45,516 bases of DNA from an uncultured Saprospiraceae bacterium (GTDB lineage Bacteria; Bacteroidota; Bacteroidia; Chitinophagales; Saprospiraceae). The notes beneath the pieces are model-generated. The model searched no databases. It saw nothing but the letters and a program-made list of their open reading frames with translations, and had not been told where the DNA came from. Within the stretch, counting starts at the first letter, position 1, and every line of letters begins with the position of its first letter. This document shows, one piece after another, positions 1 to 45,516 of this stretch. Made by a program: the position numbers and the translations under genes. Location: NCBI GenBank assembly GCA_937929835.1, contig CALFUU010000087.1, forward strand, positions 1 through 45,516, read 5' to 3'.

Positions 1-1485
1 TAGTTGATTACCACCAAATGTAGTACTGCGGCCATCCTCAGTGTAAATCGGTGTCAACCCAGCATTGTAACGATAATACAGACCTACTCCTACAGATCTA
101 AATTGCTTGTGTACTCGAGCTCCTAAGGCAAACGCAGGAAGTGTTTTATTGAGTCCGTCTTGGTCTGTAGTGATCATTAAGTTCTGGCTACTAAAGGCTA
201 GATTATTAACCGCCACATCCAATAATTCGTTATGAACATCAAAAATACGCTTGACACCCAAACCGCCTTCCACGTTTAAGTTAATTGATTCCCCTTGTAC
301 AACATTGTACGTCAATAGTGCAGCGACATTAACAGCTTGTATTCGGTGAGCATTGGTCAGATCTACTAAAAGACTAGTTACCTCTTGATCTACTTGTGCA
401 TCTCTATTAATTAGTGCGGCACCAGAAAGAAAACCTAGAGGTGTGGCCATCCCCAGGGCTACAGAGTTGGATTGATTTATCTCACTAGCGATATCATAAT
501 CGACACTAGCATTGTGACCAGATATAAAGTCCTGTCGCTCATAACCTAAACTTAGATCTAAACTTAACTTAGAATCAAATGGTATCGTATAGCCGAGACT
601 TGCAAACCAAGTAGACGCATCTCTACTAAAGAAATCTGCTCCGCTCACTGCAGTATTAAAGTTATCGTTAAGTGCAAAGGCCGTCTGTCCTCTCGCTACT
701 TCTGTGAAGAATCCTTTTTTGTTATGATGTGCGCTATATGGCAAGACCCGAGCAAAAGGCATATCTAGCGGGAGATATCTTTCAGAAGAGACAACACTAT
801 AATTAGGCATTAGAATGCTTTCTATCCTTAAGATAGGAGCAACTTCATCTTCAACAGTTTGGTTATGGGGAGTAAGAGATTTTTCAATTTGTTGCAGTCC
901 GGCTATGTCTTCGACTCCTTGACGATTATTAATACGCCCGCTTTGATTCGAATCCAACTTCGCCGAGAAGAACTTAGAAGGTTGCTTGAAAGCAATTCCA
1001 TCTGATTGGCCCTTTGATTTTTTCTGGGCTGCGCTACCTAGGTGTGATTGATCAAATATATTTTGAACATTAATATTTGGAGAAGGATTCTTTTGAGATA
1101 TGCTTTTTGCGGATGATTTTTGAACTTCAGATTGTTGAGACTCCAGATTAGTTGAATTGGCATCTTGCTCGGTAGTATTATCTCTGGAGAGGTAATTCTG
1201 ATGGGCTTCAAGAGTACTTTTTTCTATTGCCTCAGAACGGTCCTCCTTATAAACTTCTGAATTGTTATATCCTGAGATCAGAAAGTAACCTAAGACGAAA
1301 ACCAATACAAATAGTCCAATGAATACAAATTTCAATTCTGATCCAAAGACAGTTTTTTTAGTGGGTACAGCATAGATTCGCTTCTCTACGTCACGCAGCA
1401 CCTTAGGTTCTGGCACAAGCCAGTCTTCACCGTCAAGATCTGAGGTGTCAAATTTTTCCGACCATCGATTATCATTTATGCTCAT
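1..1485 (-). CDS. Membrane-anchored protein with outer-membrane beta-barrel-like C-terminus, partial (putative sigma factor partner)
   Basis: The reading frame is open from an ATG at 1485 to the window edge (495 codons, no stop), so the C-terminus is missing. About 50 charged N-terminal residues are followed by one clear membrane segment near residues 51-70 (core FVFIGLFVLVFVLGYF). Next comes a Ser/Gln/Asn-rich low-complexity linker to about residue 200. The remainder has alternating strand-like segments with short turns, typical of Bacteroidetes PorT/OmpA-type barrels (for example GVGLYYRYNAGLTPIY near the edge). The ATG overlaps the stop of the sigma factor gene in an ATGA, so the two are translationally coupled. 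Its place directly after an ECF sigma gene, with a cytoplasmic N-terminus and one membrane span, suggests an anti-sigma or sensor role. No zinc-binding ZAS motif is visible. Function is inferred. Confidence 0.75.
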   Translation of the reverse strand, partial: MSINDNRWSEKFDTSDLDGEDWLVPEPKVLRDVEKRIYAVPTKKTVFGSELKFVFIGLFVLVFVLGYFLISGYNNSEVYKEDRSEAIEKSTLEAHQNYLSRDNTTEQDANSTNLESQQSEVQKSSAKSISQKNPSPNINVQNIFDQSHLGSAAQKKSKGQSDGIAFKQPSKFFSAKLDSNQSGRINNRQGVEDIAGLQQIEKSLTPHNQTVEDEVAPILRIESILMPNYSVVSSERYLPLDMPFARVLPYSAHHNKKGFFTEVARGQTAFALNDNFNTAVSGADFFSRDASTWFASLGYTIPFDSKLSLDLSLGYERQDFISGHNASVDYDIASEINQSNSVALGMATPLGFLSGAALINRDAQVDQEVTSLLVDLTNAHRIQAVNVAALLTYNVVQGESINLNVEGGLGVKRIFDVHNELLDVAVNNLAFSSQNLMITTDQDGLNKTLPAFALGARVHKQFRSVGVGLYYRYNAGLTPIYTEDGRSTTFGGNQL

Positions 1486-2042
1486 ACTCGAACGCGGACT
1501 TGATTGTTTATTTTATTTATCTGCAGTTGCAGCATTCTTCTTGCTTTCATCAATTGGGTCTTGGATGTGCTCGGACTTATATTCATCATAGTGCCTATCT
1601 CTCTGTGATTATAACCATCAATGACATAGAGGTTGAATATTGTCCTGTATCCCTTAGGCAACATATTGATATAACCCAATAATTCTTTTAATGACAGACT
1701 GTCTATTGCTTGCTCATCGGCAACTAAGATATCCATTGTTTCTCCTAACTCGTCAAAATCTCTCAGCACAGACTTTTTTCGCAAGTATTGTAGACAGACA
1801 TTGACAACAACTTTTCTACACCAGTATTTCAATTGACCTTTACTCGCATCATACTTAGGTAAATCTCTATGCATAAGTACTAAGGCATCTTGAAGAAGAT
1901 CTTGAGCATCTTCCTTACTGCTTACATAACGCAAGCAAGTCAAGTAAAACCACTTATTATACTTCGCATAAAATTGTCTGAAGGCTTTTTGGTTGCCTTC
2001 GAGAATTTTAGTTCGCAGTAATATGTCTTCTTGCTGACTCAC
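1482..2042 (-). CDS. RNA polymerase sigma-70 factor, ECF subfamily
   Basis: This 186-aa protein has the two-domain layout and length of an ECF sigma factor. Region 2 lies at about residues 15-90, with the core-binding segment DAQDLLQDALVLMHRDLPKY and a region 2.3/2.4 stretch containing KYWCRKVVVNVCLQYLRKK. Region 4 lies at about residues 120-175, with the helix-turn-helix GYNHREIGTMMNISPSTSKT that would read the -35 element. There is no region 1 or 3. It probably directs transcription of a small regulon, perhaps including its own operon. Its stop overlaps the start of the next gene by 4 nt (ATGA), which couples it to the membrane-anchored barrel-like protein, its likely regulator. The secreted FAS1 protein lies 68 bp upstream on the same strand and could be cotranscribed. 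Confidence 0.93.
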   Translation of the reverse strand: MSQQEDILLRTKILEGNQKAFRQFYAKYNKWFYLTCLRYVSSKEDAQDLLQDALVLMHRDLPKYDASKGQLKYWCRKVVVNVCLQYLRKKSVLRDFDELGETMDILVADEQAIDSLSLKELLGYINMLPKGYRTIFNLYVIDGYNHREIGTMMNISPSTSKTQLMKARRMLQLQINKINNQVRVRV

Positions 2043-2110
2043 ACACTAGTTTGTAAAGAAAATAAAACAGAAGCCGATATTGTTCACACCGACTCCCGTC
2101 TTTCAACAAT

Positions 2111-4039
2111 TTAATTTTTGATTATTCTTTTTGTGTAACTATAATTTCCGCTTGCTAGCCTCAATATGTAGAGTCCTGACTGTAACTCACTTATATCAAA
2201 AAACTCAGAATTGGCTACATTTCTCCACTGTCTTACAAGACTTCCATCAACACTGTAAAGCTCGATATTGGTTGGTTGTCCATCAAGACGCTCTACATCA
2301 AGTTGGAACATTTCAGAAACAGGATTAGGAAATATTTTCACCTCGCCAAACTCTGAATCATTGACACTCGTCGCCTGAACCAACACCGCATCTATCACGT
2401 GGACGACGCCATTATCGGTCACAATATCAGCCATCGTTACGAGAGCATCATTGATCAATACACCCTCAGCCGTAATGGATACAACAATATTATCACCGTT
2501 GATTGTCGTGGCAGATTGTCCATCCACCAGGTCTGTAGATAGGATCTCACCCGTAATAACGTGATAAGTTAAGACCGAAACTAGAGCACCAGAAGGATCA
2601 TCTATTAACGATTGCAACAATCCTTCAGGAAGGGCCTCAAAAGCTGCATCAGTTGGCGCAAATAAAGTAAAAGGTCCGTCTTCACTCAGCACGCCTCCCA
2701 AGCCAGCTAAGCCCACTGCCGTTTCTAAGATCGTGTGCTCAGGACTATTGACTACTACATCAACGACTGTGATTCTCGGTGGTAGCAAGACAGCATCAAT
2801 AACGTGTACTATTCCATTTTCTGTAATGATATCGGACACTGTTACTTGTGCCTCATTGATGAATACGCCGTCAGGATTAATGGACACCTCTATATTCTTT
2901 CCGTTGACTGTCACGGCTGATAAGCCATCAGCTAAACTCGTACTCAGTACCGGAGAGGCGACCACGTGGTAAGTCAATATATCTGTAAGTGCGGGTATAT
3001 CTCCCAAGAGAGCATCCACGGTGCCAGGAGGTAAAGCTTCAAAAGCTGCATCAGTGGGTGCAAATAAGGTAAAAGGCCCATCACCCGTCAGAGTCGTCTC
3101 TAGGCCAGCTGTCAAGACTGCGGCCTCCAGTATGTTGTGGTCCTCACTATTCACCACTACATCTACAACAGAACCTGAGGGTGGTAATAGAACAGTATCT
3201 ATGACGTGGACTACTCCATTGTCGGTCTCGATATCTGCTATAGTTACTTGTGTATTATTGATAAATACTCCATTGGCGGATGCACTGACATAGATGTTTT
3301 TGCCATTGACAGTAACAGCTGTTTGGCTGTCTACAAGATCAGAACTGGGTACATTGGCAGCGACTGCGTGATACAAGAGCACTTCTGTAAGTGCAGGTAT
3401 ATCTCCCAAGAGAGCATCTACAGTACCATCCGGTAAGGCTGCAAAAGCTGCATCTGTAGGCGCAAATAAGGTAAAGGGTCCCTCGCCTGAGAGTGTCGTT
3501 TCTAGACCAGCTGCAAGTACGGCGGCCTCTAGTGTGTTATGATCGTCGCTATTGACCACTACATTTACAACTGTAGTCGTCGGTGGTATGAGCACAGCAT
3601 TAATTACGTGCACTACGCCATTGGTCGCTTGGATATCTGTTACTGTGATGTTAGCTTCTTGGTTAATAAAGACACCATTGGAACCGATATTAATTTCGAT
3701 ATCTTTTCCATTTACCGTCGTAACGATTAAGCCATTACTCAAATCTGGACTATCTAATCTTCCCGCAATAGCGTGATAGGTCAACACTGCTGTAAGGGCT
3801 TCTGGATCAGCCAACAGGGCATCAACTGTACCATCAGGCAATGCCGCAAAAGCAGCATCCGTGGGGGCAAATAATGTGAAAGGCCCATCTCCGCTCAAGG
3901 TCGTTTCTAGACCCGCGGCCAGTACTGCCGCCTCTAACACTGTATGGTCTTCGCTACCGACAACAATATCGACGATGGTCTGCCCCGTAACACCTAGCGG
4001 GATTAAAAAAACCAAAAGAACTTTGTATAAATATCTCAT
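2111..4039 (-). CDS. Secreted protein with four fasciclin (FAS1) domains and a T9SS sorting domain
   Basis: The 642-aa protein starts with a signal peptide (about residues 1-20, ending VTGQ). Four FAS1 domains follow, at about residues 21-155, 156-289, 290-423 and 424-559. Each carries the FAS1 landmarks GPFTLFAPTDAAF (H1 region), a YH motif (TYHAIA, LYHAVA, TYHVVA or TYHVIT) and NGVVHVI or NGIVHVI. Residues from about 565 to 642 form a type IX secretion sorting domain: an IFPNPV entry motif, beta strands, and the basic tail YTKRIIKN. It is therefore expected to cross the outer membrane by T9SS and act at the cell surface in adhesion or matrix binding, as known FAS1 proteins do. The domains are unusually alike and the DNA shows a period of about 402 bp. 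It lies upstream of the ECF sigma gene on the same strand. Confidence 0.92.
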   Translation of the reverse strand: MRYLYKVLLVFLIPLGVTGQTIVDIVVGSEDHTVLEAAVLAAGLETTLSGDGPFTLFAPTDAAFAALPDGTVDALLADPEALTAVLTYHAIAGRLDSPDLSNGLIVTTVNGKDIEINIGSNGVFINQEANITVTDIQATNGVVHVINAVLIPPTTTVVNVVVNSDDHNTLEAAVLAAGLETTLSGEGPFTLFAPTDAAFAALPDGTVDALLGDIPALTEVLLYHAVAANVPSSDLVDSQTAVTVNGKNIYVSASANGVFINNTQVTIADIETDNGVVHVIDTVLLPPSGSVVDVVVNSEDHNILEAAVLTAGLETTLTGDGPFTLFAPTDAAFEALPPGTVDALLGDIPALTDILTYHVVASPVLSTSLADGLSAVTVNGKNIEVSINPDGVFINEAQVTVSDIITENGIVHVIDAVLLPPRITVVDVVVNSPEHTILETAVGLAGLGGVLSEDGPFTLFAPTDAAFEALPEGLLQSLIDDPSGALVSVLTYHVITGEILSTDLVDGQSATTINGDNIVVSITAEGVLINDALVTMADIVTDNGVVHVIDAVLVQATSVNDSEFGEVKIFPNPVSEMFQLDVERLDGQPTNIELYSVDGSLVRQWRNVANSEFFDISELQSGLYILRLASGNYSYTKRIIKN

Positions 4040-4374
4040 ATCTAGAAATTTTCTTGTTAAAAAAAACAGACTACAACTAGAGAGTGCAGAGATGTGAGGA
4101 AGGGTTGCCTCGAAAAAATATATTTTCTAGAACTCTATTTTTTTATTAGCGTGGATATGAGGAGCTAGGATTTAGTAGGGACAGTAGAATTAACCCTACA
4201 TAATATTTGATAATATAAAACTGTCTTGTATCAACCTACAGTAGTGGGCTACTAATAGCCATACCGAGCACAGAGACGAACGCAGGCTTATGCAGAATTA
4301 ATTATGGAAGTCCATTCCCGTGAACCCTAGTTTCCAGAACAGATTGCATCAATATGAGCAGATCATAGAATCCT
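4040..4374 (-). other. Gene-free stretch upstream of the FAS1 gene
   Basis: This 335-bp stretch separates the DUF547 gene from the FAS1 gene. It is AT-rich near the FAS1 start and should hold that gene's promoter, but I find no clean TAnnTTTG on the minus strand. Two weak inverted repeats are visible: GTAGGG/CCCTAC with a 14-nt loop around 4174-4199, and AGTAG/CTACT around 4240-4255. Neither is followed by a T-run, so I do not call a terminator. No plausible ORF or RNA gene was seen. Confidence 0.5.
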
Positions 4375-5505
4375 CTAATTATTCAGACTCCAGTCATAAT
4401 CACCAAATTCTATAGGAACACCCTTGGCAACGGTACTGGAAGCATATTTTCTGATATAACTTTCTAGATTACCGAAGTCTTCTCCATACCAATCAAAAAT
4501 CTTGGATAAAGTCAACTTGTCAGGGCTGATGGTATTGTGTGCAGAATTGATAAATGATTTTGTTTGTTTCTCTAGATTGCTTTCGAGATTGTCTGCTGTC
4601 CAGGCTTTGTTGAGGAGCGGAGGGCAAGACTTGGCGGCACAGTTGACAGCAAAGTGTATTCTCGGCTCATTGTACTTAGGCCTTATGATATCATTCTCTA
4701 TGTTATTAAGTGAGAGATTCTGTCCATCTATCTTTATCCACTTGGTATCCCAAGGCTTTCCCCCATCTAGATCTGTTATACTAGCTATCGGATAATTCTT
4801 GACTATTTTCTTGATGGTAAAAGCATTGTAGGCATTGATCCAAAACGCCAATTTTTCTTTTTTTGACTTGCCGGTTAGAGATGTCGTCGATAAGGTCTTA
4901 AGATAGCCATCCAGCACCGCTTCTTCACTCTTGATACCTGCATAGTCTACTTTTCCACTGTTGCTGACGTACTTTTTGAGTAAGGCATCAAAAATTTCGT
5001 GCATAGGGGCAAACTTTGTGACAGGTGCTTTTTCAACTTTCTGTACTACAGGCTTGGGGTCAGGTTTCGCGACGATTTCTGTTTTCGTGGGTGTAGGTTT
5101 TTTTGCTTTAGGAACTACTGAAGCAACTTTTTCTGTGACTGTCTTAGTGGCCGTCTCTTTAATCTCGGTAGTTGTCGCTTGGACTTTAGTTTCCACTTTC
5201 TCCATTGCAGCCTCTACCTTCTTCATCGGCTCTACTGCTACTTTTTCTGTCATCACTTTTACCTTACCGTCCATTACATCTTTGGTGATCATCTTCTCTT
5301 GCGCAGTTTCCACTTTTGCAACCTCCTCTACTTTAAACTTACCCATAGCCTCAGGCGCAGTTGCCTCCTTTGTTAACATCGGCTTGGTTATGACTTCCGT
5401 ATTCTCTTTTATCGTTGCTTGTGCAGAAGCAGACTTGACATCTTGCTTACAACTTGTACTAAAGACAAGCGCCAGCAGTCCTATTAATCCTAGAATATTT
5501 TTCAT
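4375..5505 (-). CDS. DUF547 domain lipoprotein
   Basis: The N-terminus is a lipoprotein signal (MKNILGLIGLLALVFSTSC) with the lipidated Cys at residue 19. Residues from about 20 to 165 are a repetitive linker rich in Lys, Glu, Val, Thr and Pro, with recurring KVE, TEK and KPT-like units, which could span the periplasm or peptidoglycan. The C-terminal half is a DUF547 domain with its hallmark segments: KLAFWINAYNAFTIKKIV, the PW(D)TKW...LSLNNIEN stretch, and IHFAVNCAAKSCPPL. DUF547 resembles a papain/transglutaminase-like fold, but its biochemical role is unproven. The gene lies 72 bp after the TonB-dependent receptor on the same strand, so cotranscription is likely. Total length is 376 aa, longer than many DUF547 proteins because of the linker. 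Confidence 0.88.
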   Translation of the reverse strand: MKNILGLIGLLALVFSTSCKQDVKSASAQATIKENTEVITKPMLTKEATAPEAMGKFKVEEVAKVETAQEKMITKDVMDGKVKVMTEKVAVEPMKKVEAAMEKVETKVQATTTEIKETATKTVTEKVASVVPKAKKPTPTKTEIVAKPDPKPVVQKVEKAPVTKFAPMHEIFDALLKKYVSNSGKVDYAGIKSEEAVLDGYLKTLSTTSLTGKSKKEKLAFWINAYNAFTIKKIVKNYPIASITDLDGGKPWDTKWIKIDGQNLSLNNIENDIIRPKYNEPRIHFAVNCAAKSCPPLLNKAWTADNLESNLEKQTKSFINSAHNTISPDKLTLSKIFDWYGEDFGNLESYIRKYASSTVAKGVPIEFGDYDWSLNN

Positions 5506-5577
5506 CGTTTTGTTTTTTGTATCTGTCTATGGCACTTTAACACTATGCCTACAGATATGTTTGGTCAGAAATGTGAA

Positions 5578-7854
5578 TCAAAACTTAAAGTCTGCTCTGA
5601 TAGCCACATTGCGTGGTGGCTCTAGTACGCCTGGTCGCAGTGAATACTCCATATTGGTCAAGTTCTTACCTTGAAGGCTCAGCTTCACAAAGCCCAAATC
5701 ATAACTCACCCTGCCATCCAGTCTAAAAAATCCACCCGCGTTAAACTCTCGATACTGGGCAATTTCATTGAGCGTAGATAAGAATTGATCTATAGTGACA
5801 ATCTGAGAACTGTAGTTATAGGAGAAGCCTATTCCCAACTTAGAAATCGCTAACTCAGCATCGACCTTGTAATTATGCTTGCTTCTATATTTCAAGAAGT
5901 TAGGGTTGTCATTAGAACTGAGAGGTGCCGTCACACTCCGTCTTATCTCTTCATTGATATCAAAATCTTGGTACGACGGATCCAGATAAGTATAACCCAT
6001 TAAGTAATTGATGCCTACTTTCTTGGAGAAAGGAAAGGCGCCTACAAAATTGGCTTCAAAGCCATTGATAACTGTATTGCCCACATTACGAGATTGGAAA
6101 CCTAGTCGCCCATCTATCTCACTAAAAGTAAATTCTAACATATTAGAATACTCTGATCTAAACATCGCTACATCGAGGTAAGCAGAGCCATAGCCCAACT
6201 TAAAGCTCCTCTTGACACCCAGCTCAGCAGTCCATCCTGTCTCGGATTCTAGTGTAGGATTAGGTAGAATAAAAAATCCACCAAGGTCTGTAAAAATAAA
6301 GCGCTCAGCTATGGTCGGAAATCTGTACCCCTGCCCCCAAGAGCTTCTTACAAACCACTTTTCGTTGATAGCATAATTGGCCCCAAATCTACTGACGAGC
6401 CTACCCTCCTTGAGTCGACTATCATCGCCCGCGATCAAGACATTGCTCTGTTGATTGTTCTCATAACGCGTGCCTGCTGTCAGGGTAAGTCCACCTACCT
6501 TTTTATCTAGCTGAGCGAAGGCGGCATAGTTGTCATTGGATAAATCTACATTGCCATACAGCTCAGAATTTGTTCTGACCAAGTAGGCAGAGAGACCAGC
6601 CGTGTACTCGATGCCCCACTCCTTTTTATTGCCCGTATATTGGTATTCCATATAGGCATTGCTAGATGTTGTTGCCTGTGCTGTAGTGCTGCCATTATTG
6701 AGCTTGTAGTAGCGGGCGAGCAATTTATGCTTGTTATTCTTCTTATCATATATGGTCACTTGCGGATCGATATAGTAGCGCTTGGTTTCTCCAGCTGTCA
6801 GTGTTCCTGCCCATCCACGATAGGCACCGTCTCTAGCATTTTCCCATAAGAGATAGCTAGCAGAGTTTTTATAATTGTACATCGCATTGAGCCCAAAAGT
6901 GATTCTGTCGGTGAGTCTGTATTTTAAGTTGGCAGATAAGCGATATCTATCTTTAAAACTATCGATGTAAACGGTCTCATCTAGCTCTAAGAAACCTGCT
7001 GCGACAAGATCAAGCTTTCCGAATTTCTGCTTATGGGTCAGACCTGCGGATAGCGTATGCGGGTTAATGTCTGTATCTGTCCACCACGCTTTATCAGGAT
7101 CTGCTGGCGTACCATAGGCTCTATATGAAAAGAAGCCTTTGGTCTCTGGTTCTGAGGTAGCATACCCTGTTCTAATGTTGATTATTCCATTGAGTGCTGC
7201 CGAGCCATAGAGTGCAGAAGAGGCACCCTTGAGCACTTCTACTTGACTGATATTTTCTACAGGAATATCATCCCACAAAGGTCTTCCTGCATCCGCTTGT
7301 AGTGCAGGGACATCATCTATCAAGAGCATTGCGCGACTCCCCGCTCCGTAAGAATATCCTGAGCCCCCTCTGATATTGGCTTGGCCATCTATCATCTGCA
7401 CCCCTGGCACCTTGTCCAGCAGATCACTCATTATCGTCGTATTACTGCGCTCTATGAGATCTGGTTGGAGCACACTGATAGATACGGGTGACTGAGCCAA
7501 GCTCTTCTCATATCGTGAACCTGTTATCGTCGTCGTCTCGAGCAAGGTACTGCTTTCATTTAGTCTGATGACAAGGCCCATAGCCTTATCTGACAAGACG
7601 ACTGTATGGTCATCATAGCCTAGATACTGAATGGTCAAGGTCTTACCAGAAAATGAGGACTGCCCTTCTAATGAAAATTTCCCTTCATAATCGGAGGTCG
7701 TTCCCAAGGTCTCCCCAGAGGATAAAATCGTAGAGATAGTAGCTCCTATAAGCGGCTCTTCTGTACTGGAGTCGATGACTTTACCAGAAATAAGTCCTTG
7801 AGCTTGGACAGCTATAGCCATCCCTAGGTATAGAAGTATCTGGAGATATCTCAT
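5578..7854 (-). CDS. TonB-dependent outer membrane receptor
   Basis: The 758-aa protein has a signal peptide (residues 1-19, ending AVQAQ). A carboxypeptidase-regulatory-like Ig domain follows at about 20-100 (GLISGKVIDSSTEEPLIGAT). The plug domain is at about 110-230, with ANIRGGSGYSYG at 159-170 and QVEVLKGASSALYGSAALNG at 204-223. The remaining 500 or so residues form a 22-strand-type barrel ending in aromatic strands and a terminal Phe. It should import a scarce ligand (siderophore, cobalamin, metal chelate or similar) across the outer membrane, powered by TonB-ExbBD, which are not encoded here. It is not a SusC type: it is shorter and has no SusD partner. The substrate cannot be read from the sequence. 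It is upstream of, and probably in an operon with, the DUF547 lipoprotein. Confidence 0.93.
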   Translation of the reverse strand: MRYLQILLYLGMAIAVQAQGLISGKVIDSSTEEPLIGATISTILSSGETLGTTSDYEGKFSLEGQSSFSGKTLTIQYLGYDDHTVVLSDKAMGLVIRLNESSTLLETTTITGSRYEKSLAQSPVSISVLQPDLIERSNTTIMSDLLDKVPGVQMIDGQANIRGGSGYSYGAGSRAMLLIDDVPALQADAGRPLWDDIPVENISQVEVLKGASSALYGSAALNGIINIRTGYATSEPETKGFFSYRAYGTPADPDKAWWTDTDINPHTLSAGLTHKQKFGKLDLVAAGFLELDETVYIDSFKDRYRLSANLKYRLTDRITFGLNAMYNYKNSASYLLWENARDGAYRGWAGTLTAGETKRYYIDPQVTIYDKKNNKHKLLARYYKLNNGSTTAQATTSSNAYMEYQYTGNKKEWGIEYTAGLSAYLVRTNSELYGNVDLSNDNYAAFAQLDKKVGGLTLTAGTRYENNQQSNVLIAGDDSRLKEGRLVSRFGANYAINEKWFVRSSWGQGYRFPTIAERFIFTDLGGFFILPNPTLESETGWTAELGVKRSFKLGYGSAYLDVAMFRSEYSNMLEFTFSEIDGRLGFQSRNVGNTVINGFEANFVGAFPFSKKVGINYLMGYTYLDPSYQDFDINEEIRRSVTAPLSSNDNPNFLKYRSKHNYKVDAELAISKLGIGFSYNYSSQIVTIDQFLSTLNEIAQYREFNAGGFFRLDGRVSYDLGFVKLSLQGKNLTNMEYSLRPGVLEPPRNVAIRADFKF

Positions 7855-7927
7855 AGTTCTAGAGTTGAGTCAATCAAATTAGGTATTTCCTACCTACCAT
7901 AATATATATCTAAGCGTTTTGCTTGTC

Positions 7928-8878
7928 TTATACGACGTGCTTGACCATATCCTTGACCATCCCTTGCATATTGTAGTCGGGTTGCCAACCCCAATCATCA
8001 CTGGCAGTCCTATCATCAATCGTCTCTGACCAGCTATCCGCTATTTGTTGCCGTGCATCGGGTTCGTAACTGATGGTCGCCTCTGGATAGTACCGCTGTA
8101 ATTCCTCAAACAACTCTGCTGGCGTGAGAGAAAATCCACTCAAATTATAGCCCATAGAAGTAGAGAGTTGGTGCACCTCCGCTTGCATTAATCCGAGTGT
8201 AGCCTTGATAACATCGGGCATATAGATCATAGGTAGGCGGGTATCTTTCTTGAGATAGCAGACATAGTGCCCTTTTCTTTTCAGCTCAAAAAACATCTCT
8301 ACAGAAAAATCAGTGGTGCCCCCCTCAGGTATTACTTCATAGCTTATGACACCAGGATATCTCAGTGAGCGCACATCTAAGCCATAACGTGACTTGTAAT
8401 ATTGATTCCATAGCTCGCCAGTAATCTTGGTAATCCCATAGACAGTAGAGGGCTGGAAAGAAGTGAATTGCGGTGTCATCTGCCTAGGTGTTGTCGGACC
8501 ATAGACCCCTATAGTACTCGGAAAAAAGACTCTGTCGACATTATGGCTATAACAAGCTGCCAGCAACTTTCTATGTGCCTCAAAATTGATGTTCCATGTC
8601 AAATCGATGTTTTTCTCTCCCTTAGAAGATAGCAAGGCTGCAAGATGATAGACGTGATTGATTTTATGCTCCTCTAAGAGTGCAACAAAGCTCTCCGTAT
8701 CCGTAACATCTAATTGGGCAAAAGGCCCCTCTGCCCCCTCATCTCTATCTCGTGGAATGAGGTCGGTCGACAGTACATTTTCAGTACCGTGCATAGACCT
8801 CAAGGCTCGGACGAGCTCTGTGCCGATCTGACCACCAGAGCCAGTTACTAAGACCTTAGGTTGTTTTTCCAAAATCAC
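7928..8878 (-). CDS. L-threonine 3-dehydrogenase, SDR type (NAD-dependent epimerase/dehydratase family)
   Basis: This 316-aa extended short-chain dehydrogenase has an N-terminal Rossmann motif TGSGGQIG (12-19), an acidic Asp ending beta-2 (LSTD, about 39), HLAAL (78-82), and the catalytic Ser/Thr-Tyr-Lys set: STIGVYG at 121-127 and YGITK with Tyr147 and Lys151. The segments YPGVIS and GGTTDF are characteristic of the UDP-galactose epimerase-like L-threonine dehydrogenases known from Bacteroidetes and psychrophilic flavobacteria. These oxidise threonine to 2-amino-3-ketobutyrate with NAD+. The enzyme is cytoplasmic. The 2-amino-3-ketobutyrate CoA ligase (Kbl) that usually completes the pathway is not in this window. 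A sugar-nucleotide epimerase is the alternative reading but is less likely given these motifs. Confidence 0.87.
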   Translation of the reverse strand: MILEKQPKVLVTGSGGQIGTELVRALRSMHGTENVLSTDLIPRDRDEGAEGPFAQLDVTDTESFVALLEEHKINHVYHLAALLSSKGEKNIDLTWNINFEAHRKLLAACYSHNVDRVFFPSTIGVYGPTTPRQMTPQFTSFQPSTVYGITKITGELWNQYYKSRYGLDVRSLRYPGVISYEVIPEGGTTDFSVEMFFELKRKGHYVCYLKKDTRLPMIYMPDVIKATLGLMQAEVHQLSTSMGYNLSGFSLTPAELFEELQRYYPEATISYEPDARQQIADSWSETIDDRTASDDWGWQPDYNMQGMVKDMVKHVV

Positions 8879-9109
8879 TAATTAAGCTGATAAATGGGGC
8901 GGCCGGAAAACGACTGCAATTACAGGCTGAAAGTAGTTTTTTTTAAGGAAAAGAGAAAAGGTCTGCATACACCATTGACATACAATGTCTCGTAAGCACT
9001 TAACGTATTACTTATACTTTAAATATGATTGTGGTGATTATCTACAGGTGGGTTTCTTCTGCGGACAATAAGAGCTTATTGCCACTTTATGGTCGGCTAG
9101 AAGCAACAA

Positions 9110-9553
9110 CTAAAATGGCAACGCCTCCAGCCCTTTTACGATCCCATTATGGTGATCCACCTCAAAGGCGTACGTATCTTGACCATTGCTGATGATCAGG
9201 TAAGGAATCTTAAGTGCAAGATTATATTGAGCTATCTGTAGGCAAGCGTCCTGTGTCAGGGCTATCTTAAAACTCTTAAACTCAAAGAGATATTTGGGAA
9301 GGGACTTATCGTAGATGACGAGATCATATCTTTTGTCCCGCTCACCTATCCTAAGGCTCTTCTCAACAGCCATCGAGGCAAATGCAAACTGATGTGCCTG
9401 ATGCAGATACTGTAGCCACAACTGGCGCACAAGCTCTTCTGGTTGTAGGAGAATTCTCTTCATCCGCACCGGATCCAAAAAGTAGGTCTTACCGTCCTTC
9501 TCGATTAAGTCTAGCGAAGTCTGATAAGCAAATAGATCAAAATTTATTTTCAC
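9110..9553 (-). CDS. HsdR N-terminal-like (PD-(D/E)XK nuclease-fold) protein
   Basis: The 147-aa protein corresponds to the stand-alone HSDR_N-type domain common in Bacteroidetes. Visible features are the lead segment FLDPVRMKRILLQPEELVRQ, Glu64 (MAVEKSL), Asp77 in RYDLVIYD, and E91-F-K93 in YLFEFKSF, which together form a PD-(D/E)XK-type active site. IAQYNLALKIPYLIISNG follows. The usual family motif is ECK, but the catalytic Glu and Lys are kept here. The start is GTG, overlapping the upstream stop as GTGA, so translation is coupled to the 667-aa helicase-like gene. No HsdM or HsdS is present, so this is not a type I restriction system. A role in DNA repair or replication is possible but unproven. 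Confidence 0.82.
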   Translation of the reverse strand: MKINFDLFAYQTSLDLIEKDGKTYFLDPVRMKRILLQPEELVRQLWLQYLHQAHQFAFASMAVEKSLRIGERDKRYDLVIYDKSLPKYLFEFKSFKIALTQDACLQIAQYNLALKIPYLIISNGQDTYAFEVDHHNGIVKGLEALPF

Positions 9554-11553
9554 GAGATAAGTACGGCTTCTCTTTCGACTTGATTAAGTTTCTTAATCTT
9601 GGTCGTTAAGCGATTCAATATCTCAAAGCCATCCGTGATCATTTCATAATTATCGATAGAGACCAACTTAATGCCTGCTGTCTTTAGGTCTTCTACCAGT
9701 TGACGTTGTGGCACCAAATTATGCTCTGGTGCTGCAGAGAAAATACCATCTTCTATCAATATTAATGTCTGGGTCTGCGTATCCGTCAGGAGTGCTGGTA
9801 TAAGATTAACACCAGAGGCATTGGAGTGCAATCCTTTGACGCCTTCTGAAGCCAAGTTTTCGATGAGCCGCGCATTCTTGACATCCGTAAGGAAAGAAAT
9901 AATAGAGACTGACTTCAATTGGAATATTTTGAAATTCTTATTGTACTTGTATAGCTCTTGACCCAAGTACTTAGAGGCGCGATTGACTTCAGATATTTTT
10001 AAGTTCTCAAAAGAACGATTAAGTTGACAATAGATGTCTCCAGAAGCAGCGAATTCCACCTCAGGTTGACGACTTTGCAGTGTTTCCGAATTGATGACAA
10101 ATGCAGAATCATAACCAATAACTAAGTTGGACAGCCAGTTCTCGGTATGTAAGACCTTAGGACAACTGTTGACAAATACGAAGGTATCTATGTACGCCAT
10201 CTTCTCGACATTTTTCTCATAACCCGCTTTCGTCATTATCAAGAGAGGGAAGCGTTGGACGGCATCGTGTCCAGATTCAGCGAGGAAAGAACACCACTTG
10301 GTCGGTGAGGTGGGCCACTTCATACTGTGTGCAAAATGTTTCTTCTGTAGGGGTGCTGCAAATTTTTCCAAAAGTTGCTTGGCCTGCACATCTAGTCTAT
10401 CTATAGCTCTATTGGCTGATCTTAGTGCTGGCTTGGTATAGGCCAGATAATATTGTAGATACAAATTCTTAAAGGCAGTACCCCAGAACTGATTTTGACT
10501 CGTCAGATATTTTATCAACTGATAATCTTGTGGCGTCATCTGAGCGGAGTAAGCTCTCCATCTGATATACTGCTTGTTATCTTCTAGAAAAAAGAGTCCA
10601 TATTCTACAAAGCTTATAAGGTTCAACAAGTTTTGCTTTTGATGAAAAATGGAGGTGCTCTTGCGCTCAGGTACTTCCTTAAATACATTGAGGTCTTGTA
10701 ACTCTTGAGTCAACTGATTGACTTCTACAAGAAAAGCTTTAGTGGTATCGCCGCCTTGTATTGCTGGCGTCATACGCATAAGCTGCATCTCTAGGGCAGC
10801 ATTGAGTGCTCCTTCATCGGGATAATCTGCTGATAATTCTTCAGCTATTCTTTTTTCTAAGAGCTGATATCTCTGCTTGACAGAGGCTGCATTTTCCAGA
10901 AAATCTTGTAACACAGACACCACGGAAGATATATCTCCCAGCTCTTCTAATGTCCCATTAAATGGATCTTGCTGCTTGGCATATTCAAAGGTCAGGTCAT
11001 ATCTGGTCTCGATCTCTTCAAAGAAATCTTTCTTCTTTTTATAATCCTCAAAACTGTAGGGTGGTTTGAGAAGCTGCTCCTCTACATCAACATGCTTGTA
11101 AGGACCAGACTCTAGCTGGTCATTAATATTGCTGACAGAGTAATTGCCGAGTACAGGTGCTTGAAGATGTGAGAGGGCTTTATTGGCCTCAGTGATATAT
11201 TGTGTCACTGTCTTGGTCAATTGAGCACTATCAATCAGCGCACCACTCAATCGGGGCTTCAGCGTTTCTTCTTCGATTTTCTTGGAGTGGAAATAATTGA
11301 GGTTGATCTGCTCACAGTCATTGATGATCAAGCTGAGCTCTTTGAGACCGTACCGAGAGAGCAAATAATTAAGATGAATAAGATCATCTTCCTTATCGGT
11401 TACCAATACTACTTTCTGACCTTCTGCTAGTCTGTCGTAGGTGGACCAAAATCCAGTCATCAATGCGTGCTCTCTATTGCGACATTTGAGGACATAATCA
11501 TTGGCAGTGGGATTGAGAACAAAATCCTTAGAGACAAGAGAGGATAAGCGCAT
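9550..11553 (-). CDS. Uncharacterised 667-aa protein, possibly a degenerate SF1 helicase with nuclease-like C-terminus
   Basis: I do not recognise a named family. Residues 44-74 (AEGQKVVLVTDKEDDLIHLNYLL... then LKEL) resemble the strand-helix after the Walker A motif of DUF4011-type SF1 helicases, but no GxxGxGK(S/T) precedes them (NPTANDYVLK at 14-23). The middle (about 110-420) is helical with coiled-coil character. Residues from about 440 to 520 contain an IDTFVFVNSCPKVLHT stretch where Walker B would be expected, without its DE pair. The last 95 or so residues (LILIEDGIFS..., NLVPQRQLVEDLKTAGIKLV) look like the VSR/PD-(D/E)XK-type tail of such helicases, also lacking clear catalytic residues. 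It is likely cytoplasmic and is coupled by a 4-nt overlap to the HsdR_N gene. The helicase relationship is inference. Confidence 0.6.
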   Translation of the reverse strand: MRLSSLVSKDFVLNPTANDYVLKCRNREHALMTGFWSTYDRLAEGQKVVLVTDKEDDLIHLNYLLSRYGLKELSLIINDCEQINLNYFHSKKIEEETLKPRLSGALIDSAQLTKTVTQYITEANKALSHLQAPVLGNYSVSNINDQLESGPYKHVDVEEQLLKPPYSFEDYKKKKDFFEEIETRYDLTFEYAKQQDPFNGTLEELGDISSVVSVLQDFLENAASVKQRYQLLEKRIAEELSADYPDEGALNAALEMQLMRMTPAIQGGDTTKAFLVEVNQLTQELQDLNVFKEVPERKSTSIFHQKQNLLNLISFVEYGLFFLEDNKQYIRWRAYSAQMTPQDYQLIKYLTSQNQFWGTAFKNLYLQYYLAYTKPALRSANRAIDRLDVQAKQLLEKFAAPLQKKHFAHSMKWPTSPTKWCSFLAESGHDAVQRFPLLIMTKAGYEKNVEKMAYIDTFVFVNSCPKVLHTENWLSNLVIGYDSAFVINSETLQSRQPEVEFAASGDIYCQLNRSFENLKISEVNRASKYLGQELYKYNKNFKIFQLKSVSIISFLTDVKNARLIENLASEGVKGLHSNASGVNLIPALLTDTQTQTLILIEDGIFSAAPEHNLVPQRQLVEDLKTAGIKLVSIDNYEMITDGFEILNRLTTKIKKLNQVEREAVLIS

Positions 11554-11645
11554 TGTAGTGATTCTTATTTGAAGCCTAAAGATACATATTATAATTAATT
11601 ATTATATGTATCTGAACTTAGACCTAGAGCCTTTTGTTCCCCAAC

Positions 11646-11683
11646 AAAAAAAGGTCCTTTCCATACGCTATGAAAAGAACCTT
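11646..11683 (-). terminator. Intrinsic terminator after the YwqK-like gene
   Basis: On the minus strand a stem of about 15 bp (AAGGTTCTTTTCATA / TATGGAAAGGACCTT, with G-U pairs and a 3-nt loop) is followed by seven T. It lies 33 bp after the stop at 11717 and separates this gene from the 667-aa gene, which therefore needs its own promoter. Confidence 0.8.
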
Positions 11684-11716
11684 CCTCAATTATTGGGTAT
11701 CGCCTATCTCCGTTGC

Positions 11717-12295
11717 TTAATTGACGATTCCACCAGATATTTTTGTTCCATTTTTGTACTCATACTCCATTGTCTTCCTACCCTCTTCATTGTACCAAGT
11801 CATTATACCATGTTGCTTACCATCCTTAAAGTTGGTCTCTTTCTGCAACTTGCCATCACCGAAGTAGTCATATGAGGGACCGTTAAGCTCATTGGCTTTA
11901 TAAGTCTTTGTGACAGTAGGCCTACCGAACTTGTAACTAGAGACTATTCCATCATATTGATTATTGGCATAGTTGACCTCCGTTTCTATCTGACCTCGAT
12001 TATTGTACTCATAATAAGGGCCATTAAGGGCGCCGTTAGAATATGAGGCGTAGGTCTTGATCTTACCGGCCTCCTCTCCATCATAGTAGGTCATCCAAGC
12101 ACCATTTTTAACACCATTGACCAAAAAGCCAACCTCAGAAAAATTACCTGAAGCATCTTTTTTGAAAGCCTTAGTGACACCACCGCCAACATTTTCTGTC
12201 TGGTAACCTTCTAGAGGTGCCGCGGCTCCACCCCCACCAGAACTGTTACATGAGACTAATCCTAGCAATGCAACAAAAAAAAGTAAGTGTTTCAT
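11717..12295 (-). CDS. YwqK/MORN-like repeat lipoprotein
   Basis: The 192-aa protein has a lipoprotein signal with the LVSC lipobox (Cys16), followed by a Gly/Ala-rich spacer. From about residue 60 onward it contains a tandem array of imperfect units of about 22 residues with the pattern (L/K)NG-x-W/Y-x-x-Y-(Y/N)-x-x-G-(K/Q)-(I/L)-x-x-E-x-x-(Y/F), for example KNGAWMTYYDGEEAGKIKTY and LNGPYYEYNNRGQIETE. This is the MORN-variant repeat of the YwqK family. Despite the database label antitoxin for some members, nothing here suggests a toxin-antitoxin pair. It is probably an envelope lipoprotein of unknown function. It is transcribed alone, ends at a strong terminator, and is divergent from polX. 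Confidence 0.82.
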   Translation of the reverse strand: MKHLLFFVALLGLVSCNSSGGGGAAAPLEGYQTENVGGGVTKAFKKDASGNFSEVGFLVNGVKNGAWMTYYDGEEAGKIKTYASYSNGALNGPYYEYNNRGQIETEVNYANNQYDGIVSSYKFGRPTVTKTYKANELNGPSYDYFGDGKLQKETNFKDGKQHGIMTWYNEEGRKTMEYEYKNGTKISGGIVN

Positions 12296-12529
12296 ATTAC
12301 GAATTTATAACATACGAAATTACGGTAAAAGCACTATATACTTCAATTTTTAGTGGAAAAATCTCTATGAAGCCTAGGTGAAACAATTCCAGCACGTAAG
12401 AAACATGCAGATCCTACAGGGTATCTATAGGAAGACTTAAGCCCCGTGGTTAGTCTCTAAAACCCTACTGTGCACTAAGCGATTTACCCTATTTTCGTTC
12501 TCTCATTTCTGGATATTAAATCAAGCGCA

Positions 12530-14179
12530 TTGGAAAATAGAGAACTGGCCAATAAATTCAACCTACTAGGTAAACTGCTCGAATTACACGGCGAAAACCC
12601 CTTCAAGACACGATCTTACACCAATGCTTACCTCACCATCAAGAAGTGGCCTGACAAAATCATAGAGCTACCAGAAGAAGAATTGGCCAATATAAAAGGC
12701 ATCGGCAAAGCCATAAGAGCTAAAATAGTAGAGCTTGCAGAGACTGGCGAGATGCAAACGCTTAATCGTTACCTGGACCAGACGCCACCTGGCATTGTGG
12801 AGATGCTAGGCATAAAAGGGTTTGGACCAAAGAAGATTGCCGTCATCTGGAAAGAACTGGAAATAGAAACAGTCGGCGAGCTGCTTTATGCCATCAATGA
12901 AAACAGACTCAAAGATGTCAAGGGCTTCGGGGAGAAATCTCAAGCCTCCCTCAAAACACAACTGGAGTACCATCTCGACTCAGCGGATAAGCTACTCTAT
13001 GCTGTGGCGCAGCGCACTGTAGACCAACTGCTCGACCAACTCAATGAAGCAGTACCCGACAACCAACATACCGCAATAGGAGAAGTCGCTAGAAAGTGCA
13101 GTACCATAGAGCAAGTCGATATACTGACTACGTGTGAGGCACCTGTCATTAAGGCTTTCTGTGAAGCGCACCCCGATATCACAGAAGATGCGCCTGCGGG
13201 TTATCGACTACACAATATCAAACTCCACTTTACCCATACCCAAGACGATAGGTATGTCAAAGAACGAGTACAGTTCTCCTCTGCACCAGAGTTTTGGAAT
13301 AATCTAAATATCGAAGACAAGACTTATCCTAATGAAGAGGCTGTCTTTTCAGAAAACGAATTGCCTTTCTATATCCCCGAATATAGAGAGTCCGATAATC
13401 TAGATTACATAGACGACTATCCTGGCCCTCAGAACATTATAGATCAAGCCGATCTTAGAGGATGCATCCACAATCATTCGACTTACAGCGATGGGCTGCA
13501 GAGTATTGGCGATATGCTCGAGGCAGCCTTAGATAGATCTTACGAGTACTTTGTTATTACCGATCACTCCAAGTCTGCCTTCTATGCCAACGGGCTATCG
13601 ATAGACCGCCTCTATGCGCAATTGGATGAAATCCGAGAAATAGATCAAGATCAAGATGAGATAAAACTGTTCTCTGGTATAGAGTCAGATATCCTCGCCA
13701 ATGGCCACTTGGATTATCCTGACAACGTGCTCGCTGACCTGGACCTTATAGTTGCCTCTGTACACTCTAGTCTCAAGATGGATAAAGCCAAGGCGACCAA
13801 GCGCTTGATCACAGCAATAGAAAATCCCTACACCTCTGTACTGGGGCACCCCACCGGTCGATTGCTCTTAAGCAGACCCGGCTACCCTATAGATGCTGCT
13901 AAGGTCATAGACGCCTGTGCAGCCAATAATGTAGCCCTAGAGCTCAATGCCAACCCCAACAGACTCGATATCGACTGGCGGTGGATCAATTATGCCATAT
14001 CTAAAGGTGTCTTGATTTCTATCAACCCAGATGCCCATAGCATTTCTGGACTTGATGATACAGCCTATGGTATCGCCGCCGCGCGGAAAGCAGGTCTGCC
14101 TATCTCTTATTGCCTTAATGCGATGGACTTAGATGAGTTTGAGGAATGGCTAGAAGAGCAGCATAGCAAGCGGCCTTAG
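12530..14179 (+). CDS. polX: PolX-family protein: HhH and PHP exonuclease with degenerate polymerase site
   Basis: The 549-aa protein has the PolX layout. The N-terminal 8-kDa-like helical region (1-50) is followed by helix-hairpin-helix motifs (IKGIGKAIRAKI 55-66, LGIKGFGPKKI 93-103, VKGFGEKS 130-137), a nucleotidyltransferase-like region (about 150-290) and a C-terminal PHP domain. The PHP metal ligands are intact: HNHSTYSDG (314-322), ITDHS (343-347), GIESDIL, SVHSS, GHPTGR and NPDAH. The polymerase site normally reads GSxRR...GDIDI; here it is GEVARKC...EQVDIL (184-199), so the GS and the first catalytic Asp are lost. A 3'-5' exonuclease/AP-processing role without polymerase activity is likely, as known for non-canonical bacterial PolX. 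The start is TTG; no in-frame ATG lies nearby. Confidence 0.87.
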   Translation: MENRELANKFNLLGKLLELHGENPFKTRSYTNAYLTIKKWPDKIIELPEEELANIKGIGKAIRAKIVELAETGEMQTLNRYLDQTPPGIVEMLGIKGFGPKKIAVIWKELEIETVGELLYAINENRLKDVKGFGEKSQASLKTQLEYHLDSADKLLYAVAQRTVDQLLDQLNEAVPDNQHTAIGEVARKCSTIEQVDILTTCEAPVIKAFCEAHPDITEDAPAGYRLHNIKLHFTHTQDDRYVKERVQFSSAPEFWNNLNIEDKTYPNEEAVFSENELPFYIPEYRESDNLDYIDDYPGPQNIIDQADLRGCIHNHSTYSDGLQSIGDMLEAALDRSYEYFVITDHSKSAFYANGLSIDRLYAQLDEIREIDQDQDEIKLFSGIESDILANGHLDYPDNVLADLDLIVASVHSSLKMDKAKATKRLITAIENPYTSVLGHPTGRLLLSRPGYPIDAAKVIDACAANNVALELNANPNRLDIDWRWINYAISKGVLISINPDAHSISGLDDTAYGIAAARKAGLPISYCLNAMDLDEFEEWLEEQHSKRP

Positions 14180-14295
14180 TGATCGACGATGTTCTATGAG
14201 TCCATAATGATTACAAAGTGTTCATTTATTGTTAATCGCTTGTTAACAGACTAGATTACGGGTATTCAAGGGCTTAAACATCCTATTTATTAAAA

Positions 14296-14303
14296 TATAT
14301 TTG
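14296..14303 (+). promoter_or_regulatory. Bacteroidetes-type -7 element for the DUF1573 gene
   Basis: TATATTTG matches the TAnnTTTG -7 consensus and lies 33 bp before the ATG at 14337, leaving a plausible short leader. A clear -33 TTTG at the usual spacing is not evident. Confidence 0.55.
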
Positions 14304-14336
14304 CACCAGTTAATTTAATTCAGAAAATACAAGCAC

Positions 14337-14885
14337 ATGAAAAATTTAGGATTTCTAATGGCTCTTTGCGTTTTGCTTATGGCATCTTGCAAGAGCGACA
14401 CTGCTACTACGGCTACAGCTCCAGCGGCTCCTACAGTAGAAGCAACTGCTAAAGCTAACGAAGTAAAGCCTGCGAATAACCCTCTAGAAGCAGCAGTACC
14501 AGTAGGTCCTGTTACATCTATTGAGTTCGCAGAAACGGAGTACGACTTCGGAACTGTAACAGAAGGTGAAAAAGTTACTCACGTCTACAAGTTCAAAAAC
14601 ACTGGTCAAGAGCCATTAATCATCAGCAACGCAAAAGCGACTTGCGGATGTACTGTACCTAACTGGCCGAGAGAGCCTATCGCTCCAGGTGATGATGGTG
14701 AGTTGACTGTAGTCTTTGATACTAAGAACAAAGGTAAAGTCGGTGGTCAGCTACAGACTAAGAGAGTTACTGTTACTGCTAACACTGATCCAGTAAACAG
14801 TTATGTAAACATCAAAGGAAAAGTAGAGAGAACTGCTGCTCAGCAAGCTGAAAAAGACGCTGCCAAAGCAAAGCAAGCGGGATAA
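14337..14885 (+). CDS. DUF1573 domain lipoprotein
   Basis: The 182-aa protein has a lipoprotein signal (lipobox MASC, Cys18), an Ala/Thr-rich spacer to about residue 55, and one DUF1573 domain at about 62-165. That domain shows the family core YDFGTVTEGEKVTHVYKFKN, then the CGC motif (103-105, KATCGCTVPNWPREPIAPG) and a VxFDTKNKGKVGG strand. The domain is an Ig-like fold of the ASPM/SPD-2/hydin type, abundant in Bacteroidetes envelopes; its exact role is unknown. A charged Ala/Lys-rich tail follows. The gene stands alone between a -7 promoter element and a strong terminator. Its codons are unusually uniform (GCT, GTA and ACT rich), which suggests high expression. Confidence 0.92.
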   Translation: MKNLGFLMALCVLLMASCKSDTATTATAPAAPTVEATAKANEVKPANNPLEAAVPVGPVTSIEFAETEYDFGTVTEGEKVTHVYKFKNTGQEPLIISNAKATCGCTVPNWPREPIAPGDDGELTVVFDTKNKGKVGGQLQTKRVTVTANTDPVNSYVNIKGKVERTAAQQAEKDAAKAKQAG

Positions 14886-14909
14886 TCCTCTGATTACCAA
14901 AGTATTAAG

Positions 14910-14944
14910 AACTGTCTACAATCTAATTGTAGGCAGTTTTTTTT
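14910..14944 (+). terminator. Intrinsic terminator after the DUF1573 gene
   Basis: A 12-bp stem (AACTGTCTACAA / TTGTAGGCAGTT, one G-U pair) with a 5-nt loop runs directly into eight T, 24 bp after the stop. Confidence 0.9.
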
Positions 14945-15066
14945 ATGCCCTATGGCGTACTGAATTGATCCCTTCAAATGTTAAAAAATGCTATATCTAA
15001 AAAAATGGCTTAGAGTTTGCATTATCACAAAACGTAATATGTAATCATAACTTTAACTAAGCATAA

Positions 15067-15459
15067 ATGGGAAAATTAATAAGTATATGTGCAGTCGGCT
15101 TGACCATCGTTCTAGCTGGCTTCTCATACTCAGGGACTCCAATAACAACCAATAAAACCAATGAGCTTACTATAGTCGATAATGAATCGCTCACACTAAA
15201 AGTAGAGTCTGACGACGATTTTCGATTCTTTCTCAAAGCAGAATTTGACGAAGCAGAGCAAGAAATCAAATTCATCACTAAAGAACCTACCACACAAATT
15301 AGAATCTACAATCAAATAGACGCTATGGTGTATCTCCTTCCGATTGGCTCTGATCGAGTCAGAATAGGCAAAAACTTATTCGAAAAAGGAGATTATAAGT
15401 TCATCTTCGACATAGAAGGAGATAGAAGGATGTATACATCTAATCTGACAGTGCACTAA
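15067..15459 (+). CDS. Small exported protein of unknown function
   Basis: The 130-aa protein has a hydrophobic N-terminus (ISICAVGLTIVLAGFSYSG) that looks like a signal peptide cleaved near residue 22. The mature part of about 105 residues is rich in predicted beta strands and acidic residues. It contains IRIYNQIDAMVYLLPIGSDR and ends in GDYKFIFDIEGDRRMYTSNL. The layout recalls the small beta-sandwich tail domains of Bacteroidetes secreted proteins, but there is no clear T9SS motif and I assign no family. It is transcribed alone, convergent with rdgB, and ends at a hairpin terminator. Confidence 0.7.
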   Translation: MGKLISICAVGLTIVLAGFSYSGTPITTNKTNELTIVDNESLTLKVESDDDFRFFLKAEFDEAEQEIKFITKEPTTQIRIYNQIDAMVYLLPIGSDRVRIGKNLFEKGDYKFIFDIEGDRRMYTSNLTVH

Positions 15460-15521
15460 TAGTGCTCATAGATACAAGATGACTCAGATAAAATAGTTTC
15501 TCATAAAACTATATTTGACCT

Positions 15522-15556
15522 AAAGGGGTGTCCATTAGTTTGGTTACCCCTTTTTT
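15522..15556 (+). terminator. Terminator between convergent genes
   Basis: AAAGGGGT pairs with ACCCCTTT across a 16-nt loop, and the right arm runs into a T-run on the plus strand. It serves the small exported protein gene. The right arm overlaps the end of rdgB (stop at 15544-15546). Confidence 0.7.
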
Positions 15557-16143
15557 CTATTATGGGTAAGAAACTTCTTAAGGCCCATCATAGCTCTATA
15601 GCGATGGCTGATGGCGTTCTTCTCTTGGTCCCCCATCTGCGCAAAGGTTCTATCATAACCATATGGCATAAAGATGGGGTCATAACCAAAGCCCTCGTCA
15701 CCTTTCATCTCAGTGGCAATCTGCCCGTTCACTAGGCCTTCAAAGAGCAGCTCCCTCCCCTCCCATATCAATGCAACTACCGTTCTAAATCTTGCTGTTC
15801 TCGATTGACCTTGAGAGAGGCCATTGAGTACTTTTGACATATTGAGTTGGGCATCTTTTTCTGGACCAGCATATCTCGCCGTATATACGCCAGGTGCCAT
15901 CCCAAGTGACATCACCTCTAGACCTGTATCCTCAGAAAATACGTGACCACCTAGTTTGGTGTGGACTGCTCTAGCTTTTATCAGCGCATTTTCCTGTAGT
16001 GTCGTGCCTGTCTCGGCTATATCCCCTACCCAACCTACATCTTTGAGACTTTTGATATCTAGCCACTCTTGATCGAGTATCTGAGCGACTTCTCTAGACT
16101 TGTGGTCGTTAGCTGTTGCAAAAATTAAATCAATAGGGGTCAT
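15544..16143 (-). CDS. rdgB: RdgB/HAM1 non-canonical purine NTP pyrophosphatase
   Basis: This 199-aa protein hydrolyses ITP, dITP and XTP to the monophosphates, keeping deaminated purines out of DNA and RNA. Family motifs are complete: ATANDHKSREV near the N-terminus (phosphate binding), TLQENALIKA (48-57), FSEDTGLEV (69-77, catalytic acid), GVYTARYAG (85-93), GDEGFGYDPIF (148-158) and EKNAISHRYRAM (174-185). Length is typical. It lies 10 bp after the HolD-like gene on the same strand, so the two form an operon. Confidence 0.96.
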   Translation of the reverse strand: MTPIDLIFATANDHKSREVAQILDQEWLDIKSLKDVGWVGDIAETGTTLQENALIKARAVHTKLGGHVFSEDTGLEVMSLGMAPGVYTARYAGPEKDAQLNMSKVLNGLSQGQSRTARFRTVVALIWEGRELLFEGLVNGQIATEMKGDEGFGYDPIFMPYGYDRTFAQMGDQEKNAISHRYRAMMGLKKFLTHNRKKG

Positions 16144-16153
16144 CTTCTATATC

Positions 16154-16573
16154 TTAAGAATTAAGAAATTCTGCTTTCATGGCATCCCACAAAGCTTTCT
16201 TTTTTGCAGGCTTTTCTGATAGATCTTTGAGACTATGTGAGAACAGTAAGGAGAAGCTTTCTGTCTTATAAAACCGATAACCTCTAAATCCACCATTGAG
16301 ACCTAATTGTGTCGGCTTCAATCCAAAAGTAAAGACCTTCTTGGCTTGACGAGCAGCAGTTGCAAGATTGATTACCGCCCCTTCCTCCAGTTGTAAAAAT
16401 GTTACTTGGGTATCGAGATCAAGCTTTACGGCTGTCAAGATTTTTTTGAGCAGTGTCTCTTGCAATAAGAAATCATCCCTACGGACGACTACCAACACCT
16501 CGTTGGTATCAGCCAATACATTCTGCGAATCTGGCAAGTCGTACACATCAAAGTCGAAAAAATCAGGATTCAA
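16154..16573 (-). CDS. Small protein, possible DNA polymerase III psi (HolD)-like subunit
   Basis: The 139-aa cytoplasmic protein has no obvious catalytic motif. Its layout recalls HolD: a short N-terminal peptide, then a beta strand VLVVVRRDD, an ETLLKKILTAVKLDLDTQV helix, a VTFLQLEEGA strand, a VFTFGLKPTQLGL segment and a C-terminal LKDLSEKPAKKKALWDAMK helix. E. coli psi has a comparable xxLTDLxxNPxxxxALW ending, and Bacteroidetes homologues commonly end in SLxxLExxxxxKxxLW. The relationship is from memory of the pattern, not an alignment. The start is TTG; the frame is closed upstream by a TAG four codons earlier with no ATG between. It lies upstream of rdgB in the same operon. Confidence 0.5.
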   Translation of the reverse strand: MNPDFFDFDVYDLPDSQNVLADTNEVLVVVRRDDFLLQETLLKKILTAVKLDLDTQVTFLQLEEGAVINLATAARQAKKVFTFGLKPTQLGLNGGFRGYRFYKTESFSLLFSHSLKDLSEKPAKKKALWDAMKAEFLNS

Positions 16574-16662
16574 AATTATTGTCTATTTAAATTTCATAAT
16601 TCAGAATATAATTCTGATACATTGGCTAAACTAATGCTAAAAAAGAATAATCTAAAATTAAT

Positions 16663-16670
16663 TAACTTTG
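16663..16670 (+). promoter_or_regulatory. Possible -7 element for ilvE
   Basis: TAACTTTG fits TAnnTTTG and lies 74 bp before the ilvE ATG in the divergent intergenic region. No convincing -33 element is seen. Confidence 0.4.
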
Positions 16671-16744
16671 TTACATAATTAGAGTTGTGCAGTTACGATT
16701 TGCGAGAGGCACTTATTTATTAATCACGCTGTAAACCCCTTCCT

Positions 16745-17809
16745 ATGGTAGAAACATCCACTTTGAAAATTACTACCGTTGAAAAATCAGCTCTCGACAC
16801 AGTTGATTTCAACAATCTTGCTTTCGGAAAGACTTTTACTGACCACATGTATGTTGCGGACTACAAAGATGGAAAATGGCAAAGTCATAGAATAGAGCCG
16901 TTTAAGAATTTTCAAGTACACCCAGCTAATATTGCTTGGCATTATGGTCAGGCCATTTTTGAAGGAATGAAAGCGACTCGCCATCAGGATGGTACACCTA
17001 TGTTGTTCCGACCAGAAATGCATAGTGATCGTATCAATAAATCTGCAGAAAGATTGGCTATGCCGCATTTTCCTAAAGAATCATTTATGGAAGCGGTTAC
17101 AGAAATCGTTCGCCTAGAAAAAGAATGGATACCGAAGGAAGAAGGAAGTGCCTTGTATATCAGACCGTATATGATCGCGATGGACGAGTTTATAGGTGTA
17201 CAGATATCACATACATACAAGTTCATAATCTTCTGTTGTCCAGTAGGGCCTTACTACAGCAAGCCATTGAAGTTAAAAGCAGATGATCAGTACATCAGAG
17301 CAGCCGTGGGCGGCACTGGAGAGGCCAAAGCTGCTGGAAACTATGCAGGATCCTTGTTGCCAACGCAACTTGCTAAGAAGGAGGGCTTTGACCAGATTAT
17401 GTGGCTAGATGCCAATGAGCGACAGTATATACAAGAAGTCGGGACGATGAATATCTTTTTTGTCTTCGGCAATACCGTTGTGACACCAAGTACCGATGGT
17501 GCTATACTTAAAGGCATTACGAGAAACAGCTTGGTGCACATCCTTAAGGATAAAGGCTATAACGTAGAGGAGAGACCTATCTCTATCAAAGAAGTTATGG
17601 CCAGTGCCGAGAGCGGAGAGCTAACAGAAGTCTTTGGTAGCGGTACGGCAGCAGTCATCGCTTATGTGGAAGGCATTGGATATAAAGGTGCTATGGCCAA
17701 GCTAAATCTGGATACATACAAAGTAGCGCCTATGCTCAAGGATACGATAAATGGTATGAGAAGTGGTCGACTAGAAGACATCCACAACTGGACTGTAAAG
17801 GTCAGCTAA
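16745..17809 (+). CDS. ilvE: Branched-chain amino acid aminotransferase
   Basis: The 354-aa fold-type IV PLP enzyme interconverts Leu, Ile and Val with their 2-oxoacids, using 2-oxoglutarate/glutamate. Recognisable parts are HYGQAIFEGMKA (66-77), FRPEMHSDRINKSAERLAMP (88-107), YIRPYMIA (138-145), the PLP-lysine segment GEAKAAGNYAGSL with Lys195, EVGTMNIFFVF, LKGITRNS, and EVFGSGTAAVI near the end. Length matches the longer BCAT2-like subgroup common in Bacteroidetes. It is monocistronic with its own terminator. It would supply 2-oxoacids to the fused E1 dehydrogenase encoded at 40.6 kb. Confidence 0.96.
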   Translation: MVETSTLKITTVEKSALDTVDFNNLAFGKTFTDHMYVADYKDGKWQSHRIEPFKNFQVHPANIAWHYGQAIFEGMKATRHQDGTPMLFRPEMHSDRINKSAERLAMPHFPKESFMEAVTEIVRLEKEWIPKEEGSALYIRPYMIAMDEFIGVQISHTYKFIIFCCPVGPYYSKPLKLKADDQYIRAAVGGTGEAKAAGNYAGSLLPTQLAKKEGFDQIMWLDANERQYIQEVGTMNIFFVFGNTVVTPSTDGAILKGITRNSLVHILKDKGYNVEERPISIKEVMASAESGELTEVFGSGTAAVIAYVEGIGYKGAMAKLNLDTYKVAPMLKDTINGMRSGRLEDIHNWTVKVS

Positions 17810-17838
17810 CACGCAGAACATCCATAAGAATAAAATAG

Positions 17839-17871
17839 AGCCCTGGAGTCGATAGATTTCAGGGCTTTTTT
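17839..17871 (+). terminator. Intrinsic terminator after ilvE
   Basis: AGCCCTG pairs with CAGGGCT across a 14-nt loop and is followed by six T. Confidence 0.85.
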
Positions 17872-17896
17872 ATGGTATAAATATGCATTGTTGGGG

Positions 17897-18766
17897 TTAC
17901 GCCTCTAAGTAGTGTAAGAGCTTATAATAATCCTTTAAGCGCATACGAGGTTCGTCAGATCGCAGATTGCGCAAGATGGCCGGTTCCCTCCAGCTCAAAA
18001 ACTTGGCTACTAGTCTAGACAATCCGATTGTGCTTAGCATAGATGCAGCCTTCTCGAGTCTAGTTTCTAGTGAGATACCTGCTGCATTGAGTTTCTTAAG
18101 ATTGGCGACAGCATTTCTTGTCTTGGACAAGAAGTGATCGGTCTTATCCAGTTGTAGATGGACGATAGCATTATCAATATGTAAAATTGGGACACTTTGG
18201 TCCTCTAGTCGGTTGGCAAAAAGAATATCCTCATACCCATAGCCTTGTAGGCCTTGATCAAAGCCTGTTTCCAAAAACAACGCTTTGTCTATCATGAAGT
18301 TATTAGAATGAAAATAAGTTATGGGTGCTCGTTGTCGCTGGGCTAGGCTGACTGATTCTCGCTCTCTCCCATAAGTCCAATGAAGGATATAAGGTGCAGA
18401 CATCTTTTCTGTAGGATATATGCGTCCTCCCGATACCAACGGCCTATCAGTGTGCTTCAAATACTGAGCAAGTAAGCCATAACGGGTTATCCCAGAGTCC
18501 CCATCCAAAAATACCAGTTTGTCATATCGCGCATCTGAGGCCAGCTTTTGGCGAATAGCAGATCGACCTAAATTGTGTGTAAGTTCGACATAAGTCACAT
18601 AAGGTAAGTCAGCAACTGTACTGTTGATCTCCTTCCATTGATCTTCAGACCCATCATCATAACATCTGACATCACAGTCTATATCGAGCGTACCGATCTC
18701 ATCAGACAGATCTCTCAAGAGACGCGTAACATCTTGGTTATAACAAGGTATGAGTACCGAAAACAT
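17897..18766 (-). CDS. Family 2 glycosyltransferase
   Basis: I place the start at the ATG at 18766 (289 aa), giving MFSVLIPCYNQDV, the normal GT2 opening. A GTG 24 bp upstream would add eight residues encoded inside a hairpin, so I reject it. GT-A features are the VLIPCYN strand, an acidic CYDDGSED nucleotide-binding segment, NLGRSAIRQKLA, the metal-binding FLDGDSG (in place of DxD), and GYGYEDILFANRL with the catalytic ED. There is no membrane segment, so it is a soluble or peripheral enzyme using a nucleotide sugar. Acceptor and product are unknown. Neighbouring flippase and methyltransferase genes suggest surface polysaccharide work but lie several genes away. Confidence 0.87.
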   Translation of the reverse strand: MFSVLIPCYNQDVTRLLRDLSDEIGTLDIDCDVRCYDDGSEDQWKEINSTVADLPYVTYVELTHNLGRSAIRQKLASDARYDKLVFLDGDSGITRYGLLAQYLKHTDRPLVSGGRIYPTEKMSAPYILHWTYGRERESVSLAQRQRAPITYFHSNNFMIDKALFLETGFDQGLQGYGYEDILFANRLEDQSVPILHIDNAIVHLQLDKTDHFLSKTRNAVANLKKLNAAGISLETRLEKAASMLSTIGLSRLVAKFLSWREPAILRNLRSDEPRMRLKDYYKLLHYLEA

Positions 18767-18799
18767 AAAAGCTAAGGTAAGTCTCCTCACCTTAGCTTT
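18764..18799 (-). terminator. Hairpin between ribA and the glycosyltransferase gene
   Basis: A perfect 11-bp stem (AAAGCTAAGGT / ACCTTAGCTTT) with a 10-nt loop is followed on the minus strand by four T and then at once by the glycosyltransferase ATG. It looks like the ribA terminator, about 30 bp after the stop at 18830. The loop carries GAGGAG, so it could also hide or present a ribosome site. Confidence 0.75.
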
Positions 18800-18829
18800 C
18801 GTATCAATCTTATTTCTTAGTAGACTTTA

Positions 18830-19429
18830 TTAGAATGTGAGCAAGTGGCCCATCTCCTCTTTCTTAGTCGTCAGATAACCTGAGTTCTTGCTGTGTGGCT
18901 CTATCTCGATAGGCCTTCTCTCTACCAGTTCTATATTACTAAGTCGTACAGCCTGTAGTTTGAGTGGATTATTGGTGAGTAGATTCACTTTGGAGACGCC
19001 TAGTGATTCGAGTATTCTGATCACCTCGTCATATCGTCTACCATCTACTTCTAGCCCGAGAGCTTCATTAGCTTCTATGGTATTAAGACCTTCGTCCTGC
19101 TTATTGTAGGCTTTGAGTTTGTTGATGATTCCGATGCCTCTGCCCTCCTGTCTCATATAGACGAGTAGGCCTTTTTCTTTGGCAATGGTTTTCATACCCT
19201 GATTGAGTTGCTCACCACAATCACATCTCTGTGAGTGGAAGAGATCTCCGGTCAGGCACTCTGAGTGTATACGCATTGTAACGACATCCGAAGGGTCCAT
19301 TTCTGGATGTACCATAACGATGTGCGGTGCATAATTGGAGGCGTTTGATTTGAATGCTAACATTCTGAATTCTCCCCAGTCTGTAGGTATTCTTGCTTCG
19401 GCTTCTTTGATTAGTTGACTTTTCTTCAT
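18830..19429 (-). CDS. ribA: GTP cyclohydrolase II
   Basis: The 199-aa enzyme opens GTP to 2,5-diamino-6-ribosylamino-4(3H)-pyrimidinone 5'-phosphate, the first step of riboflavin synthesis. The zinc-binding cysteines are present (Cys58, Cys69, Cys71 in SECLTGDLFHSQRCDCG), as are YMRQEGRGIG (91-100), the catalytic Tyr/Arg region, and the KVNLLTNNPLK segment. The length is that of a stand-alone RibA without the RibB (DHBP synthase) domain. No other riboflavin gene is nearby, so it may be a second copy supplementing a fused RibBA elsewhere. It follows the DUF2256 gene by 18 bp. Confidence 0.95.
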   Translation of the reverse strand: MKKSQLIKEAEARIPTDWGEFRMLAFKSNASNYAPHIVMVHPEMDPSDVVTMRIHSECLTGDLFHSQRCDCGEQLNQGMKTIAKEKGLLVYMRQEGRGIGIINKLKAYNKQDEGLNTIEANEALGLEVDGRRYDEVIRILESLGVSKVNLLTNNPLKLQAVRLSNIELVERRPIEIEPHSKNSGYLTTKKEEMGHLLTF

Positions 19430-19447
19430 AGCGACTATTAAAGAGAT

Positions 19448-19624
19448 TTAGTTTTGATTTGGTTCATTAACTGCCGTATTTTTTACTCTATTTCTAGATT
19501 TTCCACAAGCTTTACTACAGTATTTAACAGATTCCCAGTCTCTTTTCCATTTTTTTCGCCAAGAAAAAGGGCGCTGACATACGAGGCAGATTTTGAACGG
19601 GAGCTGTTCTTTGTGTCCTTTCAT
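19448..19624 (-). CDS. DUF2256 zinc-ribbon-like small protein
   Basis: This short gene encodes 58 aa: an ATG at 19624, stop TAA at 19448. It carries the DUF2256 signature [20 protein letters not shown] followed by [10 protein letters not shown], that is CxxC...CxxxC, a probable treble-clef or zinc-ribbon knuckle with a basic, aromatic WRKKW core. Function is unknown. In many bacteria this family is encoded beside a cryptochrome/photolyase-like gene and a TIGR03643 protein. Here the TIGR03643 partner is directly upstream (28 bp) and ribA directly downstream (18 bp), but no photolyase lies in the window. A flavin-related link (RibA) fits that association but is inference. Confidence 0.85.
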
Positions 19625-19652
19625 TTGACTAGTAACTCAAGGGAAATTGGCT

Positions 19653-19952
19653 CTACCGCTTAGAAATTTTATTCATTGAAATATGCTTTTGACGAGAGCA
19701 TCTAAATCTATCTATCTCGGGGTTGCGCTTTTTAAGATGCTTTTGGCTGACACCGCTGTGTACTCTTTTCCTCCATAGCTTAAAGCTAGACGACTTGAGT
19801 GTCCGCCTCATAAGCTTAATGACTTGGCTTTCACTTAAACCAAATTGGAGCTTTATCGCTTCGAAAGGCGTTCTATCTTCCCACGCCATTCCTATAATCC
19901 TGTCCAAATCTCTATCTGTGAGGTCTTCATACATACCTCCGTTTAACATCAT
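19653..19952 (-). CDS. TIGR03643 family protein (helix-turn-helix-like)
   Basis: The core LTDRDLDRIIGMAWEDRTPF...AIKLQFGLSESQVIKLMRRTL...SSFKLWRKRV...DRFRCSRQKHI matches the TIGR03643 pattern closely. FGLSESQVIKLMR looks like a helix-turn-helix, so nucleic acid binding is plausible. I take the ATG at 19952; an internal ATG at 19934 also fits, and the longer frame to 20003 would need a TTG and adds residues with no family resemblance. The C-terminus is basic (ISMNKISKR). It precedes the DUF2256 gene by 28 bp, a pairing seen widely, usually with a photolyase-like gene. Confidence 0.85.
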   Translation of the reverse strand: MMLNGGMYEDLTDRDLDRIIGMAWEDRTPFEAIKLQFGLSESQVIKLMRRTLKSSSFKLWRKRVHSGVSQKHLKKRNPEIDRFRCSRQKHISMNKISKR

Positions 19953-20377
19953 AAAAGCTGAAGTGTTTTGAGAACTGAGCTCCCACCTTGTATACCTTAT
20001 CAATTTCTTAATTAGGCTCGATAGTTCCTAAGAAGACATTAAAAGTTCCTGTTTGCGGGTTAAGCACAAGTTAAAGAGACCGTGCACATTGTTATATTGT
20101 TCTATGTTAGGTGTGCAATCATTTACTTCACGACTAACACAAAGCCTATGACGAACTACTATGTGCTTTACTATTCTAAACGGCTCTTATCCGTAAAACT
20201 TAAGATTCCGAATTTGGATTGGCATTCTGTAACCAGAACAACTTCAACAGACTACTAGCCAATCAAGGAATCTGAATCAGATGGCATCAATACTCAAAAA
20301 TAAAATCTGATGACTTCCTAATCAAAATAGAAGTGGGTCCTGAGCGCTCGGGAATCGCTTCTGTTTCTTTTGTTCCT
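19953..20377. other. Gene-free stretch with nested inverted repeats
   Basis: About 425 bp hold no convincing gene. A 36-codon ORF (20148-20258, plus strand) opens with MTNYYVLYYSKRLL but has no family resemblance. An inverted repeat pairs AGATTCC/GGAATCT and GATTGGC/GCCAATC (20203-20223 with 20258-20273), and a second, ATCTGA-A-TCAGAT, sits at 20270-20282. They may be a structured RNA or remains of a mobile element end; I cannot tell which. Confidence 0.4.
20329..20362 (-). terminator. Probable terminator after the methyltransferase gene
   Basis: On the minus strand AGAAG...CTTCT closes a long hairpin with an inner GAGCGCTC palindrome, followed by ATTTTGATT, about 16 bp after the stop. The stem has internal mismatches and the T-run is short. 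Confidence 0.55.
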
Positions 20378-21226
20378 TTATTGTGCGATGCGCAACCAGT
20401 AAGATCCGCCGTGCCTTTCTACATTCTTCAAATTCTCATGTGCCCACAGGTCTTGAATTACAGAGGCAAGAATTTTGTCTTGAGAGACGAAGTAGCTTGG
20501 AAATAGAGTCACATATTTATCAGGGTTCGCTAAGAGATACATCGCCAAGCCATACTGTTCTGAGTAGGCTCTATCACACATAAATTGTGGATAGTCAAAT
20601 GGCAAGTAGATATCGTGTATGTGGACAATCACGCCAGGCTTGAGTAATGGCAAGACTTCCATATAAAAAACCATAGAGTCTGAGTTAGGTAAGATTCTAT
20701 GAGAATTATCTATAAAGAGGACATCGTTTTCTTCGAGACTTAAGATGAGATCTAAGTCTACATTTTCAAATGGCTCTCGGATAATATGCTGAACAAGTTG
20801 ATCTATTTCTGCTCTTGGATAGGGATCAATAGACGTAATTTCCATCTCTAAGTTACCGTCTACTTTTGCTTTATAAGCAACCTTGGTAGAGTTGCCCGAA
20901 CCCACCTCTACGTACTTTCGCGGCTGGTATTGGCGCAGTATGGTATAGATAGCTATAATATCGAGCCCCGGCAAAAAACCGTTATTGTAGACAGGTAGTT
21001 GGGGATCCGTCTCTGTACTTGCCTTTTTTATGGAATGAAAAACGTCTATGTAGTCGAGCGCCTTCGTCAACAACGCTTTGTAGGCGTCTCTATGTTGCTC
21101 TACTATAGCGTTGAGCTGTGGATGGGCAGGATTGCCGTGACCATAACGTGGCTTCATATCCACCTTATAATCTAAAAATAAGCTCTGAAACTTGGGATTA
21201 AGGAAACGGTATATTTTTTTTATCAT
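20378..21226 (-). CDS. Class I SAM-dependent methyltransferase-like protein
   Basis: I choose the ATG at 21226 (282 aa, MIKKIYRFLNP...) over a GTG four codons upstream. The Rossmann core begins at YVEVGSGNSTKVAY, a SAM motif I (E/DxGxGxS/T). TSIDPYPR follows as the acidic end of strand 2, then DVLFIDNSHRI and a VIVHIHDIYLPFDYP segment. This is the layout of Methyltransf_24-type enzymes seen in cell-surface glycan clusters. The acceptor is unknown. It lies 37 bp after the flippase gene on the same strand, which suggests a shared transcript and a role in polysaccharide or glycolipid modification. Confidence 0.8.
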   Translation of the reverse strand: MIKKIYRFLNPKFQSLFLDYKVDMKPRYGHGNPAHPQLNAIVEQHRDAYKALLTKALDYIDVFHSIKKASTETDPQLPVYNNGFLPGLDIIAIYTILRQYQPRKYVEVGSGNSTKVAYKAKVDGNLEMEITSIDPYPRAEIDQLVQHIIREPFENVDLDLILSLEENDVLFIDNSHRILPNSDSMVFYMEVLPLLKPGVIVHIHDIYLPFDYPQFMCDRAYSEQYGLAMYLLANPDKYVTLFPSYFVSQDKILASVIQDLWAHENLKNVERHGGSYWLRIAQ

Positions 21227-21263
21227 AGATACAGTCACTATAGAAGCACAAAGTAATCAAAGT

Positions 21264-22763
21264 CTACATATCTGCTGTCGACCTCGTCAAGAAGACCTTC
21301 TTATATTCTCCTATTGAGCTATAATTAAGTGAGACAATGATCATCGTCATTATTACAAACTGCACCATACCAAAAGTAGAGCGCGGTAGGTGTAAGTGTA
21401 CTACACAAATGAACTCTATACCAAAGAGGAACAAGAAAAAGACCAGAGGTACAAGGATAATGTTTCTAAAGCTATACTTGATTGGTTGATAGTGTTGCGC
21501 TGCAAAATAAAACAATATGGCCATCAGCACATTGGCCGCAAGTGTAGCATATATCACCCCCCATATTTGTAAGGTAGGCACGAGTGTATAAAAACACGCG
21601 ACCAAGACGACCATAACAACAAATGATAGAGCTGTTATGACCCCAGACCGCTGAGCAAAGACCAGCTGTTGGTAAAATAGTTTTCCATAAACCAACATAA
21701 AAGTTGCCAAAGCAATCACAGTAATATAGTCTTCTATTACGTGATAAACTGTCTTAGAAGTAATGAGCCAGATATTGCTCCCTACAAGAATAATCAGCGG
21801 TATAATCAGTAGAGGCACATTAACTATCATCTTGGTCAATAACGAAACCTTCCCTTCTTGTAGGCTCTGTGTCCTATCCGCAAATATTTCAAAAAGGAAA
21901 GGTCGTATAGCATTAACAACTGCCTCTACTAGTATGATTATAATATTAGCCAAGGTCAATAAGAGAGCAAAGACCGCAACGATGGAGAGATCTGCATATT
22001 TCTCTAGCACAAACTTTCCTCCTCGTGTCAGAACCCAATAAATGAGCAGATAAGGAATTAAGGCCACCGAGAAGCGCAGTGATTTAGAAATCATTTTCTT
22101 ATCAAACTTCCAAGTTATAAGGTTGGGCTCTCGATATAAAATAATCATCAATACGAGCGCATTACCCAACAAATTACCTATGACCAATCCCAATACGGAT
22201 AAGTCTAAAAATATGACAAGACTAAACTGGAATATAATGGTCAACAAAATTTGAGCACCGACTACAATTACATATCCAAGTAGATCCTTCTCATTGCGCA
22301 GGTATACAAAGTAGACCATATTAATCTCGAAGAGCAAGGCACTGACAAGTACAATCAAGCCATAGGGATAAAACTGTACCAGATCCGAATGAAAAAGTGA
22401 CTGGAAAAGCCACTCTCCAAAAAGCAAAAATACAATACCCACTACTCCAGCTATCAAGATGCTAAAACTGAATATATTGCTGAGATACAGCTTGAGCTTA
22501 GCCCTATCGTCAAGATAATCATAGTACACCGTCAGCATAGCACTACTGAGCCTGAGCGTGGACAAGATCATAAAGAAGGCACCGATAATGACGAGGATAT
22601 CTTGTAGACCATACTCCGTCTCACTCAGATAATAGAGATAGAAAGGCGTAAGAATGATATATATCGCCGGCCTTAAAAAATTCAATACAGCGTAGACTAC
22701 TAAGCCTAGAAAGGGCTGCTGTTCTGCTTTTTTGTTAAAGGACTGAAGGAATTTTTTTGGCAA
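21264..22763 (-). CDS. Polysaccharide/oligosaccharide flippase (Wzx-like, MOP superfamily)
   Basis: This 499-aa inner-membrane protein has about 12-14 hydrophobic segments through its length. The opening GLVVYAVLNFLRPAIYIILT...FYLYYLSETEYGLQDI is the typical MATE/MOP flippase N-terminus (a membrane helix ending P-x-Y-x-x-x-L-s-x-x-E-y-G). It should flip a lipid-linked sugar across the inner membrane. The start is TTG at 22763; the frame is closed by the stop of the cytochrome gene region with no ATG between. It sits 36 bp after the diheme cytochrome gene, so it may be read through from the cytochrome cassette, although the functions are unrelated. Confidence 0.87.
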   Translation of the reverse strand: MPKKFLQSFNKKAEQQPFLGLVVYAVLNFLRPAIYIILTPFYLYYLSETEYGLQDILVIIGAFFMILSTLRLSSAMLTVYYDYLDDRAKLKLYLSNIFSFSILIAGVVGIVFLLFGEWLFQSLFHSDLVQFYPYGLIVLVSALLFEINMVYFVYLRNEKDLLGYVIVVGAQILLTIIFQFSLVIFLDLSVLGLVIGNLLGNALVLMIILYREPNLITWKFDKKMISKSLRFSVALIPYLLIYWVLTRGGKFVLEKYADLSIVAVFALLLTLANIIIILVEAVVNAIRPFLFEIFADRTQSLQEGKVSLLTKMIVNVPLLIIPLIILVGSNIWLITSKTVYHVIEDYITVIALATFMLVYGKLFYQQLVFAQRSGVITALSFVVMVVLVACFYTLVPTLQIWGVIYATLAANVLMAILFYFAAQHYQPIKYSFRNIILVPLVFFLFLFGIEFICVVHLHLPRSTFGMVQFVIMTMIIVSLNYSSIGEYKKVFLTRSTADM

Positions 22764-22799
22764 AGAGTAGAATCTTAGAGTAATGAAAAAGCATAATCC

Positions 22800-23849
22800 C
22801 TACTCTGCTCTCATATCTATGTAGGCTTTAAGATCCGCAAGTTGTTGGTCACTCATTTTCTCCAATGGATATTGAGGCATATATGATCGCCTTCCAGATC
22901 TAGAATACACACCATAACGAGACACTTGGAAGATTGAATGTGGGCCATAACCCTCTGCTTTCTTGCTTAAGTGCTTAAAAGTCAGTTTTTCATCATCTAG
23001 TTGTAGATATGAGAAGCGTCTATCTTGATGGCAATGTAGGCAAGAGTTCTCATAGACCATTTTTCCATTTTCAGGATGGCCTATAAGATTGGGGACTAGT
23101 CCTTTGGATTCGGCTGCTGAGCCGAAGTGTGCTGGAGACCCTAGCAGATACTTTGATTTGATCAAGTCGATGGCCTCATCTTGTTTATCCTCAGAGTCGA
23201 TGGCTAGATAGATCGCATCTAACTCCTCCGCAGAAAAGTCTAGGTCTGATAACTTAAGATCAATAGTCCACAGATAGGCTAAGATCGACTCCAACTCCCA
23301 ATCATGAAGCTTCCTTCCTTGTGCACACTCTACCGCACACAATTGTATAGCACCTCTTATATCATTTCTAGCGGCATCTACCAACTCTCCATACTTGAGA
23401 TAGTAGTCATCGTTATAAAAAGTTTCTCTATTGACAACACCATATAGCGTGGTACCTTGTAGAAATGGCAAACCATTTTCTGCAGTGTACTTCAAACGAG
23501 CCTCTGGATCACTCTTAGTGAGATCAGGGTCTTCTTTTTCTAAATTATGGCAAGAAGTACAAACAAAGTGCTTACTCTGAATCTTTGTCTTACCTCCACC
23601 AGGTCTAGTAGAAAAACCTTCTTTTATAAGCGTTTCTCCCCTATTGGCAGAGACACCAAACTCACGTGTATCTGGCAAATTATCTTTTCCTGTATCACCT
23701 AATATAGTCAAGACTTTTGAGACTCTTAAGTCTTCACTGAGATCAAGATCTTCCTTGGCAGCCTTGTCTGGGCTAATCAAAGAAGCGCCAACAATAAATG
23801 CCAACGCCAAAAATCCTACACCTGCGATGCCAAGTCTGTACTTTATCAT
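22800..23849 (-). CDS. Membrane-anchored diheme c-type cytochrome
   Basis: The 349-aa protein has an N-terminal membrane segment (LGIAGVGFLALAFIVGASL, about 6-25) serving as anchor or uncleaved signal. There are two classical haem c sites, CTSCH at 97-101 and CLHCH at 270-274. Met residues in the YMPQYPLEKM region near the C-terminus are candidate axial ligands for the second haem; the first cytochrome domain also has an unusual CAVEC pair at 171-175. It faces the periplasm and probably carries electrons. It overlaps the DUF5777 gene by 4 nt (ATGA) and forms a cassette with it and the CX4CH lipoprotein. Confidence 0.88.
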   Translation of the reverse strand: MIKYRLGIAGVGFLALAFIVGASLISPDKAAKEDLDLSEDLRVSKVLTILGDTGKDNLPDTREFGVSANRGETLIKEGFSTRPGGGKTKIQSKHFVCTSCHNLEKEDPDLTKSDPEARLKYTAENGLPFLQGTTLYGVVNRETFYNDDYYLKYGELVDAARNDIRGAIQLCAVECAQGRKLHDWELESILAYLWTIDLKLSDLDFSAEELDAIYLAIDSEDKQDEAIDLIKSKYLLGSPAHFGSAAESKGLVPNLIGHPENGKMVYENSCLHCHQDRRFSYLQLDDEKLTFKHLSKKAEGYGPHSIFQVSRYGVYSRSGRRSYMPQYPLEKMSDQQLADLKAYIDMRAE

Positions 23850-24748
23850 AACTTAAACTTTCGGGCTATGGTAAATCCAAATCGATATTCGCCATCAAGC
23901 CAGTCAGATTGAGTATAGGGTATATAATCTGTCTCCATGATGCCAGTCGAATTCGTTAAGTTCATTTGAAAAACGTGGCCTCCACCTGTTTCCCATTCGA
24001 TGCCTATACCTAGAGGATAATGAAATTGTCTTTCACCATCTTCATCTTCTTCACTCCTATGCTCAGAAAAAGGAATTGTCATATCGAAAATGAAAGCGAA
24101 AGACTTATTCAGCTGAAACTTAAAAGCACCGCTCACACTCGGTAGACCATTGGTGTCCGCAAACATTCTATCCGAAGCTGTGGGCACAATATTTCTATAT
24201 GTCCACTGAGGAGAAATCTGAAAAGCAAAGCGCTCGGAAACTTTAGATGCAAATATAGCTTGAACTGTATAACTCACTCTGTGTGCAAATATTGGGAAGA
24301 AATTGATACGACCTGGATCGGTTCCTTTTGGCATAGTCGATATGGTCATCAAACCCGAGAAGGCTGCACTGAAAGGACTACGTTCTCCTTGACGCAGAAC
24401 TCTGTACTTGAACAAGCCACTTACATTTTGCTTGAGAAGACCGCTCCCCTTGGTTCGCATCAAGCCAATCATAATGTTGTCTGTTAGGCCATAATCAAAT
24501 TCGAAAATGACATCCGCAGCATTTTCCAGTCCCCATAAGGTCTGCCATCCTCCATTGATATCGCCAAAACGATGACCTATTCGAAAATCTAATATTCCTT
24601 TCTGTATGGTCTCAACAGATTGAGAATTGATGACTCTGGTATCCTTGAATGTTTGATGTGTACTTTTATCCTGAGCCTCTAAGGACTGAGAGAACGACAT
24701 CAAAAGAACAAAAAATATAAAACTATATAGTGAATGACTATTGTGCAT
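23846..24748 (-). CDS. DUF5777 family beta-barrel protein
   Basis: The 300-aa protein has a signal peptide (cleaved near SLEAQ, residue 25). The remainder is strand-rich and ends GEYRFGFTIARKFKL, as expected for an outer-membrane barrel. DUF5777 landmarks are RVINSQSVETIQKGILDFRI, HRFGDINGGWQTLWGLENA, DVIFEFDYGLTDNIMIGLMR, and NGLPSVSGAFKFQLNKSFAF. In Bacteroidetes such barrels sit beside c-type cytochromes and MbnP or YceI-like proteins, and may take part in extracytoplasmic electron or metal traffic; this is inference from context. The gene overlaps the diheme cytochrome and follows the cytochrome lipoprotein by 21 bp. Confidence 0.88.
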   Translation of the reverse strand: MHNSHSLYSFIFFVLLMSFSQSLEAQDKSTHQTFKDTRVINSQSVETIQKGILDFRIGHRFGDINGGWQTLWGLENAADVIFEFDYGLTDNIMIGLMRTKGSGLLKQNVSGLFKYRVLRQGERSPFSAAFSGLMTISTMPKGTDPGRINFFPIFAHRVSYTVQAIFASKVSERFAFQISPQWTYRNIVPTASDRMFADTNGLPSVSGAFKFQLNKSFAFIFDMTIPFSEHRSEEDEDGERQFHYPLGIGIEWETGGGHVFQMNLTNSTGIMETDYIPYTQSDWLDGEYRFGFTIARKFKL

Positions 24749-24769
24749 AATTGTAGTGTATACTTAAAT

Positions 24770-25150
24770 CTAATTTTCTGGAAATTCGGCATTAATCCAA
24801 CAGGTAAACAAGGTCATATGATCTTCAGATAAATCCGTTGGTCCTGCTGCATTGTTAGGCGGCATACCAAGAACTGGGTCTTCTGTCCGGTTGATAACTC
24901 TATCCATTATACTGCCTCCAAAATGTATTTGCATACCACTATAAGAAGTGTAATCCCCCGGCACACTAGGTGTCGCACCATCGTGACATCCCGAGTAAGC
25001 ACAATTCACATCTACGATCTCCTGCATCGTTTCATCGTAAGTAGGAGGCGCATTCTCATCACAATCCACAGCAGTCGGAATAAAACTATCTCGAGTACAA
25101 GCAATAAAAACAAGAATAAGGACCCAGCCAAAAAACATTATCTTTTTCAT
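24770..25150 (-). CDS. Cytochrome c-like lipoprotein with CX4CH haem motif
   Basis: The 126-aa protein has a lipoprotein signal (lipobox FIAC, Cys18). Its haem site is CAYSGCH (residues 50-56), that is CX4CH rather than CX2CH, in the context EIVDVNCAYSGCHDG. This fits the haem-binding domains of the Planctomycete/Bacteroidetes cytochrome type. A Met in LGMPPNN (about 96) is the likely sixth ligand. It would be tethered in the periplasm. It is the first gene of the cassette that continues with DUF5777 and the diheme cytochrome, so it probably shares their electron path. Confidence 0.85.
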   Translation of the reverse strand: MKKIMFFGWVLILVFIACTRDSFIPTAVDCDENAPPTYDETMQEIVDVNCAYSGCHDGATPSVPGDYTSYSGMQIHFGGSIMDRVINRTEDPVLGMPPNNAAGPTDLSEDHMTLFTCWINAEFPEN

Positions 25151-25461
25151 AATCGTCCAGATTTAACTTACCAAAGCCAGTTGTTAAGGAAACCCGCAAT
25201 ATTCCTTAAGTCTCCTAGCAAGAAAATAAGCTGGCATTTAGAATGACAAGTTTACCTCTTTTTGACGTATAATGAAAACAACTTATGCAATGGATAATGG
25301 ATTAGCGGTATACAAAGGCTTGATAATGAGGGCTTTTGCCGTAATAGCACTACCAAAAACGAAAAAATCAAGCTATAAATGAATCCTAATAGCCCCTATT
25401 GTTGTTAGAGCCATAGTAAGCAGTAGATTGCTTAATTTTGACCTCACATTAAAGAAATAAT
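25151..25461. other. Divergent intergenic region, cytochrome cassette / bacilliredoxin
   Basis: The 311-bp region should hold the promoters of both flanking transcripts. A -7-like TAATTTTG faces the bacilliredoxin gene. A 36-codon ORF on the plus strand (25272-25382, opening MKTTYAMDNGLAVYKG) has no recognisable family, and I do not call it a gene. No RNA gene or repeat was seen. Confidence 0.45.
25433..25440 (+). promoter_or_regulatory. Possible -7 element for the bacilliredoxin gene
   Basis: TAATTTTG fits TAnnTTTG and lies 21 bp before the ATG at 25462. There is no good -33 TTTG at the usual spacing. Confidence 0.4.
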
Positions 25462-25887
25462 ATGTACCCTATAGAACTTGTTATACCAATGGCCAAAGAC
25501 TTGACAGACTTTGGATTTGAAGGACTGTCTACAGCTCAAGAAGTGGATAGTGCCTTAGGATCAAAGGAAGGCACAGTGCTGATGGTAGTCAATTCTGTGT
25601 GTGGCTGTGCGGCAGGTAATGCAAGACCAGCTGCTAAGTTTGCGCTTCAGAATGCTGCAAAGCCAACTAAGGCGGTAACTGTATTTGCAGGCGTACATAA
25701 AGAGGCTGTGGAGAAAGCAAGGGAATATCTGTTGCCCTACCCTCCTTCCTCTCCTGCCATTGCCCTGTTTAAGGACGGACAATTGGTCCATATGATAGAG
25801 AGACATCATATAGAAGGCCGTTCAGCTCAGATGATTGCTGATAATCTAATAGAAGCAATGAATACACACTGTGCAGTGAGTGCCTAG
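25462..25887 (+). CDS. BrxA/BrxB family bacilliredoxin
   Basis: The 141-aa cytoplasmic protein matches the YphP/YqiW (BrxA/BrxB) family along its full length. MYPIELVIPMAKDLTDFGFE opens it, VNSVCGCAAGNARPA holds the CGC active site (Cys47, Cys49), and FAGVHKEAVEKAREY and PPSSPAIALFKDGQLVHMIE complete the thioredoxin-like fold. In Firmicutes these proteins remove bacillithiol from proteins; many Bacteroidetes also encode bacillithiol synthesis genes, none of which lie here. The gene stands alone. Confidence 0.95.
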   Translation: MYPIELVIPMAKDLTDFGFEGLSTAQEVDSALGSKEGTVLMVVNSVCGCAAGNARPAAKFALQNAAKPTKAVTVFAGVHKEAVEKAREYLLPYPPSSPAIALFKDGQLVHMIERHHIEGRSAQMIADNLIEAMNTHCAVSA

Positions 25888-26610
25888 TAGCTCTTACGCT
25901 AAAGTATTTCTTCCCATTCTGGCTTTGTTACCTCAGTCCAATCCCTCGTGATTGTTTGTACCTACATTTGACGTGGAAGAGGTCCAATTCCGATAGTTTG
26001 TAACTTCGATTGCGATAGCTTCAGTCTTGATGATGTCAGGCTAGATCCATATCTATATTGGACAGAACTGTAGAAGTTTTTTGTTTCTGTGGGTTAGATT
26101 CGTTGGTAGTGCGAGTTTATGGATGATGCCAGTGGAACCAATGTGAAACCAATTGTCCACAAGAACTATCTCGTAACGTCACAAGGATCGTCTTTATGTT
26201 TCAGACTTGTACGACCGACCTTAAAGCCAACAATTTTCAGTCCACGGTATGACTCGTCTAGTGCTAGAATAAGGTTCTATCGACAGGCACTCTGAGGAGC
26301 AAGGCGTCGTCATTATTAATCGACTTCTTTATTCCTAAGGGTAAGCCAATCCCCAAAACAAGACGCTTACTCCTCCCATAAACTTGATGGACGCATCACT
26401 TTCATCAGCAATAAACATCCATCCATACGGTAGTCGTAACAAAGCCGCTTACACCAGTATTAATAGGAAAGTTGTGACCTGACTTCAAGATACTTTGACA
26501 ATTTACTTTAGATCCTTTTGTAAAAAAAAGACCCCAGCAGACAAGCTACTGGGATCCATCAGTTATGAAAAAACTATTAAACCTACTGGTAGGTTATAGA
26601 TTTATATTTC
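25888..26610. other. 723-bp gene-free stretch
   Basis: No frame in this stretch stays open for 60 codons apart from chance runs, which is unusual for such a gene-dense window. Two short minus-strand runs look somewhat protein-like (ending LFWGLAYP and LLLRVPVDRTLF, around 26270-26440, in different frames) and could be pieces of a decayed gene, but nothing supports a family. The right end holds the OmpA gene terminator. I see no tRNA, IS end or direct repeat. Confidence 0.4.
26522..26556 (-). terminator. Intrinsic terminator after the OmpA/TSP3 gene
   Basis: On the minus strand GATCCCAGTAG pairs with CTGCTGGGGTC across a 5-nt loop, then eight T. It lies about 55 bp after the stop. Confidence 0.88.
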
Positions 26611-28251
26611 TTATCTCTTAGTAGAGGTATCATTTACAATAACTCTCTTAGTAGTACTAGCACAAACTTGTACTCTTCTGTTCAACTCTCTACCTTCCTT
26701 AGTTAAGTTATCTGCTACTGGATTCGTCTCACCATATCCTTCGTGTGTGATTCTATCCATACTGATACCAGCTGCAACTAAGCTATCTGCTACCTTCTTA
26801 GCTCTTCTCTTAGACAATCTAAGGTTAGCAGCTTCAGCTCCTTGGCTATCTGTGTAACCTGATACATTGAAGAATGCCTCTGGGTACTGTCTAGCAAATG
26901 CTGCTATATCTGAGATCGACTGGTCGTAAGACTCAGACTGAGATGATCCTGAACCAAAGCTAATTGGTGCAGCACAATATCTATTAATAGTCTCAGCTCT
27001 TGTAGGCTTTCTGACTGCTGGGCAACCATCCTTTTCTGGAACACCTGCCTCTGTAGGACACTTATCATCCTTATCTGCAATACCGTCACCGTCACTATCA
27101 GGGCAACCCATAACTGTACCAGCAACATCTGGACAAGCATCATCCTTATCGATAACACCATCACCATCTGTATCTGGGCAACCTCCTACAGTACCTGGAG
27201 TGTTAGGGCAAGGATCGTTATCATCGTCAAATCCGTCACCATCAGAATCTGGAATAGGGCATCCGTCATACTTACTGACACCTGACTCTTGTGGACACTT
27301 ATCTACGTTATCACCGATACCGTCACCATCAGAATCTGGGCATCCATTGTATCTAGCTTCTCCAGCTACCTCAGGACAAGCATCTTCTTTATCAATGATC
27401 TTGTCACCGTCAGAATCTGGACAACCGTTGAACTCTGCTGTACCTGCAACCTGAGGACAAGCATCATCTTTATCTATAATTGTATCTCCATCAGAATCTG
27501 GACATCCAGCATATTCCTTAAGACCTGGCGTATCAGGGCAAGCATCTTTCTTATCTGCTACTCCATCACCATCTGCATCTTGCTTTCCTAGAGAAAAAGC
27601 CAAACCTAACTCGTGTAATAGATAGTTATCATTGCCATCTGTCACCTCGTTAGCTGGGAAGTTACCATTTGCTACATTAGGAGAATCTTCATAAATACCA
27701 TCATACTGATCATCGAATCCGATTCCGTATTGTGAATGCCAGAATAAACCGAAGTTATCTGTGAAGTTATATCTCAAACCGAGACCTAATGGTATGTGGA
27801 GACCCGAAGCATCTTCACCTCTTGCATCATTAGTACCAGGTTGTGTTCCGTCACCTAAGACATTGCTATAATTGATGAAACCTATTGCTCCTGAGAGGAA
27901 TGGATTAAACTTCTCACCCTTAAGAAACTTCCAGTGTAAGCCTAAGTTAGCTTGGAACACATCAGATAGAAACTCGTGAAATTGTGTGTTGTCTACGGTT
28001 TCATCTATACCGTGTCTTCCTGAGGATCCCGCAAGAAATACATCAAAAGATGGAGAGAGATAATACCCTAATCTACCACCTACGTGACCTTGGAAAGGTG
28101 TACCAAATAGGAGGTTAGATCCTATATCACCGCTATACTCCATTTTACCCCCACTAATCATAATACCAAACTTGCTATCCGCAGTCTGCGAAGTCATAGT
28201 GAAACTAAATGCAAGCATCAGCATCATAAATGAGAACAATTGCTTTTTCAT
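26611..28251 (-). CDS. OmpA family protein with thrombospondin type 3 repeats
   Basis: The 546-aa protein has a signal peptide (1-21), an N-terminal eight-stranded-type barrel (about 25-225), and then an array of thrombospondin type 3 calcium-binding repeats (about 226-410) with units such as DSDGDGIGDNVDKCP and DTDGDGVIDKDDACP, each ending in a Cys-Pro and a GCPD. The C-terminal OmpA domain (about 430-535) carries GYTDSQGAEAANLRLSKRRA and MDRITHEGYGETNPV, which bind peptidoglycan. It should tether the outer membrane to the wall. Codon use is highly regular, which suggests strong expression as a major envelope protein. Its transcript ends at a strong terminator, and the 325-bp upstream region should hold a long leader or regulated promoter. 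Confidence 0.95.
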   Translation of the reverse strand: MKKQLFSFMMLMLAFSFTMTSQTADSKFGIMISGGKMEYSGDIGSNLLFGTPFQGHVGGRLGYYLSPSFDVFLAGSSGRHGIDETVDNTQFHEFLSDVFQANLGLHWKFLKGEKFNPFLSGAIGFINYSNVLGDGTQPGTNDARGEDASGLHIPLGLGLRYNFTDNFGLFWHSQYGIGFDDQYDGIYEDSPNVANGNFPANEVTDGNDNYLLHELGLAFSLGKQDADGDGVADKKDACPDTPGLKEYAGCPDSDGDTIIDKDDACPQVAGTAEFNGCPDSDGDKIIDKEDACPEVAGEARYNGCPDSDGDGIGDNVDKCPQESGVSKYDGCPIPDSDGDGFDDDNDPCPNTPGTVGGCPDTDGDGVIDKDDACPDVAGTVMGCPDSDGDGIADKDDKCPTEAGVPEKDGCPAVRKPTRAETINRYCAAPISFGSGSSQSESYDQSISDIAAFARQYPEAFFNVSGYTDSQGAEAANLRLSKRRAKKVADSLVAAGISMDRITHEGYGETNPVADNLTKEGRELNRRVQVCASTTKRVIVNDTSTKR

Positions 28252-28576
28252 GTTTATCTAAACTTTAGTTTTTACCTTAAATGATGCTAAAATAGGAAAA
28301 TAACCAATTTTAAAATAGTTAAATCATCACATTAATTATTATAGTTATACATAAGCTATTGCAATGCAACTGATTAGATGCGATTTAAATTAATAATGTG
28401 TTGATAGGTTTTCTAATATCCTTAAAAAACATAAAGTAGGCATGCTATAGCTCAAGTGTCTAAGGTAAGTAACCTTTGAGTGAGATGTGCCGTGTCTATA
28501 TCTGACGAGACTTAAGGCAATATTCAAACTAATTGTGTCCTTGATATAAGAATTGGACGACACAACTAAAGGCGTG
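28252..28576. other. Intergenic region upstream of the OmpA/TSP3 gene
   Basis: The 325-bp AT-rich stretch is followed on the minus strand by the OmpA gene and must carry its promoter and leader; I find no clean TAnnTTTG. The right end holds a weak hairpin after the DUF2807 gene. No ORF of interest was seen. Confidence 0.45.
28533..28565 (-). terminator. Weak hairpin after the DUF2807 gene
   Basis: TTGTGTC pairs with GACACAA across a 19-nt loop, 11 bp after the DUF2807 stop on the minus strand. The downstream tract is only TAGTTTG, so termination would be inefficient. Confidence 0.35.
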
Positions 28577-29242
28577 CTAATTATTATCTATAAGCTCGCC
28601 ATTTCCAGTTATTGTAGTGCTAAGACTACTTGGATTTCCAGTATAATAGACATCACCATTACCCGAAATAGCCACATCCAATGTACCTTCTACAGTTACA
28701 TAAATATCGCCGTTACCAGAATTTCCAACGTTGGCTTCTAGAGTGATTTTATGACCTATGGTAACATCCCCGTTGCTGGAACTAATGATAGTTAAAGAGG
28801 CCACCTCATCTCCTTGAAAATCTATATCACCATTGCCAGAATTGATTATCTCGACATTGGATAAATCTGGAGTTCCGCGTATATCGCCGTTTCCGCTATT
28901 GATGACCTGGGTCAACTCACCGGAAGTAACTTCTGCAGTTGCCTCTTGGTTGGTGGAAACACAATCTAGATTATCGCCAATGGTCAAAATTGCATCACTA
29001 AAATCAAACTGTATCTCATCGATGATGTTATCCTCGGCTGTCACACTTATGGCCTGCTGCGTATTGGCTCCTATTGATATATCAACAAAAGAAGAATTCG
29101 AAATTGCAGTAAAACTCTGGACGTCTACATCCCTAGTAACAACTTCTCCAGAACCTCTTGTGCATTGGTCATCATCTTGGCATGCAACAATAAACAACCC
29201 GATAAATAAAAGGCACGCAGAAAATATTCTGGATATATCCAT
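28577..29242 (-). CDS. DUF2807 (GIN domain) lipoprotein
   Basis: The 221-aa protein has a lipoprotein signal (lipobox IVAC, Cys21). The mature part is a right-handed beta-helix-like DUF2807 domain. It opens with SGEVVTRDVDVQSFTAISNS, then shows regular turns with the repeated motif SGNGDI or SSNGDV about every 20 residues (NSGNGDIRG, NSGNGDIDF, SSSNGDVTI, NSGNGDIYV, ISGNGDVYY). Such proteins are abundant in Bacteroidetes envelopes, with adhesin-like or unknown roles. It follows the decarboxylase-like gene by 15 bp and is probably cotranscribed, though the functions appear unrelated. Confidence 0.9.
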   Translation of the reverse strand: MDISRIFSACLLFIGLFIVACQDDDQCTRGSGEVVTRDVDVQSFTAISNSSFVDISIGANTQQAISVTAEDNIIDEIQFDFSDAILTIGDNLDCVSTNQEATAEVTSGELTQVINSGNGDIRGTPDLSNVEIINSGNGDIDFQGDEVASLTIISSSNGDVTIGHKITLEANVGNSGNGDIYVTVEGTLDVAISGNGDVYYTGNPSSLSTTITGNGELIDNN

Positions 29243-29257
29243 AATCTAATAATTGAA

Positions 29258-30019
29258 CTAAACTACGTCTAAAAATACAGAACCCAAACCATCAGCGTGG
29301 GCAGAAATAGATTGACCTTTTATTATATGAGCAGCAGAAGTAGCCGCTCCAGCTAGTACAATATCACCAGCTCGCATCACCACATCATTCTGTAGAGCCA
29401 ATCGAGTTGACGCCACAAATGATGCCCAAGGGTTATCTAGAATGGCATTAGAATTACCTGATCCCATGATCACATCATCAAACACCATCGACATTAAGAT
29501 ACCCTCGACATTTTGTGTGACAGGCATCCATTCTCCAAGAGAAAACGCCGAAGAAGAACAATTATCCGCCACAACATCCTCCAATGAGAACTTAAAGTTT
29601 TGATATCTAGAGTCAATTATTTCTATGGCTACAGCAACGTGCGAGACGTAATCCTTAGCATTATGTAGTGTAAGTTCTGAATTGATATCTTTTGACACCT
29701 TAAAGGCAATTTCTGGTTCTGCTCTAGGATGTATAAATTTATCTAGAGGAAGCTCTTTGTGGGATTCATAAAACATCGCATCTGTAAGTCGACCCCAGAT
29801 GAGATCATGTACGCCCATTTGCTCCATCTTGGCCTTACTCGTAAAGCCCATCTTATAACCTATGAGAGTCTCACCTCTATCGATTCTCTTTTGAATGGAG
29901 AGTTTTTGTATGTCGTAAGCTGCCTTGAGATCGAAGGCATGAGAGAGAGAGAATTGCTCTGTGGGGCTTGCCGTATGGGCAGCAGCATCGAGCAGCTGTG
30001 CGATAGCGTCGTTAGTCAT
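29258..30019 (-). CDS. 2-keto-4-pentenoate hydratase/4-oxalocrotonate decarboxylase family enzyme
   Basis: The 253-aa protein belongs to the fumarylacetoacetate hydrolase-fold hydratase/decarboxylase group of meta-cleavage pathways. Seen are GYKMGFTSKAKMEQMG (opening of the active site), PRAEPEIAFKVSKD with the metal-binding Glu pair, AIEIIDSRYQNFKF, then DVVADNCSSSAFSLGEW and GLGSVFLDVV at the end. The IIDSRYxxFKF...DVVADNxSS pattern is closer to 4-oxalocrotonate decarboxylase (2-oxo-3-hexenedioate decarboxylase) than to hydratase. In Bacteroidetes this enzyme serves catechol or 2-aminomuconate (tryptophan/kynurenine) breakdown. No other enzyme of those routes is certain here. It begins a short transcript with its own -7 element. 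Confidence 0.85.
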   Translation of the reverse strand: MTNDAIAQLLDAAAHTASPTEQFSLSHAFDLKAAYDIQKLSIQKRIDRGETLIGYKMGFTSKAKMEQMGVHDLIWGRLTDAMFYESHKELPLDKFIHPRAEPEIAFKVSKDINSELTLHNAKDYVSHVAVAIEIIDSRYQNFKFSLEDVVADNCSSSAFSLGEWMPVTQNVEGILMSMVFDDVIMGSGNSNAILDNPWASFVASTRLALQNDVVMRAGDIVLAGAATSAAHIIKGQSISAHADGLGSVFLDVV

Positions 30020-30043
30020 AGATAGGTGAAATTAATGTCTGGA

Positions 30044-30051
30044 CAAATATA
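30044..30051 (-). promoter_or_regulatory. Possible -7 element for the decarboxylase-like gene
   Basis: TATATTTG on the minus strand fits TAnnTTTG and lies 24 bp before the ATG at 30019. It sits in a 174-bp gap after the semialdehyde dehydrogenase gene, supporting a separate transcript. Confidence 0.45.
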
Positions 30052-30193
30052 TCAAAATAGACCAGAGTCACTAGCGCACTTTTTTGCTAATTACATAGTA
30101 TGTCCTCTACCACCTCCTGCAGACAATTGTATTTACATAAAACTTAACTCGAAGTAAATGTTTGTAATCAGCTCTACTGCAATTAACAGCTAT

Positions 30194-31651
30194 CTATTTG
30201 ACACCACCCCAACACAAATATTTGATCTCTACATAATCATCAATGCCATATTTGGAACCTTCTCTGCCAAAACCACTTTCCTTAATACCCCCAAAAGGCG
30301 CGACAGCGGTAGAGATCATTCCTGTATTAATACCCACCATACCATATTCTAAGGCTTCGGCAACTCTCCAGATACGGGCATAATCTCTTCCATAAAAATA
30401 AGAAGCCAATCCATAGTTGGTATCGTTAGCTAGTGCGATCACATCTTCTTCTGTTTCAAACTTAAAAACTGGAGCAATAGGTCCAAAAATCTCTTCACTA
30501 AAAACAGACATCTCTACACGTGCATCAATAATTACAGTCGGCTCATAGACGAGTCCTTCTGATGCACCATGTCTCTGGCCACCTGTAAGTACTTTGCCTC
30601 CTTTGTTTTTGGCATCAGCGACGACTTCTTCTACAAACTGAACTGCCTTCTCCTCTACCATCGGACCGACTACTACTCCCTCATCTAGGCCATTTCCAAC
30701 TTTTTGTTTTTGTACAGCTGCAGCAAACTTTTCTGTAAATGCATCATAGATCCCTGATTGCACAAATATTCTATTAGCACAAATGCAAGTCTGTCCTGCA
30801 TTGCGATACTTAGCCGCAACTGCCCCCGACACGGCCTCTTCCAAGTCAGCATCATCAAAGACAATAAATGGTGCATTCCCACCTAACTCTAAGGATAGAC
30901 GCTTAACTGTATCTGCACATTGGCGCATAAGAAGTTTACCAATTTTTGTAGATCCTGTAAAGGAGAGCTTTCTAACAATTTTACTCTCAGTCATCACACT
31001 ACCTATCTCGGGAGCATTATTACTTGTCACAATATTTAGTACACCAGCTGGGAAGCCTGCCTCCTGTGCGAGCTGCGCAAGAGCGAGAGCAGATAGAGGT
31101 GTCAATTCTGCAGGCTTAATGACAACAGTACATCCCGATGCCAATGCCGGTGCAACTTTACGGGTTATCATAGCACTCGGAAAATTCCAAGGCGTAATCG
31201 CAGCTACAACGCCAATCGGTTGCTTAATCGTTACGATCCGCTTATCGGAAGCGTGGCCTGGAATAGTATCTCCATAGATACGCTTAGCCTCTTCAGCAAA
31301 CCACTCTACAAATGAAGCGCCATATCTTATTTCGCCTTTGGCTTCAGCGACTGGCTTTCCTTGTTCTGTTGTTAAGAGTCGAGCAAGATCATCAGCATGT
31401 TCCAGTTGTAGCTCATACCACTTTCTGAGTATGCGTGAGCGCTTTCCAGCTGTATATTTGCTCCATACCTTAAAGCCTTCCGCAGCTGCTTGTATAGCTT
31501 GCTCTGCTTGCTGAGGTGTGCAATCCGCTACCTCTGCGATCACGGAACCATCATAAGGATTCGTTACCTCAAAAGTACCACTATCACCATCTACAAAGAC
31601 ACCATTGATGTAGGCTTGGGTCTGGAATAATTTCGGATAATTGAGTTGCAT
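30194..31651 (-). CDS. gabD: NAD(P)-dependent succinate-semialdehyde dehydrogenase-type aldehyde dehydrogenase
   Basis: The 485-aa aldehyde dehydrogenase has all catalytic landmarks: ITPWNFPSAM with Asn156, FTGSTKIGK (231-239), SLELGGNAPFIVFDDADL with Glu255, and NAGQTCICANR with the nucleophile Cys289. The neighbouring Cys291 is the redox pair typical of succinate-semialdehyde dehydrogenases. The ending GGIKESGFGREGSKYGIDDY followed by VEIKYLC is the GabD signature. It oxidises succinate semialdehyde or a related short aldehyde in the cytoplasm. In this neighbourhood it could also oxidise an aldehyde from the TPP enzyme. It follows the P-loop gene by 15 bp. Confidence 0.93.
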   Translation of the reverse strand: MQLNYPKLFQTQAYINGVFVDGDSGTFEVTNPYDGSVIAEVADCTPQQAEQAIQAAAEGFKVWSKYTAGKRSRILRKWYELQLEHADDLARLLTTEQGKPVAEAKGEIRYGASFVEWFAEEAKRIYGDTIPGHASDKRIVTIKQPIGVVAAITPWNFPSAMITRKVAPALASGCTVVIKPAELTPLSALALAQLAQEAGFPAGVLNIVTSNNAPEIGSVMTESKIVRKLSFTGSTKIGKLLMRQCADTVKRLSLELGGNAPFIVFDDADLEEAVSGAVAAKYRNAGQTCICANRIFVQSGIYDAFTEKFAAAVQKQKVGNGLDEGVVVGPMVEEKAVQFVEEVVADAKNKGGKVLTGGQRHGASEGLVYEPTVIIDARVEMSVFSEEIFGPIAPVFKFETEEDVIALANDTNYGLASYFYGRDYARIWRVAEALEYGMVGINTGMISTAVAPFGGIKESGFGREGSKYGIDDYVEIKYLCWGGVK

Positions 31652-31666
31652 TTTCTGTAATCTTAG

Positions 31667-32539
31667 TTAAAGTAAAAATTGATTCTTATACCAATTGCTG
31701 ACGATCTTATCAATGGTAGCTTCAGTGTAGCTTTCGCGTATCATCTGCCCATAATGATCTGCTGTCTCTGTATCAGCTTTTATCGATTCCTGACTATGAA
31801 GCGCATCTTCATCTTCATCAGGAACGTCAAATATTTCGTCAATAAAGAGTGGAATAAAGTTTCTATGTTGAAGAATTCTTTTAAATACAAATTCGTAGAT
31901 AGAACTATCATAAGGAGGTTGACCAGAAAGATCTATATCCTTACCAAATTCGTTGGCGATCTCACAAGTCAACTTCCATAACATCAACATCACTGAAGGC
32001 TTAGCCCCTAACCAGACTTGAGCATCTTCCTTTACTTGACGTCTGCGTTCTGATTCAATCTTGGCCCGAACCGCATTAGATGGAATCGGCATCACAACGG
32101 CCACCTCTTCTGATGCCAGATATCGCTCTAAATCTTTATCGTCTGTTGGTTTTATTAACTCTACAAATCTATGCCCCACTAAAGGTGCCTCGATCAACAA
32201 GAGGCGATCACTATCCCAATGTTGCTCGATCCATAAAGACACTTCATCCATCAACCACTTACCAGCTATCAGTTTGAATCCATTATGGACAGTTCCGTCT
32301 TGTATCGGAAAATGTTTATTGATAAAATCTGTCTCAAAGGATTTCCTAGCCACATCCCATTGTATCAAGTCCACAGTCCTACCATAGCTCTTGGCAATCA
32401 ACTGAAACTCTCTAACATAAAGGCTCTTGCCAACTCCTGGCAAGCCAGAAAAAACAACTATCTGCTTGTGGGCAGCCAACTCATCCAATTGCTTAAACAC
32501 TGGACTACTGGTCGGTATTATATTATGCAGTAACTCCAT
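31667..32539 (-). CDS. P-loop NTPase/kinase-like protein of unknown function
   Basis: The 290-aa protein has a Walker A motif GLPGVGKS (32-39) after a short beta strand (QIVVFS), as in small-molecule or nucleic acid kinases, zeta-toxin-like and adenylylsulfate kinase-like folds. LIQWDVARKSFETDF could be the substrate-binding Asp region, and RLLLIEAPLVGHRF resembles a Walker B strand with an acidic residue. SNAVRAKIESERRRQ is an Arg-rich lid-like helix. The last 30 or so residues are acidic, then amphipathic. There is no membrane segment. I cannot name the substrate. It lies 2 bp after the YfcE-like phosphodiesterase gene and 15 bp before gabD, so all three are cotranscribed. Confidence 0.65.
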   Translation of the reverse strand: MELLHNIIPTSSPVFKQLDELAAHKQIVVFSGLPGVGKSLYVREFQLIAKSYGRTVDLIQWDVARKSFETDFINKHFPIQDGTVHNGFKLIAGKWLMDEVSLWIEQHWDSDRLLLIEAPLVGHRFVELIKPTDDKDLERYLASEEVAVVMPIPSNAVRAKIESERRRQVKEDAQVWLGAKPSVMLMLWKLTCEIANEFGKDIDLSGQPPYDSSIYEFVFKRILQHRNFIPLFIDEIFDVPDEDEDALHSQESIKADTETADHYGQMIRESYTEATIDKIVSNWYKNQFLL

Positions 32540-32541
32540 AC

Positions 32542-33138
32542 TTATAAATGATTAAATGAATCCTTGGATCTGAATCCCAAGCGCTCCATATTATCTCTAA
32601 AATAATTATCTACATACGCTGACTTAAGGCTAATGATATTATCCAGTTCTATTAACTCAGCGACGTTATCCTCCGTATTATAGATCGCCATTGTTGCCAG
32701 ACCTGTTTTCTGAGCACATAACTCTCCAGGGTTAACGACGATACACTCTCCTATTTTATCTTCACTTACCTTATGATTATGTCCAAAGAACACCGCATCA
32801 AACCGACCCGACTCAGCCATCGGCATCGCTAAGTCATCATAGTGAGAGATAAATAATTTTCTTCCATCCAATTCTAGAAAATCGTACGTATTAAGACTGA
32901 CCGTGAGTTGGCTACCCTCTCTGTAGGAGGCCTTGACGATATCGACTTTCTCCCCATCATTATTCCCCCATATCATATAAGTTGGTATATGATGATGAAC
33001 CAAAATTTTTGCGATACCTGCATTCATCAGATCACCTAGACAGATTATTTGCTGTACTCCACGCTTTTCCATTTCTTCCAAAGACCTGATGAGGTTATGA
33101 AAGTTTTCATGGATGTCCGATATGATGGCTATTCTCAT
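32542..33138 (-). CDS. YfcE/MJ0936-type metallophosphoesterase
   Basis: The 198-aa calcineurin-like phosphoesterase carries the dimetal site complete: SDIHEN (Asp8, His10), LGDLMNAG (Asp36), GNNDG (Asn60-Asp61), His99 in ISHYDD, and GHNH (119-122). This is the YfcE/MJ0936 layout. These enzymes hydrolyse phosphodiesters such as bis-pNPP in vitro; physiological substrates are uncertain. It is cytoplasmic. It is the first gene of a tight group with the P-loop protein (2 bp away) and gabD. Upstream lies the heptamer repeat array, which separates it from the TPP enzyme gene. Confidence 0.9.
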   Translation of the reverse strand: MRIAIISDIHENFHNLIRSLEEMEKRGVQQIICLGDLMNAGIAKILVHHHIPTYMIWGNNDGEKVDIVKASYREGSQLTVSLNTYDFLELDGRKLFISHYDDLAMPMAESGRFDAVFFGHNHKVSEDKIGECIVVNPGELCAQKTGLATMAIYNTEDNVAELIELDNIISLKSAYVDNYFRDNMERLGFRSKDSFNHL

Positions 33139-33209
33139 TTAAGAAAAAAATATTTTATATTTTGTTTGTAAAGTCTATTGTTATCCTCTGGCGATGCATT
33201 CTTCCTCTT

Positions 33210-33705
33210 CTACCCTCTAACTTTTTTTTACTCGTCTCTAAAAAACTATGAATTCAGAACTAAAAAGCTTTACACTAAAAAAACTATGCACTCTACCCCC
33301 TGCTACCCTCTAACTCCCTAAAGTGAGAACCCCAATCAGCACTAATATCTGCTATCTACTACTTTTTTACTCGTCTCCAAAAAACTATGAACTCTGAACT
33401 CTGAACTATGCACTAAAATCTATTCTCTTTTATCTATGCTCTATTATCTAAAAACTATGAACTATGCACTAAAAAACTATGCACTCTATCCCCCTGCTAC
33501 CCTCTAACTCCCTAAAAGGAGAACCGCAATCAACACTATTATCTGTTATATGCTATTCTTTTACTCGTCTCAAAAAACTATGCACTCTGAACTATGCACT
33601 ATGCACTATTTTCTATTATCTAAAATCTATGCTCTATTATCTAAAAAACTATGCACTCTGAACTATGAACTATGCACTAAAAACCTCTGCACTAAAAAAA
33701 ACTAT
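33210..33705. repeat. Degenerate 7-bp tandem repeat array with three longer units
   Basis: The 563-bp gap between the TPP enzyme and YfcE-like genes is filled by variants of the heptamer TATGCAC: TATGAAC, TCTGAAC, TATTATC, TATGCTC and TAAAATC, many in register every 7 bp (on the minus strand, G followed by NNNATA-like units). These sit inside a higher-order repeat of about 195 bp. Two near-complete copies lie at about 33294-33485 and 33486-33684, both opening with CCCCCTGCTACCCTCTAACT and carrying ACTCGTCTC. A shorter third copy lies at about 33210-33293. The array runs into the TAG stop of the TPP enzyme gene at 33702. It is not a CRISPR array: there are no conserved 25-40 bp repeats with unique spacers. 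Function is unknown. Confidence 0.85.
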
Positions 33706-35327
33706 CGCACCTTCGGCAACGCCTTAAACTTGTTCGTACTTGGCCAATCATTACCGACTGGAATTTCTATGACTGTAGGTAAGTCTCTGCCCTTGGCTGC
33801 GCGAATTTCATTTCGCAATTCATCCATACTATTGGCTTGGACTCCGTGGGCACCAAACGACTGCGCCATCTTGACAAAATCTGGATTATGAAGATCTGTA
33901 GCAATCACACGATTGTCATACAGTTGTTCCTGCATCGACCGTACATTACCAAAAAGATTATTATTGAAAAGGAGTACGATAACGCCTAATTTATGCTGCA
34001 CAGCAGTCGCTAATTCTTGAACACCAAACATAAAGCCTCCGTCCCCTGCCAAAGACACAACCATAGCATCAGGTCTCGCTGCCTTAGCGCCGAGCGCAGT
34101 CTGAAAACCCCAACCCAAGGTACCCATATGTCCTGTACAGAGATACGTCCGAGGAAGATCTGTGTCCCAGACTATTCTACTCGCAAAGCCCACTTGTGTC
34201 AACTCGTCTACCAAAATGCCATCCTCTGGCAACTCCTCCCTGATGAGCTTAAGATAAGATTTTTGAGGCTCGAGGTAGGCCGTCTCCTTATCCCACGCTG
34301 CGGCAAACTTTTCCATTTCTGCTTTTCTACTGACACGTGGTTTGGCATTTGCCGTTAGAGCTGCATTGAGTTGGGCAACGACTTGCTTAGAATCACCAGT
34401 AAGGGCGACATCAGCTTTACGCATTCTGTTGTGTGCTTCCTCATCAATATTGATAGAGAGGAATTTTAGTTTATCATCTTGGCCCCACTTCATTAATGGC
34501 ATCCTGGCGTGAGAACCTATGGCAATGCAGAGATCACAATCAGCCCAAAGACTATGTGCCGCTGGAACAGGATAACTGAGATAATGTGAACTGGCAACGA
34601 TGCCCTTTCCTGTTCTGTATGAGAAGACAGGCGCTTGTAGGTACTCCACAAATTGTGTCACCTCAACAGAAGCGTGCATAGCCCCACCAGCAACAAAAAC
34701 AAGAGGATTTTTTGCTTGCGCAATTAACTCAATTGCCACAGAAATTTCTGTATCCGTAACAGATGGAATATGTGGAATGATATCAAACTTCTCGAAACTT
34801 ATTTCTTCAGTTCCAGACAATACATCCATAGGAATCTCGACACCTACAGGTCTTGGTCTATCAGAGTGCATCTGCTCGAAAGCTTCTGCGATGACCATCG
34901 GGGCAGCATTGGGTGAATCCACTTTGGCTGCCCACTTAGTTAAGCGCTGCATTATGCCCATCTGATCTGGAATCTCATGCAAGACACCTAGGTTCTTACC
35001 CTGCACTTTCTTGGGTATCTGACCGACGAGACAGAGTACTTTTGCATTGAGTCCCCATATCGTTGATAGCGCACCACAACTGTTGAGAAAACCAGGACCA
35101 GGTACGATGTTATAGACCGCTTGCTCACCCGTCGCTAAGTAATGTCCTAGCGCCATATAACCTGCACCCTGCTCGTGACGTGTATGGAGGACTTTGATTT
35201 CATCTCGATAATCATATAGGGCATTGTAGAGCCAGTCATTTTGCACACCTGGCAAACCATAAATCTGCTTCACGCCTGCCTTTATCAATGACCGCACGGC
35301 AGCCTGTCCTCCTGTCAGTTCTTTCAA
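33702..35327 (-). CDS. Thiamine pyrophosphate enzyme of the acetolactate synthase/2-oxoacid decarboxylase family
   Basis: The 541-aa protein has the three-domain TPP layout. The N-terminal pyrimidine-binding domain has TRHEQGAGYMA with the catalytic Glu52 and NIVPGPGFLNS. The central domain has PLVFVAGGAMHAS. The C-terminal diphosphate-binding domain has AGDGGFMFGVQELATAV (GDG 428-430) and FNNNLFGN (NNN 455-457). It is close to acetolactate synthase large subunits, but no small regulatory subunit is adjacent, so a decarboxylase or ligase acting on a 2-oxoacid is more likely. Next to an aminotransferase and phenylalanine hydroxylase, an aromatic 2-oxoacid is a candidate substrate (inference). 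The start is TTG; no in-frame ATG lies nearby. It follows the aminotransferase gene by 24 bp. Confidence 0.85.
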   Translation of the reverse strand: MKELTGGQAAVRSLIKAGVKQIYGLPGVQNDWLYNALYDYRDEIKVLHTRHEQGAGYMALGHYLATGEQAVYNIVPGPGFLNSCGALSTIWGLNAKVLCLVGQIPKKVQGKNLGVLHEIPDQMGIMQRLTKWAAKVDSPNAAPMVIAEAFEQMHSDRPRPVGVEIPMDVLSGTEEISFEKFDIIPHIPSVTDTEISVAIELIAQAKNPLVFVAGGAMHASVEVTQFVEYLQAPVFSYRTGKGIVASSHYLSYPVPAAHSLWADCDLCIAIGSHARMPLMKWGQDDKLKFLSINIDEEAHNRMRKADVALTGDSKQVVAQLNAALTANAKPRVSRKAEMEKFAAAWDKETAYLEPQKSYLKLIREELPEDGILVDELTQVGFASRIVWDTDLPRTYLCTGHMGTLGWGFQTALGAKAARPDAMVVSLAGDGGFMFGVQELATAVQHKLGVIVLLFNNNLFGNVRSMQEQLYDNRVIATDLHNPDFVKMAQSFGAHGVQANSMDELRNEIRAAKGRDLPTVIEIPVGNDWPSTNKFKALPKVR

Positions 35328-35351
35328 CTTGTAAGTTATTTTTCTTGTAAT

Positions 35352-36470
35352 TTATTTCAGCACTTTCTTGAGTGCTTTGATATAAGCTTTATTGGCTTCG
35401 CGATCCCCTATCGTCACACGGATGCAGTCTTTGGCTCCGAAATTAGCGACAGGTCTGACCATCACGCCTTGCATTAGCATTGCTTCCTCTAGCTTCTTAT
35501 CGTTCATCTTTGGTTTGATGGTAATAAAATTAGCTTGAGTCTTCCAATATTTTACACCGAGCTTATCAAGTGCTTTGTAGAGATACTGTTTTTCTTCGTG
35601 GACGAGCGAGACAGTTTTCTTTATAAACGATTTATCCTTGAGTGCGGCTTGCGCTGCATCCATAGATAGCGTATTGATATGAAATGGCCTCCGCACTTGA
35701 GCTAGATATCTGCCGATCTCCTCCGTAGTATAGCCATAACCTACACGCAAACCTGCCAAGCCATAGGCTTTAGAAAAGCTGTTGACGGCGATGACGTTGA
35801 GCCCTGCCTTGACATAAGGTAAGCCTATTGTAAAATCTTCTGCATCGGCATATTGATAATATACCTCGTCATAAATGGTGACGACGTGGGCAGGTATCTG
35901 AGGCAACAACTCATCGAGCTGACTCTGAGGGATATGTGTTCCCGTAGGATTATTGGGACTACAAAGGAACAAGAGTTTTGTCTTCTTCGTAATGGCCTTT
36001 AATATTCCCTTAATATCGAGGTCATAATTTTTGCCGACCATAGGCACGTCGATAGCCTTAGCCCCCAGTTTCCCTGCAAACATATAGTAGGGTTTGAATG
36101 CTGGGTTGCAGATGATGACTTCGTCGCCAGGATTAAGAAAGGCCCGTTCTACCATTTCTAATAAAGCTACCCCACTGTTATCTGTAACAAACTGGTCTGG
36201 TGTCAAGATGCCTCCATAAAAATCAGAGAGTGCTTTTCTAAAATGTACATCCGTTCTTTCTGGGTAGAGACCTAAGTCATTGATGGCTGCCCTTATGGCT
36301 TTTTTGGCCTTAGGGCTGGCGCCGAGGTAATTCTCATTAGAGGAAAGCTTATATAATTTCTTCTTTCCAATTTTGGCTTTTACTTCCGACAGAGACTTAC
36401 CGCCTTTGTAGCCACCTGCTTTGGGTAGGTATGTAGGCTTGAATATTGACGGCGTAGTTGTTTTCATCAT
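35352..36470 (-). CDS. Histidinol-phosphate/aromatic aminotransferase family protein (class I/II)
   Basis: The 372-aa PLP enzyme of fold type I has the HisC-like opening YKLSSNENYLGASPKA, Asn174 in SPNNPTGTHIP, Asp201 and Tyr204 in IYDEVYYQY, and PLP-lysine Lys234 in NSFSKAYGLAGLRVGYGY. The C-terminal Arg is in CIRVTIGD. HisC and aromatic aminotransferases share this family. No histidine synthesis gene is near, whereas phenylalanine hydroxylase is three genes upstream, so transamination of Tyr/Phe is favoured over His synthesis (inference). It overlaps the DoxX gene by 4 nt (ATGA). The N-terminus is unusually Lys/Gly-rich. Confidence 0.87.
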   Translation of the reverse strand: MMKTTTPSIFKPTYLPKAGGYKGGKSLSEVKAKIGKKKLYKLSSNENYLGASPKAKKAIRAAINDLGLYPERTDVHFRKALSDFYGGILTPDQFVTDNSGVALLEMVERAFLNPGDEVIICNPAFKPYYMFAGKLGAKAIDVPMVGKNYDLDIKGILKAITKKTKLLFLCSPNNPTGTHIPQSQLDELLPQIPAHVVTIYDEVYYQYADAEDFTIGLPYVKAGLNVIAVNSFSKAYGLAGLRVGYGYTTEEIGRYLAQVRRPFHINTLSMDAAQAALKDKSFIKKTVSLVHEEKQYLYKALDKLGVKYWKTQANFITIKPKMNDKKLEEAMLMQGVMVRPVANFGAKDCIRVTIGDREANKAYIKALKKVLK

Positions 36471-36871
36471 TTTGATATCATTAATATACTTATCAACGCA
36501 ACACCAAAATAGATGGCAATTGTTTTAGCACCTTCGTAATCTTTAGCTATACGCTGACCAAAAAACAGCATCAATAAAGAAACTAATGATAGTACCATTC
36601 CGATAGCCAAAAAATAGGTCTTACCTGATAAAACCAATTGGAATATACCAGCACCGCAGACCAACCCCGTAATAATTTCTACGATGGCTAGTGCTCCTAG
36701 CATAGGCCCGACCATACTACCGAGGAGGGATTTAGAAAAATGGCCTTTGAGCCAACTCAAATTTCCTTTCCAGTCAAAAACTTTATCGAGCCCAGATTGC
36801 AGAAACAAGAGCATCCAAAAAATACCTATGGCGATGTACACCAAGTCCATATCATCTATATAGATTCCCAT
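36467..36871 (-). CDS. DoxX-like integral membrane protein
   Basis: The 134-aa protein has four hydrophobic segments (about 11-27, 50-75, 83-103 and 115-132), the DoxX/DoxD-type four-helix layout, with LFLQSGLDKVFDWKGNLSWL in the first loop (family pattern FLxSGxxKLxxxxG). The role in bacteria is poorly defined; members have been linked to quinone or thiol redox and membrane integrity. It is tightly embedded between phhB and the aminotransferase (overlap ATGA downstream, 1-bp gap upstream), so it is part of the phenylalanine operon. Confidence 0.8.
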   Translation of the reverse strand: MGIYIDDMDLVYIAIGIFWMLLFLQSGLDKVFDWKGNLSWLKGHFSKSLLGSMVGPMLGALAIVEIITGLVCGAGIFQLVLSGKTYFLAIGMVLSLVSLLMLFFGQRIAKDYEGAKTIAIYFGVALISILMISK

Positions 36872-36872
36872 A

Positions 36873-37109
36873 TTAACTCGATATTAATTCTGTAATTGCT
36901 GTTGCTAACTGGCGATCCTTTTCTGTAACTGTATTACCTGTATCGTGGGTCGTCAACTTGATATTGACTCTGTTGTAGACATTATTCCACTCAGGGTGGT
37001 GATTCTGTTTTTCTGCCAACATCGCGACGGCTGTCATAAACCCAAAGGCTTCTATAAAATCTTTGAACTCGAAAGTCGCGTGTAAAGCATTATCTCTTTC
37101 TTCCCACAT
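36873..37109 (-). CDS. phhB: Pterin-4-alpha-carbinolamine dehydratase
   Basis: From the ATG at 37109 the protein is 78 aa ([18 protein letters not shown]...), matching the usual family opening; a TTG seven codons upstream overlaps the phhA stop and would add residues not seen in the family. The catalytic signature is [19 protein letters not shown] followed by [12 protein letters not shown]. It dehydrates the 4a-hydroxy-tetrahydropterin made by the hydroxylase, so the cofactor can be recycled. It lies directly after phhA. The dihydropteridine reductase that completes the cycle is not in the window. Confidence 0.94.
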
Positions 37110-37126
37110 CCTGTTGCAAAAACTGA

Positions 37127-37921
37127 TCAATTAATAGAATCGGTAACGCCATACTGCGTCTTTATCGCCTCTAAGCTAGCAAAAAGATCATCGTAACTAT
37201 CTATGATAAAGTATCTCGCACTAAATTCCTTATCTGTATAAGGCTGATTGAATACCTCTAGGAGATCAAACTTGTCATAACCTCTCTCCTTTAGATTATT
37301 GGTCTCACCAGATGAAGAAAGTATGGCGCCTCCATAGGCCTTAGCTATTCCATTCTCTCTTATTAGCCCAGCTTCCCACGTAAACCACCCATATCTACTA
37401 AAGTTCTGAATCAGTTGCTCCTTGAGTGCTGTACCATTAGGTGTCTTGGTCAGAATCTGGTAAATGACGGCACTTGACTTAGAGACAAAGTCAGAAAACT
37501 TCTTATCGAAAAAGAGTGGTAAATGCCCGACTACATCGTGAAAGATGTCAGGATAACCCGTAAAGGCTTGAGAATGCCAATCTCTCACAAAAGTAGCAGA
37601 TGGGAATATTTTTCGAGATAGCAACTTGTAGAAGTCCTCACAAGGCAATAGACCATTGACTGCCATTACTCGCCATCCCGTATTCTTCTCTAGCATCCCA
37701 TTAAGTTCTGAGAGATTGGGTAGGTCTGAAAACTGGTCGCCTAAGATCTCCATCCCTTTAGCATAACTATTACATGCCACGCCATCTTGTGATTCCAATA
37801 CACCACCTAAGAGGCCTTTCCATCTCTCACGGTCCCCGTCGTCATAGTTATCAAAATCAAAGCCCTTAAGAAGGTCCGAATCCTTGATGTCATCTATGTT
37901 GAGTTCTGTTATTCTGCTCAT
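37127..37921 (-). CDS. phhA: Phenylalanine 4-monooxygenase (aromatic amino acid hydroxylase)
   Basis: The 264-aa pterin-dependent, non-haem iron hydroxylase converts Phe to Tyr. The iron ligands are His128 and His133 in [13 protein letters not shown] and Glu183 in [28 protein letters not shown] and the pterin loop [10 protein letters not shown] are typical. The length is that of short bacterial enzymes without a regulatory ACT domain. It is the first gene of an operon with phhB, DoxX and the aminotransferase, and is divergent from an Lrp/AsnC regulator with a 197-bp AT-rich gap between them, a usual arrangement for amino-acid-responsive control. Confidence 0.95.
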
Positions 37922-38118
37922 AATTCATCTTAATTGAAGTGGTATAAATGTAGTCCTAAAGAGTTGACAGCGCATAATTATTCTAATATTTAGACCAAAT
38001 CAAGAAAACTATTACTTTTACATTCGTAAATACAGAATATAATTATAAATACGTTGTCATTGCCCTTTGACTTAGGAATATTATTATCCAATTCTTTCAG
38101 CCTTACAATCCACTTCTT

Positions 38119-38583
38119 ATGTCTTATCCGCTAGATGCCACCGACAAGGCCATATTAAAGAGACTACAAGACAATTCTAGACTGACATTAAAAGAAATAG
38201 CTGGACAGCTCAATCTATCAACTACGCCGGTCTTTGACAGAATAAAGAAACTCGAAAAGGCGGGTGTCATCAGTAAATATGTCGCTCTTGTAGACCCAAA
38301 GAAGGTGGGTAAAAACCTCACAGTTTTTATCAATATTTCTATTAAGGAACACGACAAGATGGCCATCAATGAATTTGTGGCTGCCATAACCCAATTTTCC
38401 GAAGTACAAGAATGCCATCACATCACTGGAAATGCAGACTTCCTTATCAAATTGGTCTTAGCGGATATAGAGGCCTATAATCAGTTTATCTTAGACAAGC
38501 TCTCCGTTATTCCGCATATAGGGCGGGTAGAATCAAGATTCTCATTGTCAGAGAGAAAATCGACTACAGTTGTATCCATTTAG
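38119..38583 (+). CDS. Lrp/AsnC family transcriptional regulator
   Basis: The 154-aa protein has an N-terminal winged helix-turn-helix (about 5-55: LDATDKAILKRLQDNSRLTL, then KEIAGQLNLSTTPVFDRIKK) and a C-terminal RAM/AsnC ligand domain (about 65-150) with VQECHHITGNADFLIKLV, where the GxxD motif binds an amino acid. It is divergent from phhA and very likely regulates that operon in response to an aromatic amino acid; this is inferred from position. Confidence 0.94.
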   Translation: MSYPLDATDKAILKRLQDNSRLTLKEIAGQLNLSTTPVFDRIKKLEKAGVISKYVALVDPKKVGKNLTVFINISIKEHDKMAINEFVAAITQFSEVQECHHITGNADFLIKLVLADIEAYNQFILDKLSVIPHIGRVESRFSLSERKSTTVVSI

Positions 38584-38650
38584 GCGACGAGATTCAAACA
38601 AAATGTCTTCACACGCCGTTTATTAAGCCTAGCCTACTTAGTACATCATC

Positions 38651-38658
38651 TACCTTTG
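38651..38658 (+). promoter_or_regulatory. Possible -7 element for the MbnP lipoprotein gene
   Basis: TACCTTTG fits TAnnTTTG and lies 21 bp before the ATG at 38680. No clear -33 element. Confidence 0.4.
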
Positions 38659-38679
38659 TAATCAGATAATACGCAAACA

Positions 38680-39399
38680 ATGAAATACCTATCTCTTATA
38701 CTGCTTTCCCTATGCATCATCTCTTGTGGATCAAATGATGATACTTCGACGACAATAAATTTCAAGCTCAAATATGGTGCTGATGATCTGGTTATGTTCG
38801 ACAACTTTGACAATGATCAGGGGATGATGATCAGGATAACGGATGTCAAAGGATTCACATCTGATTTTACCCTAATTTCTGGTGATGCATCAGAAGTCAT
38901 ATCAGAGGTGAAGTTTCTAGAACTTGGAGATGCCCACTCGGATGTGGATGAAGCCGCAGAGGGTTACAACTGGACTGTAGACACAGAACTTCAAGACATC
39001 GATCAGGTTAATTTCAATATCGGTATTCCTAATGCGCTTAATGAAACCGTGCCTGCTGACTACAACTCTAGTAGTGACCTCTCAAGAGCCTCTGAGTACT
39101 GGACCAATTGGGAAAGCTACATCTACTTTAAAATAGAAGGGAATGCAGATTTTGACGGGAATGGCCTCTTTGAAAGTGGAGAAAATATAGTCCTTCACCT
39201 CGGTACTGAGCGGGCTTACAGAAATGTATTCTTGAATAAATCCAATGACGATAATGTTATCGCTCTGGAACTAGATATAGAAAAAGTCTTAAGCAATTAC
39301 GACCTAGAAGGGATGCCTACTATCCATACTTCACTTTCTGATGCAGTTAGATCCAATATTGATGTCCTAGCCGAGAATATCAGTCAGGCTTTCCAGTAG
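38680..39399 (+). CDS. MbnP family lipoprotein
   Basis: The 239-aa protein has a lipoprotein signal (lipobox IISC, Cys16). The mature part follows the MbnP pattern: INFKLKYGADDLVM at the start, an internal strand-rich region, VNFNIGIPNALNETVPADY, YWTNWESYIYFKIEGNADFD with the conserved aromatic cluster, and VLHLGTERAYRNV. MbnP relatives bind copper or copper-binding peptides with MbnH, a di-haem MauG-like enzyme, or cluster with cytochromes; no mbnH lies adjacent here, while the DUF5777/cytochrome cassette lies about 14 kb away. It is expected in the periplasm or at the surface. Confidence 0.82.
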   Translation: MKYLSLILLSLCIISCGSNDDTSTTINFKLKYGADDLVMFDNFDNDQGMMIRITDVKGFTSDFTLISGDASEVISEVKFLELGDAHSDVDEAAEGYNWTVDTELQDIDQVNFNIGIPNALNETVPADYNSSSDLSRASEYWTNWESYIYFKIEGNADFDGNGLFESGENIVLHLGTERAYRNVFLNKSNDDNVIALELDIEKVLSNYDLEGMPTIHTSLSDAVRSNIDVLAENISQAFQ

Positions 39400-39498
39400 A
39401 GATGACAAAAGGCAGGAAATTGACTTTTTCATTTTTTTCGAACATAAAAAAGCTCTAGGGAATAATAAGAAGGCTGTTAATCAGTTATAAATGACATA

Positions 39499-40107
39499 AT
39501 GGTCAAGACGATATTCAACTTATGTTCCCTTGTACTTATTGTAGGTCTTTCTAACCTGTCGAGTCAAGTATACATTGCTCTGGGAGGCAACTATAGTTCA
39601 GTTGCCAAATCTACACTAGAACTAGAACCTATGTATCAGACAAATCCAGCATTTGGTATAGGGAGAGTTTTTAGCTTAACGGATAAGTTGCACTTCAATA
39701 CCGAAATCCAATATTCTGTAAAAGGCTTCAAGACAAAGGGTGCTTACATTAGAGAAGGTACTCTATTTGTCCCTAATGCCAACTCCAATTACAGAGTGCA
39801 CTATATGGATTTTGCGCCACACCTAGAATTGAGTACTGGACAATATGTTTCTGTATTGGCAGGGGTCAATGCAGGATTAAAACTACTAGAGACTTATAAT
39901 GACATAACGCTGGAAGAGCTCAACCTTCCCGACCACAAAAAGTATGACTTCGGATATCTCGTAGGTGGAAAAATCAGCTATCAAGATATATGGCTGAGGC
40001 TTATGGTCAATGTAGGAGTTGTCAATATGCTAGACAACAGTCCTACGCTCGTACACGAAAGTAGAAACATCCAAATGACAGTCGGCGTTAATCTCAATCA
40101 GCATTGA
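39499..40107 (+). CDS. Outer-membrane beta-barrel (PorT-like) protein
   Basis: The 202-aa protein has a signal peptide (about 1-22, ending NLSSQ) and about eight strand-like segments alternating hydrophobic and polar residues, such as LHFNTEIQYSVKGFKTKG, YMDFAPHLELSTGQYVSVLA and GYLVGGKISYQDIWLRLMV. It ends IQMTVGVNLNQH. This fits the small PF13568-type barrels of Bacteroidetes. Function is unknown. It lies 99 bp after the MbnP gene on the same strand and converges with the PaaI gene with only 12 bp between stops. Confidence 0.75.
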   Translation: MVKTIFNLCSLVLIVGLSNLSSQVYIALGGNYSSVAKSTLELEPMYQTNPAFGIGRVFSLTDKLHFNTEIQYSVKGFKTKGAYIREGTLFVPNANSNYRVHYMDFAPHLELSTGQYVSVLAGVNAGLKLLETYNDITLEELNLPDHKKYDFGYLVGGKISYQDIWLRLMVNVGVVNMLDNSPTLVHESRNIQMTVGVNLNQH

Positions 40108-40119
40108 GCGACGACCCAT

Positions 40120-40533
40120 TCAATGCTCTGCTGACTTTCGATATACAACACCTCTGAATCTCGCGTACACTTCTGCACTTTTCTCTTCGTAGACATCAAC
40201 ATCAAACTCCGCCGTCTTGTGTGTAAGATTCAAGACTTTGGCTTCTGCAATAAGTACTTGACCTAAAGTTGCAGACTTGCTGTAGCTCATTGACCCCGTA
40301 ATGGAAACTGCAACCCGCCCATAAGAGTTGGAAGCAAAAGCAAAAGCACTATCTGCAAACGCATAAGTCATACCACCGTGTAAGATACCGAAGCCATTGA
40401 GCATCTCTCGTTTGACGACCATTTTGATTTTGCAATGACCCTCCGCTATCACCAGCGGCTCTATGCCCATCCACTGGCTACAGTAGTCCTTATCCATCAT
40501 TTGGGCAAATACTTTTTGGGGTAGAGATTCCAT
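40120..40533 (-). CDS. paaI: PaaI family hotdog-fold thioesterase
   Basis: The 137-aa cytoplasmic thioesterase shows the PaaI signature REMLNGFGILHGGMTYAFAD then SAFAFASNSYG, with the catalytic Asp in ADSAFAF, and AVSITGSMSYSKSATLGQVL. PaaI cleaves phenylacetyl-CoA-type esters to prevent CoA being trapped. The rest of the phenylacetate ring-epoxidation pathway (paaABCDE) is not present here, so the substrate might be another aryl- or acyl-CoA. It is divergent from the fused E1 dehydrogenase gene, with a -7-like element in between. Confidence 0.88.
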   Translation of the reverse strand: MESLPQKVFAQMMDKDYCSQWMGIEPLVIAEGHCKIKMVVKREMLNGFGILHGGMTYAFADSAFAFASNSYGRVAVSITGSMSYSKSATLGQVLIAEAKVLNLTHKTAEFDVDVYEEKSAEVYARFRGVVYRKSAEH

Positions 40534-40577
40534 ACTTTTCTAGCAGTTATTGTTCATATTAAGACAAAGACTACTTA

Positions 40578-40585
40578 CAAATATA
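40578..40585 (-). promoter_or_regulatory. Possible -7 element for paaI
   Basis: TATATTTG on the minus strand fits TAnnTTTG and lies 44 bp before the paaI ATG, in the 100-bp gap shared with the E1 gene. Confidence 0.45.
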
Positions 40586-40633
40586 CACCTTCAATTAAGC
40601 CACTCTTAGCCATTCAGTGACTATATTTATTCT

Positions 40634-42700
40634 GTGAAAACAAAAGAAACCAAGACCAACCCCAAGACCAGCCTACCAAAAGCAACCCTCAAGAAAGCCT
40701 TTTTGCTCTTGTGCCAAGCCAAGACAATGACGGAACATTATGAGGCCAATATGAAGCTGGTCTCTAAATATGTACACGCCACCTCACGAGGACACGAAGC
40801 CATTCAGCTGGCTACAGCCCTGCAGCTTATGCCGCAAGACTATGCCTTTCCTTACTACAGAGACGATTCTATTTTATTGGGTATCGGACTGCGGCCATAC
40901 GACCTGATGCTGCAACTGATGGCCAAAAAAGATGACCCCTTCTCTGGTGGTAGATCGTATTACTCACACCCGAGTCTTAAGGATGATGACAAGCCGAAAA
41001 TACCGCACAACTCCTCTGCAACGGGGATGCAAGCCATACCGGCAACAGGAGTAGCGATGGGGCTACAGTACAAGGAGTTATTAGGCCTCGATGCTGGTGA
41101 TCAGCCCTTAGTAGTTTGCTCATTGGGTGATGCCTCCGTAACAGAAGGAGAAGTGGCAGAGGCATTTCAGATGGCCGCATTAAGGCAAATGCCCATACTC
41201 TATCTGATCCAAGATAATGGGTGGGATATCTCAGCCAATGCAGAAGAAACACGTGCACAGAATGCCTACGAGTACATCAAAGGATTTAAAGGTATCAAGG
41301 CCGCTACTATCAATGGATCAGACTTTACCGAATCCTATAAGGCGGTCAATAAAGCCATAAAGTATATCCGAAAAGAAAGGAAGCCTTTTCTCTTGCACGC
41401 TACGGTACCCTTGCTCAACCATCACACTTCTGGTGTCCGTATGGAATGGTATAGAGATGACCTAGATGAAGCAAGGACAAGAGACCCTTATCCCATCTTG
41501 AAAGCTCAGCTTGCAGACGCAGGTATCACAGCCAAGGAAATCAAAGAAATAGAAAAAGAAGCTACTCAGACGGTAGAGTCTGACTTTGAGCTGGCCAAGA
41601 GTGCCGCGGATCCATTGCCGAGTGATCTATTTACTCACGATTATGCGCCTACACCGATAACAGAAGAAGTCGGTACAAGAGTGCCACAAGATGGAGAAGC
41701 AGTAGTGATGGTAGACTGTGCACTCAAGGCTGTAGAAGAGCTCATGCGGGAAGACAAGAATTGTCTACTCTATGGGCAGGATGTGGGTAAGCGGCTAGGT
41801 GGTGTATTTAGAGAAGCGGCTACCCTAGCGCAGAAATTTGGAGATGAGCGAGTCTTTAATACGCCTATCCAAGAAGCGTTTATTGTAGGCTCGACGGTAG
41901 GGATGTCTGCGGTAGGTCTTAAGCCCATTGTCGAAGTACAGTTTGCCGATTATATCTGGCCAGGATTGAACCAACTCTTTACTGAAGTATCACGGTCTTG
42001 TTATCTCTCCGAAGGTAAATGGCCTGTCAGTATGATCCTACGGGTACCCATAGGTTCTTATGGTAGTGGGGGACCCTATCACTCAAGTAGTGTAGAGTCT
42101 GTACTGACCAATATACGCGGTATCAAAATCGCCTACCCTAGCAACGGTGCTGATATGAAAGGGCTTATAAAAGCAGCCTTCCACGATCCCAATCCTGTCG
42201 TTATTCTCGAGCACAAGGGACTTTATTGGTCTAAGGTGCCGGGCACAGAAAAGGCTAGAACTATAGAGCCCGCTGAGGATTACATTTTGCCATTTGGAAA
42301 AGCGAATGTTGTGCAATCAGCGACAAGTGCTGAGAGTATGACCATTGTTACCTATGGAATGGGGGTACACTGGTCTCTTAATGCGAGCAAGGCCTTTGAG
42401 GGTCGCGTCGAGATTGTTGATTTGAGAACATTAAATCCTTTGGACACAGAGACTATATTCCATTCAGTTAAGAAAACCAATCGCTGTCTGATCGTGACAG
42501 AAGAGCCTGCCAATAATACCTTTGGGAGAGGGTTAGCGGGATTGATACAGGAGGAATGCTTTACACATTTGGATGCACCTGTAATGGTGATTGGCTCGGA
42601 AGATATGCCGGCCATTCCACTTAATAGTGTCCTGGAGCAAACGATGATACCCTCAGCAGAAAAAGTGCAAGCCAAAATAGAAGCCCTTCTCAACTGGTAA
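40634..42700 (+). CDS. Fused alpha/beta 2-oxoacid dehydrogenase E1 (branched-chain type)
   Basis: The 688-aa protein joins both E1 subunits. The alpha part (about 1-330) has SRGHEAIQLATALQL, the TPP motif GDASVTEGE (165-173) through QDN (193-195), and HHTSGVRMEWY with the phosphorylation-loop-like region. The beta part (about 355-688) has LLYGQDVGKRLGGVFREA, PIVEVQFADYIWPGLNQL, PIGSYGSGGPYHSSSVES and VDLRTLNPLD. It decarboxylates a 2-oxoacid, most likely the branched-chain acids made by IlvE, and passes the acyl group to an E2 encoded elsewhere. The fusion is common in Bacteroidetes. The start is GTG; the preceding sequence has no in-frame ATG close by. Confidence 0.92.
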   Translation: MKTKETKTNPKTSLPKATLKKAFLLLCQAKTMTEHYEANMKLVSKYVHATSRGHEAIQLATALQLMPQDYAFPYYRDDSILLGIGLRPYDLMLQLMAKKDDPFSGGRSYYSHPSLKDDDKPKIPHNSSATGMQAIPATGVAMGLQYKELLGLDAGDQPLVVCSLGDASVTEGEVAEAFQMAALRQMPILYLIQDNGWDISANAEETRAQNAYEYIKGFKGIKAATINGSDFTESYKAVNKAIKYIRKERKPFLLHATVPLLNHHTSGVRMEWYRDDLDEARTRDPYPILKAQLADAGITAKEIKEIEKEATQTVESDFELAKSAADPLPSDLFTHDYAPTPITEEVGTRVPQDGEAVVMVDCALKAVEELMREDKNCLLYGQDVGKRLGGVFREAATLAQKFGDERVFNTPIQEAFIVGSTVGMSAVGLKPIVEVQFADYIWPGLNQLFTEVSRSCYLSEGKWPVSMILRVPIGSYGSGGPYHSSSVESVLTNIRGIKIAYPSNGADMKGLIKAAFHDPNPVVILEHKGLYWSKVPGTEKARTIEPAEDYILPFGKANVVQSATSAESMTIVTYGMGVHWSLNASKAFEGRVEIVDLRTLNPLDTETIFHSVKKTNRCLIVTEEPANNTFGRGLAGLIQEECFTHLDAPVMVIGSEDMPAIPLNSVLEQTMIPSAEKVQAKIEALLNW

Positions 42701-42719
42701 TCACCTGCTCAAAAATGGA

Positions 42720-43479
42720 ATGAAGTGTAAAAATTGCAGTCAGCCGATAAGTCAAAATTTCTGCCCCTCTTGTGGACAGAACGCTAAGGTAGATAGACTC
42801 AATTTTTCAACTATTCTCGCCGATCTGACGGAAAGCGTCTTCCAAATGAATAAGGGTCTGCTCTTTACCTTAAAAGAAATGACGGTTAGACCTGGCCATA
42901 GCGTCAGAGATTATATTAATGGCAGAAGAGTGAAGCACTTCAAGCCTATCGCTTATGCTTTTGCTTTGTCGACTTTATACTTTTTGGTTTCCAAATTTTT
43001 TGATGCCAACACGATCTTGAATGACGCCATAGAAGGCGTCCTACTTGGAGACACAGATGCAGCAGATGGAAACTTATCATCAGAATTTCAAGGTAAACTA
43101 GATGTCATTAAAACCAACTATGCATTACTTTATGCTGGTGCTAATTCCTGTATATGCTTTAGGTTCCTATATTGCTTTCAAAGGCACTGGGTACAATTAT
43201 CTAGAACATCTTGTATTGACTGCTTTCATTACAGGGCATCAAGCCCTACTCTATACTTTGATTACAATCCTTGGGGTGCCCATCAGTAGTCACTACCTAA
43301 AGGATATGTTATCACTATTGATACCCATATCATATGCCTTTCTGTTCTATTGGCAATTCTATTCTGGCCAAAATAGGAGCACGCTTATATTTCCTTTTGT
43401 GGGCTCCTATCTAATCTATTTGATATTGACAGTTGTAGTTGTGGTTATTCCGTTAATACTTTTTGCAGGGTTAAATTAA
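42720..43479 (+). pseudogene. DUF3667 membrane protein, interrupted by a frameshift
   Basis: The first frame (from ATG 42720) encodes a zinc-ribbon start CKNCSQPISQNFCPSCGQ, then the DUF3667 core FTLKEMTVRPGHSVRDYING and HFKPIAYAFALSTLYFLVSK with one membrane span. Around 43129-43131 (a TTT run) the homology moves to the +1 frame, which continues MLVLIPVYALGSYIAFKG, EHLVLTAFITGHQALLYTLI and three further membrane helices to the stop at 43479. Neither frame alone gives a full protein. One extra T would explain it, so this is a recent frameshift, a sequencing or assembly error, or less likely programmed frameshifting. The intact product would be about 250 aa, an inner-membrane protein of unknown function. 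It begins 20 bp after the E1 gene. Confidence 0.8.
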
Positions 43480-43510
43480 TATTGCAATGAGACAGGAAAA
43501 CACATAATTT

Positions 43511-44656
43511 ATGCAAATGAAATCCAAACTACCACCCTCCCCTCCCTCCATCTTCTCAAAGATGTCTGCACTGGCCAGACAGCATCAGGCCATCAATCTA
43601 GGGCAAGGGTTTCCAGATTTCGATTGTGATTCTCGACTCAAAACTCTCATCAAAAAATATCTAGACGAGGGCCATAATCAATATTGCCCTATGGCAGGCA
43701 CTATAGAACTCAGGACCACCATAGCTAATAAAATAAAAGTCTGCTATGACAAGACAATTGACCCAGAAGAAGAAATCTGCATCACCGCTGGTGCCACCCA
43801 AGCACTCAATACCGCCATACAAACTTTTGTACAGTCTGAAGATGAAGTCATTATCATCGAGCCGGCCTACGATAGCTATAGACCCTCTATAGAGATGGCG
43901 GGCGGCCGAGTCGTCGCCTATCGCATAACGGCACCTGACTACACAATTGATTGGGACCAGTTCGGAGAGTTGATCAGTGAGCGGACTACAATGATTATCA
44001 TCAATACGCCACACAATCCTACTGGCACGACACTCCAAGAAGCTGACCTCTTGGCCCTACAGACGCTTATCGCCAACAAAGATATCATCCTCCTCAGTGA
44101 TGAGGTCTATGAGCACCTCATCTACGACCAGGCGCAACACCAAAGTGTCTTTAGATATCCTCAATTGTATCAACAGAGTCTCGCCACTTTCTCATTTGGC
44201 AAAACACTGCACGCTACAGGCTGGAAGTTGGGTTATATCGTCGGGCCACCGCACTTGATGGAGGCTTACAAAAATCATCACCAATGGGTCATCTTTAGTG
44301 CCAATTCCTTTGTCCAACGTGGCATAGCTGACTATCTACAAGAACCGACCACCTATCAGAACCTCCCTGATTTTTTCCAGAAGAAAAGAGATTACTTGAC
44401 TGCAGGGATGTCGCATACAAATTTCAAACCGCTCAATTGTAGTGGGACATATTTTCAACTCTATGACTACTCTGAAGTTTCTGATCTAGGTGATCTAGAA
44501 TTTGCAGAATATATGACCAAGAAAATGGGTATCGTAAGCATCCCTCTATCTCCGTTTTATGGTGAAGACCCTCAAGACAAGGTTGTCAGATTGTGCTTCG
44601 CTAAAAGTGAAGAGGTACTCGATAAGGCTATAGAACGACTATCAATAAAAGGATAA
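43511..44656 (+). CDS. Methionine/kynurenine-type aminotransferase (YbdL-like)
   Basis: The 381-aa fold-type I PLP aminotransferase has INLGQGFPDFDCD, GHNQYCPMAGTIELR, ITAGATQALN (91-100), NTPHNPTGTTL with Asn169, LSDEVYEHLIYD with Asp197 and Tyr200, and SFGKTLHATGWKLGY with PLP-lysine Lys231. C-terminal VVRLCFAKSEE holds the carboxylate Arg. This pattern matches E. coli YbdL (methionine aminotransferase) and eukaryotic kynurenine/glutamine transaminases. It transaminates Met, aromatic amino acids or kynurenine to the 2-oxoacid. It starts at the first of two close ATGs (43511, 43517). It lies 31 bp after the DUF3667 gene. Confidence 0.91.
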   Translation: MQMKSKLPPSPPSIFSKMSALARQHQAINLGQGFPDFDCDSRLKTLIKKYLDEGHNQYCPMAGTIELRTTIANKIKVCYDKTIDPEEEICITAGATQALNTAIQTFVQSEDEVIIIEPAYDSYRPSIEMAGGRVVAYRITAPDYTIDWDQFGELISERTTMIIINTPHNPTGTTLQEADLLALQTLIANKDIILLSDEVYEHLIYDQAQHQSVFRYPQLYQQSLATFSFGKTLHATGWKLGYIVGPPHLMEAYKNHHQWVIFSANSFVQRGIADYLQEPTTYQNLPDFFQKKRDYLTAGMSHTNFKPLNCSGTYFQLYDYSEVSDLGDLEFAEYMTKKMGIVSIPLSPFYGEDPQDKVVRLCFAKSEEVLDKAIERLSIKG

Positions 44657-45003
44657 GAAATCGAGGTACATTTTTACGATCTGACCTATCACAGCACACC
44701 CTTCCTCAGACGCAACCTACTTGATGATATAGGCGCCATCTGATTAGGTATTGATCAAGGTAAGATACAATCACAGAGTGCTCTTGAAGATAGTACTGTA
44801 TGTCTTCTTCTCATAAATTGGTTTCTCTTAAGCGCATTCTTATAGACTGGAAATAATATACAGAAGTCGAGCTGTTGCTTAATTTAGAATTTAAAGATTG
44901 GACGATTAAAGTCTTGGAATGTCTGAAGTTCTAGACTACGGTGTAGAGATATACCTCGTTTAGTCAGAAATGACTAATTTGATGCTCAAACTTGCAATTA
45001 CGT
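44657..45003. other. Intergenic region before the CoA-transferase gene
   Basis: The 347-bp stretch holds no convincing gene. It must contain the promoter of the CoA-transferase operon. A short perfect inverted repeat near the right end is listed separately. I see no terminator for the aminotransferase gene. Confidence 0.45.
44960..44977. promoter_or_regulatory. Palindrome upstream of the CoA-transferase gene
   Basis: TTAGTCA-GAAA-TGACTAA is a perfect 7-bp inverted repeat with a 4-nt spacer, 27 bp before the ATG. The size suits a dimeric regulator's operator; the binding protein is unknown. Confidence 0.35.
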
Positions 45004-45516
45004 ATGAACAAGATTTTCAACAATGCAGATGCAGCGATAGAGGGCATTATGGATAATATGACACTGATGCTAGGGGGGTTTGGCTTATGTGGCATCCCTG
45101 AAAACAGCATCACAGCACTCGTCAACAAAGGTGTGAGAGGGCTGACCTGTATATCCAATAATGCTGGCGTCGATGACTTTGGACTTGGCTTGCTCTTGCA
45201 AAAGCGCCAAATCAAGAAGATGATTTCTTCTTATGTAGGAGAAAATGATGAATTCGAAAGACAAATGCTCAGTGGTGAGTTGGAGGTAGACCTCATACCT
45301 CAAGGCTCCCTCGCTGCAAGATGTCAGGCAGGTGGAGCAGGCGTGCCCGCATTCTTTACCCCAGCTGGCTACGGCACTGAGGTGGCCGTGGGCAAGGAAG
45401 TCCGATATTTTGATGGCAAACCACATATACTAGAAAGTGCCTTGACGGCTGATTTTGCCATAGTCAAGGCTTGGAAAGGCGATAGATTTGGTAATCTCGT
45501 CTTCAAAGGAACGGCA
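45004..45516 (+). CDS. scoA: 3-oxoacid CoA-transferase subunit A, partial
   Basis: The frame is open from ATG 45004 to the window edge (171 codons). [19 protein letters not shown] is the family-I CoA-transferase CoA-binding start, followed by [56 protein letters not shown] and [18 protein letters not shown], all typical of subunit A of succinyl-CoA:3-ketoacid CoA-transferase. It would activate acetoacetate, an end product of Tyr and Leu breakdown, to acetoacetyl-CoA. The subunit B gene is expected just beyond the right edge. Confidence 0.93.

Follow-up and report, generated by a model that had tools for sequence, protein, structure and literature searches.

A nested intergenic heptamer array in an uncultured Saprospiraceae bacterium belongs to a dispersed repeat family with a possible link to S23 genes

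Results

A nested heptamer array follows a TPP enzyme gene

In the window, which is the whole 45,516-nt stretch of DNA from an uncultured Saprospiraceae bacterium analysed here, a degenerate heptamer array lies on the minus strand at positions 33205 to 33704. Upstream of the array is a gene for a TPP-dependent enzyme (33702 to 35327, minus strand; Pfam TPP_enzyme_N, M and C), and downstream is a gene for a calcineurin-like phosphoesterase (32542 to 33138, minus strand; Pfam Metallophos_2). With protein genes on both sides, the array is not an insertion in 23S rRNA. The TAG stop codon of the TPP enzyme gene (33702 to 33704, minus strand) doubles as the first TAG of the array on the gene strand, so the array does run into the stop codon, as the original prediction had stated. 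Read on the gene strand, the heptamers are TAGTGCA, TAGTTCA, GAGTTCA and TAGATAA, for which the unit is best written TAGNNNN, and all 17 exact copies of the core heptamer [TG]AGT[GT]CA in the array are on the minus strand. The identity at lag 7 was 0.501 in the array compared to 0.291 ± 0.022 in 1000 dinucleotide-preserving shuffles, none of which reached 0.501; the identities at lags 14 and 21 were also raised (0 of 1000 shuffles as high in each case), and that at lag 28 was raised weakly (39 of 1000). These results show that the 7-bp register is real. A scan of lag-7 identity in 451 intervals of 500 bp had its maximum at 33201 (0.499), and the best interval that does not overlap the array, at 19901, reached 0.331. 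At 27322 to 27508, within the called ORF 26611-28251, an 81-bp unit is present in 2.3 copies.

The heptamers are nested in a longer repeat. Two copies of a unit of about 195 bp and a partial third had been predicted, and TRF reported a unit of 194 bp in 2.1 copies with 86% matches at 33273 to 33678; a gapless repeat search placed the partial third, at 33209 to 33283, in two additional incomplete copies (33209-33261 and 33244-33283). The array also contains, at 33497 to 33527 on the minus strand, a 31-nt word with a short hairpin (GCGGTTCTCC..GGGAGTTAGAGGGTAG) that is common to other arrays in the window's genome (G000) and in a relative from the same genus (G011), and a second copy of this word lies at 33303 to 33333 on the same strand. 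We filed the window array as an STRR-type heptamer array of unusual nested build, and not as STRR proper, because its words appear to differ from the described words of cyanobacterial STRR and its host has a gene content that suggests Bacteroidota.

The array is a member of a dispersed, strand-pure family

The assembly of G000 is 3.49 Mb in 193 contigs and is 90.1% complete. A 16-mer pattern, ACTNTGNACTNTGNAC, had 96 exact matches in G000, while its reversed control had none, and a DNA search of G000 with the array gave 81 matches at E up to 1, the array itself included. Reading 28 stretches together with the window yielded 27 arrays, where an array was counted only if it held at least 4 core heptamers. 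All 27 are strand-pure, with no core heptamer on the opposite strand inside any of them; 25 lie entirely outside ORFs of at least 100 aa, and the other two each reach into the end of such an ORF, one by 3 bp and one by 14 bp. Among arrays with a gene called on the relevant side, the 5′ gene shares the strand of the array in 19 of 24 and the 3′ gene in 12 of 23, and in 17 of the 19 same-strand cases the first core heptamer starts between −3 and +95 bp from the end of the stop codon. TAG is in slight excess among the preceding stop codons in G000 (9 of 18 vs 41 of 107) and in higher excess in G011 (8 of 11 vs 13 of 42). The 45 genes that flank G000 arrays are diverse, with 105 Pfam families, none of which occurs in more than two genes. 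Since arrays are enriched near contig ends (9 of 26 lie within 1 kb of one, with 11% expected), the family is probably undercounted in G000. At L212 (1676-1787; contig C51 of G000), a near-perfect run of 16 heptamers directly follows a stop codon and is apparently a recent expansion.

The predicted family of intergenic elements is thus supported by the recurrence of the array words in 27 arrays, by the 16-mer count (96 vs 0) and by composite units that differ by locus and species; the elements may be mobile. The likeness in style to STRR also stands for the tandem 7-bp units, the intergenic position and the dispersal (z 9.7 for lag 7; 96 vs 0 for the 16-mer) but does not extend to the words.

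The arrays are built from a small shared lexicon. Their common words are TAGTGCA-type and TAGATAA-type heptamers, the 31-nt hairpin word (17 copies across the loci searched in G000 and G011), an octamer series, AATCCTNN, and an end like that of an insertion sequence; the composite unit varies by locus, from 194 bp in the window array to about 60 bp in L209. Satellite-like composite repeats are thus present in a bacterium and draw on a small common stock of words. In L206, L214, L222 and L228, TGTCCGTCCCTGATATAGGTTGACC or near variants of it adjoin arrays or repeat inside them, and by eye this sequence is probably an insertion-sequence end. The idea that the arrays are stop cassettes, in which TAGNNNN stops every frame of the gene strand, was also considered; it was rejected as a general explanation because the CAGGTTT and CAGGTGT words of G014, G035 and G043, read by eye, contain no sense stop.

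The same gap carries different arrays in related species

Among 13 relatives, the 16-mer had 43 matches in G011, one in G004 and none in the other 11. The gap that follows the TPP enzyme gene is 432 bp in G011 compared to 566 bp in G000 and holds the same words in other spacings, although DNA identity between the genes on either side is 83-85%. Because this orthologous gap, next to a TPP gene of 85% DNA identity, carries the same words, the array is not an artefact of one assembly. Other species of the genus have other short-unit arrays or none in this gap: TAGATAA-type words and a 9-mer array that reaches the contig end in G002, an 8-mer array in G006, and an S23 gene between 8-mer arrays of opposite orientation in G012. 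The gap is short in G004 and G005, is about 166 bp without a clear array in G013, ends at another ORF in G001, G003 and G008, and is cut in G010; no match to the TPP gene was found in G007 or G009. Unit length at this one gap changes between related species.

A structured 3′ end is not supported for the window array

The original prediction had listed a structured 3′ end among the possible roles of the array. The predicted RNA fold of the 500 nt of the array was no better than that of shuffled sequence (z −0.20 for the sense strand and −0.02 for the antisense strand). When 150-nt parts were folded, the part next to the stop codon had a z of −1.41, with 16 of 200 shuffles as good, and the other part had a z of 0.24. 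The array contains no intrinsic terminator, and a search of seven loci against Rfam gave no match within the arrays; two CsrC matches outside the array were far below the gathering score. In addition, the inverted pair of a short repeat that defines a REPIN was found neither at the window array nor at any of the 27 G000 arrays within 600 bp. With a sense z of −0.20, no terminator and no inverted arm, the window array gives no support to a structured 3′ end.

Arrays of some relatives are often paired and point inward

In several relatives an array can be followed, with no S23 gene involved, by an inverted partner. An inverted arm lay within 150 bp downstream of 8 of the 14 G035 arrays, 5 of the 16 in G043, 2 of 4 in G104 and 6 of 7 at five named loci, compared to 1 of 17 in G014, 1 of 12 in G011 and none of the 27 in G000, where counts are per array (so that L071, L105 and L477 can count twice) and thresholds differ by group. 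Upstream, an inverted arm was found for 1 of 97 arrays. This downstream bias indicates that the arms point inward. Paired elements can fold strongly, as in the isolate Neolewinella lacunae (z −7.86) and in G035 (z −4.00). At most, the window array would be a derivative with one arm.

The orientation of the arrays relative to genes was also compared across word families. In G014, G035, G043 and G104, the 5′ gene is on the array strand in 26 of 42 cases (p 0.16), a weak preference that counts against the reading preferred below. When G000 and these four genomes were pooled, for arrays with a gene on each side, outside called ORFs and with no inverted partner of the core motif, and with G011 omitted, array and genes agreed in tandem gaps 18:6 (p 0.023), the array was nearer the stop codon of the sense gene in 14 of 17 convergent gaps (p 0.013), and convergent gaps outnumbered divergent gaps 17:7 (p 0.064). 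These results make the strand rule firm for the family of the window array and moderate in the other word families.

S23 genes are frequently flanked by inverted arrays

Matches to PF05635 (S23, a four-helix bundle) were found in 11 of 14 genomes of the genus (E up to 1e-4) and in 62 of 80 genomes of the family (E up to 1e-10). The flanks of the S23 genes are frequently short-period arrays, and the downstream flank is frequently the reverse complement of the upstream flank. This was quantified by the local alignment score of 200-bp flanks, with a threshold set either at the 95% level of cross-locus pairs or at a fixed score of 30. Of 59 S23 loci, including 30 family loci taken as the best-scoring S23 match in each of 30 genomes from a longer list, 52 were placed, and in 49 neither flank was shorter than 80 bases; 11 of the placed S23 ORFs lack an S23-like motif, and some are probably misplaced. 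Inverted flanks exceeded the 95% level at 13 of the 24 loci from the genus and at 17 of the 25 from the family, compared to 5 of 66 control genes; for direct similarity, the counts were 4 of 24, 8 of 25 and 3 of 66. With the fixed threshold, an inverted score of at least 30 was reached at 30 of the 49 S23 loci, compared to 6 of 672 other genes, whose flanks are frequently coding, and 1 of the 66 control genes. Among other genes with gaps of at least 60 bp on both sides the count was 6 of 304, and among genes of 90-160 aa in S23-rich genomes it was 0 of 57. Direct scores of at least 30 were found at 12 of the 49 S23 loci and at 8 of the 672 other genes. The best flank period in the 30 passing loci was 7 in 15, 8 or 9 in 7, and weak in 8. 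At L545 (3169-5823; G031), a gene of 884 aa has inverted flanks (score 57) with 8-mer arrays near both sides, and because of this gene the inverted arms are not exclusive to S23.

A tblastn search of plasmids with the S23 protein of G000 returned 26 records, 14 of them from Nostoc, Dolichospermum, Aulosira or Anabaena. Twenty-two were analysed (H6, H21, H22 and H23 were left out), and since several are close kin, namely two Planktothrix and groups of Nostoc, they are not independent. An inverted score of at least 30 was reached at 19 of the 22 loci and a direct score at 6, compared to 22 of 402 cross-locus pairs, and period 7 was clear (window identity of at least 0.55) at 16 of the 19 passing loci. 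The clearest cases are from cyanobacteria and Bernardetia, and most of the S23 flanks read on cyanobacterial plasmids are STRR-style heptamer arrays. Treponema and one of two Chlorohelix loci pass the inverted test but are also directly similar, the second Chlorohelix locus falls below the inverted-flank threshold, and Monoglobus lies above it with a score of 38. Scores below 30 in the inverted test were found at 3 of the 22 plasmid loci and at 19 of the 49 family S23 loci. The direct similarity of S23 flanks (12 of 49 and 6 of 22, compared to 8 of 672) indicates that array-rich surroundings explain part of the signal. Some plasmid S23 genes or matches lie among defence genes (L559, L562, L565, L571 and L572), at sites between cas2 and cas1, beside cas1, between DISARM drmD and MmeI, and between the restriction subunit genes hsdS and hsdR.

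One S23 match was found in G000, and it adjoins TAGTGCA and TAGATAA words; on the far side of the gene, TAGATAA-type words are inverted and TAGTGCA is not, as read by eye. This gene follows a protein gene (L208, L333) and is not in 23S rRNA. After that protein gene, repeats and then an S23 gene are found in G000, G011, G009 and G004, while in G007, G003 and G008 the next gene follows after 15-36 bp. The other 26 of the 27 G000 arrays lie away from this one S23 gene. The idea that every array has an S23 gene was rejected, with one S23 match for 27 arrays in G000.

Words beside S23 genes are also dispersed within several genomes

We compared the words in S23 flanks with those dispersed in the same genomes. 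A 90-base array from an S23 flank of G104 matched the same genome at 16 other places with E<0.01, which lie on 9 contigs and in part share one array, and at one more with 0.05; in 11 other genomes it gave 4 matches in 3 genomes, all at E of 0.02 or more. The pattern CANGTNTCA, which had served as the reversed control of the 16-mer, was abundant in three genomes (170, 55 and 26 matches). Among the 27 genomes with an S23 locus read, an S23 flank with at least two CANGTNTCA words went with at least 26 matches in the genome in 3 of 3 cases, compared to 0 of 24, an association spotted post hoc. Four genomes thus carry copies of their S23-flank word at scattered sites as well. With the pattern of the window array itself (Fisher p 0.025), G000 and G011 follow this correspondence. 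There are two exceptions: G004 has a TAGTGCA word beside its S23 gene and a single 16-mer match, and G016 has 17 matches of the window pattern with no such word beside the S23 gene read.

Short-period arrays were also compared between genomes with and without S23 genes, using 10 of 18 S23-null genomes and 10 of 18 genomes with at least 5 S23 matches, a contrast made with no correction for phylogeny or genome size. With a TRF score of at least 40, intergenic arrays of period 6-9 numbered 41 in 491,252 bp from S23-rich genomes and 0 in 482,188 bp from S23-null genomes, in a sample in which some stretches were clipped by contig ends, two did not exist and four genomes gave less than 10 kb. At least one such array was present in 8 of the 10 S23-rich genomes. 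When ORFs were included, the period 6-9 counts were 51 vs 4 at score 40 and 155 vs 94 at score 30. G104 has 10 S23 matches yet no array in the 40 kb read. In G010, in which no S23 gene was found, a short-unit array (TTATCC..) lies downstream of a ComM gene (L321).

Taken together, the dispersal of the arrays, their strand purity and their position after stop codons, the inverted S23 flanks, the agreement in several genomes between S23-flank words and dispersed words, and the contrast between S23-rich and S23-null genomes are shown in the samples read. The associations between S23 genes and arrays are strong there; a spread of the words driven by S23 would be a bold further step. The window array itself is tied to S23 by shared words only.

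Discussion

Our preferred reading, to which we give a probability of roughly 55%, is that the window array is a copy of a lineage-specific, dispersed STRR-type family whose words are spread by S23-linked, REPIN-like cassettes. Judging from the form of the arrays, the heptamers would expand locally by slippage, and the composite units would grow and be homogenised by tandem duplication or unequal recombination. The arrays would be tolerated, and possibly favoured, directly downstream of stop codons and in the orientation of the gene that ends there. In many relatives, S23 genes lie between two arrays that point towards each other, and such arm-S23-arm cassettes, together with arm-arm derivatives that lack S23, may carry the words around the genome in the way proposed for REPINs and RAYT genes with REPs. 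The single-arm arrays of G000 would be expanded remnants of cassettes. On this inferred account, the driver of the spread would be S23 or its RNA, and the events would have followed this order.

A broader proposal is possible but tentative. S23/IVP four-helix-bundle genes may supply the gene of a REPIN-like system in which the repeat consists of two short, mostly 7-bp tandem arrays in inverted orientation; such a system would be the source of STRR-type intergenic heptamers, and the intervening sequences (IVS) of 23S rRNA would be copies that landed in rRNA. It would be present in Bacteroidota and Cyanobacteriota, where the cases are clear, and perhaps in Spirochaetota, Bacillota and Chloroflexota, where the loci are few and weaker. 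S23 would bind the array RNA or DNA or help to copy it. In the parts of the literature consulted, the origin and use of STRR-type heptamers and the role of S23 are both unexplained, so that the link, if true, would merge two orphan problems into one testable problem.

Plain slippage would let heptamers arise and expand independently in each gap, with no mobile element and with S23 merely sharing permissive gaps. It accounts for the different units at the same gap in different species and for the recent look of the near-perfect 16-heptamer run at L212, and heptamers are over-represented among bacterial simple repeats, for which polymerase slippage has been proposed in the available text of two papers (PMC4679880, PMC4692102). 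We nevertheless regard it as somewhat unlikely, since words that are not heptamers, such as the 31-nt hairpin word and others, recur in unrelated gaps of one genome, and since slippage in a shared gap does not predict the excess of inverted over direct similarity in S23 flanks (30 vs 12 of 49, and 19 vs 6 of 22). That the arrays begin just after stop codons on the sense strand would also suit a 3′-end RNA element of the upstream mRNA, whether a terminator, a stability hairpin or a processing site; the paired arms of relatives can form strong hairpins (z −7.86 in N. lacunae and −4.00 in G035), and STRR hairpins are suggested, in the portion of the source seen, to raise transcript stability (PMC2670836). 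The window array speaks against such an element with its sense fold (z −0.20) and its lack of a terminator and of an inverted arm, as does the Rfam search without a match in the arrays of seven loci, which makes this explanation unlikely.

The apparent insertion-sequence ends beside or inside the arrays of L206, L214, L222 and L228, together with the similar layout of the REPIN/RAYT system as far as the source was available (PMC3116915), are consistent with the mobilisation of a MITE or IS-derived family by a transposase of DDE or HuH (RAYT) type. This origin is quite unlikely: among the 25 listed of the 105 Pfam families in the 45 array-flanking genes there is no transposase, and the arrays vary in length and unit, unlike MITEs of fixed length. 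The regular 7-bp register could instead mark a binding array for a nucleoid protein or for an RNA-binding protein (Csp, S1 or Csr), as is proposed for the TAACTGA repeats of Beggiatoaceae in the excerpts seen (PMC4679880), but the unit at the same gap changes between species of one genus, and the arrays here mostly follow stop codons, whereas most Beggiatoaceae repeats lie just upstream of start codons, so that we hold this to be very unlikely. An assembly artefact, to which the closeness of 9 of 26 arrays to a contig end (1 kb or less, where 11% would be expected) might point, is hardly credible, given the same words in the G011 gap, the continuation of the window contig on both sides of the array and the similar elements in the isolate N. 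lacunae.

Comparison with known systems

The following comparisons refer to the parts of the cited papers that were available. The original prediction knew of no described element with this unit; the unit was indeed not met in the literature consulted, but intergenic heptamer arrays are a described kind, and what is new here as a lead is their association with S23. Cyanobacterial STRR (PMC2670836) resemble the window family in their tandem 7-bp units, in their hairpins in places and in their unexplained function, and differ from it in their words; in the window family, the units are composite and nested and mostly follow stop codons on the sense strand. The GGGAATC heptamers of Xanthomonas and the GGGGA(C/T)T heptamers of Nostoc PCC 7120 (PMC4692102) are likewise intergenic and vary in length between species at the same genes, but they are G-rich and form quadruplexes. 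In Xanthomonas, there are 70 and 75 cases of two heptamer sites in convergent orientation, and a class of them is nearer the 5′ ORF (28 vs 160 nt on average); the Xanthomonas heptamers are described as having no strand preference and as generally not occurring with mobile elements, and those of Nostoc PCC 7120 as seldom forming pairs and as lying more frequently on the opposite strand (PMC4692102). These reports on strand, pairing and mobile elements count against the S23-linked reading. The TAACTGA repeats that occur in marine Beggiatoaceae, in some cyanobacteria and in five Bacteroidetes (PMC4679880) are also dispersed intergenic direct repeats of a heptamer, with a different unit. The tandem repeats of Borgs (PMC9879509) are similarly fast-evolving, independently formed and intergenic, but they have perfect units, belong to archaeal extrachromosomal elements and lie in ORFs in about half of the cases.

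In the open-licence literature as far as it was available, no link between S23 or four-helix-bundle genes and dispersed heptamer arrays was found, and the nearest case is the IVS of Coxiella (PMC4990558), which has tandem heptamers in strain-variable number just upstream of the S23p start, inside terminal inverted repeats. Like the S23 cassettes, 23S rRNA IVS with an S23p ORF place the S23 ORF between terminal inverted repeats; unlike them, they lie in 23S rRNA and have stem arms of 28 bp, with no dispersed array family described in the available text (PMC4990558). According to the same source, a structure of S23p is available from Xanthomonas campestris, and the S23 protein of Coxiella is probably not made, which counts against a reading in which S23 drives the spread. 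The putative S23 system differs from REPIN/RAYT (PMC3116915) in that its arms are tandem arrays and not palindromic REPs and in that its gene encodes S23 and not a Y1 transposase. In layout, the two resemble each other: both have inverted pairs of a genome-specific repeat and a gene with that repeat on either side, and single repeats are interpreted as remnants.
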